Shown here: positions 1 through 64,000 of the stretch, in pieces
Position numbering within the stretch: the first letter of the stretch is position 1
How the letters are laid out: every line of letters begins with the position of its first letter
Assembly (NCBI GenBank): GCA_022799755.1
Contig: JAAWOU010000003.1
Span: forward strand, 1-64,000
Reading direction: 5' to 3'
Length of the DNA: 64,000 nt
From: Lachnospiraceae bacterium
GTDB taxonomy: Bacteria; Bacillota; Clostridia; Lachnospirales; Lachnospiraceae
Notes under the pieces: model-generated
Database searches by the model: none
Told to the model about the DNA's origin: nothing
The model's input: the letters and a program-made list of their open reading frames with translations, nothing else
Translations under genes and position numbers: made by a program

Positions 1-125
1 ATGCCCCTGCAGGGGAGTAATTTTCTGCTGCACAATACGCATCTGAAAATTCTCCCGGGCATGGCCGTTTCGAGACTGTTGTATTCCAGTTCCGTCTCTT
101 CACTCCCATGCCCCTGCGCCTCCCC
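1..125. other. Unassigned sequence downstream of sipW
   Basis: No gene can be assigned. On the minus strand the frame stays open to the window edge both in register with the signal peptidase stop and from an ATG at 109. That ATG is preceded by a GGGGAGG-like stretch about 9 nt away, so the first codons of a further operon gene may lie here. The translated products are not recognisable. Confidence 0.3.
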
Positions 126-650
126 CTACCGATTCCTAAGCCGTCCTGCCAGTATGTTCAGCATGGCGCCGCACGCTGCGAAACAGATCAGATAGAGCTT
201 GCCGATGCTGCTGGTACAGACTTCCAGCAGACCGCCCACCACCGGGTAGTGCAGGCACACCCTGCCGATGAGCTCCTGGTATCCCACGGGGTTCATGTCG
301 TTCTCCGCGTTGGCGTCTCCCTTGGTGATAAACTCTCCCTCTCCCACACGGTTCTTCACCACACGGTGGGCAATGACCGAATCCCCGCCGTGGAATGCAA
401 TGATGTCACCCTCCGCCACATCCTCCGGCCGCAGGGTCTCCACATAGATCACGCTTCCCACCGGTATCTCCGGCTCCATGCTTCCGCTGACTATGTTGTA
501 GACTTCATATCCTCTCGCGTGGGCCAGCGTAATCGGCAGATAGAATCCGATCACACCAAGCAGGATCAAAGTCCCTATTATGTTGCAAAGGGCGGGAACT
601 AACTTCCCGCCCCTTTTCTTCGTCTCCTGTCCCTGTGGACTACTGCTCAT
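126..650 (-). CDS. sipW: SipW-type (ER/archaeal-type) signal peptidase I
   Basis: Membrane serine peptidase that removes signal peptides at the outer face of the membrane. The nucleophile motif SGSMEP is at about residue 57. The usual Lys general base is replaced by His in VIAHRV at about residue 95, which defines the ER/SipW branch. One membrane segment lies near the N-terminus and a second near the C-terminus. The ATG at 650 overlaps the last codons of the upstream gene and has a purine-rich site; an in-frame start at 680 lies deeper in that gene. It is last of the visible operon, so the two proteins with SipW-type leaders (2477-3747) are its likely substrates, as in SipW/TasA systems (inference). 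Confidence 0.85.
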   Translation of the reverse strand: MSSSPQGQETKKRGGKLVPALCNIIGTLILLGVIGFYLPITLAHARGYEVYNIVSGSMEPEIPVGSVIYVETLRPEDVAEGDIIAFHGGDSVIAHRVVKNRVGEGEFITKGDANAENDMNPVGYQELIGRVCLHYPVVGGLLEVCTSSIGKLYLICFAACGAMLNILAGRLRNR

Positions 651-2463
651 TTTCTTTCTTCCCTTTCCTGCGGGCCGCAATGATCAGCCAGATGCCTGCC
701 CCTGCCAGGGCTGCCACCGCTGCCAGGATACCGGCTTTCGCCGGGGTGGGGAGCATCGCCAGGGGCGTGGCAAGATCCTCCAGGATGGCGTCCGCGATGT
801 TCCTGCCGCCGCCATTGCCGCCATTCCCGTCCCCGTCGTCATCGAATCCTCCCAGCGGAGTCTCCTCCTCGTCCAGGTCCTCATATTCGTCCGGTTCCGC
901 CAGAGGAGGCACCTCGTCCTCCACCTCTACGATCCCGGGCTCCTGCTCAGGCTCTTCCGGCGTCACCACCGTCACGGGGGGAGCCGGTTCTTCCTCTGCG
1001 TCGGGCTCCTGGGGCGCTGCCGGCTGCCCGGGCACCACCACCGTGTTCACGTTGGTCACCGTAGGCACCTCCGTGTAGATGAATGTGAACAGATTCTGGG
1101 AGGCGTCCGCCGCCAGGGTCTTGCCCAGGTTGTAAGCCTGGGGCTGCCAGCCCTCAATGTACTGGTACGCCACCACCGGCTTGTCGCCTACATTTCCATA
1201 GTATACCGCACTGGGGTACAGCTCATTCCCCGCGGTGTCCTGATATGCCACGGTGTAAGCCACCGTCTCGCCCTGTATGCCGTAGGACACTACAAAGTCC
1301 GTGTCACCGGTCACTGTGACGGAGGGGTTGGCCAGTTTGTTTGTGCCGTTGTCCTCGCCGCTGACCCGAAAGCCCTTGCGGTAATACTTGCTGTCCGGCT
1401 GCAGGCTCACGCCTTTCTGAATGTCAAACACCACCTGGGTCCCATAGTGGAGTCCCTTTATCACGCAGACTTCCCCGTTTTCCACGCTGACGCTGGCGCC
1501 TGCGTCGGTAAGCCGCTGTACTACAGAGCTGTCGATGGTTCCCTGGGCGCCTGCAAAGAGCCTTAACGTGTAAGTGTAATCGGCCGAGGAAGCCTCCGCC
1601 GGCTGCGACATGCCAACGGACAGGCACAGGGCCAGCGCAATTCCCAGCGCTTTCGCGCCTTTCTTCTGTTTCTTCCGCTCTCTCAGTCCGAACACGGCCA
1701 AGAGCAGGAAGAGTACGCCGCTGACACCGGCAGCTATGATATAGGGAAGCAGATCGTTCTCGTCTCCCGTGCGCACAATCTGTGTCCTGGCGGAACTGTC
1801 TGCCCCGTCGCCGCCGTTTCCGCCGCTGACGCTACCGTCCGCGGGATCTCCGTTTTCGTCCACCACGCGGTTCACGGTCTGGGTGTTGACGGTGGTGGTA
1901 TCCACCGCAAAGTTCATCTGCAGGCTGGCCAGGGTATTCTGGTAATCATTGCCCTGGGTCTCGCCGTCTAAGGCTACCCGCAGCGTAATCACGGCGCGCT
2001 GTCCCGGATTCAAGGTGTCCAGGTACAGGAAATCCTCCAGGCCGCTGGTGGCCGCTTTCAGGCCGATGCGGCTTCCGTTATTGTCGCCGCCCACGGTGTC
2101 GCTGGTGAACAGGATCTCCCGCGTCCCCGCCGGATCCGTGTAGGCCAGCTCATATTCATATGCGCCGCCCTGGGCTCCGCTGCCTGCGGTTTCCTCCAGG
2201 GACTGCAGTACCTCGTTGGTCATGTACCAGTTGGCTGCAGCGGCATTGTCGTTTTTCAGATTCAGTGTGATGGTGATGTCGTCGCCGGGCTGCAGATCGT
2301 AGACCGCACTGTTCATGTCCGATGCCGTACGGTCTTCCGACAGCTTGCTGTCTTCGGTAAACGTCACGTTCCTCTCTGAGGTCAGCGTCTCCGCCCGGAC
2401 CGTACCCGGGGCGCAGACAAGCATCCCTGCCAAGAGGATGAACGTCAATAATTTTTTCCTCAT
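640..2463 (-). CDS. Two-part surface protein with internal membrane segment, second signal-like sequence and MucBP-like domain
   Basis: 607 residues. A signal peptide (1-24, cleavage near VRA-ET) is followed by a beta-rich extracellular domain to about residue 220. Next come VRTGDEN, a hydrophobic stretch and a basic tail (RERKKQKK), which together resemble a variant sortase-type or membrane anchor. Immediately after is a second signal-like stretch ending PAEASS, a MucBP-like region (YTVAYQDTAGNELYPS onward), an acidic Pro/Glu/Asp-rich stalk and a final membrane helix with basic tail. It therefore looks like two secreted proteins fused in one frame. Strong ribosome site (GGAGGGG). It lies in the pilus operon between a SipW-leader protein and SipW. 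Function unknown; a structural or anchoring role is inferred. Confidence 0.7.
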   Translation of the reverse strand: MRKKLLTFILLAGMLVCAPGTVRAETLTSERNVTFTEDSKLSEDRTASDMNSAVYDLQPGDDITITLNLKNDNAAAANWYMTNEVLQSLEETAGSGAQGGAYEYELAYTDPAGTREILFTSDTVGGDNNGSRIGLKAATSGLEDFLYLDTLNPGQRAVITLRVALDGETQGNDYQNTLASLQMNFAVDTTTVNTQTVNRVVDENGDPADGSVSGGNGGDGADSSARTQIVRTGDENDLLPYIIAAGVSGVLFLLLAVFGLRERKKQKKGAKALGIALALCLSVGMSQPAEASSADYTYTLRLFAGAQGTIDSSVVQRLTDAGASVSVENGEVCVIKGLHYGTQVVFDIQKGVSLQPDSKYYRKGFRVSGEDNGTNKLANPSVTVTGDTDFVVSYGIQGETVAYTVAYQDTAGNELYPSAVYYGNVGDKPVVAYQYIEGWQPQAYNLGKTLAADASQNLFTFIYTEVPTVTNVNTVVVPGQPAAPQEPDAEEEPAPPVTVVTPEEPEQEPGIVEVEDEVPPLAEPDEYEDLDEEETPLGGFDDDGDGNGGNGGGRNIADAILEDLATPLAMLPTPAKAGILAAVAALAGAGIWLIIAARRKGKKENEQ

Positions 2464-2476
2464 CGTCTCTCCCCTC

Positions 2477-3196
2477 CTAGTCCAGACTCAATACGCCGTT
2501 GTCGATGGTCACCCTGCGGCCCCATGCGCTCCAGACGGCATCCTGGGCATTGTGCTCCTGCACCGCATCCACCTTGGCTTCGATGCAGAACCGGGCGCCG
2601 TCATATTCGTAGGTCCTGGTAATCGTGGTATACCCTCCCTGGGTCTGCCTCGTCTCGCTGACCCGGTTGGCTATGCTGCCGTCAATGGTCAGCTTATCCG
2701 CAAACAGCGTCGTCTCGCTCTGGGAAGCCAGGAGCTTATTATAGTAGAGCACGGTTCGTTCCCGGGTAGAAGCCTCCTCGTCCACCAGCCAGTCGCTGCC
2801 GATGTTCACCAGGTTCAGATCGATCAGATCCGGGGACAGGGCAGGGATCTTCTCTCCGTTCTCGTCCATCCAGTATTTGTGAATGCTGACACGGACATAC
2901 TCATTGATGACGCCGCTGTTGTATACGTTGAGTTCCTCCCTGTAGGCCGTTTGAAACTTCAGTTCCTCTCCCTCTCCAAGGAGGCCTTTCAGCAGTTCGC
3001 CCTCCACGGGCGCCCCGTTCTCCACCAGCGTCACGCCGATCTCCTGGAGCTGGATATTGGCCGCATAGTCCTCGGAAAAGTAAGTCAGCGCAGCCCTGGC
3101 TCCACCTATGGAGCTGAAGAGCAGCAGCCCCACCGCCAGCGCAAAGGCAGCTACGGTCGTAGCAGGAGAGGTCAATATCTTCTTAAACTTTTTCAT
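2477..3196 (-). CDS. Secreted protein with SipW-type leader (TasA/camelysin-like position)
   Basis: 239 residues. The N-terminus has a long hydrophobic leader (about 10-36, ending GGARAALTYFSEDY). The aromatic and acidic residues just after the cleavage site are a hallmark of SipW-dependent precursors. The remainder is predicted beta-rich and hydrophilic with no LPxTG motif. The ATG overlaps the stop of the upstream gene in an ATGA arrangement, so translation is probably coupled. I infer a secreted fibre subunit or accessory protein processed by the SipW-type peptidase two genes downstream; sequence alone does not prove a TasA relationship. Confidence 0.65.
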   Translation of the reverse strand: MKKFKKILTSPATTVAAFALAVGLLLFSSIGGARAALTYFSEDYAANIQLQEIGVTLVENGAPVEGELLKGLLGEGEELKFQTAYREELNVYNSGVINEYVRVSIHKYWMDENGEKIPALSPDLIDLNLVNIGSDWLVDEEASTRERTVLYYNKLLASQSETTLFADKLTIDGSIANRVSETRQTQGGYTTITRTYEYDGARFCIEAKVDAVQEHNAQDAVWSAWGRRVTIDNGVLSLD

Positions 3197-3747
3197 CCGT
3201 CAATTCCCCCTTCCATCCCGCCGGTCACCACCTGTACCGACCAGTCCGCGGCCTGGGAACCCAGTATGTTCCCGTCGGCGTCATACTGCACCGGCATGGA
3301 CTCATAGATGACGACTACATTACAATCATCACCCTCCTCGGCATCCTCCGGGAACGCGATCCGGATGTCAAGCTGGCTGGTTTGGGACTTGGACACCGTG
3401 CCGTCCTCCGTGGATGTGATCCCTGGGACCACGGAATTATAGTAATAATATCCGTCCGCACCGGCCTGCCATCCCTCCCCTTCATAGGTCAGGCCATACC
3501 GGCTGCCGCTGAAAGCCCTTGCCCGAACATACACCGGCGCGGTCCCCTCGTTGGTCACTGTCAGGTGCTTGGTGTGCTCCGAGTAGGTCTCCACGATTTC
3601 CGTCTCGTTCCCAAGGTTCACGGCATAGCCGCCGGAGGCGCTGGTGTAGGTGGTGAAATAAGCCCATGCGCTCCCCGCCGTGGCGGTGAGGATCATGCCT
3701 GCCGCCAGAGCGGATACTGCCGTCAAAAAGATATTTCTTCTCTTCAT
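3193..3747 (-). CDS. Small secreted protein with SipW-type leader
   Basis: 184 residues from the ATG at 3747, chosen because AGGGGG lies about 9 nt upstream; an earlier in-frame ATG at 3768 overlaps the preceding stop. The leader is MKRRN plus a hydrophobic core ending AGSAWAYFTTYTSASGG, matching the A-x-A followed by YFT/F pattern typical of SipW-dependent signal peptides (TasA, camelysin and similar). The mature domain contains VTNEGTAPVYVRARAF, the strand pattern usual in this group, and a Tyr-rich YYYYNS. No sorting motif is present. It likely forms or caps an extracellular fibre with the 239-residue protein (inference). Confidence 0.7.
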   Translation of the reverse strand: MKRRNIFLTAVSALAAGMILTATAGSAWAYFTTYTSASGGYAVNLGNETEIVETYSEHTKHLTVTNEGTAPVYVRARAFSGSRYGLTYEGEGWQAGADGYYYYNSVVPGITSTEDGTVSKSQTSQLDIRIAFPEDAEEGDDCNVVVIYESMPVQYDADGNILGSQAADWSVQVVTGGMEGGIDG

Positions 3748-3760
3748 CTCATCCCACCCC

Positions 3761-4939
3761 CTACTCATTCACGTCGGGTGTTCCGGCCGGGATCTGTGTC
3801 CAGTTCCACACCAGGCCCTCCCCGTCGTCCGCATACTCGAAATGGTTCGTGATGGCCGAACCCGTTCTGCCCGTGCCGTTGTATATGTTCCGGAAAGAAG
3901 CGATATTGCTAAAGTCCGCGTCCTCTAAAGTCCCATTGGTCATGGTCAGTGTCTGCGCCGGAGCGCTGTCCGGAGCCGTCTGGTAGGTGGCGCCGGAGTA
4001 AATCTCCGTGACGGTGACCTGGGCTCCCACCGGGATTTTGTCAGCGATCAGCTCGCTCTGAATTCCCGGCGCGGTGAAAGTCAAAGAGACTACATCGCTG
4101 TATACAACCCTGTCCCCGAAGACCGCTTCCACTGCGAAGACGAATGTGGCAGGATTTCCTGTCAGGTACTCGGTCAGCTCCTTGTCGATCCTAAGCGCCG
4201 CGAACCGCTCGCTTAAGGCCGGCTTGGACTCGGCCGCACCCATGCCCCTGAGTTCGTAGATCCACTCGCCCGGATTGGAGGTGGCGGCAGTGCCGTCCAC
4301 GCTCTCTTTGGTGGGCAGCGCCACCAGCTGGGGACTGTAGGTGAAAGTGTATGATTCCGAGTAGGCGACGGTCTGGATTCCGTCAGGCTCAGCGCCGTCC
4401 TCGGCGGGCCGGCGGACCAGGTAATCGGCCTGCTCCAGATCGGCCCCCCTGACCACCATCAGATAGAGACCCGGCTCTAAGTCCGTAAGCTCCACCGCGT
4501 CGCTTCCCTCCGCTTTCACGGCCGTGTAAGCCGGCGCCACAAAGTTCCCCTCCGCAAACACCACGGCCGCGGCCAGTCCGGCCTGTTCCATCCAGATCCG
4601 CGCCGCATCCGTCTCTCCTGCCCTGATGTCCACGTCCAGTCCGGCAAACGTGTCTGTCGTCTCAAAGCGGCAGGCGTCGAATCCCTCCTCTTTCACGGCA
4701 TCCGCCACCTTGTACAGGTCAACGGCCACGTCCGGCGACTGGGCCTCCCCGCTCTCCTCCATTGCCTTGGGCTCCACTTTTACCTGCAGCACACATTTCC
4801 TGGCAAGGTCCAGGGGTTCTGCCGCGCGGGCAGTCCCGCCCAGCGCCGCCATGGCACATCCCGCCGCCATTATGGATGCCAGCGCGAGGCAGGTCAGGCG
4901 GCCCCAGAACCGCCGGCGGCTCTTCCGTTTCATTTTCAT
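3761..4939 (-). CDS. Pilin-like secreted protein without sorting signal
   Basis: 392 residues with a clear signal peptide (basic KRKSRRRFW, hydrophobic core, TARA-AEPLDLA). The mature part has the layout of minor pilins: LTDLEPGLYLMVV resembles the strand and turn of SpaA/Cna-B modules, and a later region contains an ITEIYSGATYQ element like the isopeptide-domain folds of sortase-assembled pili. The C-terminus ends without LPxTG or a membrane helix, so it is either released or incorporated by another route. GGAGG 8 nt before the ATG. It sits between the sortase and the SipW-type proteins. Calling it a minor pilin is an inference from context. Confidence 0.6.
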   Translation of the reverse strand: MKMKRKSRRRFWGRLTCLALASIMAAGCAMAALGGTARAAEPLDLARKCVLQVKVEPKAMEESGEAQSPDVAVDLYKVADAVKEEGFDACRFETTDTFAGLDVDIRAGETDAARIWMEQAGLAAAVVFAEGNFVAPAYTAVKAEGSDAVELTDLEPGLYLMVVRGADLEQADYLVRRPAEDGAEPDGIQTVAYSESYTFTYSPQLVALPTKESVDGTAATSNPGEWIYELRGMGAAESKPALSERFAALRIDKELTEYLTGNPATFVFAVEAVFGDRVVYSDVVSLTFTAPGIQSELIADKIPVGAQVTVTEIYSGATYQTAPDSAPAQTLTMTNGTLEDADFSNIASFRNIYNGTGRTGSAITNHFEYADDGEGLVWNWTQIPAGTPDVNE

Positions 4940-4966
4940 GGACGTTTCCTCCTTTAATCTCGATTC

Positions 4967-5905
4967 TTATTTAAATTCGTTGTCTCGCTTAAATTCCTCC
5001 AGCAGCTCCTCCCCGGTCTTGCCGGAGCGCTTCCTGCCGGACAGGATCAGCATGATTACCAGTGTGACGAACAGCAACGGTATCCCCACTGCAGGTATGA
5101 CGTAATAGGAGGGTATCTTCCGGGCCTCCGCGGCCACTATTACGATCTTTTCTTCCTCGATGTTGTCGATTCTGTGTCCCCGCACCAGCATCCTGTGGGA
5201 ATTGATCCCGTAGGGGGTACAGGTGAGCAGCGTGCAGTAGTCCTTGCCCCGGGTCACGTTCAGCGCCTCCATCTGAGTGGGCTCCACGATGAGGATCTGG
5301 TCCACCTCGTAGGTCAGTGTCCGGTTCAGCACCGTGAGGATGAAAATATCCCCTTTCTCCATCCTGTCTAAGTCCGTGAACAGCTTCGCAGAGGGCAGGC
5401 CCCTGTGAGCCGACATCACACTGTGCCGCCCCTCCCCGCCTATGGGAAGACTGGAGCCCTCCAAATGCCCCACGGCCACATTCAGCACGGGATCGCTGGT
5501 GCCGTGATAGACCGGGAGATTCACGCCGATCTTCGGGATAGAGATATGGCCTATGATGCCGTTCCCTGCCACGTCCAGGACGCTGTAGTACAATTCCTCC
5601 AGCTCCTCATGTTCCGAATACGGCGCGCCCAGTTCGTGCAGCTTTACATTGTATTCCTCCGCCGCGGCGAAGAGGGCCTCATAGTCCGTCTCATCCAACT
5701 CAGCCACTACCTCGTCATAGTTTGCAATGGCCCGGGTCTGGTGGAGGGAGTTCCAGTAGTCGCTGACTGTGGGGTAGAGCATGACGCCCAGCCCTGTCAG
5801 CAGGACCACCGTCAGGAGGATGTTGGAGAGGGTGCCCTTTTTCCTCCCCGTCCTCCGTTTCTTTTCTTTCTTCTTCATCGGTTTCCCGTCAGTCACTCCT
5901 TGCAT
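4967..5905 (-). CDS. Class C (pilus-type) sortase
   Basis: Transpeptidase that joins LPxTG pilins through Lys side chains. The catalytic Cys lies in TLLTC (about residue 229), with His in MSAHRG (about 167) and the conserved Arg in SHRMLVRGHR (about 238). Besides the N-terminal membrane segment there is a C-terminal one (YYVIPAVGIPLLFV), typical of class C enzymes; no DPW/DPF lid motif is obvious. I place the start at 5905 (AGGAA about 10 nt upstream); 5878 is an alternative. The frame is open upstream to 6040, but that part looks non-coding. Its substrates should be the LPSTG pilin (6096-7685) and the LPETG adhesin (7797-12587). Confidence 0.9.
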   Translation of the reverse strand: MQGVTDGKPMKKKEKKRRTGRKKGTLSNILLTVVLLTGLGVMLYPTVSDYWNSLHQTRAIANYDEVVAELDETDYEALFAAAEEYNVKLHELGAPYSEHEELEELYYSVLDVAGNGIIGHISIPKIGVNLPVYHGTSDPVLNVAVGHLEGSSLPIGGEGRHSVMSAHRGLPSAKLFTDLDRMEKGDIFILTVLNRTLTYEVDQILIVEPTQMEALNVTRGKDYCTLLTCTPYGINSHRMLVRGHRIDNIEEEKIVIVAAEARKIPSYYVIPAVGIPLLFVTLVIMLILSGRKRSGKTGEELLEEFKRDNEFK

Positions 5906-5921
5906 CTTCTCTGGATTCCTG

Positions 5922-5945
5922 CCCCGGAAAGAAATGTTTTCCGGG
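5922..5945 (-). other. Hairpin between pilin and sortase genes
   Basis: An 8-bp stem (CCCGGAAA / TTTCCGGG, 7-nt loop) lies in the roughly 190-nt gap between the major pilin stop and the sortase start. There is no U-tract, so it is more likely an mRNA processing or stability element that sets pilin:sortase ratio than a full terminator (inference). Confidence 0.4.
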
Positions 5946-6095
5946 CCGTTTGCTGAGCTTCGCCGGAACCGCCGCATACGCCATGCGGTTTTTCCGTTGC
6001 TCGCCGCACACCACGGGAAGGTGTCAGCCTCGTGCGGCATCCTCCGGGGAGGGGATACGGTCGGCCTGCCCCGGAAGTTTGGTGCTTATTTGATA

Positions 6096-7685
6096 TTAGT
6101 CACGTCCGCTCATGCGCTTCTTGGTGATCAGAAGTACGCCTGCCGCTACTACCAGAATACCGCCTACCACGTAGAAGATCGTGGTACCGATACCGCCGGT
6201 GGAGGGGAGGAGAGCTCCCGTGCTGTTACCGATCGATTCAACATTAACCAAATCTGCAATCTGTGTATCATTGTCACTGCCTGCCGCAATCTCAACCGCT
6301 GTCGTCGTTTCCATCAGGTTAAAGCCGTCGGGAGCCTTTGTCTCCAGCAGATAATAAGTTCCCTTGTCGAGCCCCGCCACAATATTACTCATACCGTCAG
6401 TTCCGGTAGTAACTTTTACAGTACCCTCCGGGAAATTCCCATCCGCTTTCGCTGCCCAGGCATAACCGTTTTCTTCTGTGTAGGTCAGATACTTTGTTGC
6501 ATCAGTAACCGCTATCGTATCAATGATTACGAATTCAGCGCCGCTCAGCTTTTTTGCTGCCTCTATTTCCTCAGCTGTAGGATTCGCTTTATCCTCCACG
6601 TTCGTCAAATCGAACTTTCTTACCTGCAGGGAACCTGTATAAATGTTGTTCTCCTTACCGGGATCCGTCGTATTCGCGTTGTAATTGATGGTAGCCTCGT
6701 TTGTAATTGCTGTGCCTGATGCTACGTCGGCCGTTACTTCTGCGTTATATGTGACAACAATCGTTCCCGGCACCTCATAGTAAAAGTCTTCTGCGGTTGC
6801 AGCGTCTGTCACAGTCTGGGTTGCAGCCCAGGGAATGGTAATTGTGAATTCACGGGTTGCAGTATTCTGCTCTACAGTATAAGTCTTCTCCGCATTTCCA
6901 CTTGTAGCAAGCGAAATCGTCTCGCCATTTACCTTAACTGCCACAGAGCTAAGATCCAATTCCATGCCCTCAGGCATTGTGTCTTTTACGACGTACTGAT
7001 ATACTTTTTCCGTATCGGTTGTCACATTGTCCCCGATTCCTGTGGTCTTAGTGACAAAGTTCTGTGCGTTTTCATACGAAAGCTCATACTGTACGGTCTC
7101 GCCGACAGCGTAGAAGATTTCTTCGACACGCCCGTCCGCATTCAATATATAAGACTTCTTGCCGCCATTGTCTCCCCAGCCGGGTTCGGTATTCTTCTCT
7201 GTGATGACGATATCACCCTCAACTGCTCTCAGCATTGCCGCTGCTCCGCCATTTGCGGTAGAGCTCACATAATAGTAGCCATCACTTAAATCCGTAAAAA
7301 CGACTTCTGCTTTGTCCGCATCCGCAGCAAGTGTTTGCACCGCAGGCGTCTCCAATGCAATGTTATCTGCATTTGCTTTCAGATACGCCACAAGATCAGC
7401 CGCTGCCAAATTGTCGGCCGGAATGTAATATACATTCGCTCCTCCGTTGTCAACTTCCGTGAAAAGAGCTCTGAAATCACCTGTGAGCTTCTTGTCTGCC
7501 GGTCTGGTATAGGACGCAGTACCGCTTTCAGACTCCGTTACATTGAAAATCTTGTACGCCTTATAGGTCGCACCTTTTACAGCGCCCTTGATCGTGATGT
7601 TCGACGCCGATGCGGTGATGCCCATGGCCAGAACCATGATGGCTGCCAAGGCAAACGCAAATAACTTTCTCATTTTACCTTTCAT
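6096..7685 (-). CDS. LPSTG-anchored major pilin, SpaA/FimA-like
   Basis: 529 residues. Signal peptide (basic MRK, hydrophobic core ending ITASASN). A middle isopeptide-type domain includes YQYVVKDTMPEG. A C-terminal Cna-B/SpaA-type domain starts near TGSLQVRKFDL and contains DKGTYYLLETKAPDGFN, the usual E-box region. LPSTG is at 493-497, followed by a membrane helix and KKR tail. Length and domain order fit backbone pilins of Gram-positive sortase-assembled pili. Its RBS is GGAAGG. The gene lies directly upstream of the class C sortase and downstream of the large tip-like adhesin, which is the standard pilus gene set. Confidence 0.88.
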   Translation of the reverse strand: MKGKMRKLFAFALAAIMVLAMGITASASNITIKGAVKGATYKAYKIFNVTESESGTASYTRPADKKLTGDFRALFTEVDNGGANVYYIPADNLAAADLVAYLKANADNIALETPAVQTLAADADKAEVVFTDLSDGYYYVSSTANGGAAAMLRAVEGDIVITEKNTEPGWGDNGGKKSYILNADGRVEEIFYAVGETVQYELSYENAQNFVTKTTGIGDNVTTDTEKVYQYVVKDTMPEGMELDLSSVAVKVNGETISLATSGNAEKTYTVEQNTATREFTITIPWAATQTVTDAATAEDFYYEVPGTIVVTYNAEVTADVASGTAITNEATINYNANTTDPGKENNIYTGSLQVRKFDLTNVEDKANPTAEEIEAAKKLSGAEFVIIDTIAVTDATKYLTYTEENGYAWAAKADGNFPEGTVKVTTGTDGMSNIVAGLDKGTYYLLETKAPDGFNLMETTTAVEIAAGSDNDTQIADLVNVESIGNSTGALLPSTGGIGTTIFYVVGGILVVAAGVLLITKKRMSGRD

Positions 7686-7796
7686 AGTAAAACCTTCCTT
7701 TCTTTTCCCTCAAAATGTTTGTTTTTAGTTCCGTGTTGCTATATTTGGTCTTGCAGTCGGCGCATTTTCACGTCGATTGGAGGCTTCATTTCAGAA

Positions 7797-10700
7797 TCAA
7801 GGCCGACCTCCTTTCTCCTTTTTACGCCTCATGCCGAGACCGTACACAAGACTGACCGCGATTGCCGCGAGACCGCCTAATGTATACATTGTGATGCCGG
7901 GGCCGCCGGTTTCAGGAAGCATAGCGCCGGTACTATTGGCAATTTCAATGGTATACGTCTCTTCCTGCTCATCCTTTGTGATCGTGACCTCTTCCATGTT
8001 CTCTTTCTTGTCAATGCCGCCTGTGGTAACGGTGATGACAAAGGCCTTTGCCGGTAAAATATAGCCGGCCGGCGCTTTCGTTTCCAGAATATGCCAGGTT
8101 CCAAGTCCCAGACTTCTGACGGGTTCATCGGTGGTCGTGTCGCATAACACGCCGGCCGTTCCCTCTACCTCTGCGGACTTCCATGTGTATTCCGTGGTTT
8201 GGCCGTCATCCGCCGTATACGTCACCTTAAATTCCGCACCGTTCAGATAGCGGTTCCCGGCTCCTGTCTCTTTTTTCCGAAGCATCACCGATTTCTCGGC
8301 GGGTACGTTGGCAACTTTCACCTCAATCGAGGTTTCCTCCGTCCCCACGCTTGCCTGGGCTATTATGTCTGTGCCCTGTCTGAGAGTAATCGTCTCAACG
8401 CCCACTTCCAGTTCATACGGCGCTTCCGGCGTCACATATCCTTCCGGCGCGCTTACTTCCTGCAGCCAGTAGGATCCCAGTTCCAGAGGTTCGTCAAAGA
8501 CAAGTCCATTCTCTCCCGATACCTTTGTTCCATCCGGATTTTCGGCTGTTGTCCATATGGATTCGGGATTGGTCTCCCCCTCAAATGTATCCGCGGTCTT
8601 GTTGTAGAGCTTAAATACCGCGCCTTCCAGGAATGTATCCTGATCTCCCTGGTTTGCGGCTGCTGTTTTCAGAAGTCTCACTGTCCTGGTCTTCAGGCAG
8701 TTGGTGATGGTGTAGACATTGATTTCTTTTGCTTGGCCGTCTATGGTCAGTGTTTCAGTGGTCTTTACCGCGTAAACGATATCCGTGTCTGCCTGCTGCG
8801 CTGCCGCTTCATAGCGGTCATCCAGATTCACTTCCGAAACTCTGTACTCTATTGCCTCGGGCAGCTCGGTGACCAGTTCCGTCCACTGCGCTGCCGCGTC
8901 CGATGATCCCTCCGGCGCTCTCAGTGTCACAATGCCATCCGTTCCGTTATCGATGGGTTTCCAGGCATCCTCGGCTCCGTTTCGATATTCGACTTTAAAC
9001 TGAACCTCCTCCGGACGGAATCCCTTTGCGTCGTTCTCATCATCCCATACTTTTACCAGCTTAATGGGGACGATCTTCTCGTTCCTGACGATTATATTTC
9101 CGTCTTCCATCGTGCCCTCTGGTGCACTGGCGCCGGTGTAAATCATGTTGGCGGGAATCTTTGCGTCCTGTGCCACATCACTCGGCGCATTTGTATAGCA
9201 GACTGTCACGGTACCGACTTCTTTGCCGCCTTCCGGCACTGCTTTGTATCCGGCCGGAGCTTTTGTCTCGACTAATGTGTAGGTGCCCCATGGCAAGTTT
9301 TCAAAACCTGTCAGGCCGTTTTCGTCAGAGATTCCCTTGAGCGGATTTCCGTCCCGGTCTGTTACCGTCTGGCCATTCTGTCTCAGGATAAACTCGGCTC
9401 CCTGGATTCCCTGAAGAGGGGTTGACATATCGTCCTGGTCCGCTTTCTTTAGGGAAATGTCGTACAGCAGGCCGCGGACATAGGGAACCGGGAATGCCAG
9501 CGTTGTACCCTTGTCATATGTCAGGGTGGCCGACTCATTTACCCGATAGCTGTGACCTGTGTTTGCACCATTGTGTTCGTCGTCTGCACCGCTGTTCATA
9601 CAGCCGGCACAGCTGTTAAAACCGGCTTTTGTCACATCCAGCCTTACTCTGTAAATCAGTTCGGCTACATTACATCTCCAAACAATTTTTGTGTTTCCCT
9701 CCACGGTTTCAACATAATCAGGATTTCCTTTCACCTTGGGTACCCAAGTCAATCTTCCGCTGCCGGCATCATAACTGGGTGCCTGGTCATAGTCTCCCTT
9801 TACGACGCTGTCATAAATGATGTAGTCTCCCATGTCATCTACGACACTTTTTAAATCAAACTTTGTTACCATTTCCTTCTGCAGAATATCGATAACCGTA
9901 TCCGGCAGTTGAATTGTATTGGATCCCTCCCTTACTTCAGGACCAATCAACATATACTTTCCTGCATTGTCACCTTGCGATAGCTTAATATAAAGTGTTA
10001 TGTTATTTCCTTTTTCAAAGCTAAAGGGGACATTGCTCGCCAATACATTCCCATTCCTGTCTTTCAGAGTTATTGTACATTTTTTATTTAAACTGCTCCC
10101 ATATGCCACACCAACATCGCTTCCGTTTAGCGCAATAATCGTTCCTATCGTAGTGTCATGGTTGTTGTTGGAAGATATGGCGGCAAATTCCGACATTTCA
10201 AAGTAACTGGTAAATTCTTCTTTCATATCCACCGACAGATACACCAGGAACTCATTCTCCACATCCGTGGGAATCACATTCTTCTGAAGTCGGACCTTGT
10301 CATTCTTTGCGGGCTTATCTCCAGCGGTATTTCCCACATATCCCCCGCTTACAATCTGCCACCCGTTCTTTCCCTCCGGCAGCGTCATCTTATCCAGAAT
10401 GCTTCCCTCCGTTTCTTCCGCCACCGTGGCCGCGCTGTTCATGCTGTACACGGCCGCGCCTGTGGTGGAGAAGCTGTCCTGGGTAAATTCAAAGTCGCTT
10501 CCCTCACCGCTTTCCACTACCTGAGCATCGAGAACCTCGGTCCCGTCCTCTGCAAAGTGTACGGCCGACGTGATCTCGCCCTCGTTCACTGTCACCGGGT
10601 TCTGATAGCTGATGCGGATGTCCACCGGTGCCTCCGGCTCTATCTTCTCATTGTCCACCAGGAAAGTGATATCGAAGAACCTGACAAAGGATATCTGGAT

Positions 10701-12587
10701 CTCTTTCTCCGGCGTCTCCGGGTCCATGTTTTCCTGAGCGATGGCCTGGAGCATCTCCTGGTAGCATGCCTCGAACTCGGCAGTGCCTTTCAGAATTTCT
10801 TCCACTTTCAGCGTTGCCCTCTTGGGAATCCGCGCCTCCGCGCCATATGTCACCATGACCGTATAGTCTTCTCCCTGTGCGGTCAAAGTGCGTCCGCCCT
10901 CAGGGAACTGCTCTTGCGCCGCCACCGTGGCCAGTACGGATACACCGTTTTGCACAAATCCGAATCCGGTGCTTTCCTCGGTCTCCTCAACCGTGCCTGC
11001 CAAAGCCACTGTGCCGTCCTCCGCAATGCAAGCCGCCGATGCCGTTCCGTCCTCGCCCATGGCTATCGGGCTCTGATACCTGATCTTGGCCTCTACGGGC
11101 GTCTTGGGCACAACCGCTTCGCCCTCTTCTGTCACAAAGGAAATGCGGAAGAATTTTGCGAAAGTAAGTTCCATCTGCTCTTTGCTCTGGGCCTCTTCCT
11201 CTGTGATCTCGGTGTTGCTGTCTATGGCTGCCAATACTCCCTGGCAATATTTCTCGTATTCCTCCGAACCCTCCGGAATCTCCTGAACATTCAGCGCTGT
11301 CCCCAAGGGAAGCTCCGCGTCCTCGCCGCAGGTGACTTCAACCGTGTAGCCGTTTCCCTCCGCAGTGAGTGCACCCTGGAACCATTCCGGCTCGGGCTCC
11401 TCCGCAATCTGAAAGCACTCCTCTGTATGCACATGCTCTGCGGCTGCCAGCTGTCCGCAGGTGAGGGCGGTCTCAGTTGCATAGCACTCCTCGGTATGGG
11501 TATGTGCGCCCTCTGCCTCAGCGGTCTCGCAGGTCAACTCTTCGGTCCAGGCATAGCACTCGTCCGTGTGCTCATGGATCCCCTCGGGTATCTCACAGAC
11601 GGATTCCTCGCTCCAGGCATAGCATTCGTCCGTGTGCTCATGGCCCTCTTCCTCAGCCTGGCCGCAGCTTAACTCTTCATTCCAGGCATAGCATTCGTCC
11701 GTGTGCTCATGGCCCTCTTCCTCAGCCTGGCCGCAGCTTAACTCTTCATTCCAGGCGTAGCACTCGTCCGTATGCTCGTGGCTCTCCTCGGCCAGTCCGC
11801 AGGTCAGCTCCTCGGTCCAGGCATAGCATTCGTCCGTATGTTCATGCCCTTCCTCCTGGGAAGCGCAGGTCAGATCCCCTTTTGTCTTTGTGTAGCACTC
11901 CGGGCCGTGTCCGTGGCCCTCCCCGGCCGTACAGGTCAGGTCGCCCTTTACTTTCACGTAGCATTCCGGGCTGTGCCGATGCCCTGCCTCGTCCTTTCCG
12001 CAGGTCAGGTCGCCTTTTACTCTGGTATAGCACTCCGGGCTGTGCTGATGGCCGGCCTCGTCCTTTCCGCAGGTCAGGTCGCCCTTTACTTTCTCATAGC
12101 ACTCTTCGCCGTGCTCATGCTCGGTTCCCTCAGCCTCACAGATCAGGTCGCCCTTTACTTTCTCATAGCACGCCTCGCCGTGCTCATGGCCCTGGGATTC
12201 CTCCTGGCCGCAGACCAGCGTCTCCTGCTCCGTGAAGCACGCGTCCTCATGTACATGGAGCTCTGCCGTTATCTCGGGCAGGGTGCACACCAGCTCCCCC
12301 TCCTCCCCATAGCAGCTCTGGTCATGGGTGTGGATGACGTAGTCCGCCTGGCCGCAGATAAGCTCCCCGTCACTGCCCTGGCACTGCTCCGTGTGCCGGT
12401 GTATCTCCGGCTGACAGCTGAGCGCTCTCTCCCCCTCATCCGCGGTGAGCGCCTGGCCGCTCAGGGTCAGCGCCGCCACCGTCCCCGCCGTCACCAGCAG
12501 GGCCAGGCTCAGAAACGCCGTCAGCCAGATCTTATATTTCCTCTGCTCCCCCAAGATTCTTGCAGCCTGTTTCCTCAAAGATTCCAT
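7797..12587 (-). CDS. Giant LPETG adhesin with His/Cys repeats and Cna-B/SpaA modules (probable pilus tip)
   Basis: 1596 residues. An N-terminal membrane/signal segment (about 18-42) is followed by 15 copies of H-x-H-x3-C (residues 63-391), each paired with a downstream Cys. Next come two similar domains with GxxYTVxVTxG starts (about 400-700) and a large domain to about 1030. Cna-B/SpaA modules follow, recognisable from LVETKAPAGYKA, VKVWDDENDAKGFRPEEV, LQEVSAPEGYVT and ILETKAPAGYIL. LPETG is at 1557-1561, then a membrane helix and RRKKEK tail. It is larger than the pilin and precedes it in the operon, so a tip adhesin is inferred. RBS GGAAGGAG 8 nt before the ATG. Ligand and metal binding are unknown. 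Confidence 0.85.
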   Translation of the reverse strand: MESLRKQAARILGEQRKYKIWLTAFLSLALLVTAGTVAALTLSGQALTADEGERALSCQPEIHRHTEQCQGSDGELICGQADYVIHTHDQSCYGEEGELVCTLPEITAELHVHEDACFTEQETLVCGQEESQGHEHGEACYEKVKGDLICEAEGTEHEHGEECYEKVKGDLTCGKDEAGHQHSPECYTRVKGDLTCGKDEAGHRHSPECYVKVKGDLTCTAGEGHGHGPECYTKTKGDLTCASQEEGHEHTDECYAWTEELTCGLAEESHEHTDECYAWNEELSCGQAEEEGHEHTDECYAWNEELSCGQAEEEGHEHTDECYAWSEESVCEIPEGIHEHTDECYAWTEELTCETAEAEGAHTHTEECYATETALTCGQLAAAEHVHTEECFQIAEEPEPEWFQGALTAEGNGYTVEVTCGEDAELPLGTALNVQEIPEGSEEYEKYCQGVLAAIDSNTEITEEEAQSKEQMELTFAKFFRISFVTEEGEAVVPKTPVEAKIRYQSPIAMGEDGTASAACIAEDGTVALAGTVEETEESTGFGFVQNGVSVLATVAAQEQFPEGGRTLTAQGEDYTVMVTYGAEARIPKRATLKVEEILKGTAEFEACYQEMLQAIAQENMDPETPEKEIQISFVRFFDITFLVDNEKIEPEAPVDIRISYQNPVTVNEGEITSAVHFAEDGTEVLDAQVVESGEGSDFEFTQDSFSTTGAAVYSMNSAATVAEETEGSILDKMTLPEGKNGWQIVSGGYVGNTAGDKPAKNDKVRLQKNVIPTDVENEFLVYLSVDMKEEFTSYFEMSEFAAISSNNNHDTTIGTIIALNGSDVGVAYGSSLNKKCTITLKDRNGNVLASNVPFSFEKGNNITLYIKLSQGDNAGKYMLIGPEVREGSNTIQLPDTVIDILQKEMVTKFDLKSVVDDMGDYIIYDSVVKGDYDQAPSYDAGSGRLTWVPKVKGNPDYVETVEGNTKIVWRCNVAELIYRVRLDVTKAGFNSCAGCMNSGADDEHNGANTGHSYRVNESATLTYDKGTTLAFPVPYVRGLLYDISLKKADQDDMSTPLQGIQGAEFILRQNGQTVTDRDGNPLKGISDENGLTGFENLPWGTYTLVETKAPAGYKAVPEGGKEVGTVTVCYTNAPSDVAQDAKIPANMIYTGASAPEGTMEDGNIIVRNEKIVPIKLVKVWDDENDAKGFRPEEVQFKVEYRNGAEDAWKPIDNGTDGIVTLRAPEGSSDAAAQWTELVTELPEAIEYRVSEVNLDDRYEAAAQQADTDIVYAVKTTETLTIDGQAKEINVYTITNCLKTRTVRLLKTAAANQGDQDTFLEGAVFKLYNKTADTFEGETNPESIWTTAENPDGTKVSGENGLVFDEPLELGSYWLQEVSAPEGYVTPEAPYELEVGVETITLRQGTDIIAQASVGTEETSIEVKVANVPAEKSVMLRKKETGAGNRYLNGAEFKVTYTADDGQTTEYTWKSAEVEGTAGVLCDTTTDEPVRSLGLGTWHILETKAPAGYILPAKAFVITVTTGGIDKKENMEEVTITKDEQEETYTIEIANSTGAMLPETGGPGITMYTLGGLAAIAVSLVYGLGMRRKKEKGGRP
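11415..12401 (-). repeat. 15 protein-level His/Cys repeats in the adhesin
   Basis: Fifteen H-x-H-x3-C motifs (HRHTEQC, HTHDQSC, HVHEDAC, HEHGEAC, HEHGEEC, HQHSPEC, HRHSPEC, HGHGPEC, five HEHTDEC, HTHTEEC, HVHTEEC) occur at roughly 20-26-residue intervals. Each is followed about ten residues later by another Cys, usually in LTCG or LSCG. The His-His-Cys-Cys pattern would suit a small metal-binding unit, or Cys pairs forming disulfides outside the cell. Confidence 0.85.
11613..11750 (-). repeat. Exact 69-bp tandem duplication inside the adhesin
   Basis: Two head-to-tail units of 69 bp (11613-11681 and 11682-11750) appear identical at the DNA level, whereas the flanking repeats are diverged. 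Each unit encodes one 23-residue repeat, so gain or loss keeps the frame. This suggests recent duplication and a site for length variation. Confidence 0.8.
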
Positions 12588-12620
12588 TGTGCCGTCTCCT
12601 TCCTTGTATCTGCAAAACTG

Positions 12621-13325
12621 TTAGTTTATCAGTCCCATCTCCCGCACCGGCCATATCCGGAACGTGATCTTTCCCACCACGCTGTCCTCGCTGATGCAGC
12701 CCACCGACCTGCTCCGGCTGTCTACGCTGGTGGCCCTGTGGTCTCCCATGACGAAGCATTTCCCGTCCGGCACCTGGCAGGGCAGCTCTATGTCGCACTG
12801 TCCCAGGGCTTTCTGCGCCAGGTAGGGCTCGTCGACGGGCTCCCCGTTGACGTATACGTTCCCCTCCCCGTCTATGTCCACCCAGTCCCCGGCGGTGGCG
12901 ATGACCCGCTTCACCAGGATGCTGTTGTTGTAGTAGAACGCCACCACGTCGCCGATCCGGAATTTTGCGCCGGACACTGCCACCACGATATCCCCGTCCT
13001 GTAGGGTCTGTGTCATGGAGGTGCCGTCTATCCGAAGCACCGGCAGGAACAGTACCGCGGTCAGCACCGCTGCCGCCGCTACCACCAGCAGAGAGAAGCT
13101 TGTGCTGCGCAGGACCTTTCTGTACCGGCTCTTGTGCCGGGTCTTGTGCAGTTCCTCCTCCAGCTGTTCCAGGGTGGGGGCTTGCGCTTTCCGCTCCCCG
13201 GCTGTTCCCTGCTGCGGTTCCCTGCTCAGCTCCTCCAGCCCTATCTCGTCCAGGTCGTACACGTATATCTCCGCCATGGATGCCTGTTCTCTTCCGTCAG
13301 GCCGGCCCTTACGTCTGCGCTTCAT
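12621..13325 (-). CDS. lepB: Signal peptidase I (LepB family) at the head of the pilus operon
   Basis: 234 residues. A long charged cytoplasmic N-terminus (about 70 residues) is followed by one membrane helix. The Ser nucleophile is in GTSMTQTL (Ser103), the catalytic Lys in SILVKRVIATAGD (Lys139), and the GDHRATSVDSR box near 190. This is the bacterial Ser/Lys type, unlike the Ser/His enzyme at the other end of the operon. The ATG at 13325 has AGAGGA 8 nt upstream; a later in-frame ATG exists at 13277. It is first in the operon and would be the first gene read from the invertible promoter. Dedicated signal peptidases are known in pilus loci, so processing of the large pilins is inferred. Confidence 0.88.
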   Translation of the reverse strand: MKRRRKGRPDGREQASMAEIYVYDLDEIGLEELSREPQQGTAGERKAQAPTLEQLEEELHKTRHKSRYRKVLRSTSFSLLVVAAAAVLTAVLFLPVLRIDGTSMTQTLQDGDIVVAVSGAKFRIGDVVAFYYNNSILVKRVIATAGDWVDIDGEGNVYVNGEPVDEPYLAQKALGQCDIELPCQVPDGKCFVMGDHRATSVDSRSRSVGCISEDSVVGKITFRIWPVREMGLIN

Positions 13326-13354
13326 GTAAAAGTTCCTCTGTCCTGTCCCGGAGA

Positions 13355-13380
13355 TACCTCATAATAAACATTACGAGGTA
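13355..13380 (+). repeat. Left recombination site (IRL)
   Basis: Outer arms TACCTC and GAGGTA are inverted to each other. Between them lies a centre containing ATAATAAACATTACG, the exact reverse complement of the centre of the right site. Arm-spacer-arm geometry of this size is what tyrosine recombinases bind. Confidence 0.85.
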
Positions 13381-13577
13381 ATTTTGAGGGGAATATAAAG
13401 TTTTCGTTCCAAAACCCATTTTCATTCTCTATTTAGACGTATCTTTTGACTTGAAGTTTGGTATAGTGTTTTTACAGGCAGCACAAGAGCAGCCATACCT
13501 TTATTCAATGGCTGAACGGAAAGTTCCTATATATCAGAAATACTTTGGAAAATACTTTGGAAAATGATTCTCAGATA

Positions 13578-13606
13578 TTGAATTTCTAAAACGGAAAGCG
13601 TATAAT
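13578..13606 (+). promoter_or_regulatory. Sigma-A promoter inside the invertible segment, now facing right
   Basis: -35 TTGAAT (13578-13583), 17-nt spacer, perfect -10 TATAAT (13601-13606). Transcription would start near 13613 and run through the right site into the 3' end of the recombinase gene, antisense to it. After inversion it would drive lepB and the pilus genes. Confidence 0.8.
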
Positions 13607-13635
13607 GAATCAGGACTAAAGGTTATTTTCAGGAG

Positions 13636-13661
13636 TACCGCGTAATGTTTATTATGCGGTA
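13636..13661 (-). repeat. Right recombination site (IRR)
   Basis: Arms TACCGC and GCGGTA flank CGTAATGTTTATTAT, the exact reverse complement of the left-site core. Left and right sites differ by one base in each inner arm position. The site overlaps the stop codon and last three codons of the recombinase gene. Confidence 0.85.
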
Positions 13662-14509
13662 TTTTCATTGTACAGCACCAGCCCCAGGCCGTCCAGGCGC
13701 CGCTCCTGCATCTCGCAGCTCATGAGAGTGTAGATGCGGGTGGTGTTGATATTGGAATGACCCAGCAGGTCAGCCAGATGGCAGATATCTTTTTCCATAT
13801 TATAGTAAGTAACCGCAAAGAGATGGCGGAGATTGTGCGGGAAGACTTTCGCCTCCTCCACGCCGGCCTCCCGGCACAGGGCTTTCATGGAATGGAGGAT
13901 GTTGCTGCGGTCCATGGGTCTGCCGCCTCGGGTCACGAAGACGCTGCCTGTCCGGATCCCAGCCGCTTTCGCATAGCGCTTCAGCTCCCGGCACAGATCC
14001 AGCGGCAGGATCACCGTTCGGGTCTTTCCCTTGAGAGATACCGTGGCCCGTCTGGTGTGCAGAGCGTCCACGGTGACAAAGGGCAGCTCGCTGACCCGGA
14101 TGCCGGTGGCGCAGATGGCCTGCATGACCAGGCACAATCTCTGGTTACCCTTGCGTCTCGCCGTCTCCACAAGGCGCATGTACTCTTCCCTGGACAGCTC
14201 CAGCTCCTTAGAGCGGAAGACGGCTTTCTGAACCTTGAACGTGCGCACCGCGCATTCGGGCCGCCCTAAGAAGCGCAGAAAGCTGTTCACCCCGGCCAGC
14301 ATGGAATTGATGCTGGCCACTGTGTAGGTCTCCGCCAGATGCCTCTTGTAGCGGATGGCAGCCTCCTTTGTGACAGATTGCCCGCCCAGAAAGGCAATGA
14401 AAGCCTTTGCGTCACGCAGGTATTTTTCGATGGTGGCTCTGCTTTTTTCCTCTGCCTGCAGCCTCTCTCTGAATTGTTCTATCGCAGTCTTATCTTTTGT
14501 GAATTCCAT
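13652..14509 (-). CDS. Tyrosine recombinase, probable invertase of the pilus switch
   Basis: 285 residues from the ATG at 14509. The frame is open further upstream to 15493, but that overlaps sipL and is not coding. It has an N-terminal SAM-like core-binding domain (about 1-95) and a catalytic domain with the full set: Arg138 (ATGIRVSEL), Lys160 (SLKGK), His225 and Arg228 (HNLRH), His251 (LLGHSN) and Tyr260 (RIYTLM). The size matches stand-alone XerC/D-like or invertase-type enzymes rather than phage integrases with an arm-binding domain. No phage or transposon genes flank it. Its last codons lie inside the right inverted repeat, a common arrangement for cis-acting DNA invertases. It has its own promoter at 14573-14602. 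Confidence 0.9.
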   Translation of the reverse strand: MEFTKDKTAIEQFRERLQAEEKSRATIEKYLRDAKAFIAFLGGQSVTKEAAIRYKRHLAETYTVASINSMLAGVNSFLRFLGRPECAVRTFKVQKAVFRSKELELSREEYMRLVETARRKGNQRLCLVMQAICATGIRVSELPFVTVDALHTRRATVSLKGKTRTVILPLDLCRELKRYAKAAGIRTGSVFVTRGGRPMDRSNILHSMKALCREAGVEEAKVFPHNLRHLFAVTYYNMEKDICHLADLLGHSNINTTRIYTLMSCEMQERRLDGLGLVLYNENTA

Positions 14510-14572
14510 TTCCCGGCCTCCTGTCCTCCTCTTGTTCATTTGAAAGAAAATATATGACTGTTCGGATTTCTC

Positions 14573-14602
14573 ATCGTACCATATTCTCTGTGGGTTTGTC
14601 AT
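14573..14602 (-). promoter_or_regulatory. Promoter of the recombinase gene
   Basis: On the minus strand, -35 ATGACA, 18-nt spacer, and -10 TACGAT preceded by TGG (extended -10). It lies about 65 nt upstream of the recombinase start and just after the sipL terminator. Confidence 0.5.
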
Positions 14603-14616
14603 CTCTGTTTCAGAAA

Positions 14617-14654
14617 AATCCCCGGACCGTACACATCTGCACAGTCCGGGGATT
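14617..14654 (-). terminator. Rho-independent terminator of the sipL-like gene
   Basis: An 11-bp stem (AATCCCCGGAC / GTCCGGGGATT) is followed on the minus strand by TTTTTC, 20 nt beyond the sipL-like stop. It separates sipL from the recombinase. Confidence 0.85.
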
Positions 14655-14673
14655 CCGGTTCGGCCTATTCTTT

Positions 14674-16224
14674 TCAGCTTCCTTTTACAATCAGCAGCTT
14701 CTGTCCCGTCTTCAGCTCGTCGCTCTCCAGTCCGTTCAAGTCTCTGAGCGCGTCTACAGGGACATAATATTTCTTTCCTATGTTCCAGAGATTGTCTCCT
14801 TCCTTTACCATGTAGACCACCATACCCGGCAGGCTGCTCATCTTTCCGCTGTCCAGCTCCGACACATTGATGGCGCTTATCAAGTCCACGGTAATGGTCT
14901 TGAATACCACTGTGGAGAAACTGAGCACGGCCTTTACGTCCATCTCCTCTCCGTCCAGCATAGTCACCTGGAGCTGCTCCACCTCCGCGCGGACCTCCCC
15001 CATGTCCTCCGGCGCGATGTCCGGTACCTCCAGCGTATACTGGTAGGGGATGAAAGCCTGTGTGCTGCCGTAGGGCGCCTCGTCCTCCCCTGTGATGTAG
15101 AGGATCTTCACCTGCAGGGCGCCCTGGAGCAGTATGCCGTTCTCTACCGTGCTGCGCTGCTCCAGTGTCACGCTGCCCTCGCTGTGCAGCAGCTGCAGCA
15201 CCGTGCCGTCCGTCACATGGACATGGTCCGTGACCTTGGTCTTGCCGATCACTTTGGCCAGCAGCCTGCGCAGGTCGGCCCTGTGGCTCACAGTGCTTAC
15301 CTCCTTGGACACACCGTAAAGGTCGGATATGATTTCCAGCTTCTCCTCCTGATAGATGCGGATGGCTATATCCAGCACCAGTTCCAGCCCTACATTGCGC
15401 TCCTCTCCGTCGAAGTCCGGGCGCACGGCCAGCTCCTGCTGTCCCAGGCGATACCGGATATCCGGCAGCATCCCCTCCCTGCATCCGTGGCACTCCAGCA
15501 CGCCGCTAAAGGGAACCGCAGTCTCAAAGCTGCGGCAGGGATGGTCCTCGCCCTCGCCCTCATATAATAGGAAGAGATGGATGTCCCCGGAAACGCTGAT
15601 CTTCTCCTCCATGACTTTGAACTCCACATCCCCCAGGGAGACATTGCTCCAGAGAATCTGGAAAATATTGGGATAGTTGGAGGGCAGCGCCACCTCCTCT
15701 TTCAGGCGGTAGATGTCATTCTTACAGATGGCGATCTGGGCCAGCTCCAGAGGCATGCGGCGGTATTCCACTTTCTCCTCCCCGTGGACGGCTATGGGCG
15801 CCTCCTCGTCATAGAGTTCCTCCACCCGGGCTGTCAGAGTGACCAGAGACTGGATGCCCAGCTTGCGGGAGTTGATCATGTTCATGGAGATATCCTCTAC
15901 CTCCCCGTCCACTGTAACGGTATCCGCAGGCGCCACGCCCTGCATATTGATCCTCTCCTCAAAGGAGAGCTTACCCTCCAGGACCACCAGGCTGCTCCCC
16001 TCTTCCATGGTATGGTATAGTACCACAAAGCCAAGCCTCCCCCGGACCGTCACCGAATCCGTCCCCGGCTTGATCTCATCGATGACCAGCTCTCCTTTCT
16101 CCAGATTCAGGGCGGCCACATCCGGCTTGTTCTCCGGAATGTTCACGTCATCCTCCAGAGTAAATTGTGTGACGGCCTGGACTCTGACGCGGTCCATATG
16201 TATATTCCTCTTTAATAGCTCCAC
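14674..16224 (-). CDS. sipL: SipL-like spore coat/cortex morphogenesis protein (DUF3794 + LysM)
   Basis: About 516 residues. It has repeated DUF3794-type beta domains and a C-terminal LysM domain (VVYMVKEGDNLWNIGKKY to the end). This is the architecture of SipL, which in Clostridioides difficile binds SpoIVA to attach the coat to the forespore. I choose the GTG at 16224 because GGAGG lies 8 nt upstream and the product begins (M)ELLKRNIHMDR, the usual family start. ATGs at 16239 and 16197 are alternatives, and the open frame to 16308 runs into pyrD. A sigma-E-like promoter sits just upstream, consistent with mother-cell expression. Confidence 0.8.
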   Translation of the reverse strand: MELLKRNIHMDRVRVQAVTQFTLEDDVNIPENKPDVAALNLEKGELVIDEIKPGTDSVTVRGRLGFVVLYHTMEEGSSLVVLEGKLSFEERINMQGVAPADTVTVDGEVEDISMNMINSRKLGIQSLVTLTARVEELYDEEAPIAVHGEEKVEYRRMPLELAQIAICKNDIYRLKEEVALPSNYPNIFQILWSNVSLGDVEFKVMEEKISVSGDIHLFLLYEGEGEDHPCRSFETAVPFSGVLECHGCREGMLPDIRYRLGQQELAVRPDFDGEERNVGLELVLDIAIRIYQEEKLEIISDLYGVSKEVSTVSHRADLRRLLAKVIGKTKVTDHVHVTDGTVLQLLHSEGSVTLEQRSTVENGILLQGALQVKILYITGEDEAPYGSTQAFIPYQYTLEVPDIAPEDMGEVRAEVEQLQVTMLDGEEMDVKAVLSFSTVVFKTITVDLISAINVSELDSGKMSSLPGMVVYMVKEGDNLWNIGKKYYVPVDALRDLNGLESDELKTGQKLLIVKGS

Positions 16225-16256
16225 GAAAAATACCTCCATATATACTCGTATAGGAA

Positions 16257-16285
16257 TATATATGAAAGGATTCCGAAAAGTATGC
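16257..16285 (-). promoter_or_regulatory. Sigma-E-like sporulation promoter for sipL
   Basis: Minus-strand -35 GCATACT, 14-nt spacer, -10 CATATATA, close to the Bacillus sigma-E pattern (GNATATN, about 14 nt, CATANANT). It lies between the pyrD stop and the sipL start, giving a leader of about 25 nt. Confidence 0.6.
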
Positions 16286-16304
16286 CTTACCGTTTGAGGC
16301 AGTA

Positions 16305-17210
16305 TCACGCTACAGCCCCGATCAAATCTTTCACATCCTCCACATGGTACTGCTCCATATAACGCTCTATGCCCTCCACCACCTCCTGACAGGTGTAAGG
16401 ATTCACAAAGTTCATGGCGCCGATGCTGACGGCAGTGGCGCCGGCCAGCAGGAACTCCACGGCATCCTCCGCATTGGCAATCCCCCCCATGCCAATGACG
16501 GGAATCCCCACCGCATGTGCCGCCTGATAGACCATCCGCACCGCAACGGGCTTGATGGCAGGGCCGCTCATACCGCCGGTCTTGTTGGCCAGGGCGAACC
16601 TGCGCGTGTGGATGTCGATTTTCATGCCGGTGATGGTATTGATCAATGACAGGGCGTCCGCCCCGGCTGCCTCCGCCGCCTTTGCCATCTCTGCGATGTC
16701 CGTGACATTGGGGCTCAGCTTCATGATGACAGGCTGGTTGGCGTGGCGTTTGATTTCTTTTGTAATGTCGAACAGGGCGTCTGCTTTCTGGCCAAAGGCA
16801 ATTGCCCCCTCTTTTACATTGGGACAGGAGACATTGATCTCCAACATGGAAACCGCCTTTTCCTGGCTCAGGCGTTCTACTACATCTACATAATCTTCCA
16901 CTGTCCTGCCGCAGACATTCACTATGATTTTCGTGTCATACTGTTTCAGGAAAGGAATGTCCCTTTCCAGGAATACATCGATACCCGGATTCTGGAGGCC
17001 GATGGCATTGAGCATGCCGCCGTAGACCTCCGCCACTCTGGGTGTGGGATTGCCGGGCCAGGGGGCGTTCGCCACGCCCTTGGTCACCACGGCTCCCAGC
17101 CGGTTCAAATCCACGAATTCCGAATATTCCATCCCGGAGCCAAAGGTTCCGGAGGCTGTCATAACAGGGTTCTTCAGGGTGACGCCCGCAATTGTTACCT
17201 GTGTGTTCAT
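16305..17210 (-). CDS. pyrD: Dihydroorotate dehydrogenase (NAD+), catalytic subunit
   Basis: 301 residues, the usual length of class 1B PyrD, a cytoplasmic FMN protein that oxidises dihydroorotate to orotate and passes electrons to PyrK. Seen motifs: NPVMTASGTFGSG at the N-terminus, EINVSCPNV with the catalytic Cys near 128, and the FMN-phosphate loop region GMGGIANAEDAVEFLLAGA. GAGGAGG precedes the ATG. It is last of pyrC-pyrK-pyrD. The 232-nt gap to pyrK (17211-17442) is GC-rich and holds an open frame ending ADEIAAAVGG just before the pyrD RBS; I could not identify it as a gene. Confidence 0.97.
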   Translation of the reverse strand: MNTQVTIAGVTLKNPVMTASGTFGSGMEYSEFVDLNRLGAVVTKGVANAPWPGNPTPRVAEVYGGMLNAIGLQNPGIDVFLERDIPFLKQYDTKIIVNVCGRTVEDYVDVVERLSQEKAVSMLEINVSCPNVKEGAIAFGQKADALFDITKEIKRHANQPVIMKLSPNVTDIAEMAKAAEAAGADALSLINTITGMKIDIHTRRFALANKTGGMSGPAIKPVAVRMVYQAAHAVGIPVIGMGGIANAEDAVEFLLAGATAVSIGAMNFVNPYTCQEVVEGIERYMEQYHVEDVKDLIGAVA

Positions 17211-17442
17211 ATGCTCCTCCTCTATCCTCCGACGGCAGCGGCAATCTCGTCCGCAGTCCTCCCCTGCGGCTGCCGCACCGCCGTATATGCCGGTCCGGGG
17301 CCCTTGCGCTCATCCTGCCGGATTCCGTCATGCCTGCCGGCATAAACGTCCGGGACCGTCCCCGCCCGGTGCACGGATACACGGCCGCGCAAGGTCCCGC
17401 AAATGCAGTCCTCATAAAATCCCGTCCCGATTCCGACGGACC

Positions 17443-18213
17443 TCAGATCTCCACGTCCCGGGCCTCGAAGACAGGGCCGTCTGTGCAGATGCGGGCATTG
17501 TGCACATGGGAGTGATGGTCGATCTCCCTGGTCTTCACCACGCATCCCAGGCAGGCTCCCACGCCGCAGGCCATATGTTCCTCCAGGGAAATGTAGGCCG
17601 GAATGCCCCTCTGGGCCGCGTATGCTTTGATGGCCCGCAGCATAGGCATGGGGCCGCAGGCAAAGATCGCATCCGCCTCCAGTCCGTTCGCTGCGATGGC
17701 GTCCATCACATTGCCCTTTGTCCCGGCGCTGCCGTCCTCTGTGGCCACGTACACGGCGCCGTATTTTTCCAGGTCTTCTTTCAGAAAGAGATGCGCGTCC
17801 CGGTAGCCTACTATGATGCTCTTATGGGCCTCCAGACGCTTGGCCAGCTCCAGAATGGGGGGCACTCCGATGCCGCCGCCCATGAGGAAGACCCTCTTTC
17901 CGGCTCCCTCCTCCAGGGGAAATCCGTTCCCCAGGTTCCCCAGCAGGGAGATCTCGTGTCCCTCCCCGTAGCCTGAGAATTCCCTGGTCCCGGCCCCGGC
18001 AATGCGGTATACCATGCGCAGCGCCCCCCTGTCGGCGTCCGCCTCGCAGATACTGATGGGCCGGGGAAGCAGGGTACTTTTATCCTCCGGATAGACACCC
18101 ACAAACTGCCCGGGTCTCGCCTGGGCCGCAAGAGGGGTCTCTATCCACATGTCGAAAATGTCCGGTGCGATCTCCCTCTGGGAGAGCACTTTTGCCGTGT
18201 GCTTTTGTTTCAT
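17443..18213 (-). CDS. pyrK: Dihydroorotate dehydrogenase electron transfer subunit
   Basis: 256 residues. PyrK carries FAD and a [2Fe-2S] cluster and moves electrons from PyrD to NAD+. The FAD-binding RPISICEAD is near residue 51, the NAD-binding GGGIGVPPILELAK near 112-125, and the cluster cysteines in CGVGACLGCVV plus a later Cys in ARICTDGP. Gene order pyrC-pyrK-pyrD with short spacing supports one pyrimidine-biosynthesis transcript. Confidence 0.96.
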   Translation of the reverse strand: MKQKHTAKVLSQREIAPDIFDMWIETPLAAQARPGQFVGVYPEDKSTLLPRPISICEADADRGALRMVYRIAGAGTREFSGYGEGHEISLLGNLGNGFPLEEGAGKRVFLMGGGIGVPPILELAKRLEAHKSIIVGYRDAHLFLKEDLEKYGAVYVATEDGSAGTKGNVMDAIAANGLEADAIFACGPMPMLRAIKAYAAQRGIPAYISLEEHMACGVGACLGCVVKTREIDHHSHVHNARICTDGPVFEARDVEI

Positions 18214-18244
18214 ATATTGCTTCCTTTCCGGATATTACAAAATC

Positions 18245-19522
18245 CTACAGGCCCCCATAAACCGTCTTTCCCCCGGCAATGGTCCGCACCACCCTCCCCC
18301 GCAGCTTCCAGCCGGTGAAAGGGGTGTTGGCGGATTTGGAGGCATAGCTCTCCGGGATAAATTCCGCGCCAGGGTCTATCAAAACGATGTCCGCCGGACC
18401 GCCCTCCGCCAGATAGCCGGCGTCCAGGTGATAGAGCTTCGCCGGGTTGGCGCTCATGAGGCGCAGGAGCTGTCCCATGGTCAGATGCCCGGCCTCCACC
18501 AGATAGGTGACGGCCAGGGGCAGTGCGGTCTCCAGGCCGATGATGCCGCTTGGCGCTTCGGTGATTGGCTTTTCTTTCTCCTCTTTTGTGTGGGGTGCAT
18601 GATCGGTGGCAATGATATCGATCGTGCCGTCCGCCAGCCCCCGGATGATGGCCAGCCTGTCCTCCTCCTCCCTGAGGGGCGGATTCATCTTCGCCAGGGT
18701 TTTATACCGAATGACGGCTTCCTCCGTCAGCGCAAAGTGGTGGGGTGTGGCCTCCGCGTGGATGTTGCCGGCCTGAGCCCTGGCACGGCGTACCAGCTCA
18801 ACGGATTCCCGCGCGCTGATGTGCTGTATATTGATATCGGCTCCTGTCTCCAGGGCCAGCTTTAGATCCCGCTCCACCAGGCGTATCTCCGCCTCTCTGG
18901 GGGAGCCGCCTATTCCGAAATGCGCGCTGGCTTTTCCGCGGTTGATGCCGTTGTTGTCTATAAGCGCCGGATCCTCCTCATGAAAGCTTATGGGCATGTC
19001 CAGGACGGCAGCGCACTCCATGGCTCTTCGCGCCAAGTCACCGTCCAGAAGCGCAACGCCGTCGTCCGTGAAGCCCACCGCGCCCAGCTGCGCCAGCTCC
19101 TCCATGGGAACCAGCTCCTTTCCCCGCATCCCCATCGTCACGTTGGCGCAGGCGTATACATGTATCCCCGTGCCGCGGCCTTTCTCCAGTACGGATCGAA
19201 GCGTATCCCGGTTGTCTATGGGCGGGTTCGTGTTCGCCATCATCACTACAGTGGTATAGCCTCCCCTGGCAGCGGCGGCGGCTCCGGTGGAAATATCCTC
19301 TTTCTGCGGAAAGCCCGGATCTCTGAAATGGACGTGAACATCCACCAGGCCAGGCGCTGCAAACAGCCCCTGGGCATCGATCACCTGGCAGCCCGGCCCC
19401 GGCGCCTCCAGCCCCGGTCCGATCCGCAGGATCCGGTCCCCTTCCGTGAGGATATCAAGCTTCCCCTCCCTGCCGGATCCGGGATCGATCATATATCCGT
19501 TCCGTATGAGCAGCATACGCAC
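18245..19522 (-). CDS. pyrC: Dihydroorotase
   Basis: 425 residues, class I (Bacillus-type) length. A zinc amidohydrolase that cyclises carbamoyl-aspartate to dihydroorotate. The metal-binding HVHFRDPG motif is near residue 63, MMANTNPPIDN in the substrate loop, further metal His in FHEEDPAL and QHISARESVEL, and the catalytic Asp in IATDHAPHTKEEK. AGGAGG lies 5 nt before the first ATG (19522). First of the pyrCKD group, read from the promoter at 19727-19755 through a leader of about 200 nt. Confidence 0.97.
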   Translation of the reverse strand: MRMLLIRNGYMIDPGSGREGKLDILTEGDRILRIGPGLEAPGPGCQVIDAQGLFAAPGLVDVHVHFRDPGFPQKEDISTGAAAAARGGYTTVVMMANTNPPIDNRDTLRSVLEKGRGTGIHVYACANVTMGMRGKELVPMEELAQLGAVGFTDDGVALLDGDLARRAMECAAVLDMPISFHEEDPALIDNNGINRGKASAHFGIGGSPREAEIRLVERDLKLALETGADINIQHISARESVELVRRARAQAGNIHAEATPHHFALTEEAVIRYKTLAKMNPPLREEEDRLAIIRGLADGTIDIIATDHAPHTKEEKEKPITEAPSGIIGLETALPLAVTYLVEAGHLTMGQLLRLMSANPAKLYHLDAGYLAEGGPADIVLIDPGAEFIPESYASKSANTPFTGWKLRGRVVRTIAGGKTVYGGL

Positions 19523-19531
19523 CTCCTGTAG

Positions 19532-19687
19532 TCACTCTCCCCTGTCGCGGGGAGTCTGTTCCTTTTCAATACCGTCGTCGGAAAGCAGCGCTCTCAGGGC
19601 ATTAAGCGCTTTATAGTAATCAATCCCATGCCTGCCCCGCCGCAGTTCCTGTCCGAAGCCTCCGAAAAAAGACTCGGCACATGGCAA
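19532..19687 (-). CDS. Possible small ORF in the pyrC leader
   Basis: A 51-codon frame from a TTG, ending 9 nt before the pyrC start. The product (PCAESFFGGFGQELRR ... YYKALNALRALLSDDG ... RDRGE) has the composition of a real cytoplasmic protein. No convincing ribosome site or ATG is present, and no family is recognised. It may be a small gene, the tail of a decayed one, or chance. The rest of the 19523-19897 gap holds the pyr promoter and otherwise nothing I can identify. Confidence 0.25.
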   Translation of the reverse strand: MPCAESFFGGFGQELRRGRHGIDYYKALNALRALLSDDGIEKEQTPRDRGE

Positions 19688-19726
19688 AAAGACAATAAGA
19701 ATAGGAATCCAACATTAACTTGGTTC

Positions 19727-19755
19727 ATTATAGCACACTGTTGCCACATTATCAA
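19727..19755 (-). promoter_or_regulatory. Promoter of the pyrC-pyrK-pyrD group
   Basis: Minus-strand -35 TTGATA, 17-nt spacer, -10 TATAAT with TGC upstream (extended). An 8-bp inverted repeat (TTATCAAT, 7 nt, ATTGATAA; 19749-19771) overlaps the -35, so it could be an operator. Confidence 0.75.
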
Positions 19756-19897
19756 TTTACTCTATTGATAATCATAACATTTTCCCAACCCTCTGAAAAT
19801 GTTCAAAGGGAAAGCCGCAGCCCCTATCGGCCACAGCCTCCCCTCTGTTATCCCTGAAATATTCGCTTTCCGCTAAGCCCCGCTCGGACCGGCGCTG

Positions 19898-20305
19898 TCA
19901 CTCAAACGTCACCGTCTGCTCCAGATACTCCGTCTTCACCACAATGTATGGGTAGGAGGGCTGAGGATCCTCCTTTTCGGAGGGTTCCGGCCCGAGCAGG
20001 CTGGTGTCGATGACAATGTTCGAGTCCGTCAGGTACAGCTCGTTTACGGCAATGCTGTAGCCCCCTGTCTTCTGTTCTCCATAGCCGATGCATATGTATA
20101 GATTCGCATTGTCCTTGTAGGTAATCTGGAAAGCCCCCGTCTTCTTCTCCTCAATGATGGGCAGGAGCTGCTGCGGTATCATCTCCTGGCTCAGTACCGT
20201 AAAATCCAGATCCCGGAGCTTGATTTTCTCCTCGTTCATCATCGTGCAGCCGCTCAGAAACAGCAGGCAGGCAATCACCAGCCCACAAAATCCCGTTTTC
20301 TTCAA
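19898..20305 (-). CDS. PrcB-domain lipoprotein
   Basis: 135 residues starting at a TTG with GAGG about 7 nt upstream. The lipobox LLFLSGC places the lipidated Cys near residue 20. The rest resembles the PrcB C-terminal domain: KTGAFQITYKDN, then GGYSIAVNELYL and a final strand VVKTEYLEQTVTF. Related domains occur in small envelope proteins of Firmicutes; PrcB in Treponema is a protease-complex subunit. No protease partner is adjacent. It is divergent from plsC. The exact role is unknown. Confidence 0.65.
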   Translation of the reverse strand: MKKTGFCGLVIACLLFLSGCTMMNEEKIKLRDLDFTVLSQEMIPQQLLPIIEEKKTGAFQITYKDNANLYICIGYGEQKTGGYSIAVNELYLTDSNIVIDTSLLGPEPSEKEDPQPSYPYIVVKTEYLEQTVTFE

Positions 20306-20346
20306 TGACAGACCTCACAAACTTTTTTCTATTTTTTTCTATTTTA

Positions 20347-20375
20347 TGTACAGCCAGGGATTTCTATGCTAGAAT
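20347..20375 (+). promoter_or_regulatory. Promoter of plsC
   Basis: TGTACA (20347-20352), 17-nt spacer, and TAGAAT (20370-20375) with a TGC extended -10, about 45 nt upstream of the plsC ATG. Confidence 0.55.
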
Positions 20376-20418
20376 AGAAGAGATTGTTTCATCAATATTG
20401 TTAGGAGAGGCTGATATC

Positions 20419-21192
20419 ATGATTCGTCTGATTTTAGTGGCACTTTATCTGTTTTCATTCCTGATTCTTTCCATTCCCGTTCTCATCGTGGAATGGCTTG
20501 TTGCAAAGCGCAATCCCGGGCACAGAGACCGGCTCTCCAAGGCCCTGGTGGGCTGGGGTTTTCGCTGTATCCGCGCTCTGGCCGGCACGAAGCTCATCGT
20601 AAGGGGCCAGGAGCATATCCCCGCGGACGGCGCCGCCCTGTTTGTGGGCAATCACCGCAGCTATTTCGACATCATCCTCACCTATCCCCAGTTCCCCGGA
20701 ATCACGGGATATGTGGCGAAAAAGGAAATGCTGCGCTACCCGCTGCTGAACAGCTGGATGCGCAACATCCACTGCCTGTTTTTGGACAGAGACAATATCA
20801 AGGAGGGGCTAAAGACCATCCTTGCAGGCGTGGAAGAGGTGAAAAGCGGCGTATCCATGTGTATCTTCCCGGAGGGAACCCGCAATAAGGTAAACGACAC
20901 TTTCCTGCCTTTCCACGAGGGAAGCTTTAAGATAGCGGAGAAAGGCGGGGTGCCCGTGGTTCCCATGGTCATCCTGAATTCCGCCGATATCTTTGAGGAC
21001 CATCTGCCCCGGATCAGGAGGACCACCGTGGTCCTTGAGTTCCAGCCCCCCATCCATATCAAAGAGATGGAGAAAAACGACCGCAAAAATATAGGCTCCT
21101 ATGTCAGCGGCCTGATTTCAAAGCGGTATTTTCAGCTGAAAGAGGAATACGGACCGCTTATGTCCCAAGCGGCAGTTCCACCCGAAAGCTAG
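20419..21192 (+). CDS. plsC: 1-acyl-sn-glycerol-3-phosphate acyltransferase
   Basis: 257 residues from the ATG at 20419 (AGGAGAGG upstream). Membrane enzyme making phosphatidic acid. The catalytic NHRSYFD (NHx4D box) lies near residue 76, FPEGTR near 150 and a later VPVVPMVI block, with an N-terminal membrane segment. The length is normal for the family. Its 3' end overlaps the 3' end of the convergent sensor kinase gene by 35 bp. Confidence 0.93.
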   Translation: MIRLILVALYLFSFLILSIPVLIVEWLVAKRNPGHRDRLSKALVGWGFRCIRALAGTKLIVRGQEHIPADGAALFVGNHRSYFDIILTYPQFPGITGYVAKKEMLRYPLLNSWMRNIHCLFLDRDNIKEGLKTILAGVEEVKSGVSMCIFPEGTRNKVNDTFLPFHEGSFKIAEKGGVPVVPMVILNSADIFEDHLPRIRRTTVVLEFQPPIHIKEMEKNDRKNIGSYVSGLISKRYFQLKEEYGPLMSQAAVPPES

Positions 21193-22324
21193 TGACCTCG
21201 TCCTCGCTCTGGGCGGTGATGACGCCGCCGTGAAGCGTGACGATCTCTTTCGCGATGGCAAGTCCCAGCCCTGCACCGCCGGTGTTGGTGGCTCTGGCGT
21301 CGTCCAGCCGGAAGAATTTCTCGAAGATGGTATCCAGCTTGTGGGCGGGAATGGTCCTGCCGAAGTTGGATATGACGATATAGACGTAGTCTTCGGACAC
21401 GCTGCATTCCACGGCTATGCCCGTGCCGGGATAGCTGTAGGCAATGGCGTTTTTCAGGATATTGTTGAACACCCTGGCCAGCTTCTCCCCATCCCCGCAG
21501 AGAGTGACCGGTCCGCCTGCGGGGGCCGGCTTTACCTCCAGAAGAATGGTGTTCCCGTGCTCGCTCAGCAGCGGATAGAACTCGTCCGCCATCTGCTCCA
21601 GCAGAAAGGACAGATTCACGGTCTCCTTTTCCAGGATGATCTGCTGCAGGTTATAGCGGGTTATCTCAAAGAACTCATTGATCAGTTTCTCCAGCCGCAG
21701 AGCCTTGTCCAATGTAATGCGGACATATTTTGCCCTCTGGGGGGCAGGCATGTCCGGCGCCTCGTCCATAAGGCTTAAGTATCCGATGACAGAAGTCAGC
21801 GGTGTCTTTAAATCGTGAGCCAGATAAGTAATCAGATCGTTTCTGCGGTTCGCCTCCTCCCGCAGCATCTGCGCGTTTCGCTGCATATCCGCCTTGATCT
21901 CCACGATCCGCACGGAAATCTCCTCATAGCCCCTGGGAAAGGCCTCCGACGCCTCCCTGTCCCTGTGCATATACTCGTCGATCATGCGGCCCGCATTCTG
22001 CATGGCCTCTTTCACCTGTCTGGACGCGTACAGAATGGACGTCACCCGCACGATCACCACCACCGCGGCAACCACAATGACAAATGCCTTGAAGAGCATG
22101 CCTTTCAGGCTGCCCCAGAGAATCTCTTTCGTGTAATATCCGTCCACATAGGCCTCCCCCAGGGCAATCCACTGGGTGTGAACAAAATTGTCTTCAAACC
22201 ATTCTCTCACGAATCCGTTGACGATGCGGTCCAAAAAAACATAGAGAGCCCCGCATATCACACATCCCCCCGCAAGTATCAGGCATGTGGTCAGAAACCG
22301 TTTCAGCTTTTCATTCGCCCTCAA
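21158..22324 (-). CDS. VanS-like sensor histidine kinase
   Basis: About 388 residues. Two membrane helices (CLILAGGCVICGALYVF and FKAFVIVVAAVVVIVRV) flank a short extracellular loop. Then come a HAMP-like linker, the H box AHDLKTPLTSVIGYLSL (His about 170), an N box around NNILKNAIAYS, and G boxes GGAGLGLAIAKEIV. H-box wording and size fit the VanS subfamily. No ATG is available; a TTG at 22324 overlaps the response regulator stop, and a TTG at 22372 is the alternative. Translation is likely coupled to the regulator. It sits downstream of ddl and murF, suggesting a cell-wall signal. Confidence 0.85.
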   Translation of the reverse strand: MRANEKLKRFLTTCLILAGGCVICGALYVFLDRIVNGFVREWFEDNFVHTQWIALGEAYVDGYYTKEILWGSLKGMLFKAFVIVVAAVVVIVRVTSILYASRQVKEAMQNAGRMIDEYMHRDREASEAFPRGYEEISVRIVEIKADMQRNAQMLREEANRRNDLITYLAHDLKTPLTSVIGYLSLMDEAPDMPAPQRAKYVRITLDKALRLEKLINEFFEITRYNLQQIILEKETVNLSFLLEQMADEFYPLLSEHGNTILLEVKPAPAGGPVTLCGDGEKLARVFNNILKNAIAYSYPGTGIAVECSVSEDYVYIVISNFGRTIPAHKLDTIFEKFFRLDDARATNTGGAGLGLAIAKEIVTLHGGVITAQSEDEVTSFRVELPLGT

Positions 22325-23003
22325 TTTTGTATCCGCACCCCCAGACTGTCTTAATGTACTTCGGATGTTCAAAGGAATCGCCCATCTTTTCCCGCAAATG
22401 CCTTATATGCACCGTGATGGTGTTGTTCTTGGTGTAGTATTCCTCCTCCCAGATCAGTCGAAACAGCTCCTCGGCGCTGACCACCTGTCCCTTTCGCTGG
22501 CACAGAATGCGCAGAATGGAGAATTCCGTGGGCGTCAGGCTCAAAGGCCTCTCGTTTAAATAGCATTCATGAGTCTTCACATTTACGGTGAGACCGGACA
22601 CCTCCAGCAGGTCCTCCTGCTGCAAGCCTGTGTTGTATCGCTTATATCGGCGCAGCTGCGCTTTCACCCGGGCCACCAGCTCCAAGGGCAGAAAGGGCTT
22701 GGTCATGTAATCGTCCGCCCCCATGGTAAGGCCGGTGATCTTGTCCACCTCCTCCCCCTTTGCCGTCAGCATGATGATGGGATAATTATGGTTTTCTCTG
22801 ATCTTGCGGCAGATGTCAAGACCGCTCGCCCCGGGCATCATAATATCCAGGAGGGCCAGATCGAACTGTCTGCTCTCCACAATTTCCATGGCCTGGGTTC
22901 CGTCATAGGATTTGACTACCTGATAGCCCTCGTTCTCCAGGTACAGGGCCACCAGATCTGCGATCTCTTTTTCATCGTCCGCCACTAGTATGACTTCGTT
23001 CAT
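22311..23003 (-). CDS. VanR-like response regulator (OmpR family)
   Basis: 230 residues from the ATG at 23003 (GAGGG upstream). The receiver domain has the acidic pair ADDE, phospho-acceptor Asp53 (LLDIMMPG) and Lys in TKPF. The C-terminal winged helix ends YIKTVWGCGYKIEGE, almost the VanR wording. It pairs with the downstream kinase. The targets are unknown; the neighbouring ddl-murF operon is a reasonable candidate. Confidence 0.88.
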   Translation of the reverse strand: MNEVILVADDEKEIADLVALYLENEGYQVVKSYDGTQAMEIVESRQFDLALLDIMMPGASGLDICRKIRENHNYPIIMLTAKGEEVDKITGLTMGADDYMTKPFLPLELVARVKAQLRRYKRYNTGLQQEDLLEVSGLTVNVKTHECYLNERPLSLTPTEFSILRILCQRKGQVVSAEELFRLIWEEEYYTKNNTITVHIRHLREKMGDSFEHPKYIKTVWGCGYKIEGE

Positions 23004-23074
23004 ACGTTCCCTCTTTTCCGGCTTTTTTCCGATTGCCGCCATCGGACAGGCTTTCCCGCTTTTCGGCCATAAGT

Positions 23075-23080
23075 ATTATA
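23075..23080 (-). promoter_or_regulatory. Possible -10 of the vanRS-like pair
   Basis: A perfect minus-strand TATAAT lies 72 nt upstream of the response regulator, in an AT-rich gap after murF. The -35 is poor (no match at 16-18 nt), which would suit an activator-dependent or autoregulated promoter. Confidence 0.4.
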
Positions 23081-23177
23081 CTCTATAAATGCTAAAAATG
23101 GATTAAGATTTTCCTAATGTTCTCTGATATTGTCTTGGCCGCCTGTCTTTTGCACCGGGGCTTCCCGCTGTGGCAGG

Positions 23178-24797
23178 TCACCCCATGGCCTGCAGGAATG
23201 CCAGGATTTCTGAAAAGCCGCAGTCGTGGGAGGCCTTGACCAGGATGGTGCTGCCCTTTGGTATCAAAAAGGCGCTGTCTGCTGCCAGGGCCTCCAGCAG
23301 GGCTCCTCTGTGGAGATAATGGAGGATGCGGCAGAGTGGCGGGGATGCCTGGTTCGCTTTTGCCTGCTCCGCTTTCTCCCACTCTGCTGCCGCCTGGTAC
23401 ATATAGCGGGCCTCTTCCCCTACACAGAGGATGGTGTCGATACCGGCCTCCGCGGCATAGGTTCCTATCTGGGCATGGTAGTCATGGGAATTCTCCCCAA
23501 GATTCAGCATGTCGCCCAGAATCGCCACTTTCCGGGTATCCGCCAGCGCCAGGAGGTCTAAGGCCGCTTTCACGGAGGCCGGATTGGCATTGTAGCAGTC
23601 GTCGATGATGGTGTATCGGGGATGGCTGATGATGTGGGTACGCCCGTCCACGGCAGACACTTTGGCGATGCCGGCGGCAATCTGCTCTCCTGTCAACCCG
23701 AACAGCCGGGCCACGCATGCGGCTGCAGCGGCGTTTAGTACCATGTGCCTGCCGGGCTGGGAGACATGTACCGGAAGTCTGTGGTATCCGGGCCAGACCG
23801 CTTCTTTTGCTGTGCCATCTGTCTCTGCGTTATTTATGTCTGCTGTATTCGCCAGCTTTGTGCCGCCCATTCCCGGCGTTTTCTCCGGCTGTGCACCTAT
23901 AGCCCCTGTATCCTCTCCTGGTTTTATACTGTTCCACGCAGTTCGGCCCGGCACCATCATAAGCGTAGCGTCACTGCCCCAAAGGCCCCTGCCCACGATG
24001 TCTACTGCCGCCACCTCCTGGGAGGAACTGCTCCCAAGCCCGAAGAAATGGGGCTTGTGTCCTTTGATTTCTTCCAGGCCGTTCAGCTTGTCGTCCTCGC
24101 CGTTTAAACAGATTTCTCCATCCGCGGACATGTAGTCGAAAATTTCCGATTTCGCCCGCAGGATCCCATCCCTGTCCTTTAGATTGTTCAGATGGCTCTG
24201 GCCGATATTGGTGATGACACAGACGTTCGGCCGGACCATTTTGCTCAGACGCCTCATTTCCCCGAAATCGCTGATACCCATTTCCACCACGGCCAGCTCA
24301 TGCTCTCTGCGGATGCGCAGCAGCGTCAGAGGCACGCCGATTTCATTATTGAAATTGCCCTCTGTCTTCAGAACACGAAATTTTTCCGCAAGCACACCTG
24401 CGATGAATTCCTTGGTGCTGGTCTTGCCCACGCTGCCGGTGATGCCTATGATCTTGGCGGAAAGCTTCCTCCTATAGAACTCCGCAATGTCTTTCAGCGC
24501 CTTTAGGGTATCCTCCACCAGAATGTAGCTGCCCCAGGGCTCCTCCCCTGCCTCCTCCATGTCCTCCGGGCGCTTCTGGGTCACTGCCAGAATGGCACCT
24601 CTCTGGTATGTATCGGAAATAAAGCGATGGCCGTCCACCCGCTCTCCCACCGTGGCCACAAATACGCCCCGGGCCTCCACCTTTCTGGAGTCGATGACCA
24701 CGGAACTGACAAAGCTGTCACAATCCGCCCTGCCGCCCTGTATTGTCAGCTGCCCGCCGCAGGCCTCGGCAATCTCTTTTATCGTCAAATCCATCAT
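23178..24797 (-). CDS. murF: UDP-N-acetylmuramoyl-tripeptide--D-alanyl-D-alanine ligase
   Basis: 539 residues against about 450 usual. It adds D-Ala-D-Ala to the peptidoglycan precursor in the cytoplasm. N-terminal MurF fold (IKEIAEACGG), ATP loop GITGSVGKTSTKEF, the VEMGISDFGEM block, and the C-terminal domain with DDCYNANPASVKAAL. The extra length is a polar stretch between about 265 and 345, ahead of VLNAAAAACVARLFG. ATG ATG start with AGGA 8 nt upstream. The next gene upstream is ddl, whose product is its substrate source. Confidence 0.95.
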   Translation of the reverse strand: MMDLTIKEIAEACGGQLTIQGGRADCDSFVSSVVIDSRKVEARGVFVATVGERVDGHRFISDTYQRGAILAVTQKRPEDMEEAGEEPWGSYILVEDTLKALKDIAEFYRRKLSAKIIGITGSVGKTSTKEFIAGVLAEKFRVLKTEGNFNNEIGVPLTLLRIRREHELAVVEMGISDFGEMRRLSKMVRPNVCVITNIGQSHLNNLKDRDGILRAKSEIFDYMSADGEICLNGEDDKLNGLEEIKGHKPHFFGLGSSSSQEVAAVDIVGRGLWGSDATLMMVPGRTAWNSIKPGEDTGAIGAQPEKTPGMGGTKLANTADINNAETDGTAKEAVWPGYHRLPVHVSQPGRHMVLNAAAAACVARLFGLTGEQIAAGIAKVSAVDGRTHIISHPRYTIIDDCYNANPASVKAALDLLALADTRKVAILGDMLNLGENSHDYHAQIGTYAAEAGIDTILCVGEEARYMYQAAAEWEKAEQAKANQASPPLCRILHYLHRGALLEALAADSAFLIPKGSTILVKASHDCGFSEILAFLQAMG

Positions 24798-24838
24798 GAT
24801 CTGTTTCCTATCCTTTCTATCCTTTCTATCTTTTCCCC

Positions 24839-24909
24839 TGAATGCCTTTCCACTGAATGCCTTTCCCGAATCCGCTTCCCGAAATGCTTTTCCCCGAATG
24901 CTTTCCCCC
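24839..24909. repeat. Degenerate short tandem repeat between murF and ddl
   Basis: Five imperfect 13-15-bp units of the form (CT)GAATGCCTTTCCC fill the murF-ddl gap, followed by CTTTCTATC repeats next to the murF ribosome site. Origin unknown; slippage-type expansion is possible. Confidence 0.6.
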
Positions 24910-25028
24910 GGGTCCGTTCCCTGTTCTGCGCATTCCCCGATTGTGGCTGTGCTGCCACAGCGCCTCCCGCCTCTTTGTCCGGTGTCCGCCTCCTCCCGGC
25001 AGGACGCGCTCTGTGGATTGCCGCCCTC

Positions 25029-26057
25029 TCATCTTCCATTATGTACCAGCTTCAGAATCTCCCCGCACAGCTGTCCGAAGTCCATGCCCGCAGCCGCAGC
25101 CTCCTGGGGCAGCAGGGAGGTAGGCGTCATGCCGGGCAGCGTGTTTGCCTCCAGGCAGTAGATCTCTCCGTCTTCCCCCATGATGAAGTCCATCCTGGCG
25201 TAGCTCTTCAGCCGCAGAATCGCAAATACCCGCTCCGCAATCTCCTGCATCCTGCTGCTCTTCTCCCCGGGAATCTGCGCCGGGCAGGTTTCCACAGTGG
25301 TGCCTGCCTGATATTTATTTCTGTAATCATAGAAGCCCTCCTTGGGCGCCATCTCGATCACCGGCAGCGCTTTTCCGTCTATGACCCCTACGGAGAATTC
25401 TCTGCCCCTGATGTACTCCTCCACGATCACCTCATCCCCGTACCGAAATGCTTCCTCCATGGCTTTTTTGTATTCCGACCCGTCGTTTGCGATACAGACC
25501 CCGATGCTGGAACCGCCGCAGGAAGTCTTCACGATACGCGGATACGGGATATCCCCGGGTTCGCTCTCTCCCAGCTTCTGCCGAAATCCCCGGGGTGTGG
25601 GAATCCCATATGCCCTGAACAGATCCTTTGTGATCCCTTTGTCCATGGCCAGACAGGAGCCCACGAAATCCGCTCCGGTATAGGGTATCCCCAGCAGATC
25701 GAAGCAGGCCTGGATCCTGCCGTCCTCGCCGTTGGCCCCGTGCAGGGCCAGGAATACGCAGTCCGCTTTCTGACAGATCTCCAGCACATGGGGGCCGAAA
25801 AACCCCTTTTCGCCCTCTCCCCGCAGGGCTTTGAGAGACTCCAGGTCGGGACATTCCTCTCCCACCGCGCCCACCTGGGCCGCCCAGTCCGTATCCTGCT
25901 CGAATATTCCATCCGTTTCTCCGTCATACCCCAAATAGACATCCAGCAATATGGCCTGGTGCCCGTTATCCCGAAACGCACGGTAAATCATACCGCCGGA
26001 GCTCAGCGACACATCCCTTTCCGAGCTGTTTCCCCCTGCCAAAACTACGATTTTCAT
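25029..26057 (-). CDS. ddl: D-alanine--D-alanine ligase
   Basis: 342 residues from the ATG at 26057, an ATP-grasp enzyme of peptidoglycan synthesis. MKIVVLAGGNSSERDVSL at the N-terminus, the LALHGANGEDGRIQ block, KTSCGGSSIGV in the ATP loop, FYDYRNKY in the omega-loop region, and LEANTLPGMTPTSLLP with the metal ligands at the C-terminus. The omega loop keeps Lys-Tyr as in ordinary Ddl rather than the VanA-type His. I cannot rule out D-Ala-D-Ser activity from sequence. Operon partner murF lies 231 nt downstream. Confidence 0.92.
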   Translation of the reverse strand: MKIVVLAGGNSSERDVSLSSGGMIYRAFRDNGHQAILLDVYLGYDGETDGIFEQDTDWAAQVGAVGEECPDLESLKALRGEGEKGFFGPHVLEICQKADCVFLALHGANGEDGRIQACFDLLGIPYTGADFVGSCLAMDKGITKDLFRAYGIPTPRGFRQKLGESEPGDIPYPRIVKTSCGGSSIGVCIANDGSEYKKAMEEAFRYGDEVIVEEYIRGREFSVGVIDGKALPVIEMAPKEGFYDYRNKYQAGTTVETCPAQIPGEKSSRMQEIAERVFAILRLKSYARMDFIMGEDGEIYCLEANTLPGMTPTSLLPQEAAAAGMDFGQLCGEILKLVHNGR

Positions 26058-26203
26058 ATAAAGCGCCGCCTTTCTTATGCCGTGTGCGCCAGGCTGCGGG
26101 ACTGCCTCCATTGGCCCGCGCGCGATACAGCCATTCTATTGATACTTATTCTGTCCGCCGCCGATACATACCAACAACAGCCCTACAGTCCGCCGACTTT
26201 TTC

Positions 26204-26232
26204 ATTATACTAAGAAAGGCAGCGGGAATCAA
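26204..26232 (-). promoter_or_regulatory. Promoter of ddl-murF
   Basis: Minus-strand -35 TTGATT, 17-nt spacer, perfect -10 TATAAT, about 145 nt upstream of ddl. Confidence 0.75.
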
Positions 26233-26365
26233 CCGTAATTGCAGATACGGCCTCATTCCCCATAGCAGCATAATTATCGTTTACGGCACTTTCCGCCATG
26301 TGATTTCCTGCGCATTTTGCACAGGCAGTCCTGGGCAAGCGCTTGCGTTGTTTTGACTGCGTGAA

Positions 26366-27541
26366 CTACTCGTTGGCGCCGGCCTCGTAAACCACCTCTC
26401 CGTCAATGATGGTGTACAGCGTCCTGGTAAATACCTCCATGGGATTCCCGGTGAAAATCGCAATGTCCGCGTCCTTGCCCGGCTCCAGGCTTCCCACCCG
26501 GTCCGCCACGCCGCAGATCACAGCCGGGTGGATGGTGACTGCCTTATAGCCCTCCTCCAGGTCCAGGCCGGACTTCACCGCCAGCCCCGCGCACAGGGGC
26601 AGGGACTGGATCAGCGACACGGGATGATCTGTGGTAACGGCGGTCATGACCCCAGCCCGGTTCAGGACGCCCACGGTCTTAAAGGCCATATTCTGGACCT
26701 CGATCTTAGATCTGCTGGCAAGGTCCGGACCTACGATGGCGGGAAAGCCCTCCGTCGCCAGCTCATTTGCGATCAGATGCCCCTCGGAGCAGTGGTCCAG
26801 GGTCATCTTCAGGTTAAATTCCTTTGCGATGCGCACAGCCGTAAAAATGTCGTCCACCCGATGTACATGGGCCTTGATGGGGATCTCCCGATTCAGCACG
26901 GGCAGCCAGCATTCCAGCCGGAAGTCCTCCTCGAACGCCTCCCCGTTTTGGGCTGCATTTTGTTTCTTCTCCCGGTAGGCGAAAGCCTTTGTCAGCTCCT
27001 CCCGCAGCATCGCCGCTATGGCCATCCGGGTGGAGGGGCTTTTCCCCTGACCGGAATAGTTGACTTTCGGATTCTCCCCGAAAGCCACTTTCATGGCCGC
27101 CGGCGCTTTCACGATCAGATCGTCCACCCTGCGCCCCCTTGTCTTCAAAAAGGCAAACTGCCCGCCTACCACATTGGAGCTGCCGGGTCCTATCATGGCC
27201 GATGTGATTCCTGCCCTGACAGCGTCGTCAAAGGCCGCGTCCATTGTGTTGACGGCGTCGATGGCGCGCAGGTAAGGGGTGACGGGATTCACCGTCTCGT
27301 TGCAGTCGTCCCCCTCCATGCCCTTTTTCTCCTCCGTAATGCCCATGTGACAGTGGGCCTCTATCAGTCCCGGCATGACCAGACCGTTTTCCGCCTTTAT
27401 GATACGCTCACCGGGAGCGGGATGAAATGTCTTTTTGTCCCGCTTCCCGATTTCCGCTATCTTGCCCTCCTGAATTCGAATCCAGCCGTTCCTGATATCC
27501 TCTCCGGCCATGGTCTTGATCAATCCGCCGACAATATACAT
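26366..27541 (-). CDS. Metal-dependent amidohydrolase
   Basis: 391 residues of the imidazolonepropionase-like branch. It has an N-terminal composite beta domain (MYIVGGLIKTMAGED), metal-binding HCH in LIEAHCHMG, further ligands in KAHVHRVDD and LDHCSEGH, and the catalytic Asp in TTDHPVSL. The C-terminal wording GSLEPGKDADIAIFTG is standard. The substrate is unknown; relatives hydrolyse cyclic amides or dipeptide-like compounds. It lies upstream of ddl with a promoter between, so co-transcription is uncertain. Confidence 0.85.
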   Translation of the reverse strand: MYIVGGLIKTMAGEDIRNGWIRIQEGKIAEIGKRDKKTFHPAPGERIIKAENGLVMPGLIEAHCHMGITEEKKGMEGDDCNETVNPVTPYLRAIDAVNTMDAAFDDAVRAGITSAMIGPGSSNVVGGQFAFLKTRGRRVDDLIVKAPAAMKVAFGENPKVNYSGQGKSPSTRMAIAAMLREELTKAFAYREKKQNAAQNGEAFEEDFRLECWLPVLNREIPIKAHVHRVDDIFTAVRIAKEFNLKMTLDHCSEGHLIANELATEGFPAIVGPDLASRSKIEVQNMAFKTVGVLNRAGVMTAVTTDHPVSLIQSLPLCAGLAVKSGLDLEEGYKAVTIHPAVICGVADRVGSLEPGKDADIAIFTGNPMEVFTRTLYTIIDGEVVYEAGANE

Positions 27542-27637
27542 AGCAGCCTCTCCCTAACTCCTCTCGGCTTTTTCTCTGTCACTTCTCGCGGCTTCGCCTC
27601 TCACAGTGACATGATGCAGCCTTGAAACGTGCAGTCA

Positions 27638-28618
27638 CTATTGCATCAGTGTCTCCGGATTCACGGGAGCGCCGTTCATGGTAAGTTTCAGGTACAGATT
27701 GCTTCCCTCCAGGCTGAAGTACTTGGTGGGAGCCGCAATGAACCCGATCACATCGCCCGGATTCACATGGCTGCCCTCTATGACCCGTATCTCCTCCAGC
27801 TGTCCGTAAGTAATCTGGTAGCCGTCTCCCAGGTCCATGGTGAGCGCATGCCCGATCTCCTCGTTCTCAAAAATGGCCGTAACCGTGCCGTCCGTGCAGG
27901 CTGTCACGGCATCCCCCTGGTTTGCCGCTATCATCAGGGCAGGATTGTACTTAAACTGATCCAGGGTGGAAAAATACACGCCGCCGTTCATGCTGAAAGG
28001 GATCAGCACCTCGCCGCTGACAGGACGCAGCAGTCCCTCGCTCTCGGCAAAGTGCAGGGGCTCTGCCACCCCGGTATTCTCCGTGTTCTCCGCCGTCTGA
28101 GGAGCGCTTTCCGTGTTTTCTTTGCTGCCCGGGTTCTCCTCCTGGGGTACATCCGGTGTGGACGTGGTGTCGGGATCCGTCTGATCCTCCGGCTTCTGCT
28201 CTATGATCTCCGGTTCCTGGGCGATGGTATCCTGGCTCGGCAGGTCATCCGGCATCTCATCCGTGATTTTGTCCGTCAGCCCCGGGATCTCCACCAGGCC
28301 GGAGCCCGCTTCCATGGGCAGGTAATCCAGGTCGTCGTCCATCCCAGAGATTTCCTGGGAAATGTCCGGAGCGCTTTCCGTGATGCTGGGTTTATTCACG
28401 TTCTCCTCCACCGGATTGTTCTTGGCAATCTCCTCATGCTTATCCTCCACATTGTCCTCCAGCGCAGTGAAGTCAATGGTATAGCCATCGCTCTGGTCCT
28501 GGTTCTGATTCGACTTCATGTAGATTCCCGTCATGGTCAGTGCCGCAAGCACAAACGCGGATGAGGCGATCATGATGGTGCGTTCCTTTTTCGCATTGTT
28601 CCTTCTGTTTTTTCTCAT
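27638..28618 (-). CDS. SpoIIQ-like M23-family protein with degenerate active site
   Basis: 326 residues from the ATG at 28618 (an in-frame start at 28714 is less likely). One membrane helix (ASSAFVLAALTMTGIYM) is followed by a long acidic, Pro/Glu/Thr-rich linker (about 50-200) and a LytM/M23 domain from about LLRPVSGEVLIPFS. The domain keeps the fold words (GTVTAIFENEEIGHALTMD, YGQLEEIRV, GDVIGFI), but the zinc-binding HxxxD and HxH motifs are absent: YGQL stands where YxHL is expected. This is as in enzymatically dead SpoIIQ proteins that dock the forespore to the mother cell. A sigma-F-like promoter upstream supports the assignment. Confidence 0.7.
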   Translation of the reverse strand: MRKNRRNNAKKERTIMIASSAFVLAALTMTGIYMKSNQNQDQSDGYTIDFTALEDNVEDKHEEIAKNNPVEENVNKPSITESAPDISQEISGMDDDLDYLPMEAGSGLVEIPGLTDKITDEMPDDLPSQDTIAQEPEIIEQKPEDQTDPDTTSTPDVPQEENPGSKENTESAPQTAENTENTGVAEPLHFAESEGLLRPVSGEVLIPFSMNGGVYFSTLDQFKYNPALMIAANQGDAVTACTDGTVTAIFENEEIGHALTMDLGDGYQITYGQLEEIRVIEGSHVNPGDVIGFIAAPTKYFSLEGSNLYLKLTMNGAPVNPETLMQ

Positions 28619-28684
28619 AGCTGCCTTCCCTTCCTTTTTCATTCCAAGCAAACTCGTTTTGAGAGATTCATTTTTCTCATTGAC

Positions 28685-28712
28685 AGTTTGCCCCGCAGAA
28701 AGAGAATTATGC
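28685..28712 (-). promoter_or_regulatory. Sigma-F-like promoter for the SpoIIQ-like gene
   Basis: Minus-strand -35 GCATA, 14-nt spacer, -10 GGGCAAACT followed by G, matching the sigma-F form GYATA ... GGNNANANT with a slightly short spacer. It lies about 70 nt upstream of the start. Confidence 0.45.
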
Positions 28713-28745
28713 ATGACTTTCTTAGATTAAATCAGTATCAAAAAA

Positions 28746-28772
28746 GACAGCTTCTCCCATGGAAAAGCTGTC
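28746..28772 (-). terminator. Terminator after the EF-hand-like protein gene
   Basis: An 8-bp stem (GACAGCTT / AAGCTGTC with 11-nt loop) is followed on the minus strand by a run of T, 20 nt after the upstream gene's stop. Confidence 0.85.
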
Positions 28773-28792
28773 CCGCTTTGTTTTCATAAATG

Positions 28793-29971
28793 TCAGGCGC
28801 GAGCCTGATACTTGGCCACGTCCACATGCTGCACCGTGCCCGCGCAGCCGTTTTCGTAGAGGAACACGCCGCTGTTTCGGATGGCGCCCTGTGTCTGGCC
28901 CGCCTGTCCTTTCAGGGTAAAATCCGTGGAGACGTTCTGCAGGCAGATGGCACCCACACCCTTGTCCGTCAGACTGTAGAGCACGTCTTCTCCGTTTTCG
29001 TCCTTGCACCAGATCTTCAGCTTCGCCCAGACGGCGTCGTTCTCGTCAATCCAGCCGTTGCCGTCCTCATCGTACTTGGCCAGATCAGCAAACCCGTTTC
29101 CGCTGGCAGTGCCGAACAGCTCGCTGCCGTCATTGATCACGCCGTCTCCGTTCTTGTCCAGCGCCAGATACCCGCTGCCTGCGCCCAGCTGCGACACCTC
29201 GTCCAGCTCGCCGTCCGCGTCTATGTCGAAATAGAACGTCTGGTCGGAGAGAGAGGCGATGTCCGTGTCCAGATTGATCACCAAAGGGTCGCACATGGTA
29301 AATCCCAGCTGCATGCTCTCCATGTAGCGCTCCTGCACACTGCGGCTCATGCCCACGTTCACATTGAAATCAATCTCCCTGCCGTCCGCGGTGCGCACCT
29401 TTCCCACAGTGGAAAAGCTGGTCTCCTCGGACTCTACATGAATCGTCTCATTGACATAGGAGAGCACCCTTATGTTCGCAATATTCCCGAACACCAGGTT
29501 CTCCTGTCCGCTCCCGGCCGCTCCCCCGGAAACGTTCTGATTCGACCCGTTGTTCGAACCGTTTCCGTTCTGCCCGGAGACCGACTCATAGAGTGTGGGC
29601 CTCTGCTCCTGTCCCCATCTGCCGAATCGATTTCTTCTGGCCGAGAACAGAATATCATAAATGTAGCGAATCGTAGTCTGGCGGATATTGGCCAGGGTCT
29701 GGCTGGAGGAGCTCCTCACCGCCACATTCGATGTTTTGCTCTGCAGACGGCCCTGCCAGTCCTGAAGCGCCGGCTGGGAACGATCCGCGCCCTGCCGGGT
29801 CCTTTCGGCATCCTGCTCTCCCCCCAATATATCTCCTCCCACGGCAGCGTTAAGAGCGTCCTTACCGCCCGTGAACGTCCCTTTCAACACAGTAAACCGC
29901 CTTATGGAAACAGCTGTGGAACGATACTCTCTGGCAGAGCCCATCCCCACTGTACCGGAATCAATCTTCAA
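28793..29971 (-). CDS. Hypothetical protein with EF-hand/dockerin-like calcium loops
   Basis: About 392 residues from a TTG at 29971 (GGAG 6 nt upstream), giving (M)KIDSGTVGMGSAREYRS. The frame is open to 30001. There is no signal peptide. A Gly/Asn-rich linker (GQNGNGSNNGSNQN) is followed by acidic loops DIDADGELDE, LDKNGDGVINDG and YDEDGNGWIDEND, which match D-x-D/N-x-D/N-G calcium loops as in EF-hands and RTX-associated VCBS-type proteins. The family recurs in Lachnospiraceae from memory, with unknown function. It is flanked by terminators and seems monocistronic. Confidence 0.6.
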   Translation of the reverse strand: MKIDSGTVGMGSAREYRSTAVSIRRFTVLKGTFTGGKDALNAAVGGDILGGEQDAERTRQGADRSQPALQDWQGRLQSKTSNVAVRSSSSQTLANIRQTTIRYIYDILFSARRNRFGRWGQEQRPTLYESVSGQNGNGSNNGSNQNVSGGAAGSGQENLVFGNIANIRVLSYVNETIHVESEETSFSTVGKVRTADGREIDFNVNVGMSRSVQERYMESMQLGFTMCDPLVINLDTDIASLSDQTFYFDIDADGELDEVSQLGAGSGYLALDKNGDGVINDGSELFGTASGNGFADLAKYDEDGNGWIDENDAVWAKLKIWCKDENGEDVLYSLTDKGVGAICLQNVSTDFTLKGQAGQTQGAIRNSGVFLYENGCAGTVQHVDVAKYQARA

Positions 29972-30154
29972 TCCTTTCTCCACTCCTTTATGTCCACCCA
30001 TCCTGCGGATTTCCAGTTTCCCACCGTCCCTGATGCGGAACCTGCCCTCCTGCCGGACTTTTTATGGCTTCCATCCTGTCCCCCCAGCCGCGCCGTCAGC
30101 TCTGGGCTTCCCCGGCGCGCTGCCGTTCCCGTATACCTCCACACGGATACGGCA

Positions 30155-30204
30155 TAAAAAAATGGCATTTAGACAGGGAATTCCTTTCCCTGCGTAAATA
30201 CCAT
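30155..30204 (-). terminator. Terminator of the sseB-like gene
   Basis: A long stem (ATGGCATTTA ... TAAATACCAT outer, CAGGGAA / TTCCCTG inner) is followed on the minus strand by TTTTTT. The rest of the 29972-30307 gap shows nothing identifiable. Confidence 0.8.
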
Positions 30205-30307
30205 CCGTGGTGTCCATATATACTGTACTCGGTGCAGTCGGCCTAACTGCTGTCCTGTACTAATTATATCGACACAATGCCGTCTTTCTTTAACATATTT
30301 TACCTGC

Positions 30308-30802
30308 TTATTTTTTCTGCTTTTGGGCCGCCTGCCTGGCCTGGGCTGCCTTTGCGGACATCATGCCCGCCAGCATCTCCCTGGGCACGATAATATTGGC
30401 CCCCAGAGGATTGATCACCATGCCCAGCGCGGGACAGATATTCCCCTTGGGATCCCTGCGCAGTATCATGGCTGCATAGTCGTCAATCGTCAGAGAAAAG
30501 AACGGAAATTTCTGGTTCTTCTCCTGCCACTTCTCGTATTCCGCCTCGTCCGTGAAAGCCATAAAGAATTTCGCGCCGTCGGGCGTGTTGAGCATGGGGA
30601 ACTGGACCTTGCTGTTCGGGGAGGGGCTCAGCTTCCCCTGGGCGTCCTCTGTGGGGGCCGGTTCGATGATCGCCGGGGAGATGAAGCTGGCCTTGGCAAG
30701 CTCTCCTACGAACATGCTGCGGTGTGCGGGGGTGTCCTCTGCTTTCATCAGCTCGATGGAGCCCATCAGCAGCGGATTGGATACGGTTTTATTGAATTCC
30801 AT
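30308..30802 (-). CDS. SseB-domain protein
   Basis: 164 residues from the ATG at 30802, with an excellent AGAGGAG site. It matches the SseB N-terminal domain pattern: an initial helix and strand (NPLLMGSIELMKAED), MLNTPDGAKFFMAFTDEAEYEKW, FFSLTIDDYAAMI and GMVINPLGANIIVPREM. SseB-domain proteins are cytoplasmic and poorly understood; E. coli SseB is an enhanced-serine-sensitivity protein. A basic Ala/Gln/Lys tail ends the protein. No operon partner. Confidence 0.8.
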   Translation of the reverse strand: MEFNKTVSNPLLMGSIELMKAEDTPAHRSMFVGELAKASFISPAIIEPAPTEDAQGKLSPSPNSKVQFPMLNTPDGAKFFMAFTDEAEYEKWQEKNQKFPFFSLTIDDYAAMILRRDPKGNICPALGMVINPLGANIIVPREMLAGMMSAKAAQARQAAQKQKK

Positions 30803-30953
30803 GTTTTCTCCTCTTTCTGTCAGATTTCTTTTTTGGTATTTGCTTCTTGGGGTTTTCCCGGGGCTTTTGTCGTCCTTTCTATTATAGCCAGCCGGAATCA
30901 TTTGTGCAACCGTATTTTCATCGAATTTTCCGGACTGCTGTGAGCGGCAGGCG

Positions 30954-30994
30954 GTGACTTAGTCACTGACCGACCGAAAATTACCCTGTATGAT
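30954..30994 (+). promoter_or_regulatory. Promoter with class II Crp/Fnr-type operator for the ferredoxin operon
   Basis: The palindrome GTGACT-T-AGTCAC (30954-30966) ends at a weak -35 (CTGACC, 30966-30971). A 17-nt spacer leads to -10 TATGAT (30989-30994). The palindrome centre (30960) falls about 41 nt before the expected start site (about 31001), the classic position for a Crp/Fnr class II activator. Confidence 0.6.
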
Positions 30995-31023
30995 AGAGGA
31001 AAAAACGAGGAGCGACAGATACT

Positions 31024-31227
31024 ATGGTAAAAAAGAAAGCAGTGGTCAGTATTCGGGAATGTGTGGCCTGCGGATGCTGCATGAAAGTCTGTCCGCGAAG
31101 CGCGATCACCGTTCCAAACGGGATCCACGCAGACATTGACAGGGAATTATGCGTGGGATGCGGAAAATGCGCCAAAGAATGCCCTGCAAGCATTATCTCA
31201 CTGGAGGTGGCGGAAAATGAACCGTAA
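31024..31227 (+). CDS. 2[4Fe-4S] ferredoxin
   Basis: 67 residues with two complete clusters: Cys13, 16, 19, 23 (RECVACGCCMKVCP) and Cys43, 46, 49, 53 (ELCVGCGKCAKECP). A small cytoplasmic electron carrier. GAGGAG precedes the ATG. Its end overlaps the start of the next gene by 11 nt, so the two are translationally linked, and the ferredoxin probably feeds or drains electrons of that membrane protein. Confidence 0.93.
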   Translation: MVKKKAVVSIRECVACGCCMKVCPRSAITVPNGIHADIDRELCVGCGKCAKECPASIISLEVAENEP

Positions 31228-31831
31228 AAAGAAATGGTATGATTACCTTTGGATCGCTTCTCTTACTTACCTGATCCTGGGCTTTTTCAACATCCTATTC
31301 GCTTGGCTGGGGCTTTTATGCTTTTTCATACCGCTCTTCATAGCCATCATAAAGGGCAACAAGGCTTACTGCAACAGATATTGCGGCAGAGGCCAGCTCT
31401 TCGCTCTGGCAGGCGGCAGGTTCGGCCTCTCCCGGAAAAAGGACATCCCGCGCTGGATGAAATCAGGCTGGTTTCGATATGGCTTCTTGCTCTTCTTCTT
31501 TACAATGTTTTTCCTCATGCTGTGGAACACCTGGCTGGTCTTCTCCGGGGCAAAGGATCTTGGCATGGCGGTGACGCTGCTGTGGACTTTCAAGCTTCCC
31601 TGGCACTGGGCCTATCACGGCACCCTGTTCTCGGAGGGTGTGGCACAGTTTGCTTTCGGCTTCTACAGCGTGATGCTCACCTCCACCGTGCTTGGATTCC
31701 TTACCATGATCCTGTTCAAGCCCCGGTCCTGGTGCGTGTACTGTCCCATGGGGACCATGACGCAGCTTATCTGCAGAGCCCGTGCCGGGCGGAAAAATAC
31801 CCCGGCCGCCGAGGAGCATACCCGGGCATGA
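31217..31831 (+). CDS. Membrane polyferredoxin-like protein (NapH/NosR/CcoG-like)
   Basis: 204 residues from the ATG at 31217, which has GGAGGTGG upstream and overlaps the ferredoxin stop. Four or so membrane helices. Conserved cysteines in AYCNRYCGRGQLF and in SWCVYCPMGTMTQLIC resemble the metal-binding loops of the NapH/NosR family, though fewer than a full polyferredoxin. It probably takes part in electron transfer at the membrane together with the upstream ferredoxin. No terminal reductase is encoded nearby, so the pathway is unknown. Confidence 0.7.
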   Translation: MNRKKKWYDYLWIASLTYLILGFFNILFAWLGLLCFFIPLFIAIIKGNKAYCNRYCGRGQLFALAGGRFGLSRKKDIPRWMKSGWFRYGFLLFFFTMFFLMLWNTWLVFSGAKDLGMAVTLLWTFKLPWHWAYHGTLFSEGVAQFAFGFYSVMLTSTVLGFLTMILFKPRSWCVYCPMGTMTQLICRARAGRKNTPAAEEHTRA

Positions 31832-31835
31832 TGCA

Positions 31836-32498
31836 CTACAGGGCCAGGCTGCGCAGACGCTTCTTATCCAGAAGCGTGACGCCGCCCCTTGAGACCTCCA
31901 CAATCCCCTCGGCGGCAAAATACTTCAGCATCCTGGACACCACCTCACGGGCAGATCCCATATACCGGGCGATCTGCCCGTGTGTCAGCGCAATGGTATC
32001 CGAGTCGATTCTTGCGGACTCGTCCAGCAGAAAAATTGCCAGCCGCCTGTCCATGCTCATGAACAGGATCTGCTGCATCACCCACATCACATCCGAAAAG
32101 CGGCTCACCGCGGTCTCCAGCGCGAATATCCGGATATCCGGATTGCGCTGTGAAACCGCCGCAAAGGCAGGCCCGCTGACCACACAGCACTGGCTGTCCT
32201 CCTCCGCGTCTACGAACACGTCGAAAGTAATGGCATCCAGCACGCAGGAAGCGGACAGCATGCAGATATCCCCTCTCTGCAGACGGTAAAGGGTGATGTC
32301 CTTTCCCTCTTCCGACATAATGTACAGCCGCAGGCATCCGGAACGAACCAGTATCACACCAGAACATTCGCTGCCGTTGTGAATGTTTTTCCCCTTAGGA
32401 TAGGTGACGCTTTCCGAGTTTCCGCAGATATACGCCCTGTCCGCCTGGGATATCTTCTCCCAAAAGGGGAACATTTCGCTGTAAACGGCTTCAAACAT
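31836..32498 (-). CDS. Crp/Fnr-family transcriptional regulator
   Basis: 220 residues. An N-terminal cyclic-nucleotide-binding-type beta barrel (PKGKNIHNGSECSGVILVRSG ... YRLQRGDICML) is followed by a long dimerisation helix and a C-terminal winged HTH with LTHGQIARYMGSAREVVSRMLKYF as recognition segment. Several Cys (CGN, CLR, CML, SCV, CC) are present but no N-terminal FNR four-Cys motif, so the signal is unclear. It is convergent with the ferredoxin pair, 4 bp apart. The palindrome at 30954 is a plausible target (inference). Confidence 0.87.
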   Translation of the reverse strand: MFEAVYSEMFPFWEKISQADRAYICGNSESVTYPKGKNIHNGSECSGVILVRSGCLRLYIMSEEGKDITLYRLQRGDICMLSASCVLDAITFDVFVDAEEDSQCCVVSGPAFAAVSQRNPDIRIFALETAVSRFSDVMWVMQQILFMSMDRRLAIFLLDESARIDSDTIALTHGQIARYMGSAREVVSRMLKYFAAEGIVEVSRGGVTLLDKKRLRSLAL

Positions 32499-32529
32499 GA
32501 ACCCTCACCTCATTCTCCCCCCCGGCGCC

Positions 32530-34317
32530 TTACCTTACTTCCACCGGCATCATATAGCCCTCCCGGTCAAAGACGATTCTCCCCATGCACAGCTCCCTGT
32601 GCCAGCCTTTTCCCTCCGGGTATCTCTCCGGGGGCGTTGCGAAGCGGTGGTATGCGATTCGGTAATCGTCTCTCCCCGGCAGCTTCAAAATGCTGTGGTG
32701 CCCCGTGCCAAGGATTCCCTTTCCGGCTTCTTTCTCCAGGATCGGATACCGAAACTCCACAGGGCCCTCCAGCTTCTTTGACACACCGTAATTCACATGA
32801 TAGTCCTCGCTGCCCGTATCGTCGCAGGACCATGTGAAATGATACAGATCCCCTCTCTTCAGCACAGTCACGGATTCGCGGAAGTCCGTAAGTCCCTCAA
32901 TGTTTCGCAGGGTATCCTCCTCCACATGGAGCATGTCCTCCCCCAGCCGCCCCACGGCCGCCGCCCCGTTTCCGAAGAGCAGAAAGCACCTGCCGTCCTC
33001 CCAGTACAGGGAGGGATCTATGGTCTGGTTCATACGGATTCCCCGCCTGGCCATCATCTCCATGGTCAGCAGAGGCTCCTCCATGGCCCGGAAAGGCCCT
33101 GTGGGCGACTTTGCCACCGCAGCGCCGATGCAGGAGACGCCGCTTTTATCCTTGGCGCAGAAATAGAAAAAGTAATCCCCGCCCTTTTTCGTAATGCAGG
33201 GCGCCCAGGCGCTCCCCACGGCCCAGGGGACATCCCGGGACACATCCAGAAGTCTGTTCCCTCTCAGGAAGTGCTTTCCGTCCCCGGAGGTAAACACATA
33301 GAATTCATTTCCGGACCAGTGGGGGAATCCGTCCGTGGTGGGATACAGATAATAGACTCCGTCCTCGTAGTATAAGTCCGGATCCGCATACAGGCCCCGG
33401 GCCACCGGATTCCTGCTGCCATACTCCCTTTGCAGAGCCTCGTACTCTTCATCCGTAATCATCAGGACGCCCCCATGGCGCTTTTTCGTATCTCCCATAT
33501 CGTATTCCCCGGCGGACAGAATCCGAAACGCTCCGGACTCCAGATCCTGGGTCAGCATGGGCAGATATCCCTTTCCGGCCATGAACTGATCCGCAATCAC
33601 GCACCAGGTCTTTCCGTCCGGCAGCAGATATCCCTCCGGCCCCTCCACGCCCTCCAGCTTTTGCAGGACAGGGGACTCTATCCGGACAAATTCCCCTGTC
33701 AGGGAGTCCGCCCGCTCCAGGATCAGGCGCTTGGTGACCTCGTCCTTGGAGATGCGGTAGTATCTGCCCCCGCTCTCCAGTATGGTGGTGTCGATCACAT
33801 GATCCTCCCGCTCCATGTACAGGAATGTGCCGGAAAATGTCCTGAAATCCTTTGTGTAGGCGGCGTAGATCCGTTGCCTGCTCCTCTCCTCCCCGGAGGC
33901 CTTTACCATGGAAGCGAAGAACACCAGGAATTCTCCTCTCTCCCTGTCGAACACGGCCTCCGGCGCCCACACGCAGCCTGCCTCCGGCAGACCTACCCGG
34001 CAGGCCCTCTCTCTGCTCCAGTGCAACAAATCCTCCGACTCCCAGACGATTAAATCCCGGCTTCCTCCATACTGCGCGGTCTCCCAGCCTTGCCCGGCCT
34101 CGATGCGCAGATCCGTGGCGATCAGGTAGCATTTACCGTCCAGCGGGCTGCGCACCGGGTAAGGGTCCCTGACACCGAGCGTGCCGATCCGTGAATAAAG
34201 AATCGGTTTCCCGTCATTCAAATCCTCCCAGTGAAGTCCGTCTCTGCTGACGGAAAAATAGATCTGCTCCCCGTCTCTCTCCTCGCCGATGAAATGTACC
34301 AACAGATATGCCGCCAT
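32530..34317 (-). CDS. Tandem-domain GH43-type glycoside hydrolase
   Basis: 595 residues with two five-bladed-propeller-like halves and no signal peptide. The N-half (1 to about 300) carries VRDPYPVRSPLDGKCYLIATD, VWAPEAVFD and EGPEGYLLPDG. The C-half (about 305-595) has GLYADPDLYYEDGVYYLYPTTDG with the likely catalytic base Asp, QTIDPSLYWEDG and GTGHHSILKLPG. The second half is the better match to catalytic GH43 (arabinofuranosidase/xylosidase). The first may be a divergent or non-catalytic partner. Cytoplasmic location implies action on imported oligosaccharides. First of three hydrolases in the locus by map position, last in transcription. Confidence 0.75.
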   Translation of the reverse strand: MAAYLLVHFIGEERDGEQIYFSVSRDGLHWEDLNDGKPILYSRIGTLGVRDPYPVRSPLDGKCYLIATDLRIEAGQGWETAQYGGSRDLIVWESEDLLHWSRERACRVGLPEAGCVWAPEAVFDRERGEFLVFFASMVKASGEERSRQRIYAAYTKDFRTFSGTFLYMEREDHVIDTTILESGGRYYRISKDEVTKRLILERADSLTGEFVRIESPVLQKLEGVEGPEGYLLPDGKTWCVIADQFMAGKGYLPMLTQDLESGAFRILSAGEYDMGDTKKRHGGVLMITDEEYEALQREYGSRNPVARGLYADPDLYYEDGVYYLYPTTDGFPHWSGNEFYVFTSGDGKHFLRGNRLLDVSRDVPWAVGSAWAPCITKKGGDYFFYFCAKDKSGVSCIGAAVAKSPTGPFRAMEEPLLTMEMMARRGIRMNQTIDPSLYWEDGRCFLLFGNGAAAVGRLGEDMLHVEEDTLRNIEGLTDFRESVTVLKRGDLYHFTWSCDDTGSEDYHVNYGVSKKLEGPVEFRYPILEKEAGKGILGTGHHSILKLPGRDDYRIAYHRFATPPERYPEGKGWHRELCMGRIVFDREGYMMPVEVR

Positions 34318-34440
34318 GTTTCGTCCTCCCGAAGCGTTATTTATGAATTCCCTTTTTTATGTGGTTCCCCCTGCGCTTTCTTTTCCATAGTAGCAGATTC
34401 TATTCCGGTTTGCCAGAGGAAATTGCGGCTTTCATGAAAT

Positions 34441-35589
34441 TTACCACAAAAGCCTCCCCACCCCTTTCACCTTGTACACGGCTTCTATGAAGTAATAGTC
34501 CGCGTAGCTCATGGTGAAATGGTGCTCCGGGGAGTGGTAAGCCGCGCTGCAGTTCTGTACGATGGCATCGCAGTCCGGGCCGAAATCCGCACGGCTGTCC
34601 GCTATGGTCCGGAGAATCCGCACAGCGGCATCCTCATAGGCCTCCCGCTCCCCCGCCGGCAGACGTCCCGCCAGCTCCAGAAAGCCTCCGGCTATCACGC
34701 AGGCCCCGCAGGAATCCTCATAGGCAGGTTCCGCCGGCTGGCAAAAGTCCACGGGGATGATCCCGCTGTCCGGAATGTTCGCCAGGCAGTAATCCGCCAC
34801 CTGTCTCGCCGTATCCAGATACTCCCGTCTTCCGGTATGGATATAGCTGATCATAAAGCCGTACAGGGCCCAGCCCTGGCCTCTGGTCCACGAGGAACCC
34901 TCCCCATAGCCCTGGCCGCCATGGCTTTTCACCCTCTCCCCTGTCTGCGGGTCAAACTCCACGATATGGCACACGGAGCCGTCCGGGCGGACGAAATGCT
35001 CCCTGACCGTGTCCGCGTGAAGCATGGCGATCTGGCGGAATCTGGGGTCCCCGCTCTCCTCGCTGGCCCAGTAGAGAAGCGAAAGATTGAACATGCAGTC
35101 TATGATGGCCCAGCCCCTGGTGTCCTCCTCCAGGTCGTTCCATGCCCGGATGAACCGGCCCACGGGATTAAACCGGCCTGCCAGGAGGGTGGCCCCGTGG
35201 AGAGCCGTCCTGCGGGAATCCGGATTCCCGGTGAGCTTATAGTCCGCCACGGCAGTGGGCACGAACATAAAGCCCACGTCATGGTGCAGCCCGTAGAAGT
35301 CCTGAAAGCACTTTTCCATCTTTCGCTCCGAGATACGGGCAATCCGCGCATAGCGTTCCTCTCCCGTATCCTGATACAAAAGCCAGAGGATTCCGCCCCA
35401 GAAACCGTTGGTCCACCAGTTCAGGCCGTCGTCCGGCCGCCACTGCCCGGAGGGATCCGATCTGTCGTCATAGTCTCCGTTCTTGTCTGTCCGATAGGGG
35501 ATCTTGTCTCTGTTCTTCTCGCTGACCCATTCCATTTTCCTGCGGATCTGTCCGATCACGGTATCCGCCCATTCTTCGTAACGTTTCAT
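34441..35589 (-). CDS. GH88/GH105-type unsaturated glycuronyl hydrolase
   Basis: 382 residues with an (alpha/alpha)6-barrel pattern. LNWWTNGFWGGILWLLYQ, HHDVGFMF (Asp of the first catalytic position), DTRGWAIIDCMFNLSLLYWA (second Asp) and GSSWTRGQGWALYGFMISY are the family words. Such enzymes hydrate and open the unsaturated uronic acid left by polysaccharide lyases or present on trimmed side chains. No signal peptide, so cytoplasmic. GGAGG 6 nt before the ATG. Located between two GH43 genes, suggesting joint use of glucurono- or rhamnogalacturonan-type side chains. Confidence 0.85.
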   Translation of the reverse strand: MKRYEEWADTVIGQIRRKMEWVSEKNRDKIPYRTDKNGDYDDRSDPSGQWRPDDGLNWWTNGFWGGILWLLYQDTGEERYARIARISERKMEKCFQDFYGLHHDVGFMFVPTAVADYKLTGNPDSRRTALHGATLLAGRFNPVGRFIRAWNDLEEDTRGWAIIDCMFNLSLLYWASEESGDPRFRQIAMLHADTVREHFVRPDGSVCHIVEFDPQTGERVKSHGGQGYGEGSSWTRGQGWALYGFMISYIHTGRREYLDTARQVADYCLANIPDSGIIPVDFCQPAEPAYEDSCGACVIAGGFLELAGRLPAGEREAYEDAAVRILRTIADSRADFGPDCDAIVQNCSAAYHSPEHHFTMSYADYYFIEAVYKVKGVGRLLW

Positions 35590-35651
35590 ACTCTGCCTCC
35601 GTCTCTCAAAGAGTTCTCCTATTCCTTATCTTCATTCCCGCATATCCGGGA

Positions 35652-37358
35652 TTACCGGGAGGTGGGAAAAACCTCAAACCAGTCAAAGTCCGCATGTTTC
35701 CCAAATCCGGTTAGATCCTGACAGCAGATGCCCGCCATGGCTCCGGTGAACCACCCCTCCCTGCAGGCCTCGTCCGACAGAAAGCCCGCGTTCACAAGAG
35801 GGCCTATGTTCCGCAGCGTCTCTCCCCTCAGGCCGTAGGAGAACTGTACCTGTGTCCCTGTCAGGGACAGATGCAGAACTATGTCCCGGCCCGTTTCTAC
35901 GGGTATGTAGTCGGTTAAGTACGCATACTGTTTGTTCTCCGCTTTCAGCAGGGTGATGCATTTCCCCACATCCTCGTCATGGGACAGGTGCAGGTACAGA
36001 TAGTTGTCGGTATCATACAGTAAAATCAGCCCCGCCATCTGCTTGAACACCTCCGGCTCAAAGTCCAGGCAGGCGCCCGCCTCCATATGGTACTCCGTGA
36101 TCCGCCTGGCGATCAGAGTCTGGGAAAAGCGGGAGGCCAGTCCGCTTCTCCCGTACATTCGAAGCCACCCAGGGCGTCTTGCCAGAGAAATAAAATGTTC
36201 GTCCATGGGAATCCGCAGGGACTGATAGTCCGGATGGAGACAGGGCTCGTCAAAGTCGTCCCGCACAGGCGCTTCCCTAAAACGCTGCTCCCGCTCCTTA
36301 TCCGCCGGGCCTCCCTGGGCCGGATTTCCGGATTCCGCCGCGCCTTTCGGCGCCTCCACCTCCTCCTTTGGCGTATTGCCGCCGCCCTCCAGCACAAGCC
36401 ACCCGTCCTCTGTCCAGCGCATTTTCTGTATGGCCGTCTCCCTGCCAAGCATGTACCGCCTCTCGCCTGCGAACCGCTCCGCGTCCGGGGGATTTCGGTC
36501 TTCTGAAGCCCTGGCGCACAGGTGCACCGCATACCACTCCCCCTCCGGGGTCTCCACCAGATCGCAGTGTCCCGCTTTCTGCAGCAGAATATCCCCATGG
36601 TGGCGGGAGGTCAGGACGGAATAGGCCTCGCCCTCCTGCCGCAGCGGGTCCTCGGGCCGGTACATCTCATAGGGGCCCCAGACATTCCGGGACCGCTGTA
36701 TGGTCTGGCCGTGGGCCTCGCCGGTGCCGGTATCCGCGCTGAACAGGTAATACCAGCCGCGGCGCTTGAAAATATGGGGCCCCTCCAGGAAGATCCCCTC
36801 CGCCCGGTAGATGTCCCGCACCGGGCCCGTCATCTTCCCCGCGGCAGGGTCATATTCCTGCAGTACCAGCCGTCCCTGGTATTTTTTCGGCACTCTGTGG
36901 TCCGTCACCATGCTGACCATGTATTTGCGGCCGTCGTCGTCATGGAACAGAGAGGGGTCAAAGCCGAAATTGTTCAGCGCCGCAGGCTCCGACCAGGGCC
37001 CCTCAATGCTCTTTGCTGTCACCAGGTAATTCTCCGTGTCGTACATGTTGCAGTAAAAGGATCTCACGACAGTGTAGACCAGATAGAATGTGCCTTTGTC
37101 ATAGGTGAGACAGGGCGCCCAGATTCCCTGGGAGGGCCCCACGCCCCGCAGATCCAGCTGGGAAGTGCGGTTCAGCGGGTACCCGATGAGATTCCAGTGG
37201 ACCAGATCCCTGGAATGATGAATGCGCACGCCGGGCCACCATTCGAAAGTGGACGTGGCGATATAGTAGTCGTCCTTTACCCGGATGACGGACGGGTCCG
37301 GATGGAAGCCGCGCAGGATAGGATTGCGGATAATTGCCTTTTCTGAATTCTTGCCCAT
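35652..37358 (-). CDS. GH43 beta-xylosidase-type enzyme with C-terminal beta-sandwich
   Basis: 568 residues from the ATG at 37358 (frame open to 37439). The propeller domain begins IRNPILRGFHPDPSVIRVKDDYYIATSTF with the Asp base, and includes GIWAPCLTYDKG, GFDPSLFHDDDGRKYM and the catalytic Glu region FLEGPHIFKRRGWYYL. From about residue 390 a second domain (RDDFDEPCLHPDY ... RPGWLRMYG) is the XynB-like C-terminal sandwich. Length and order match GH43 xylosidases. Cytoplasmic. It carries a Pro/Glu/Gly-rich linker (about 330-375). Divergent from the AraC regulator, which probably controls it. Confidence 0.9.
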   Translation of the reverse strand: MGKNSEKAIIRNPILRGFHPDPSVIRVKDDYYIATSTFEWWPGVRIHHSRDLVHWNLIGYPLNRTSQLDLRGVGPSQGIWAPCLTYDKGTFYLVYTVVRSFYCNMYDTENYLVTAKSIEGPWSEPAALNNFGFDPSLFHDDDGRKYMVSMVTDHRVPKKYQGRLVLQEYDPAAGKMTGPVRDIYRAEGIFLEGPHIFKRRGWYYLFSADTGTGEAHGQTIQRSRNVWGPYEMYRPEDPLRQEGEAYSVLTSRHHGDILLQKAGHCDLVETPEGEWYAVHLCARASEDRNPPDAERFAGERRYMLGRETAIQKMRWTEDGWLVLEGGGNTPKEEVEAPKGAAESGNPAQGGPADKEREQRFREAPVRDDFDEPCLHPDYQSLRIPMDEHFISLARRPGWLRMYGRSGLASRFSQTLIARRITEYHMEAGACLDFEPEVFKQMAGLILLYDTDNYLYLHLSHDEDVGKCITLLKAENKQYAYLTDYIPVETGRDIVLHLSLTGTQVQFSYGLRGETLRNIGPLVNAGFLSDEACREGWFTGAMAGICCQDLTGFGKHADFDWFEVFPTSR

Positions 37359-37420
37359 AAGATGCCTGCTTTCTATTATCATTATTTTATATGGTAACTC
37401 TATAGGATGATCATACCATC

Positions 37421-37449
37421 TTGACAGTGGGCTTTCCATTTCCTAAAAT
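37421..37449 (+). promoter_or_regulatory. Promoter of the AraC-family regulator
   Basis: TTGACA (37421-37426), 17-nt spacer, TAAAAT (37444-37449), about 57 nt before the ATG. No equally good promoter was found for the divergent GH43 gene, which fits activation by the regulator. Confidence 0.8.
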
Positions 37450-37505
37450 GTAATTAACTGACTTTTTCTGCAATCTTTTTATTCCAACGGGAGGAAAGGA
37501 GTTCT

Positions 37506-38336
37506 ATGATTACCGTGAATGTCTGCGGCTATGATTCCATGCACTGCATGGCGTTTGACCGTTCCAACGAAAAAGGCTATGAGGACAATGCGCTGCTGCT
37601 TATAAAAACCGAATCTTTCTTTGAAATTCAGGGAACGCTCCGGACGTTTCCCCCGAATACGGTGATGCTCTACGAAAAGCATTTCCCTGTCCACTACGGC
37701 TGCCAAAGCCCCCGTTACAATGACGACTGGATTCACTTTGACCTGCAGGGGGAGGATGCCTGTCTCCTCCGGAAACTTTCCATTCCTGTGAATCGTCCCT
37801 TTTCGCTGCCCCACCTGGGCCTGCTGACAGACTACAGCAGACTGATCGTGCAGGAAAAGCTGTCCTCCCATGCCTGCAAGGAGGCGGTAATCGATTCCCT
37901 CATGCACGCCCTGCTCTATTCCCTGTCCGGCAAGCTCCGGGAGTCCCAAAACCGCAACGAGAGCAACCGGTATTACTATCCCATGCAGAAGCTGCGCATG
38001 GAAATTTTGAACGCCCCCTGTCAAAAATGGGAGACGCCCCAGCTCGCCAAAAGGCTTCACTTAAGCGTCTCCCATTTCCAGCATCTCTATAAACAGTTTT
38101 TCGAAACCACATGCATCCAGGACATCATAAATGCCCGGATAGAGCATGCCAGACTTTATTTATGCATCTCGGATATGTCCGTCTCCTCCCTGGCCCTTTT
38201 CTGCGGTTACGAAAACGAGCTGCACTTCATGCGCCAGTTCAAAAGGCACACGGGCATGACCCCCAGCCAGTACCGGGAGACCCACCGCAGGCAGGGCGGA
38301 GAGCGCCGATCCCAGGGCCCTCTGTCATCTCCGTGA
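37506..38336 (+). CDS. AraC-family transcriptional regulator
   Basis: 276 residues. An N-terminal cupin-like sensing region (ILLI-type strands, PPNTVMLYEKHFPVHYG, WIHFDLQGED) precedes two C-terminal HTH motifs: TPQLAKRLHLSVSHFQHLYKQFF and VSSLALFCGYENELHFMRQFKRHTGMTPSQYR. AGGAAAGGAG precedes the ATG. Divergent from the GH43-GH88-GH43 genes, so it is the probable sugar-responsive activator of that locus. Its stop faces the hydratase gene stop 10 bp away. Confidence 0.92.
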   Translation: MITVNVCGYDSMHCMAFDRSNEKGYEDNALLLIKTESFFEIQGTLRTFPPNTVMLYEKHFPVHYGCQSPRYNDDWIHFDLQGEDACLLRKLSIPVNRPFSLPHLGLLTDYSRLIVQEKLSSHACKEAVIDSLMHALLYSLSGKLRESQNRNESNRYYYPMQKLRMEILNAPCQKWETPQLAKRLHLSVSHFQHLYKQFFETTCIQDIINARIEHARLYLCISDMSVSSLALFCGYENELHFMRQFKRHTGMTPSQYRETHRRQGGERRSQGPLSSP

Positions 38337-38346
38337 AAAAAACGGA

Positions 38347-40656
38347 CTATACACGATTGTAGTTGATCAGGCACCCTTTCAGAATAATCTGCCGCTCCTC
38401 GCAGGTGAGGTCCCCCAGGCGCAGCTCAAAGGCTTTCATGCCGTCCTCTCCCACTCTGTAAGCCACAATCGTCTCCGCCTTTTCCTCCACGGCTCTGCGG
38501 ATGCCCGGGAAGAAGAGATAGTCCAGGTTTTTGAAAGGTAGCTCCCCCTCTTCGATCAGGAAAGGCAGCATACCCCAGTTGATCAGGTTGGAGCGGTAGC
38601 GCTTTGTGGCATATTCATTGGCGATATTCGCCCATCCCCCCAGCACTTTCTGGCAGGAGGCGGCCTGCTCCCTTGCGGAGCCGTCGCCGGGCTTCACGGC
38701 GAATATGGTGGAGCCGAAGCCTGTGTTGGAGTGGTCCGCCTCCGGATACTGCCCCTTGATAACTCCCATGAGCTCTTTTAGCACCGGCAGCTCTCTACAG
38801 GGATGTCCGCCGGCCATGCGGGCTTTTTCCGCTTTCTGGATTTCCTTGGCCCGGGCCACATATTCCGGGTCCTTGCGGCTTAAGGTGAACTCCGCCAGTC
38901 CCAGCGGGTTGGAGCGGTAGGAGGATGTCTCCCCGGAGGGGATCAGCTCGTCCGTGGTGGTAACAGGATCGTGGATCTCGCTGACCACCTGCAGCAGGAG
39001 ATTCTCCGGCAGCGCCTCCATTTCCGGCCAGTCCTTGATATTGGGCCCCAGCTGAATCTCCACATCGGGGTCAGCCGCGCCCTTGGAATCGAAGACACGG
39101 TTTGCGTATATCTTGCCGTCAAAGTAATACTGATATTTCCCGATTTCCCCGTCAAATTCCGTGGCCGGGGTCAGCACGCCCTTGTTGGCCGCGGTGGCCG
39201 CAATGGAGCGGGCATCCATCAGGGCCACGGAGGAAATCTGGCCGTTCTGGAGCTTACTGCCCTCCCGGTTGGGGAAGTTCCTGGTGGAGTGGCGGATGCT
39301 GAACGCATTGTTGGCCGGGGTGTCTCCCGCGCCGAAGCAGGGGCCGCAAAAGGCCGTCTTCATGACCGCACCGGTCTCCATAATGGCCGCGGCACAGCCG
39401 TTTCGCACCAGTTCCATGTACACCGGCATGGAGGCCGGGTACACGCTCAAGGTAAAGCTGTCCGCCCCGATGGAGCTGCCCTTTAAAATGTCCGCCGCGG
39501 CGCAGATATTCTCGAAGCCGCCGCCGGCGCAGCCGGCGATGATACCCTGCTCCACCATGAACTTACCGTTCCTCACCTTGTCCCTTAAGCGGAATTCCAG
39601 AGGCGAGCCGTCCGCGGCCTTGGCCCCGCCCAGGCTCACCAGGGCCCGCTTCTCCGTCTCCTCTAAGATGTCCGTGAGATTGGCGTTGAGCTCCTCTATG
39701 GTGTAGGTATTGCTGGGATGGAAAGGCATGGCTATCATAGGGCGCACCTTGGAGAGATCCACCCGAATCAGACCGTCATAGTAGGCCGCTTCCCCGGGTG
39801 CAAGCTTTCTGTAATCCGCTTTCCGTCCGTGGATCTCATAGAACTTTTCTATCTCCTCATCCGTCTCCCAGATAGACGACAGGCATGTGGTCTCCGTTGT
39901 CATCACATCGATGCCGATGCGGAAGTCTGCGCTTAATGACGCCACCCCGGGACCTACGAATTCCATGACTTTATTCTTCACGTACCCGTTCCCGAACACA
40001 GCGCCGATAATGGCCAGCGCCACGTCCTGGGGACCCACGCCTTTCACGGGCTCGCCCGTGAGATAGACGGCTACCGTCTGGGGCCTGCTTATGTCATAGG
40101 TCTGGTTCAGCAATTGCTTTACCAGCTCCGGCCCTCCCTCGCCCACGGCCATAGTGCCCAGCGCGCCGTATCTGGTGTGAGAATCCGAGCCCAGTATCAT
40201 CTGTCCGCCGCCCGCAAGCATCTCTCTGGCGTACTGATGGATCACCGCCTGATGAGGGGGCACATAGACGCCGCCGTATTTCTTGGCGCAGGATAAGCCG
40301 AACATGTGATCGTCTTCATTGATGGTGCCGCCCACGGCGCACAGGGAATTGTGGCAGTTGGTGAGCACATAGGGCATGGGGAACTTTGTAAGCCCCGAGG
40401 CCCTAGCGGTCTGTATGATGCCCACGAAAGTGATGTCATGGCTGGTGAGCTTGTCGAACCTTACTTTAAGCTTGTCCATGCTGCCGGAGGTATTGTGGCT
40501 CTCCAGAATTCCGTAACAGATTGTCTGCTTTGACGCTTCCTCTTTGGTGATGTTCTTTCCGGTTTTGCCCAGAACTGCCTGCTGTGCCTCCGGTCCGTCG
40601 GCGATGACCTCCCTGCCGTTTACCAGATACGCGCCGCCCTGCAATAATTCTACCAT
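38347..40656 (-). CDS. Aconitase-family hydratase
   Basis: 769 residues from the ATG at 40656 (AGGAA 8 nt upstream). A [4Fe-4S] dehydratase of the aconitase superfamily. [13 protein letters not shown] and [22 protein letters not shown] lie in the N-terminal part; the cluster cysteines are likely in [12 protein letters not shown] and [32 protein letters not shown] and [19 protein letters not shown] form the swivelling domain. This variant is commonly annotated simply as hydratase in Lachnospiraceae. It may serve citrate/isocitrate conversion or a related hydroxy acid. No TCA neighbours, so the substrate is not settled. Confidence 0.85.
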
Positions 40657-40741
40657 ATGTGGGGTTCCTTTCTTTTTTTGATATGCCGTGCCTTTTCCGG
40701 TTCGGATTCCCGGAAAAAGACTTGGTTGCCGTAATGACTGC

Positions 40742-40767
40742 AAGGGCGTGCCATTTCGCACGCCCTT
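40742..40767 (-). terminator. Hairpin after glgP
   Basis: A perfect 10-bp stem (AAGGGCGTGC / GCACGCCCTT, 6-nt loop) lies 75 nt beyond the glgP stop. No strong U-tract follows, and an 8-bp hairpin (TTTTCCGG / CCGGAAAA) sits further on at about 40696-40720. Confidence 0.55.
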
Positions 40768-40841
40768 TCGAAATACCTTTCATGAAATGCAGTCTCTCCT
40801 GCCGCGCGCTGCGCCCGGGAGAATGTCTGCCCTTGGGATGA

Positions 40842-43364
40842 TTACAATGTCACCTTGTCCAGATGCCAGATTTCGTCCACATACTGCTGGATGGTCCTGT
40901 CGGATGTGAACTTCCCGGAGCATGCCACGTTCAGGATGGCGCTCTTAGCCCAGCCCTCACGGTCTCTGTAGGCAGCCTCCACCTTTTTCTGCGCCTCCGC
41001 ATAGGGCTTGAAGTCTTTCAGAATGAAGTAGGTGTCCGCTTTCGAGGTGGACAGCTTGTTTAACAGCGAATTGTACAGCGTCAGGAACAGTTCCTTATCC
41101 TTGTCGTAGGTTCCGTCTATGAGCTGGGTCAACACCCTGTGGATATCCTTGTCACTGTTAAAGATCTGCATGGGGTCATAGCCGCCGTTGTTCTCGTAGT
41201 TTATGACCTCGTCGGAGGACAGGCCGAAGATGAACGCGTTCTCCTCTCCCACTTCCTCCACGATCTCCACATTGGCGCCGTCCATGGTGCCCAAAGTCAG
41301 GGCGCCGTTTAACATGAACTTCATGTTGCCCGTGCCGGAAGCCTCCTTGCTGGCCGTGGAGATCTGCTCGGACACGTCCGCCGCCGCGAAGATGATCTCC
41401 GCGTTGGACACATTGTAGTTCTCAATGAACACCACTTTGATCTTACCGCCGATGGAAGCGTCGTTGTTCACCACCTCAGCCACGGCGTTGATCAGTTTGA
41501 TGGTCAGCTTGGCGTTCTTATAGCCTGCAGCCGCCTTTGCGCCGAAGATAAACGTCCTGGGGAAGAAGTCCATATCCGGATTGGCTTTCAGCTCATTGTA
41601 CAGGTACATTACATGGAGAATGTTCATCAGCTGTCTCTTGTACTCATGGAGACGCTTTACCTGCACGTCGAAGATGGAATTCGGATCCACGTCGATGCCG
41701 TTATGCTCCTTGATATATTTTGCCAGACGGAGCTTGTTCTGAAACTTGATATCCATGAACTCTTTCTGGGCTTTCTTGTCCTCAGCCAGGGCCTTGATGC
41801 CCGCGATCTGAGGCAGGTCCGTGATCCAGCCGTCGCCCACCTTGGAGGTAACCCACTCTGCCAGCAGGGGATTGCCGTGAAGCAGGAAGCGGCGCTGGGT
41901 GATGCCGTTGGTCTTGTTGTTAAAGCGCTCCGGGAACATCTCGTAGAAGTCTTTCAGCTCCTGGTGCTTTAAGATCTCCGTGTGGAGCCTTGCCACGCCG
42001 TTGACGGAATACCCGGCCACGATGGCCAAATGTGCCATCTTCACCTGTCCGTCGTAGAGGATCGCCATCTTGCGGATCTTCTCCTGTACGTCCACGCCGT
42101 GTACGCCTCTGTACTTCTGCTCGATCTGGCGGATGAACCTGCGGTTGATCTCGTCCACGATCTGGTACACTCTGGGAAGCAGTCTGGAGAACAGATCGAT
42201 GGGCCACTTCTCCAAAGCCTCCGCCATGATGGTGTGGTTGGTGTAGGCGCAGGTCTTGGTCGTGATTTCCCAGGCCTCGTCCCAGGTCAGATCATAATCG
42301 TCCAGCAGAATGCGCATCAGCTCCGGAATGGCCACGGTGGGGTGGGTATCGTTGAGCTGGAATGTCACCTTCTCGTGGAAGCGGCGGATATCGTCATGCT
42401 TTCTCATATATTTGTCCACAGCCTCCTGGACGGAAGCGGAGATAAAGAAATACTGCTGTTTTAAGCGAAGCTCCTTGCCCGCGTAGTGGTTGTCGTTGGG
42501 ATAGAGCACGTTCACCAGATTCCTGGCCAGGTTCTCCTGTTCTACTGCTTTGCTGTAGTCACCCTTGTCAAAGGAATCCAGCTGGAAGCCGCCCATGGAC
42601 TCCGCATCCCACACGCGCAGGGTATTGACGATGCCGTTGCCGTAGCCCACGATCGGCATGTCGTAGGGAATGGCTTTCACGGACTGGTAGTCCTCCTGCA
42701 CATAATGGTTCCTGCCGTTCTCGTCGGTGCGCACGGTGACATAGCCGCCGAATTTCACTTTCTTGGCGTATTCCGGCCTGCGCAGCTCGAAAGGATTGCC
42801 CTCTGCCAGCCAGTCGTCCGGAATCTCCATCTGAAAACCGTTCTCAATCTTCTGCTTGAACAGGCCGTAGCGGTAGCGGATGCCGCAGCCGTAGGCGGGA
42901 TATCCGAGCGTGGCCAGGGAGTCCAGGAAGCATGCCGCAAGTCTTCCCAGGCCGCCGTTGCCCAATGCCGCGTCCGGCTCCTGGTCCTCCAGCACGTTGA
43001 TGTCCACGCCCAGCTCTTCGAGAACCTCCTTTGCCCCCTCGTAGGCCTGGAGGTTTACCATGTTGTTGCCCAGGGCGCGCCCCATCAGAAACTCCATGGA
43101 CATATAGTACACCATCTTGGGGTCTTCCTTGTCATAGGCCTTCTGGGTGTTCATCCAGTTGCCGATCACCCTGTCCTTGATCGAGTAGGAAGCAGCCTGG
43201 AAAATCTGCTGGGGAGTGGCCTCTTCCAGCGTCTTGCGGTACATATTCATGACATTATACAAGACACTCCTCTTGAAAAGCTCTTTATCGAACGTGGGCT
43301 TTTTCTCTGACGCTTCGGCTGTGCCCGTCTGCTTCTTTGCGTCCGTCGTGTTCGTGTTTTTCAC
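40842..43364 (-). CDS. glgP: Glycogen/alpha-glucan phosphorylase
   Basis: 840 residues, a GT35 phosphorylase releasing glucose-1-phosphate from glycogen or maltodextrin. YYMSMEFLMGRALGNN and DAALGNGGLGRLAACFLDS are in the N-terminal half; QLNDTHPTVAIPELMR in the middle. The PLP-binding Lys lies in EASGTGNMKFMLNGALTLGTMDGANVEI, split here around the Lys motif GTGNMKFMLNG. The start is a GTG with AAAGGAG upstream. It is monocistronic, with a strong promoter at 43440-43468. Confidence 0.97.
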   Translation of the reverse strand: MKNTNTTDAKKQTGTAEASEKKPTFDKELFKRSVLYNVMNMYRKTLEEATPQQIFQAASYSIKDRVIGNWMNTQKAYDKEDPKMVYYMSMEFLMGRALGNNMVNLQAYEGAKEVLEELGVDINVLEDQEPDAALGNGGLGRLAACFLDSLATLGYPAYGCGIRYRYGLFKQKIENGFQMEIPDDWLAEGNPFELRRPEYAKKVKFGGYVTVRTDENGRNHYVQEDYQSVKAIPYDMPIVGYGNGIVNTLRVWDAESMGGFQLDSFDKGDYSKAVEQENLARNLVNVLYPNDNHYAGKELRLKQQYFFISASVQEAVDKYMRKHDDIRRFHEKVTFQLNDTHPTVAIPELMRILLDDYDLTWDEAWEITTKTCAYTNHTIMAEALEKWPIDLFSRLLPRVYQIVDEINRRFIRQIEQKYRGVHGVDVQEKIRKMAILYDGQVKMAHLAIVAGYSVNGVARLHTEILKHQELKDFYEMFPERFNNKTNGITQRRFLLHGNPLLAEWVTSKVGDGWITDLPQIAGIKALAEDKKAQKEFMDIKFQNKLRLAKYIKEHNGIDVDPNSIFDVQVKRLHEYKRQLMNILHVMYLYNELKANPDMDFFPRTFIFGAKAAAGYKNAKLTIKLINAVAEVVNNDASIGGKIKVVFIENYNVSNAEIIFAAADVSEQISTASKEASGTGNMKFMLNGALTLGTMDGANVEIVEEVGEENAFIFGLSSDEVINYENNGGYDPMQIFNSDKDIHRVLTQLIDGTYDKDKELFLTLYNSLLNKLSTSKADTYFILKDFKPYAEAQKKVEAAYRDREGWAKSAILNVACSGKFTSDRTIQQYVDEIWHLDKVTL

Positions 43365-43439
43365 TTTTTTCTCCTTTCACTCTCTTAAAATCTATATGAT
43401 ATAAGCATTTCTCATCGGCCTTTGGGCCTGACTTATACT

Positions 43440-43468
43440 ATTATACCAAAATTCACCAGCCATTCCAA
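43440..43468 (-). promoter_or_regulatory. Promoter of glgP
   Basis: Minus-strand -35 TTGGAA, 17-nt spacer, -10 TATAAT with TGG upstream (extended), about 75 nt before the GTG start. Confidence 0.75.
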
Positions 43469-43601
43469 CTGATTTTTTACACAAATTTCGGGAACCGATT
43501 TTGCATTCAGCCCGCTGTGATTTCCGCAAAAAGGCTTATCACAGCCTTGCCCATCTGCATTGTTTTATTCATTTTCCACAGAAAATTCTTCAAAATATTG
43601 T

Positions 43602-45860
43602 TCAGGATTTTCCGCCCCGCCTCCTCTTTCGAGTACCGTACACGCAGCAGACAATGACGCCAGCCACGCTCCCCCAGCTGACGGCCTCGCTGAGCCTCCA
43701 GTAGACAGGGCTTACGAAACATACCGAAACCGTATCCTGAAACCCCGGCGGCAGCAATACCCGGATTACGTTATTGTCTCCGTAAACGCATTCCAGCTTC
43801 TCTCCCGCCCCTGTCCGGGCCTGATATCCTTTATAGAGGAACAGCGGCACCTCCACGTATCCCTCCTCCTGGGCAGACTCGTTGACGCATTGAAAGTCCG
43901 CCGCCAGGTCGCCCTTGGCATATTGGAGCAGCTTTACATTTTCGGAAGTTTTCGGAAAATCAAAGGAAAGTCTCGTCGCATCCGTGCCGTATATCAGATA
44001 CTCTCCGCCGGACACATATCCGAAGACCTGGTTGTTGTCAAATATCCGCACCTTTTCATAGGTGTAGGTTATCCGGTAGATGAAATACATGGACGAGGTT
44101 CCCACTGCCAGAACCACCGCCGCCGTTCCCAGGAAATAGAGCGGCTTTTTCCACCGGCACTCATACTTTGCATACCACAGGCAATACCCGGCGGCAGGAA
44201 CCAGAAACAATGTCCCCCAGTTTAAAAATCTGGTGGGAATCAGAAAACTGGACACGATTCGCTCCGCCAGGGGACTTGTCTGCTGGAACCAGTCCCAGGG
44301 AAATACTTTCAGGGAAAACGCTATGCAGACCGCTGACAGACAGGCGCACAATCCGGCGCCCGCAAGCAGCTTACTCCGCTTCTTTTTGATCAGAGAATAC
44401 ACCCCGATGCAGAAAAATGCAGCCAGCAGAACCATGGGAATCAGGCCCGGTCCCACCGCTCTGATGGGCATTCCCTGCTCATCGATCAATACGCCGTCAA
44501 AGAAATGCGCAAACACCAGATCCAAACTGGTCCCCCGATACTGAATCATCTGTTTCCCCAGATTTTTCACCAGCAGATCCTGGGAAATATAATAGTCCAG
44601 AAACGGCACAATATACCACGCATTGCACAGCAATGTAACCACCGCGCCCTTTACAAGCTGTGTCAAAATTGCCTTTCGGAACACTCTGCGAATATTTACC
44701 AGACACACCGCCACGGTGAAGACAAGCGCCAGCTCGCAGGTCAGCGTGTGGGACTGCAGCACCCCGGAGTACCCTATGACCAAGAGCAGCCAGGTCCTGC
44801 CGTATCCTCTCTCATCGGCGTCCTGCGCGAACAGGCGGAAGTATCCGTATAAAAGCAGGGGGAGGAAAATCTGGGCACAGCCCTCCCCTACGCATCCCCG
44901 CCCATAGAGCACCGTAATCCTGTACAGGGAAAACGCGTACAGCGCGCTGCACATGAGCCCGATATATTGATCCCGAAACATTCTGCGGAAACAGTAAAAT
45001 GCCACGCCTATGGTGGCAAAATTCATCAGTATAATGAAGATATTGTAGCTGTACAGAACCGGGAATCCTATCAGCCATAAAAGCGCCGGGATATACAGGA
45101 GCGTGGACCCGTACAGAACGCCGTCCGCATACCCGTACCCGTAGGGGAAGTTCGCCTCCAGCCGCATGGGAAATACCCCTCGGGCAATGCTTCCCGCCAC
45201 ACCGTCAATCCGCTCCAGATGGTAGCCCACATCCCCCGTGCTGTGGAGCCAGTTCATCAAAAAAGGTCTGGACAGCAAAAGGGTCAAAAGGACAATCCCT
45301 CCGACCACAAAAAAGTCGGATGTCGGTATTTTGTGCACATGATGCCGGGCCGCGCAGACAATGCATCCCAGCGCCGCGATTCCCGCCGTCAGCACGAAGA
45401 AGATGATCATGTACCAGAACTGCCCCGTCTCCTTGATGCGCAGCTCCTTAAAGTAGATCTCCTCCTGGGCATCGCCCAGGACAGACAGGGTGAGGTTGTC
45501 CGATTTTCCCAAGAGCCAGAGATGAAAGGTCTCCGAGGAATGGGCCGCGGGAAGCGTCTGCCCGTTCTGCATTGCCTTGAGAGGCGGCAGAGAATCGTCT
45601 GTCAGAGAGACCACATACCCCAAATTGGCCATGGTCTCATAGTCCACCGTCACGGCGTAGATTCCCACCGGCAGTTGGATCCCGTCATACAGTATCCTCT
45701 GTGCATCGCCTGAGGCAAAGGTTCGGTCAAGGGAATAGCGGTATTCCTTTTTCTCCCCCATAGCCGGTATCAACAGCAGTATTACAATGGCCGCAATCGC
45801 AATGCACACCCCCGTAAACGCTTTTCTGTAGTTGCCTGTCAATATCTTCTCTGTCTTCAT
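43602..45860 (-). CDS. YfhO-like polytopic membrane protein
   Basis: 752 residues. An N-terminal helix, an extracellular beta domain (about 40-140, RYSLDRTFASGDAQRI ... FKELRIKETG), then about a dozen membrane helices and a C-terminal extracellular tail. STGDVGYHLERIDGVAGSIARGVFPMRL resembles the first-loop Asp motif of GT-C/YfhO-like glycosyltransferases, where the acidic residue is catalytic. It probably transfers a sugar from a lipid carrier to an envelope polymer (inference). It is alone: ileS lies upstream of it in map order (downstream end to start gap 199 bp, GC-rich, no clear promoter). Confidence 0.7.
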   Translation of the reverse strand: MKTEKILTGNYRKAFTGVCIAIAAIVILLLIPAMGEKKEYRYSLDRTFASGDAQRILYDGIQLPVGIYAVTVDYETMANLGYVVSLTDDSLPPLKAMQNGQTLPAAHSSETFHLWLLGKSDNLTLSVLGDAQEEIYFKELRIKETGQFWYMIIFFVLTAGIAALGCIVCAARHHVHKIPTSDFFVVGGIVLLTLLLSRPFLMNWLHSTGDVGYHLERIDGVAGSIARGVFPMRLEANFPYGYGYADGVLYGSTLLYIPALLWLIGFPVLYSYNIFIILMNFATIGVAFYCFRRMFRDQYIGLMCSALYAFSLYRITVLYGRGCVGEGCAQIFLPLLLYGYFRLFAQDADERGYGRTWLLLVIGYSGVLQSHTLTCELALVFTVAVCLVNIRRVFRKAILTQLVKGAVVTLLCNAWYIVPFLDYYISQDLLVKNLGKQMIQYRGTSLDLVFAHFFDGVLIDEQGMPIRAVGPGLIPMVLLAAFFCIGVYSLIKKKRSKLLAGAGLCACLSAVCIAFSLKVFPWDWFQQTSPLAERIVSSFLIPTRFLNWGTLFLVPAAGYCLWYAKYECRWKKPLYFLGTAAVVLAVGTSSMYFIYRITYTYEKVRIFDNNQVFGYVSGGEYLIYGTDATRLSFDFPKTSENVKLLQYAKGDLAADFQCVNESAQEEGYVEVPLFLYKGYQARTGAGEKLECVYGDNNVIRVLLPPGFQDTVSVCFVSPVYWRLSEAVSWGSVAGVIVCCVYGTRKRRRGGKS

Positions 45861-46059
45861 GTGCCCCCGTTTTCTCCCTGTACTCGGTTTTCGTCTTTCC
45901 GCCTGCGGATTGCCCGCCCTTTCGGGCAGGGTGCCCCGGCGTCGGCCTCAGCGCATTGCCGGGCAGGCCGGCCTCTGCCTGATCTCTCCGGAAAATGCCC
46001 TGTGGGGCGGCTCTGCCAAAGCCTGGCAGCAGACCGCCCCCCGGTATCCCGATCCTATA

Positions 46060-49000
46060 CTATATTTTCTCCAGTGCAATGACGACTTTCTCGCCGTTTA
46101 CGTTCCATTCTTTCGCTACCGCGAAAGCTTTCTCATTGGTCAGCTCCTGAGCCAGCACTTTGCCGCAGATGGCATCCGCGTTTCTGGCGGCTATCTGTGC
46201 CAGCTTCTCGTTTCCGTTCACGGACACTTTGATGTGGTCCATGACCTCGAAGCCCGCGTCCTTTCGCATGGTCTGGATCTTGCTGATCAGCTCATAGACA
46301 AATCCCTCCTCGATGAGCGCTTCCGTCAGGTTGGTGTCCAGCACCACGGTCATCTTCCCGTTCTCCTGGGACACATAGCCCGGCTTCTGGGTCATGTCGA
46401 TCAGCAGATCCTCCTTTGTCAGCTCCACTGCCGTGCCGTTCACCTCAAAGGCAAGCTTCCCGCCCCCGTTCAGCTCATCCATGGCGGCGTTTCCGTCCAG
46501 TCCGGCCAGGGTCTTCTGGATCCCTCCCAGCTGCTTTCCGTATTTGGGACCCACCGTGCGCAGCTGGGGCTTGAATGTGTAGGTGGTGTAGTCCCGCACG
46601 TCCTCCGTGTAGACCACATCCTTTACATTCAGCTCGTCCCGGATGATGGCGGTGTAGAAGCCGTCCAGTCCCACCGCTGTCTTTGTGTCCTCTCCCGCAC
46701 CAGCGGGATCCGCACCGGCGGGATCCGCCCCGTCGCCCTGTTCTGCTCCGGCCCCCATCTTAACGTACATCCGGCCGATGGGCTGGCGGTTCTTGATGGC
46801 GGCGGTGTTCCGGCAGGCCCGGCCCAGCACCACGGCCTCCAGCACCTCCTCCATGTCCGCCTCCAGCTTTTTGTCAAGGAAGCGTTCCTCCACTGTGGGG
46901 AAATCGCACAAGTGGATGCTCTCCGGCGCAGAGGCGTCGCAGGTGCACACCAGATTCCGGTAGATCTCCTCCGTCATGAAAGGAATCATCGGCGCCGCCG
47001 CTTTGCACAGCGTCACCAGCGCCGTGTGCAGGGTCATATAGGCGTTAATCTTGTCCTGCTCCATGCCCTTGGCCCAGAAGCGCTCACGGCTGCGGCGCAC
47101 ATACCAGTTGCTCAGCTCCTCCACGAAATCCTGCAGGGCCTTGGCCGCCTCGGGGATGCGGTATCTGTCCAGATCCGTGTCCACCTGGCCCACCACGGTG
47201 TTCAGCCTGGACAGGAGCCATCTGTCCATCACGGGCAGCTTATGGTACTCCAGTGTATATTTCGACGCGTCGAACCCGTCGATATTGGCGTAGAGCACGA
47301 AGAAAGTGTAGGTGTTCCAGAGCTTATCCAGGAACTTGTGCTGTCCCTCCAGCACGGTCTTGCCGGAGAAGCGCTTGGGCAGCCAGGGGGCTGCGCTGGT
47401 GTAAAAGTACCACCGGATGGCGTCCGCGCCGTACTCATCCAGGGCCTCGAAAGGATCCACCACATTCCCCTTGGACTTGCTCATCTTCTGGCCGTCCTCG
47501 TCCGCCACCAGGCCCAGCACGATGACGTTCTCATAAGGAGCCTTGTTGAAGAGCAAAGTGGACTCCGCAAGCAATGAGTAGAACCACCCCCTGGTCTGGT
47601 CCACGGCCTCGGAGATGAAATTGGCCGGGAACTGCTGTTCAAATAAATCTTTGTTCTCAAAAGGATAATGGTGCTGGGCAAAGGGCATGGCCCCGGAGTC
47701 GAACCAGCAGTCGATGACCTCCGGCACCCGCTTCATGGTCTTCCCGCACTTGGGGCAGGGGAAAGTCACTTCGTCGATGTAAGGGCGGTGCAGCTCCACG
47801 CTTTTTGTCTTCTCGCTGCCTGTCAGGGCGGCAAGCTGCTCTCTGCTGCCCACGCTCTCCGTATGCCCGCACTCACACTCCCAGATATTCAAGGGCGTGC
47901 CCCAGTAGCGGTTCCTGGAGATGCCCCAGTCCTGGATGTTCTCCAGCCAGTTGCCGAAGCGCCCCTCGCCGATGGTGGGGGGGATCCAGTTGATGGTCTT
48001 GTTGTTGCGCACCAGGTCGTCTTTCACCGCGGTCATCTTGATGAACCAGGACTCTCTGGCGTAGTAGATCAGGGGCGTGTCGCAGCGCCAGCAGAACGGG
48101 TAGTCATGCTCGAATTTCGGCGCGGAGAACAGTTTCCCCTCCTTGTCCAGGTCCTTGATGATATCCGGATCCGCGTCCTTGACGAATTTTCCGGCGTAGG
48201 GAGTCTCCGCCGTCATATGGCCCTTGCCGTCCACGAACTGCACCAGAGGCAGGCCGTACTTTCTGCCCACATTGGCGTCGTCCTCACCGAAAGCGGGGGC
48301 GATGTGCACGATGCCTGTGCCGTCGGACATTGTGACATATGTGTCACAAGTGACGTAATGGGCCTTTTTGCCCTGGCGGGCGGCCTCCTCCCCGGCGCAG
48401 GCGAACAGGGGCTCATACTCTTTATGCTCCAGATCCGTGCCCTTGTAGGTCTCCAGCACCTGATAGGCCGCCGCTCCCTCTTCCGCCAGGCCTCCCAGCA
48501 CAGTGTCCAGCAGGGCCTGGGCCATGTAATAGGTGTAGCCGTCCGCGGCCTTTACTTTCACATAGGTCTCATCCGGGTTCACGCACAGAGCCACGTTGGA
48601 GGGCAATGTCCAGGGGGTCGTAGTCCATGCCAGGAAATAGGCCTCCTCCCCCACGCATTTGAACCGCGCCACCGCGGAGCGCTCTTTCACCGCCTTGTAG
48701 CCCTGGGCCACCTCATGGCTGGACAGAGGGGTGCCGCAGCGGGGGCAGTAGGGCACGATCTTGAATCCTTTATACAAAAGCCCCTTGTCCCAGATGGTCT
48801 TTAACGCCCACCACTCGGACTCGATATAGTCGTCGTGATAGGTCACGTAAGGGTCGTCCATGTCCGCCCAGAAGCCCACGGAGCCGGAGAATTTCTCCCA
48901 CATGCCCTTGTACTTCCAGACGCTCTCCTTACATTTGTCGATAAAGGGAGCCAGGCCGTACTCCTCGATCTGCTCCTTGCCGTCCAGGCCTAAGAGCTTC

Positions 49001-49290
49001 TCCACCTCCAGCTCCACGGGCAGGCCGTGGGTGTCCCAGCCGGCTTTCCGGGGCACCATATAGCCTTTCATGGTGCGGTATCTGGGGATCATATCCTTGA
49101 TGGTGCGGGTCTCCACATGGCCGATGTGGGGCTTGCCGTTGGCCGTGGGCGGGCCGTCGTAGAAAGTATAGGTTGGCCCCTCCTTGCGGCTGTCGATGCT
49201 CTTTTTAAAGATGTCGTTTTCTTTCCAGAATTTCTCTACTTCTTTTTCGCGTTCTGCCAGACTTAAGTCTGATGAAACCGGTTTGTACAT
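46060..49290 (-). CDS. ileS: Isoleucyl-tRNA synthetase
   Basis: 1076 residues from the ATG at 49290 (GGAAGG upstream); the longer open frame to 49593 lies in the T-box leader. Class I synthetase: the HIGH box is in PPTANGKPHIGH, the KMSKS loop in DGQKMSKSKGNVVDP, with an editing domain (WTTTPWTLPSN) and Cys pairs for zinc (CPRCG, CPKCG). Size and the DUF5915-like C-terminal region fit the long clostridial/eukaryote-like IleRS2 type. A Gly/Asp/Ala-rich repeat (GADPAGADPAGAG) lies near residue 870. Controlled by the tRNA-Ile T-box directly upstream. Confidence 0.97.
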   Translation of the reverse strand: MYKPVSSDLSLAEREKEVEKFWKENDIFKKSIDSRKEGPTYTFYDGPPTANGKPHIGHVETRTIKDMIPRYRTMKGYMVPRKAGWDTHGLPVELEVEKLLGLDGKEQIEEYGLAPFIDKCKESVWKYKGMWEKFSGSVGFWADMDDPYVTYHDDYIESEWWALKTIWDKGLLYKGFKIVPYCPRCGTPLSSHEVAQGYKAVKERSAVARFKCVGEEAYFLAWTTTPWTLPSNVALCVNPDETYVKVKAADGYTYYMAQALLDTVLGGLAEEGAAAYQVLETYKGTDLEHKEYEPLFACAGEEAARQGKKAHYVTCDTYVTMSDGTGIVHIAPAFGEDDANVGRKYGLPLVQFVDGKGHMTAETPYAGKFVKDADPDIIKDLDKEGKLFSAPKFEHDYPFCWRCDTPLIYYARESWFIKMTAVKDDLVRNNKTINWIPPTIGEGRFGNWLENIQDWGISRNRYWGTPLNIWECECGHTESVGSREQLAALTGSEKTKSVELHRPYIDEVTFPCPKCGKTMKRVPEVIDCWFDSGAMPFAQHHYPFENKDLFEQQFPANFISEAVDQTRGWFYSLLAESTLLFNKAPYENVIVLGLVADEDGQKMSKSKGNVVDPFEALDEYGADAIRWYFYTSAAPWLPKRFSGKTVLEGQHKFLDKLWNTYTFFVLYANIDGFDASKYTLEYHKLPVMDRWLLSRLNTVVGQVDTDLDRYRIPEAAKALQDFVEELSNWYVRRSRERFWAKGMEQDKINAYMTLHTALVTLCKAAAPMIPFMTEEIYRNLVCTCDASAPESIHLCDFPTVEERFLDKKLEADMEEVLEAVVLGRACRNTAAIKNRQPIGRMYVKMGAGAEQGDGADPAGADPAGAGEDTKTAVGLDGFYTAIIRDELNVKDVVYTEDVRDYTTYTFKPQLRTVGPKYGKQLGGIQKTLAGLDGNAAMDELNGGGKLAFEVNGTAVELTKEDLLIDMTQKPGYVSQENGKMTVVLDTNLTEALIEEGFVYELISKIQTMRKDAGFEVMDHIKVSVNGNEKLAQIAARNADAICGKVLAQELTNEKAFAVAKEWNVNGEKVVIALEKI

Positions 49291-49415
49291 TTTTAGATTC
49301 CTTCCTTTCCCGGCCGTGGCGTAATCTATGCCGAACTTCACGCTCCGCCCAGCCCCTGATTGATTTTCTGAGAAAGAGAATACATTTTGCCATACGCATA
49401 TTTCCGGTAATAACA

Positions 49416-49890
49416 AAATAAGCTCCGTCCCGTAATAGGACGAAGCTTTTCTCTTCGTTTCACCACCTGTTACAGCGTACATTTCATGACGGGGAAACCA
49501 GCATATACTCACCAGCGATAAAGTTTGCCGCCAGCTTATAGCATCTGACGCTCGTGAGTCGGGTAACAATGGAAGAAAAGCATTCCATAGCAAATGTTAG
49601 CGACCGTCAGCATAACTTACACTGTAAATCGCATACCGTCATAAATAATACGGTTTCCCATAACGTAGGAACCCCGTGCAGAACTACTCGGCCTGCCGCC
49701 GTCACCGCGCTCCGGCAATGCCGTCAGATCCGGCGCGCCGGCTTTCCGCCTTTTGCCCTGCCTGCTCAGAAGTGATTTTCGCCGTTCCCATACTCACACC
49801 GGACTCGCACCCTCACCGGCTCGCTGTGGCTTTCTCGGTAATCGAAATCTTTTCCAAACGGCTACTCTCTTCGTCATGGCATTTCTTCTC
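49416..49890 (-). ncRNA. T-box leader (tRNA-Ile sensing) of ileS
   Basis: Minus-strand leader. An AGAGAGTAGC-type Stem I start lies near 49880-49862. The specifier loop contains AAAATCAC followed by TTCTGAGC, giving specifier ATC (49776-49774) for isoleucine. A T-box element CAGGTGGTGAAACG (49469-49456, with the TGGT that pairs with uncharged tRNA NCCA) is followed by a terminator stem AAGCTTCGTCC / GGGACGGAGCTT (49448-49420) and ATTTTGTT. Uncharged tRNA-Ile should favour antitermination and ileS expression. At about 470 nt it is longer than most, with an extended middle part. Confidence 0.85.
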
Positions 49891-49938
49891 TATAGGAATT
49901 GTCGGCTGTCGTTTGCAGACAATTCCATCTGATAAGTC

Positions 49939-49968
49939 ATTATAGCCCTTTCGTTTTTCTTTTGTCAA
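49939..49968 (-). promoter_or_regulatory. Promoter of the T-box-ileS transcript
   Basis: Minus-strand perfect -35 TTGACA, 18-nt spacer, perfect -10 TATAAT. A hairpin formed by AAGCGGG(G)TT / AACCCGCTT just upstream touches the -35 and may be the terminator of the solute-binding protein gene. Confidence 0.85.
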
Positions 49969-50071
49969 GCGGGTTTAGAGATTTCCCTGAAAATTTTAAC
50001 CCCGCTTTTTAAGCCGGCGGCCTGTTCAATCAGGAAAACCAGGCAGAGCGTCAGCTCGAATTGCGAGACCG

Positions 50072-52207
50072 TCATTTATGTTCATTCAGGTACAGCTGCA
50101 CCCTGTTTTGGATCACTTCCGCTGTCTCTTCCACACCTTTGCTCCCGTTGAAGTAATAGGCGGCTTCCTCGCAGATGATATCCAGGAGGGGCTCCGTACG
50201 GACAGGCAGCAGCCTTGCATTTTCCATGGCATCGATATATTCGTTTATCACGCTCTCGGTAAAGTCCCTTTCTTGGAAAGTTCTTATCTCAAAACTTATT
50301 TCTCCATCCTGTATGATCGTATATGGCCCGTCCCATTCACCCCGGCCATCCATCTCCAAATCTTTCCTGATCCACTCTTTAAAGGCCGATTTTAACACGG
50401 GGGAACTAAATGCCCTGGCAGCGGACTGCATTTCCTCCCCCAGCAGGAACCGTAAAAATTCCCAGGCCCCTTCCTGATTCGCCGAATTGGAATTGACGGA
50501 AAATATACTGTAGGAACTCACTGCCCCATGAAGTCCGTCATCAAACAATACGCCTGAAACCACTTCATTTCCGGGCTGATTATCATAAATATCTTGGATC
50601 CCCCACCTAAAGGCCAGAAGGGAGTTGTTCTTTCCGGATTCATATCCGAACCGCCCCGCCGCCTCCAGCAGCTTTCCGAAGAGCCCGCCGCTGAAATCAC
50701 AGGCTCCCTCCTCCCAGTCCACCATGCCCCACAGATCCTCGGAGCCTTCCAAAAACAGCCGCAACAGGCCGGCGGAATCCACATATTCCATATAAGCCGC
50801 CTCCTCCGGCCAGGCCAGAAGCGCATCCGCCAGTGTCTCGATGTCGGATGGTTCTTCCCCTCCCAGCAGGCGGGGGTCTGTTTTGTATACCGTAAAATCT
50901 CCTATTGCGGAAATGCCGTATATCCCGTCCCCTTCCCTCCGGCAGAATGCCACCGGGAAGTAATCCTCCTCGCGGATCCCGTCCGCCTCCATGAAAGGCG
51001 CAAGATCTGCAAAGGCTCCCTTCTCTATCAGGCTGATGACGGCATCCCCAAATATACTGGATCCCATGAAAATGTCCGGCCCCTTCCCGGCGGCGATCTC
51101 GATACTGGTTTTTCTGACAAAGTCTTCGAAGTCAGAATCATAGGATGCCCACTTTTGCCCCGTACGGTAGAAATCCTCCAGTACTACATAGTAGGTATCA
51201 TTTTCCTGGTTAAACCGGTTGACGCGGTTTACTGCCCACGGATAAAAAGACTCCGCCCGTATGACAATGGGAATCCTCTCCACCCTGCTCATGTACAGCC
51301 TCTGTATGGTCGCTCCCGTGCCGTCGCTGCAGCACCTCAGCGTCTCCACACTGCCGTCCTCAAGTACCCGGAAGCTTTGCTGCTCCCGCTTCTGCGCCCA
51401 TGATTCCCCGTCCCAGTTGTTATAGGAGGTTCCCAGAAACTGGAGCAGCTCCAGCAGGCTTTCCTCCTCAAGATCCACCTGCCAGAAGCCGTCATCCCTG
51501 CCCAGGCAGACCGCATCCCCTTTCAGGCCAAGACATGTTGCCCCATAATAAGAAATGGAGCCGCCGCCATACCACTGCTTCACATCCCACATTTCCTCCG
51601 GCAGAGCGCCAGGCCGGCTCTTTGCAAGTTTTGTTGTCCCATACCCGTCATCCAGGAGCCAGTAAACTGAGCCGTCTAAAGTCTGGCAGATGTTAAATAA
51701 CAGGAACTCGTCCTTCCCATCAGAACCTGTACGGTATAGTTCTTCTCCGGAAGGATCCAGTATGACGACCGGATTCGGCTCGTCCAGTGATTTCCTCCTT
51801 TTTCCCCAGAAATAGAAATTCCCTTCGCTGTCCTGAAACCCATGCGTAAAGGAAACAAGATAGTCAGACGGCACATTCACGGTGGCGGTTTCCCGGCTTC
51901 CGTCCATTTTATACCGGAAGATTTCCCCTCCGTTTACGCCCCAGGCCGCATCGAAAGTAAGCTGTCCCCACAACTGCACGGCTTCCCCCCGGTAAAACTG
52001 CATGCCCAGAAAATACAGAGCCTGGCCCGTGCGGTCCAGCTCCGGAAAGGCAGTGTTTTCTACCATGATGTCATAATATTCTTTCGTTTCATTAGTATCC
52101 TCCACTCTTTCCAGGGAGGCAGATGCATCGTCCTTACCGCAGCCTCCCGGAAACAGGCAGCAGAAACACAGCAGCAACAAAAAAAGGAATTTTTTCATAC
52201 AATCCAT
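50072..52207 (-). CDS. Large solute-binding lipoprotein with N-terminal propeller-like region
   Basis: 711 residues from the ATG at 52207 (AAAGGAG 4 nt upstream). A lipobox (CLFPGGC) makes it a lipoprotein. Residues about 40-320 look like a beta-propeller (repeating GxxYF/W, LDPSGEELYRTG, LGRDDGFWQVDL). About 330-690 is a type 1 extracellular solute-binding domain (YPWAVNRVNRFNQEND, AAGKGPDIFMGSS, GAFADLAPFMEADG, NSANQEGAWEFLRFLL). No ABC permease or ATPase lies nearby, so it may sense rather than transport, or use a distant transporter. Neighbouring genes are small secreted proteins and an HTH/TPR regulator. Confidence 0.8.
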   Translation of the reverse strand: MDCMKKFLFLLLLCFCCLFPGGCGKDDASASLERVEDTNETKEYYDIMVENTAFPELDRTGQALYFLGMQFYRGEAVQLWGQLTFDAAWGVNGGEIFRYKMDGSRETATVNVPSDYLVSFTHGFQDSEGNFYFWGKRRKSLDEPNPVVILDPSGEELYRTGSDGKDEFLLFNICQTLDGSVYWLLDDGYGTTKLAKSRPGALPEEMWDVKQWYGGGSISYYGATCLGLKGDAVCLGRDDGFWQVDLEEESLLELLQFLGTSYNNWDGESWAQKREQQSFRVLEDGSVETLRCCSDGTGATIQRLYMSRVERIPIVIRAESFYPWAVNRVNRFNQENDTYYVVLEDFYRTGQKWASYDSDFEDFVRKTSIEIAAGKGPDIFMGSSIFGDAVISLIEKGAFADLAPFMEADGIREEDYFPVAFCRREGDGIYGISAIGDFTVYKTDPRLLGGEEPSDIETLADALLAWPEEAAYMEYVDSAGLLRLFLEGSEDLWGMVDWEEGACDFSGGLFGKLLEAAGRFGYESGKNNSLLAFRWGIQDIYDNQPGNEVVSGVLFDDGLHGAVSSYSIFSVNSNSANQEGAWEFLRFLLGEEMQSAARAFSSPVLKSAFKEWIRKDLEMDGRGEWDGPYTIIQDGEISFEIRTFQERDFTESVINEYIDAMENARLLPVRTEPLLDIICEEAAYYFNGSKGVEETAEVIQNRVQLYLNEHK

Positions 52208-52326
52208 ACGATCTCCTTTACACACATTTGCCCGGCATATCATCCAAAGAAGGGATGGCCTGCGGCATCCCTTCCTGTATCTCTATTCAGCATGGGCTGC
52301 AGATTCATTCTCTGCCGTTGGTAAGA

Positions 52327-52647
52327 TCAGAAACTTTTTGTAGCACCACATTCTTCACATTTCCACTCAGTGCCTACATTCTTAAAATGATGGTGTTTCA
52401 AATCCCCACGATGGATCAGACCTCTCGATACAATAATCCCACACTGGGCGCACTTATCCACCTCCTGAGTTCTCAGACAGTGATAAACATCATCTACCGA
52501 CTCTGGAGTTATATCCACTGTCGTAATATATACGACTGTATGCTTACACGGCTGAATTACTCTGCTTTCCGCAGCATATACCGGCTGGGTGCTAAGCAAC
52601 GCCGAAAAACAAATTATAGTTGCTAAAACTCTTTTGACTTTCTTCAT
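52327..52647 (-). CDS. Small secreted Cys-rich (zinc-ribbon-like) protein
   Basis: 106 residues from the ATG at 52647 (GAGGAG 7 nt upstream). Signal peptide MKKVKRVLATIICFSALLS... ending VYAAES. The mature part has CKHTV, CLRTQ, KCAQCG, KHHHF and a C-terminal WKCEECGATKSF, so paired CxxC motifs and His that could bind a metal. Unknown function. Divergent from the small peptide gene at 52880; the gap carries a perfect 16-bp inverted repeat and a smaller one (ACCAGT / ACTGGT, 52714-52734). Confidence 0.65.
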   Translation of the reverse strand: MKKVKRVLATIICFSALLSTQPVYAAESRVIQPCKHTVVYITTVDITPESVDDVYHCLRTQEVDKCAQCGIIVSRGLIHRGDLKHHHFKNVGTEWKCEECGATKSF

Positions 52648-52768
52648 TACTTTTCTCCTCTCTCTGAAAAATCCGTTGATTGTAAGCCCTGCTGAAATAT
52701 TCATTTCTATATAACCAGTATACAGAGAACTGGTATACAACATAATAGTATCTCAATTTGTTATAATA

Positions 52769-52817
52769 CGCAATATGACAAATTACTTGATTTTTTCAGC
52801 CAATTTGTCATATTGCG
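52769..52817. promoter_or_regulatory. Perfect 16-bp inverted repeat between divergent small genes (operator candidate)
   Basis: CGCAATATGACAAATT (52769-52784) and its exact reverse complement (52802-52817) are separated by 17 nt. The right arm overlaps the -35 of the peptide-gene promoter, and an extended -10 (TGTTATAAT, 52759-52767) lies at the left edge. This placement suits a dimeric repressor or activator. Confidence 0.75.
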
Positions 52818-52841
52818 TTCCATCCAAAAACATTATATAAT
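52813..52841 (+). promoter_or_regulatory. Promoter of the small secreted peptide gene
   Basis: Weak -35 TTGCGT (52813-52818) inside the inverted repeat, 17-nt spacer, perfect -10 TATAAT (52836-52841), about 38 nt before the ATG. Confidence 0.65.
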
Positions 52842-52879
52842 AACAGGAAATGTTTTGACTTTTAAAGGAGGGATTTTTC

Positions 52880-53104
52880 ATGAAACGACAAAAATATCAT
52901 TTGAAAACGCTGGTCTCTGCATTAGCACTCACGCTTGCATTAGCCGGGCCTGTATTTCCCGGGTCAGGAGAGGGAGAGGATGGCAGCATTCCCACGCCTC
53001 CGAAATTTCCTCCTGTGGAGGAAGAAATTCCGGAGACAGACGAGGGCGACGGTATCCAACCGTTAACAGATAAGGATGATCGTACGACAGAGATTAAAGC
53101 CTGA
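52880..53104 (+). CDS. Small secreted peptide, candidate signalling propeptide
   Basis: 74 residues with an ideal AAAGGAGGG ribosome site. The N-terminus is a signal peptide (MKRQKYHLK, hydrophobic LVSALALTLALAGPVF). The mature part is acidic and Pro-rich (IPTPPKFPPVEEEIPET) and ends GIQPLTDKDDRTTEIKA. No family recognised. It is convergent with the HTH/TPR regulator (53214-55202), 110 bp away. Secreted short peptides beside such regulators are the hallmark of RRNPP quorum-sensing pairs, so a C-terminal fragment could be the signal (inference). Confidence 0.6.
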   Translation: MKRQKYHLKTLVSALALTLALAGPVFPGSGEGEDGSIPTPPKFPPVEEEIPETDEGDGIQPLTDKDDRTTEIKA

Positions 53105-53126
53105 CTTATACTGCACGCCAGTTAAC

Positions 53127-53205
53127 TTTACAGTACGCCCCGACTGCAGACCGCCAGCCAGATACTTCACTGACCGCATTACTGTAAATTCTGGCGGTCT
53201 GCAGT
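53127..53205. terminator. Interleaved hairpins between the peptide gene and the regulator
   Basis: Two perfect inverted repeats are interleaved: TTTACAGTA (53127-53135) with TACTGTAAA (53180-53188), and ACTGCAGACCGCCAG (53143-53157) with CTGGCGGTCTGCAGT (53191-53205). The order A-B-A'-B' allows a pseudoknot or two alternative stems. The longer one may act as a terminator for both converging genes. Confidence 0.6.
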
Positions 53206-53213
53206 ATATTTGA

Positions 53214-55202
53214 TTATGACAAATACTTAGATTCCCTTTTTGATAAAAATGCTTTCGTAGAAGAATCGGACATAAACTCTGCCATTAATTTGCTTATTTG
53301 AAAGGCTTTTTCCCATACTGGCCGGAGGGATGCATATTCTTCCGGCTTTTTTTCGGCAATTTCATATGCATTCCACGCAATATGATAAAATAGATTGTGT
53401 ATACCGTTGATTCTGAAAAGCAAAAGTGATTTCAAAATCATATACTCATTCATCTTTACGGTATTGTCAAGGCAGCAAATATCACCAAGATAATTATCAT
53501 AGCATTCGAAAGCAATATCAAACCCATAATGATAAATACCTGTCCGATAACTATTTTGATTGATGGAGAACAGCACCGCCTCAAACCATTTCTTCGCCTC
53601 CTCCAACCTGCCAAGTTTGCGGTAAAAGCTGCCGATATTGCTTACGATCATGATCTCCTCCCGCTGGTAAACCCACCATTTCATGTCTTTCCTTTCGAAA
53701 TCAGGCACGGTACAGCGCAGCGCTTCCAGCAGCATTTCCAGGCTTTCCTGCAAATCGCCTCCCTTTTTCTGCTTCAGGATGGCATCGAAGAACAGAAGCT
53801 CCTGCCTTACTTTGGGGAACGCCGGGTTTACCCTGCTTCGAAACTTCTGTATTTCCCATTCCGCCAAATCCCACCTCTCACATTCCATCAGGGTACTGAT
53901 CAGCTGTCGCTGTTCCAGCACCTCCAGAGACTCCGTTTCCAGCAGGGGCATATTCCACCCTCCGAATTTACCGTATTGCTTCACCAGCTTATCGTAATTT
54001 TCGTAGGAGGGTTTATGGAGCCCTTTTTCTATCCTTTCCAGCTGCCTGGGAGACATAACAAGTTCATCCCCGTCATAGACAGCTTTTTCACGGGATTTCC
54101 CATCAAATTTGCGAAGCATTTTCAGCGTCATTCCGGCGTCCCTGGTATTGTCCACAGAGCTCCCCTGCCAGATGCGGTATCCGGGATAGCCGAACCATGC
54201 GTAAATATCCAGGAACATTTTCCGGAAAGCTTTCACCTGTTCCAAATATTCCGGTGCGGCAAAAAGAGAGGCATCGCATTCGCACAGGCAGTCCAGCAGC
54301 GGCAATACATAGCAGTGGCACCCATTCCTGCGCAGCAGTTCCAGGGCCTCCTGTCCTTTCCTCAGAAGCCCTGTCTCCTGTCCATTCCCCGAAGATCCCG
54401 CTTCCTGCTCTTTCCTTGGAGGCCCTGCCTCCCGCATGCTGGCAGCCATGCTTCCCATGGCGGTATCCCGGCCGTCAGGCTCCCCATGCTCTGCCAATGC
54501 GGCTGCCATCCGGATTCCCAGGACAGCGGTCTGGGGCAGTATCATTGTCATCGCGCGTTCCTTCCAGCCATGCTGCCCGGGATAATCCCACACTGCCTGC
54601 CATAGCTGCCATGCTTCCTCCTTACAGCCATTTTCAAACAGGGCGGCGCTTACCAACAGGACAGCGTCCAGCTCACCGGGCGAAAGACAGAGCGCTCTCA
54701 GGTTTTGTTCCCAGCCGTCCGGGACGGTGCAGTTCACCGCCTGTGTGGCAGTATCCAGGATGACCTCCGGAGCCTCCCCGCCCGCTGTCCTTTGCCGTTC
54801 CAGCATCAGGATGACCTCCGCTTTCAGAAGGAACTGCTCCTCCAGGGGCTCCCGCTTTTTATATTTTCTCCTGTAGTCATCGATTGCGGCGGCGGCTTCT
54901 TCCGGCAGTCCCGGTACCAGCAGGCAGATATCCTCCCTCTTCCGCCATCGCTCCAGGTCTTCCCCCGATGCCATCGCTTCAAAGTACTCCGCCGGGATTC
55001 CCATCCGCAGCATCAGGGTGTCTCCCTCCATCTTTGTCCACTGTGCCATACCCTTTTCTACCATCTCAAGCTTGGTTCGACTCATGATGCCGGAAGATAA
55101 TTTCTCCAGGCCCAGCTTCCGCTTCTTCCTCTCGGCGCCAACGGCCTTGCCATACGCTCTATTGTACTTCCGTATGAATTCCTGTTCCTTGGTTCTCTTC
55201 AT
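53214..55202 (-). CDS. HTH and TPR-like transcriptional regulator, RRNPP-like
   Basis: 662 residues. The N-terminal XRE-type HTH (about 17-60) reads GAERKKRKLGLEKLSSGIMSR then TKLEMVEKG. A second XRE-like recognition segment, MSPRQLERIEKGLHKPSYENY, lies near 400. The rest is helical with TPR-like pairs (SNIGSFYRKLGRLEEAKKWFEAVLF), the usual peptide-sensing half of Rgg/PlcR/PrgX-type regulators. It is longer than classical members (300-450) and has a low-complexity insert near 245-290. Convergent with a secreted 74-residue peptide. A 12-bp palindrome (TCTTTCGAAAGA, 55269-55280) and a hairpin precede it. DNA-binding and peptide-sensing are inferred. Confidence 0.75.
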   Translation of the reverse strand: MKRTKEQEFIRKYNRAYGKAVGAERKKRKLGLEKLSSGIMSRTKLEMVEKGMAQWTKMEGDTLMLRMGIPAEYFEAMASGEDLERWRKREDICLLVPGLPEEAAAAIDDYRRKYKKREPLEEQFLLKAEVILMLERQRTAGGEAPEVILDTATQAVNCTVPDGWEQNLRALCLSPGELDAVLLVSAALFENGCKEEAWQLWQAVWDYPGQHGWKERAMTMILPQTAVLGIRMAAALAEHGEPDGRDTAMGSMAASMREAGPPRKEQEAGSSGNGQETGLLRKGQEALELLRRNGCHCYVLPLLDCLCECDASLFAAPEYLEQVKAFRKMFLDIYAWFGYPGYRIWQGSSVDNTRDAGMTLKMLRKFDGKSREKAVYDGDELVMSPRQLERIEKGLHKPSYENYDKLVKQYGKFGGWNMPLLETESLEVLEQRQLISTLMECERWDLAEWEIQKFRSRVNPAFPKVRQELLFFDAILKQKKGGDLQESLEMLLEALRCTVPDFERKDMKWWVYQREEIMIVSNIGSFYRKLGRLEEAKKWFEAVLFSINQNSYRTGIYHYGFDIAFECYDNYLGDICCLDNTVKMNEYMILKSLLLFRINGIHNLFYHIAWNAYEIAEKKPEEYASLRPVWEKAFQISKLMAEFMSDSSTKAFLSKRESKYLS

Positions 55203-55453
55203 TCCCCTGTCCTCTCCACTTTGTCTTACGTGGCTGCATTACATTGATGCTTTTTACAGGCATACGGCTCTTTCGAAAGAATCTCAGGCAAGCCTTTGCC
55301 TGAGATGATTGTACCACAGTCCATCTCCCATTTTCCACCAAAAATGGGGTTTCCCACTTGCATTTTCCATGGTGGCGGAGGAACGCAATGCCGACCGGGT
55401 GAAGCGGGTACAGATCCGGGGGAGGAAACCCTTTCTTTCTGGTTTCCTCCCCC
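55203..55453. other. Hairpin-rich intergenic region between the regulator and pncB
   Basis: Contains a 12-bp palindrome (55269-55280), directly followed by an 11-bp hairpin (ATCTCAGGCAA / TTGCCTGAGAT, 55281-55306). A 13-bp perfect hairpin (GGGGGAGGAAACC / GGTTTCCTCCCCC, 55418-55453) lies just upstream of the pncB promoter. No gene is seen. Confidence 0.7.
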
Positions 55454-55482
55454 TTGCAATTCCACCCCGGATGGTATATGAT
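55454..55482 (+). promoter_or_regulatory. Promoter of pncB
   Basis: TTGCAA (55454-55459), 17-nt spacer, TATGAT (55477-55482), about 43 nt before the ATG. The 13-bp hairpin ends at the -35. Confidence 0.6.
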
Positions 55483-55525
55483 TGTAAAAATGCAAAATGC
55501 CGGACACGGCAGAAAAGAGGAGTCT

Positions 55526-56980
55526 ATGGACAGACAGAATCTCACACTTATGACGGACCTGTACGAGCTCACCATGATGCAGGGGTATTTCAGGCACAAG
55601 GATCAGAACGAGACCGTGATCTTCGACGCTTTCTACCGCAAAAATCCCTGCGACGGTGGCTACGCCATCTCGGCGGGCTTAGAGCAGGTCATCCAGTACA
55701 TCAAAGAACTGCATTTCGACCAGGAGGACATCGACTATCTGGCCTCCCTGGGCATCTTCCAGGCCGACTTCCTGGAGTACCTAAAAACTTTCCGGTTCTC
55801 GGGAGATATCTATGCCATCCCCGAGGGCACCGTCATGTTCCCCAGGGAACCCGTAATCAAAGTCATAGCCCCCATCATGGAAGCCCAGCTGGTGGAGACC
55901 GCCATCTTAAACATCATCAACCATCAGAGCCTCATCGCCACCAAGGCCGCCCGGGTCTGCTATGCCGCCAGAGGGGACGGCATCATGGAATTCGGCCTGC
56001 GCAGGGCCCAGGGGCCGGACGCGGGCACCTACGGGGCCAGGGCTGCCATAATCGGAGGCTGCATCGGCACCAGCAATGTGCTCTGCGGCCAGCTCTTCGA
56101 CGTGCCCGTCAAAGGGACCCACGCCCACAGCTGGATCATGAGCTTCTCCGACGAGTACACCGCTTTCAAGACCTATGCGGACATGTACCCTACCGCCTGC
56201 ATCCTGCTGGTGGACACCTATGATACCTTAAAGTCCGGTGTGCCCAATGCCATACGTGTCTTCACGGAAATGCGGGAAGCCGGCATCCCCCTGACTTTCT
56301 ACGGTATCCGCCTGGACAGCGGAGACCTGGCCTACCTCTCCAAACAGGCCAGAAAGATGCTGGACGCCGCAGGCTTCCCGGACGCTGTGATCTCCGCCTC
56401 CAACGACCTGGACGAGTACCTCATTGACAGCCTGAAAGTACAGGGTGCAGCCATCACCTCCTGGGGCGTAGGCACCAATCTGATCACCTCCAAGGACAAT
56501 CCCTCCTTTGGCGGCGTCTACAAACTGGCTGCCATCCAGGACGAAAACGGACAGTTCATCCCCAAAATCAAGCTCTCCGAGAACAGCGAGAAAGTCACCA
56601 ACCCGGGAGACAAAAAGATTTACCGCGTCTATGAAAAGGATACCGGAAAAATCAAGGCCGATCTCATCTGCCTGACTGAGGAAACCTACCGGGAAACCGA
56701 TGAGCTGATGCTATTCGACCCCCATGAGCCCTGGAAGAAGACAAAGCTGAAAGCCGGTACATACACCCTGCGCCCCCTGATGGAGCATATCTTCCACAAG
56801 GGCCAGTGCCTATATACCTCCCCCAAAGTCATGGACATCCGGGCCTACTGCCAGCAGGAACTGGACACTCTCTGGGACGAGACCAAGCGCCTGGTAAACC
56901 CCCACGAGGTCTATGTGGACCTGTCCCAGAAGCTGTACGACACCAAGATCCGCCTGCTGGAGGAGCTCAGCGGGAAATAG
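55526..56980 (+). CDS. pncB: Nicotinate phosphoribosyltransferase
   Basis: 484 residues from the ATG at 55526 (AGAGGAG upstream), about family length. It makes nicotinate mononucleotide for NAD salvage. Starts NLTLMTDLYELTMMQGYF and has EFGLRRAQGPDAG near 155, HAHSWIMSF with the catalytic-loop His near 200, FYGIRLDSGDLAYLS, and GVGTNLITSKDNPSFGGVYKL in the phosphate-binding part. Monocistronic by position. Confidence 0.95.
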   Translation: MDRQNLTLMTDLYELTMMQGYFRHKDQNETVIFDAFYRKNPCDGGYAISAGLEQVIQYIKELHFDQEDIDYLASLGIFQADFLEYLKTFRFSGDIYAIPEGTVMFPREPVIKVIAPIMEAQLVETAILNIINHQSLIATKAARVCYAARGDGIMEFGLRRAQGPDAGTYGARAAIIGGCIGTSNVLCGQLFDVPVKGTHAHSWIMSFSDEYTAFKTYADMYPTACILLVDTYDTLKSGVPNAIRVFTEMREAGIPLTFYGIRLDSGDLAYLSKQARKMLDAAGFPDAVISASNDLDEYLIDSLKVQGAAITSWGVGTNLITSKDNPSFGGVYKLAAIQDENGQFIPKIKLSENSEKVTNPGDKKIYRVYEKDTGKIKADLICLTEETYRETDELMLFDPHEPWKKTKLKAGTYTLRPLMEHIFHKGQCLYTSPKVMDIRAYCQQELDTLWDETKRLVNPHEVYVDLSQKLYDTKIRLLEELSGK

Positions 56981-57206
56981 CCTTTCCACGCTTCGCAAGT
57001 ATTCTATTGCCAAAGGAGCAGGGGAATGACTTTCTCCACTGCTTGCGCGCGGGCGCCCGTCAGCCTCTGCCGGCATATTTCCAAGCGCTTTGGGTGCCCG
57101 TGTGTATAAAAAACGGGGCACTTTGGAATCCAACCAACTGTGCCCCGGCCAAAGCCAGATACTCTTTTATTATATTTCTCCCAATTCGTTTATTTGTTGC
57201 TACTGC

Positions 57207-57395
57207 CTATTTCCACTCTACACTGCAGATGTTTTCTAATTGCTGAATTTGTTCGTCTGACGCAGATATGCTTTTACTCCTCCATGACCTGTCAAAATCT
57301 GATATTGTTCTGTATAGCCGTTCCATAACAGACTCCGGCATCCCTTGATAAAATTGTATCATTGAAACCTGCTTCCCCATGAGCCCGGCAGCCAC
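57207..57395 (-). CDS. Small hypothetical protein downstream of a permease remnant
   Basis: 62 codons from a GTG overlapping the remnant's stop (frame includes MIQFYQGMPESVMERLYRTISDF and SDEQIQQLENICSVEW). Hydrophilic, helical, no family recognised. It may be a genuine small gene coupled to the former permease gene or another fragment. Confidence 0.3.
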   Translation of the reverse strand: MAAGLMGKQVSMIQFYQGMPESVMERLYRTISDFDRSWRSKSISASDEQIQQLENICSVEWK

Positions 57396-57396
57396 A

Positions 57397-57807
57397 TCAC
57401 ATCACCTCATGCCTGGCAAAAATATTTCCGGAAGCCTCATATCCCACAGCCAATAGCCCGGCGCTCACCGGCAGGGCCAGCATCCCATAGGGCACTCCTG
57501 CTTTCAATAGTTCCACGGACATCAGAGAACTGAACTGCATCTGGTAGATGGGCAAAAGCACCAACAGCCGAAACAGCGAACCTGTCTCCGACACAGGCAG
57601 CAGCGCCGGAGACAGACACACCGCCGCGGAAGCCACCATGGCTGCCATAGGGTTCCTGCAGGCAGCCGAAAGTACCAGTGCCACCGCAGCCGTCCCCACA
57701 GCCCCTGCAAAACTCAGCAAAACCTGATATCCCACCAAAGCGCCGCAGGTAATATTGAACGGAATATACCCCTCCTCATCGTCTGCTATCAGGATTCTGT
57801 ACCCCAT
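57397..57807 (-). pseudogene. Deletion-fused remnant: response-regulator start joined to ABC permease interior
   Basis: 136 codons with a perfect ribosome site (AAAGGAG). The first ten residues, MGYRILIADDE, are exactly the start of an OmpR-type receiver domain. After residue 13 the sequence switches to polytopic membrane protein (FNITCGALVGYQVLLSFAG ... VALVLSAACRNPMAAMVASAAVCLSPALLP) like an ABC-2 permease. The simplest reading is one deletion that removed the rest of the regulator, a kinase and an ATPase gene. Confidence 0.6.
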
Positions 57808-57874
57808 ATTTTATCGCTCCTTTGTGGCATTTCTTTTTAGTATAACGCCAAAAATCCAATTTTTTATCTACTTT

Positions 57875-59904
57875 TTAAGAAGATATCCGGAATTTCCGGA
57901 TCAGGCTGTTCAGGGTCCTGGCCTGGTCCAACAGTTCTCTGGAGACCGAGGCGCTTTCCTCCGCCACGGCAGAGTTCGTCTGTACCACCCTCTCGATTTC
58001 CCGGATCCCCTCCTCCACGGATACGATCATTTCCGACTGCCGCACGCTTGCCAGGGCCAGGTCATCCATAAGCGTCTTAATGGACTGGATGCACTCGTTG
58101 ATCGTCTGCACCGCGGAGATCACGTCCCCTGCCGCCGCGGTCCCTGTCTTCACATCCTGCACGGAACTGTCAATCAGGACACCTGTGCTCTGGACAGCCT
58201 CCCCGGACTCGGCGGCAAGGCTGCGGACCTCCTCCGCCACCACGGCAAAGCCTCTGCCCGCCTCGCCGGCATGGGCCGCTTCCACAGCGGCATTCAGTGC
58301 CAGAATATTGGTCTGGAACGCAATGTCCTCAATGGTCTCTATGATGCTTCCTATCTTGGCGGAGGACTGTTCGATATTCTGGGTGGCCACTTTCAGCTGC
58401 GCCATCTTAGCGTCTGCCTCGACGGCATGGCCGTTTGCTTTGTCCACCAGCTCCCTGGCGTCGTGGCAGCACAGGTTGCTGTCCTTAATCCGGGCCGTAA
58501 TCTCTGTCACATTGGCCGCCAGCCCCTGCACGGAGACGGATTGCTCCACGGTTCCCTGGGAGAGCGTGTTGACCCCTGCGGACAGCTGTTCCGCTCCTGA
58601 GTCCACCTGATTGGAGATATGGGAGATGTCCCGCATCAGATTGGTCAGATTGGTGCGGATAGTCTTCAGGCTCTCGGCCAGAACCCTGAAATCTCCTATA
58701 TAATATGTCTCATTCCGGACCACGTCCACGGCGATGTTCCCGTTCGCCATCTCTCCCAGAATCCGTCCGATATCGTCAACAGTCTTGCGCAGATAGTCGC
58801 AGACGTCATGGGTGGTCTGCGCTATCATACCGATCTCATCCTTTCTGCCGTAAAACTTATCCAGCGCCTGGTCGGCGGAGAGATTCATGCCGCCCAGATG
58901 CCTGATGGCCCGCTCCACCGCCATGAGCTCCTTTCCCTGGCGGTACAGGATCAGGAGAGTCACCAGGATGATCACCGCTGCCACCGCTGCGCATATGGTG
59001 CCCACCACAATGCGCACCTCCGCCACTGCCCCGTATACCTCCGCCGCGCTGTCCCGGACCATGAAGACCCATCCGCGGTCTTTCAGGTATTTATAGACCA
59101 CCAGCTGTTCCACGCCGTTTTCGTCCTGATAAGAATAGGTGCCTGCCTGGGTGTCGCCGCTTTCTTTGATTCTGCCGATGATCTCCCGGTAGCCTTTGTC
59201 CGCTGTCTCCGTGTTCAGCAGTTCTTCGTCCTCATGGTAAAGGTAGACGCCTGTCTCCACATTCAGGAATACATATTCGCTGTTTGGCAGTCCCTTGATG
59301 TCCAGTCCCAACAGAACGTCCATGAGGCTGTCCGCATAGACCCCCGCCCCTACATAGCCGATGCAGCTGCCCTGCTCAAAGATCGGATGATACATGGAAA
59401 GTATCATGCTGCCGGTTCCCGGCGATTTCATGATGCCCGAATTGGTCAGCTCCTCCCGGGCCAGAATGGTGTTTCGGAACTGTTCCAGAGATTCCCCCGT
59501 CCGGGTGGTGATGCCAATGGCCTGCTGTGAAGTGTGAGTCAGCACGAAGTATCCGGAGTAGCGATGTAGAGCCCCTCAAAGATGCCTTTCACAGCCGCAA
59601 AGTCCTCTGTATATTTCTGGCCCTCTTCCAGTTTCCCCGAATCCTCCGGATCCATGAGCAGGGCGTGCACATCACTCCCAAGGGCGAAAGCCGTCATATA
59701 TTCCTCTGCGGACGCCACATAATCATTGATGATGGCGGCCCTGGATTCCACGGCGTCCGTCATCTGATTGGTGATGTCGTTCCTGACTATGGCAGAGACC
59801 CTGTCGGAGACCGTGCGCCACAGCAGCAGCATTCCCACCAGGGTGATGGCTGTGGTGATAATGCCCATACGAGTTGCCAGTTTGCGGTTTACTAGAAATT
59901 TCAT
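57875..59904 (-). pseudogene. Methyl-accepting chemotaxis protein gene split by a frameshift
   Basis: The first frame (59904-59539, 121 codons) gives an N-terminal membrane helix and sensor start ending [11 protein letters not shown] then stop. The second frame (57875-59545) continues [11 protein letters not shown] with a dCache-type sensor, a second helix ([23 protein letters not shown]), HAMP and the full signalling domain with the tip hairpin [19 protein letters not shown]. One missing base near 59545 (ACT TC GTG in place of, for example, ACT TTC GTG) explains the break. Everything else is intact, so it is either a very recent mutation or a sequencing error. Confidence 0.85.
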
Positions 59905-59996
59905 GACCTAATTACCCCCATGCTGCAGATTGAAACGCCCTCCTTAGACCGGACGGCCGTTCCACAAGATGTTATACTTATGTTTTTCCAGGAGAT

Positions 59997-60025
59997 ATTT
60001 TAGCACAAATGATTTTCTTTTTCAA
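59997..60025 (-). promoter_or_regulatory. Promoter of the chemoreceptor gene
   Basis: Minus-strand -35 TTGAAA, 17-nt spacer, -10 TAAAAT, about 90 nt before the ATG at 59904. It is sigma-A-like rather than flagellar sigma-D-like. The region 60026-60181 shows nothing identifiable. Confidence 0.7.
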
Positions 60026-60181
60026 TATCTTACATTGCCTTTCCCGCCGTCAGCAGATACCCAGTATTACTTATTCACGGCTTCGACGCTCACAGCAACA
60101 TACCCAGTTACTCCCGGAGCCCTGTCCCCATGAGGCCGCAGTCCCAGTGAGCAAAAGTATAAAAGTCGGAATCCCTCCGCC

Positions 60182-60210
60182 TTGACAGAACGCCGGAAAA
60201 GCGCCATAAT
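60182..60210 (+). promoter_or_regulatory. Promoter of the GNAT gene
   Basis: Perfect TTGACA (60182-60187), 17-nt spacer, CATAAT (60205-60210). The leader of about 110 nt contains a CGCGC / GCGCG hairpin near 60249-60263. Confidence 0.7.
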
Positions 60211-60328
60211 ACAGTCAAAACACTCCAAACGATTGCTTATGATTGTCCGCGCAAAATGCGCGCGAAGACACCTCACCGGACATGGGAAAAATCTGTCGAT
60301 ACCGCACCCTTGATAAGGAGAATGCACA

Positions 60329-60793
60329 ATGATCATACGTAGATACAGCTCCTCGGACTGCGCACAGATGGCGGAATTGTTCTACTGGACCGTCCACTCC
60401 GTGAACGCAAAAGATTATACAAAAGAACAGCTGAACGTCTGGGCCACCGGGCAGGTGGATTTGGCCCGGTGGGACAAGTCTTTCTCTGAGCTTTACACAG
60501 TTGTAGCCATCTGGGAGGACGTGCTGGCCGGATTCGGCGACATAGACCGGACGGGCTATCTGGACCGGCTGTATGTCCATAAGGATTATCAGCGAAGAGG
60601 CATCGCCACCGCCATCTGCGATTCCCTGGAGCGGGCTTTTCCCGTGGAGAAAGTGACCTCCCACGTCTCCGTCACCGCCCGGCCTTTCTTCCAGGACCGG
60701 GGCTACCTGGTCCAAAGAGAACAGCAGGTGGTCCGGGGCGGGATTCTCCTGACCAATTATGTCATGGAGAAACGGCTCTCCCGAAATGTCTGA
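60329..60793 (+). CDS. GNAT-family N-acetyltransferase
   Basis: 154 residues, AAGGAG 8 nt before the ATG. The acetyl-CoA loop is YVHKDYQRRGIATAICDSLE (about 91-110). The N-terminal IIRRYSSSDCAQMAELFYWTV and the AFGDIDRTGYLDRLYV-like strand are typical of the YjaB/PhnO-like small GNAT group. The substrate cannot be told from sequence. Convergent with the hybrid kinase gene. Confidence 0.9.
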   Translation: MIIRRYSSSDCAQMAELFYWTVHSVNAKDYTKEQLNVWATGQVDLARWDKSFSELYTVVAIWEDVLAGFGDIDRTGYLDRLYVHKDYQRRGIATAICDSLERAFPVEKVTSHVSVTARPFFQDRGYLVQREQQVVRGGILLTNYVMEKRLSRNV

Positions 60794-60852
60794 CGGTGCG
60801 CCGCACATGCGCGGCCGCGGCGCCGGCAGTCAGTTCCGCGCGGCGCCTCCGC

Positions 60853-63720
60853 CTATCCCCTGCCCCGGTTCTTCAGCCGCCACATCACGTCGAACAGCGT
60901 ATCCATGTCCACCGGCTTGGCCAGATGCTCATCCATCCCCGCATCCTTTGCCATGGCGACATCCTCCTCAAACGCATTGGCCGAGAGGGCTATGATGGGC
61001 ACCTTTTGCGCATCCGCCCTGTCCAGCCCGCGAATCGTGCGGGCCGCCTCGAACCCGCTCATCACAGGCATCATCAAATCCATCAGGATACAGTGGAACC
61101 TGCCCTCCTTTGACGCCGCGAACGCTTCCACAGCCTCTTTTCCGTCGTTGGCAGTGACAACCGCCGCGCCGGCCTGCTCCAGGATGAACTTCACGATCTC
61201 ACAGTTCATCTCATTGTCCTCCACCAGCAGCACATGCATTCCCTTGATGTCGGCCCGGATATTCTCCTCCGGCTCCGCGGAGACGGCGTCGCCCTGCGCG
61301 TCCACCGGGATACGAAGCGTCACACAAAACAGGCTCCCCTTTCCGACCCGGCTCTCCACCTCCACCCTGCCGCCCATCTGGTCCACCAGCTTCTTCACAA
61401 TGGACATACCAAGGCCCACACCCTTGTAATGTGTCCTTGCATCCGGGTTCTCTTGGGCGAAAGGCTCAAAAATATGCTTCTGGAAGTCCTCCCCGATACC
61501 GATTCCGTCGTCCGCTATTGCGAATCTGTACTCCGCCAGCCCATCCCGGCAGGAAAGCTCCCTCACCTCAACCGATACAGAACCCCCCCTGCGGTTGTAC
61601 TTCACCCCATTGTCCAGGATATTCGTCAGAATCTGCCTCACGTGCAGCGGATTGCCAATGAGCCTGCTGTGCCGGATGTCCGGCTCCCCGAACACCAGCC
61701 GGACGCCCGCCGCCTCCGCATGGGGAGACATGATCGCAATGCAGTCATCCAGCGTATTGCGCAGGTCAAAAGATTCCTCCACCGCGGCGGGAAGACCGCT
61801 CTCCAGCTTGCTGACCTGGAGCACATCGTTCACCAAAGACAACAGATGCTTCGTGGATACCCGAATCTTCTCCCGGCAGTCCCTCTGCCTCTCGGAATCC
61901 TTTTTGGTCCGCTCCATGATCGTCAGCATGCCCAGGATACCGTTGATAGGCGTGCGCAGGTCATGGGACATATGGGAGAGGAATTCGCTCTTGGCCGAAT
62001 TGGCCCGCCTGACCTTTTCCAGCAGCTCCATGATGGCCTGCTCCTGCTTCTTTCTTGTCACCATGATCTCGGTGATATCCTGGTGATAGCCGTTGAGACA
62101 GACCCCGGGCTTTTTGAACTTCCTGTCCGGTATGCCCCCGCAGCGGACATAAATCTTCCCAAGCTCAGGATGGTTCCAGGGATAGACCACCTCGGAACGC
62201 CCCTGCTCCAGAATCTCCTGCACCACGTCCTGCACCATCTCCACATAGTCCGGCTCGATGTTATCAAACCAGTGCCGATAGCATTCCTCCGGCTCCGTCT
62301 CCTCCGACACACCCAGAAGCATCCGCATGGTCCTGTCCGCGTACATCCTGGGCTCGCAGCCCTCCTCCAGCTCAATGGTCCAGATGCCCGTCCTGGCTCC
62401 CTCCAGGATATCCTCCAGACTCTGCCTGGCCTCGGATTTATACCGTTCCTCCTGCTCCACCAGGGCATTCACATCCCGGAACGCAAAAAATACGCACTTC
62501 TCCTCCCGCTCCTTTCCCGTGACAGAGAAGTGGATCTCCAGATTTTTCAGGCCGGGAGGATTGTCTTTCACCTGGTAGCGGACGAAAAATTTCTTCTTCG
62601 TGGCAAGTTGTGCCAGAATGTACTCTTTTCTCGTCACCATGCGGAGTCTCTCCTGGTCCCTGGGAAGCACATACCGGGAAATATACCTCTCCATGGCCCT
62701 CTCATAGCCATCCGCAAAATTCATGGGCTGGTCTTTCCCCCTGAATTCGTTCTCCCGGTAAATCTGGCATGCGTCCGTGGCGAAATCCACCTGATAAATC
62801 CCCAGATAATCCACATTCAGCGCATAGAGCACATCATGGCTGCGCTTTTCCAGCTCCCGGACCAGGTTGCGCCGCCGCAGGGAGGACACGATGAAATAAG
62901 CCGCCGTCTGCAGCATGTTCGATGTGTACTCCAGAGACCTTACCGGCGGATTGTCCACCCCGTAGAACCCGATGATCCTGTCGTCGTCATACAGCGGAAC
63001 CACCACCAGGGAGTGGATATCCTGCTGCTTGAGATTCTCATACTGAAGAGGGTCGCTGAGCCTGATATCCTCCAGGTCATTGATGACGATATGCCCGCCG
63101 ATGCTGAAATTTTGATACCAGCTGGCACAGACCTCAGGCGGCACGTTCTGGAGATTCTCCTTTTCCGGCCGCACCCCGGGAGCCGTCCACTCATAGGTAT
63201 TGTCGTCGCATCCCTGGTCATTTCTTTCAAAAATGTATGTCCGTTCCCCCTCCAGGGCTTTCCCCAGATATGCCAGCAGCACCTCCAGCGACTGGTCCGG
63301 CGTCTCCTCCAGCAGCGCCACCCGAAGCCCCTCATTGATAATGGCCTCCAGGTTCTGGACGCTCTGCATCATGGTCTTCTGCTGCTCGTGGCTGCTTACG
63401 TCCATCGCCATCTCAAGACGGTACCGTCTTCCTCCCTGGGTCATCAGCGTACTCCGCAGCAGAAAATGCCTGCCCAGGCTCCGGTGGAAATACTGCTGCT
63501 CAACACAGCCCTGTCCGGCTCCGCAGCTGGTGCAGAACGTACAGGGGGCATCGCCGTTTCGAAGAATCTCGTAGCACCGTTTCCCTCTCACCTCCTCCAG
63601 GGAGCCGATGCCGAAGACCTCCATGGCCATCCTGTTCATGTAGACCAGCTCATTTGTCTCTATATCCGCAACATATACGATTTCGTTGATATTTTCAAAA
63701 AACTCCCACATATCACCCAT
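60853..63720 (-). CDS. Hybrid sensor histidine kinase/response regulator with PAS and GAF domains
   Basis: 955 residues, no membrane helix. N-terminal PAS (NINEIVYVADIETNELVYMN) with a Cys cluster CYEILRNGDAPCTFCTSC...C. A GAF-like domain follows at about 125-285 (YIFERNDQGCDDN ... HSLVVVPLYDDDRIIGFYGV). PAS-like regions at about 300-560 contain VCLNGYHQDITEI. HisKA is FLSHMSHDLRTPINGILGML (His about 614) and the HATPase includes ADDGIGIGEDFQKHIFEPF and GVGLGMSIVKKLV. A C-terminal receiver has VEDNEMNCEI and LMDLMMPVMSG. GGAGG precedes the ATG. No partner regulator or output gene is adjacent, so targets are unknown. Confidence 0.92.
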   Translation of the reverse strand: MGDMWEFFENINEIVYVADIETNELVYMNRMAMEVFGIGSLEEVRGKRCYEILRNGDAPCTFCTSCGAGQGCVEQQYFHRSLGRHFLLRSTLMTQGGRRYRLEMAMDVSSHEQQKTMMQSVQNLEAIINEGLRVALLEETPDQSLEVLLAYLGKALEGERTYIFERNDQGCDDNTYEWTAPGVRPEKENLQNVPPEVCASWYQNFSIGGHIVINDLEDIRLSDPLQYENLKQQDIHSLVVVPLYDDDRIIGFYGVDNPPVRSLEYTSNMLQTAAYFIVSSLRRRNLVRELEKRSHDVLYALNVDYLGIYQVDFATDACQIYRENEFRGKDQPMNFADGYERAMERYISRYVLPRDQERLRMVTRKEYILAQLATKKKFFVRYQVKDNPPGLKNLEIHFSVTGKEREEKCVFFAFRDVNALVEQEERYKSEARQSLEDILEGARTGIWTIELEEGCEPRMYADRTMRMLLGVSEETEPEECYRHWFDNIEPDYVEMVQDVVQEILEQGRSEVVYPWNHPELGKIYVRCGGIPDRKFKKPGVCLNGYHQDITEIMVTRKKQEQAIMELLEKVRRANSAKSEFLSHMSHDLRTPINGILGMLTIMERTKKDSERQRDCREKIRVSTKHLLSLVNDVLQVSKLESGLPAAVEESFDLRNTLDDCIAIMSPHAEAAGVRLVFGEPDIRHSRLIGNPLHVRQILTNILDNGVKYNRRGGSVSVEVRELSCRDGLAEYRFAIADDGIGIGEDFQKHIFEPFAQENPDARTHYKGVGLGMSIVKKLVDQMGGRVEVESRVGKGSLFCVTLRIPVDAQGDAVSAEPEENIRADIKGMHVLLVEDNEMNCEIVKFILEQAGAAVVTANDGKEAVEAFAASKEGRFHCILMDLMMPVMSGFEAARTIRGLDRADAQKVPIIALSANAFEEDVAMAKDAGMDEHLAKPVDMDTLFDVMWRLKNRGRG

Positions 63721-63778
63721 TCAGCTGCCCTCCGTCTATTTGTGTAGTACTTTTGGGACTGCGATACTTTAGTTCGAT

Positions 63779-63807
63779 AGTATAACACAAGATTGCCGAA
63801 AAGTCTA
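63779..63807 (-). promoter_or_regulatory. Promoter of the hybrid kinase gene
   Basis: Minus-strand -35 TAGACT, 17-nt spacer, -10 TATACT with TGT upstream (extended), about 60 nt before the ATG. Confidence 0.6.
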
Positions 63808-63819
63808 CTTGCAGGGCTG

Positions 63820-64000
63820 CTATTTCGTACGGGTGTGGCGGGAAACGAGTTTCGTTAAGATATATTTTATGATCAGTCCAAGCATCTTTCTGTTTAGCAG
63901 AAATGCGGCGGACCCCCCCAACAGGATATTGGCAGCGTCACATATCGCATTTCTTTGAAAGCACAGAACCGCGCTTACCGCAAGCAGCATCGCCGAAGCT
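63820..64000 (-). CDS. 3' end of a small membrane-protein gene (partial)
   Basis: About 59 C-terminal codons run from the window edge to a TAG at 63820-63822. Residues include AMLLAVSAVLCF and ILLGGSAAFLLNRKMLGLI with a basic end (KLVSRHTRTK), so a membrane-associated C-terminus. The family is not recognisable from this piece. Confidence 0.5.
   Translation of the reverse strand, partial: ASAMLLAVSAVLCFQRNAICDAANILLGGSAAFLLNRKMLGLIIKYILTKLVSRHTRTK

Follow-up and report, generated by a model that had tools for sequence, protein, structure and literature searches.

Sortase-pilus and SipW-type genes combined in one operon behind an invertible-promoter element in a gut Lachnospiraceae genome

Gene content of the operon and features of its products

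The window, a stretch of 64,000 nucleotides taken from base 1 onward of contig C108, belongs to the genome of a gut Lachnospiraceae bacterium, Acetatifactor-like, with an assembly of 146 contigs. Nine co-directional protein genes were observed on its minus strand from 13325 to 126, tightly packed behind a XerA-like recombinase gene and an invertible-promoter element, as shown in Table 1. An earlier note on this DNA had proposed a single operon with sortase pilus genes, a SipW/TasA-like set and signal peptidases of two classes, in which LPxTG pilins, a class C sortase and separate proteins with SipW-type leaders lie between the two peptidases; all of these parts were found, as judged from profile matches and motifs.

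Table 1. Features of the operon, of the adjoining switch and of the contig end, with positions in the window.
Feature	Position	Strand	Evidence
XerA/XerD-like tyrosine recombinase	13652..14545	-	Phage_integrase (Pfam), 90 bits; XerA_Arch (NCBIfam), 140 bits, below cut-off
Inverted repeat arm, recombinase side, TACCGCATAATAAACATTACGCGGTA	13629..13662	.	Same repeat in loci L022 (genome G026) and L020 (genome G047)
Promoter-like site TTGAAT-N17-TATAAT	13578..13606	+	Inside invertible segment; 10/12, top of promoter scan
Inverted repeat arm, operon side, TACCTCATAATAAACATTACGAGGTA	13354..13387	.	Repeat search
LepB, type I signal peptidase, Ser/Lys	12621..13325	-	TIGR02227, 118 bits (cut-off 47)
Large tip-type pilin, LPETG anchor, SpaA/Cna_B domains	7797..12587	-	Domain matches and motif
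SpaH/EbpB-type major pilin, isopeptide D2 domain, LPSTG anchor	6096..7685	-	NF033902, 107 bits (cut-off 95); TIGR04226, 42 bits, over cut-off; LPXTG models over cut-off
Class C sortase (SrtC), TLLTC active site	4967..5905	-	NF033745, 271 bits (cut-off 160)
DUF5979 protein, secreted, without wall anchor	3761..4939	-	PF19407
SL191, SipW-type leader, distant BsaA relative	3193..3750	-	TIGR04090, below cut-off
SL239, SipW-type leader, distant BsaA relative	2477..3196	-	TIGR04090, below cut-off
FusA-FusB fusion, 607 aa	640..2463	-	Alignments; separate genes in most relatives
SipW-type signal peptidase, Ser/His	126..651	-	TIGR02228, 90 bits, over cut-off
Contig end, exact 73-nt overlap with contig C37	1..73	.	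Overlap and gene order; same order in locus L046

The tip protein comprises 1596 aa with about 15 His-x-His-x3-Cys repeats and three SpaA domains, and its Cna_B match lies over the cut-off while a GBS104-like Ig match lies below it. The start codon of SrtC is uncertain, with the open reading frame opening at 6040. Matches to TIGR02227 and TIGR02228 together with the catalytic residues confirmed that a Ser/Lys LepB opens the operon and that the SipW-type enzyme is of the Ser/His class, the motifs being GTSM and VKRV in LepB and SGSMEP and AHRV in SipW. The Ser and His residues of SipW are invariant among the linked SipW proteins (101/101), and the LepB proteins of linked loci carry the Lys in 52/52 and the Ser in 49/52 cases, with the gene located near the operon start or after SrtC in the relatives. 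The SipW of the window, whose start was corrected to the ATG at 651 instead of the TTG at 680, scored below the cut-off of the Bacillus-specific SipW model NF046067.

The leaders AWAYFTTY and ARAALTYFSE were observed in the SL191 and SL239 products, both of which reach 15.7–17.6 bits with TIGR04090 (BsaA) and remain below its cut-off of 60. Such sub-cut-off matches to TIGR04090 were shared by 18/22 members of the SL191 family and 21/22 members of the SL239 family; the SipW-type leader is conserved by eye, and TIGR04088 matches just 2/22 SL191 members, weakly. The FusA part of the 607-aa product is a predicted beta-sandwich with a C-terminal IVRTGD motif, a membrane helix and a basic tail, and across the relatives the corresponding signal reads xVKTGD or xVRTGD, followed by the same helix and tail, while FusB is a secreted protein in which a C-terminal membrane helix is kept. 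A sequence search of SL191, SL239 and FusA against solved structures gave no meaningful match, and no sequence match to TasA was obtained for SL191 or SL239. The predicted structure of FusA is a beta-sandwich of moderate confidence (mean pLDDT 69) with a weak Foldseek match to TasA 5of1 (E 2.9e-3, TM 0.37), and that of SL239 (mean pLDDT 78) gave generic beta-sandwich matches only, with TasA absent from the 50 matches listed; neither model had a structure match with E below 0.001. From these sequence and model comparisons, TasA-like may reasonably serve as a fair description of the system encoded by the SipW half, less so of each single protein.

Transcription unit, downstream end and promoter switch

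The two halves of the operon meet at a gap of 27 nt between the SrtC gene and the DUF5979 gene, and from this junction onward the genes are separated by 13–27 nt or overlap, as seen for SL191 and SL239 (4 nt) and for the 607-aa gene and SipW (about 11 nt). Comparable spacing was observed in the relatives, with a median SrtC-DUF5979 gap of 25 nt (99 loci) and a FusB-SipW overlap of 11 nt. A promoter or terminator dividing the halves was rejected, since the junction gap is too short for a promoter and the terminator scan yielded 16 terminator-like sites, all of them on the plus strand and none on the minus strand, with 14.0 +/- 3.7 expected for both strands. The gap of roughly 190 nt between the SpaH-type pilin gene and SrtC showed folding no more stable than that of shuffled sequences (z -0.27). 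Both halves are likely to be co-expressed from one start, as the gene spacing suggests.

Because base 1 of the contig is also the first base of the window, the operon is truncated at its end. Contig C37 of the same genome begins with an exact 73-nt overlap to the end of C108 and then has an AP2-like gene (a PF00847 match of 29 bits, under the cut-off), a class B sortase gene that is among the TIGR03064 matches over the cut-off, and a gene for a BTAD-domain regulator; the order after SipW is the same in locus L046. Since the overlap and the gene order agree, we infer that C108 and C37 are joined. A second copy of the operon in the same genome, on contig C127, likewise has SipW followed by a class B sortase (171 bits), and among the relatives a class B sortase is present downstream in 40/84 loci and absent beside the other 44/84. 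SipW had been described as the far end of the operon in the earlier note; this was ruled out by the overlap with C37 and by the relatives, which reveal further downstream genes.

The switch consists of 34-nt inverted repeats, 85% complementary, that flank 241 nt between the recombinase gene and LepB. The promoter within this segment points to the recombinase and away from the operon, indicating that the assembly represents the OFF state. The recombinase is presumed to be the invertase of the adjoining switch. Loci L020 and L022 have kept the repeats, the recombinase and the promoter in the same (OFF) orientation, the rest of the segment being largely diverged. Repeats of at least 18 nt together with a nearby Xer-like recombinase were detected in the window and in L020, L022, L011 and L016, of which L011 and L016 contain other repeat pairs beside a similar recombinase; L010 has matching repeats without a recombinase; and most relatives with upstream sequence have neither repeats nor recombinase. 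The switch as a family-wide feature was rejected, as the same switch occurs in only two relatives and is lineage-specific. Near a gene for a serine-rich surface protein, contig C125 of the same genome carries another switch of similar design with a paralogue of the recombinase (65% identity) beside it. We infer from the repeats, the promoter and the recombinase that the operon is phase-variable by promoter inversion. Co-expression of the halves under one phase switch, as formerly suggested, agrees with the single packed co-directional array and its lack of a terminator, but the switch stands OFF in this assembly and is confined to one lineage.

Conservation of the combined order and separate occurrence of the halves

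Across the genus, SipW lies 3–8 kb downstream on the same strand in 24/26 testable class C sortase clusters, and several genomes harbor two to four such clusters each. Comparison of an SL239 profile with 84,980 genomes yielded 285 relatives, of which 80 were retained; most belong to Lachnospiraceae (Acetatifactor, Dorea, Roseburia, Hominifimenecus and others), with further members in Oscillospiraceae, Acutalibacter, Gemmiger, Solobacterium and three isolates of Adlercreutzia (Actinomycetota). Loci were counted after removal of known duplicates and where testable, and the SL239 loci revealed SL191 in 99/99, FusA in 99/101, SrtC upstream in 94/97 and SipW downstream in 92/97 cases. The near-fixed order SrtC, DUF5979, SL191, SL239, FusA, FusB, SipW recurs in about 100 loci of several taxa, so unlinked halves in all relatives, the outcome that the earlier note had counted against its own proposal, are clearly not what the survey shows. 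In a fragmented assembly whose window opens at a contig end, one might suspect an artefact, or unrelated operons that adjoin by chance, but the repetition of the order in so many loci and taxa, isolate genomes included, makes such an origin scarcely credible, and chance adjacency was ruled out by the survey of relatives.

The tree distances of SrtC correlate with those of SL191, SL239, FusA and SipW at 0.53–0.64, with a permutation maximum of 0.22, and the benchmark within one half, SL239 or FusA against SipW, is 0.50. The agreement of trees across the halves is about as good as that within one half. Species history adds to these correlations. Paralogues of the same genome (13 pairs) show correlations of 0.62–0.82, indicating that the clusters were probably duplicated or relocated in their entirety.

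Sortase pili and SipW/TasA-type fibres have been studied as separate routes to surface filaments, and the view that they are normally separate was upheld, as SipW/BsaA loci and class C pili were each also found alone. Where SL239-FusA-FusB sets are more distantly related, their loci contain no class C sortase. Several stand-alone loci comprise one or two SipW genes; a gene for a large secreted protein that in most of them bears VWA or SpaA domains; and additional genes for proteins with SipW-type leaders, one of them of the BsaA family at 182 bits (cut-off 60); some stand-alone SipW loci also contain a class B sortase. The FusA proteins of these loci carry a TGD-type signal too, so this signal is not pilus-specific. 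Class C sortases were detected in 63/391 sampled Clostridia genomes, and FusA lies beside one only in this genome and in one other (G268). Since the halves are separate elsewhere, the composite represents a particular combination, and neither system generally takes this form. By its gene content, the operon unites two systems that exist separately. Its gene content, the linkage of the halves and the conservation of this linkage are well established.

The same observations bear on whether the two systems form two separate structures, a class C pilus and a BsaA-like SipW matrix fibre, co-expressed as an adhesion or biofilm programme and unmixed. Such a division would suit the SipW half that stands alone elsewhere, accompanied by an adhesin and BsaA genes of its own and at times by a class B sortase, and the class C pili that occur without a SipW half in most of the Clostridia sampled. 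It would also suit the bimodal sipW-bsaABCRSD operon of C. perfringens, which adjoins srtB and whose BsaA polymer forms without srtB (PMC7395162), so that assembly there is sortase-independent and SipW fibres need not depend on sortases. However, the agreement of gene order and trees in about 100 loci exceeds what co-regulation needs, and two features of the stand-alone loci, a large VWA adhesin and additional BsaA genes, are missing from the SipW half of the composite loci, as though this half relied on the pilus. Two unmixed structures appear possible, somewhat on the unlikely side.

Proposed working and comparison with known systems

An LPxTG basal pilin is usual in class C pili and not obligatory in all known pili. 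Among the 78 loci with enough upstream sequence, 66 encode exactly two LPxTG proteins (tip and shaft) and the other 12 encode one or none, and no third LPxTG protein that could be a basal pilin was found in any of the 78. Because most loci have no third LPxTG basal pilin, the SipW half may provide a base or sheath for the sortase pilus instead of a second product of its own. The operon may thus represent a single phase-switched appendage operon whose two assembly systems are used together, the SipW half forming the pilus base or sheath, a reading we consider evenly balanced between right and wrong.

Under such joint use, inversion of the promoter toward LepB would start a single transcript. 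LepB would cut the ordinary Sec leaders of the pilins, the DUF5979 protein, FusA and FusB, and SipW would cut the special leaders of SL191 and SL239. SrtC would build a polymer of the SpaH-type pilin with the large tip protein at its front; SL191 and SL239 would assemble non-covalently, like BsaA/TasA-like subunits; and FusA, with a VKTGD/VRTGD-type signal and not LPxTG, would be attached to the wall, with the class B sortase as the probable enzyme, and serve as the base. FusA as this wall-fixed base would follow from the want of a basal LPxTG pilin, from its TGD-type signal, from the class B sortase downstream and from the precedent of C. perfringens VR-10B, in which a putative base pilin carries a sortase B signal (PMC8088525). 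Against this role of FusA, a similar signal occurs in stand-alone loci, and about half of the loci have no adjacent class B sortase. A physical structure shared by both halves is plausible; the most specific form, a hybrid filament in which a sortase pilus has a non-covalent BsaA/TasA-like base or sheath and is built with two peptidases and two sortases, all-or-none by inversion, seems rather doubtful.

The SipW half might alternatively be assembly machinery, with SL191, SL239, FusA and FusB aiding pilin polymerisation outside the cell as chaperones or scaffolds. Streptococcal SipA, an inactive peptidase homologue, is needed for pilus polymerisation (PMC4049620), CapP is a chaperone-like factor for Bacillus cereus TasA/CalY filaments (PMC13082335), and the C-terminal membrane helix retained by FusB would fit such a function. 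However, the stand-alone SL239-FusA-FusB loci have no class C pilin to help, and SipW and LepB, in contrast to SipA, have intact active-site residues, which leaves a purely accessory role improbable.

Common gut Clostridia and one actinobacterial genus share an operon with both systems, a distribution that points to retention of the combination by selection, and the same gene order in about a hundred loci suggests that the two fibre systems act as one unit, in line with their proposed joint use. SL191, SL239, FusA, FusB and the DUF5979 protein constitute a defined set without an assigned pilus role that is now named, and the presence of the composite operon in cultured isolates, such as Hominifimenecus and Dorea sp. 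5-2, makes mixed filaments open to test. No description of a composite operon, or of an inverton ahead of one, was found in the open-access papers searched, and the inversion papers searched by term contain no mention of sortases, pili or Lachnospiraceae.

Compared with class C pili (SpaA/SpaH type, such as those of Corynebacterium diphtheriae and the Ebp pili of Enterococcus), the operon shares the class C sortase, the SpaH/EbpB-type isopeptide shaft, the large Cna/SpaA tip and the LPxTG anchors, and signal peptidase genes are likewise present in some pilus operons; it differs in that most loci are without a third LPxTG base pilin, in the six further genes (the SipW half) after the sortase, and in the class B sortase and BTAD regulator with which many loci continue. 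The pilus loci of S. pyogenes and C. perfringens VR-10B similarly combine a signal-peptidase gene and a class B sortase within a pilus operon, whereas a SipW half is not reported there. The sipW-bsaABCRSD operon of C. perfringens resembles the SipW half in its SipW, BsaA-family substrates, further secreted proteins and neighbouring srtB, but has no class C sortase or pilin genes, and its bimodality runs via a two-component system, with DNA inversion unreported (PMC7395162). The tapA-sipW-tasA operon of Bacillus and the sipW-tasA/calY genes of B. cereus are alike in the Ser/His SipW, the substrates with special leaders and the non-covalent fibres, which are predicted here, and unlike in having no sortase. 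Finally, the switch corresponds to the invertons of gut bacteria in its short inverted repeats, the promoter between them, the adjacent tyrosine recombinase and the surface-structure operon downstream.

Invertible segment and gene boundary

Within the invertible segment of the window, a second block (AAGTCAAAAGATACGTCTAAA and its neighbours) is mostly kept at each of the three switch loci. With the switch ON, this block would sit upstream of the promoter, and it could be an activator site. A terminator-like hairpin followed by TTTTT stands between the recombinase gene and the upstream LysM-domain gene.

Coordinates of the observed features
Feature	Location	Position	Strand
Tip protein repeats	window	11400-12450	
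Second block	window	13430-13480	
Hairpin	window	14617-14654	minus
LepB remnant	L020 (close relative)	14500-14650	
Reduced cluster	L018/L050 (UBA7188, G059 C81)	1-8400	
Paralogous inverton	L153 (G000 contig C125)	5058-6211	

Operon genes among relatives

The tip protein carries about 15 repeats of 23 residues (motif His-x-His-x3-Cys-Tyr), which might bind metal; relatives have between 0 and 26 of them, and recombination may be the source of this variation. LepB is apparently lost in L020, where a short C-terminal remnant alone lies between the switch and the tip gene, with the remaining operon genes intact. L018 and L050 represent one cluster, retaining SrtC, DUF5979, SL191 and SL239 (the last with an aberrant end) and without FusA, FusB and SipW. 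An intermediate locus, L144 (G064 contig C16), has the order SipW, a 1173-aa VWA/LRR protein matching the DUF5979-protein profile, SL191, SL239, FusA and FusB; a class C sortase was not seen there, in a view limited by the nearby contig end.

Second inverton of the source genome

Another inverton, paralogous to the window switch, was observed in the source genome, close to the gene of a surface protein with serine-rich repeats (SLSDSLSD...). Its recombinase shares 65% identity with that of the window, and its repeats resemble those of the window switch but differ in the core. This arrangement recurs in G026, a relative's genome (contig C16, L154).
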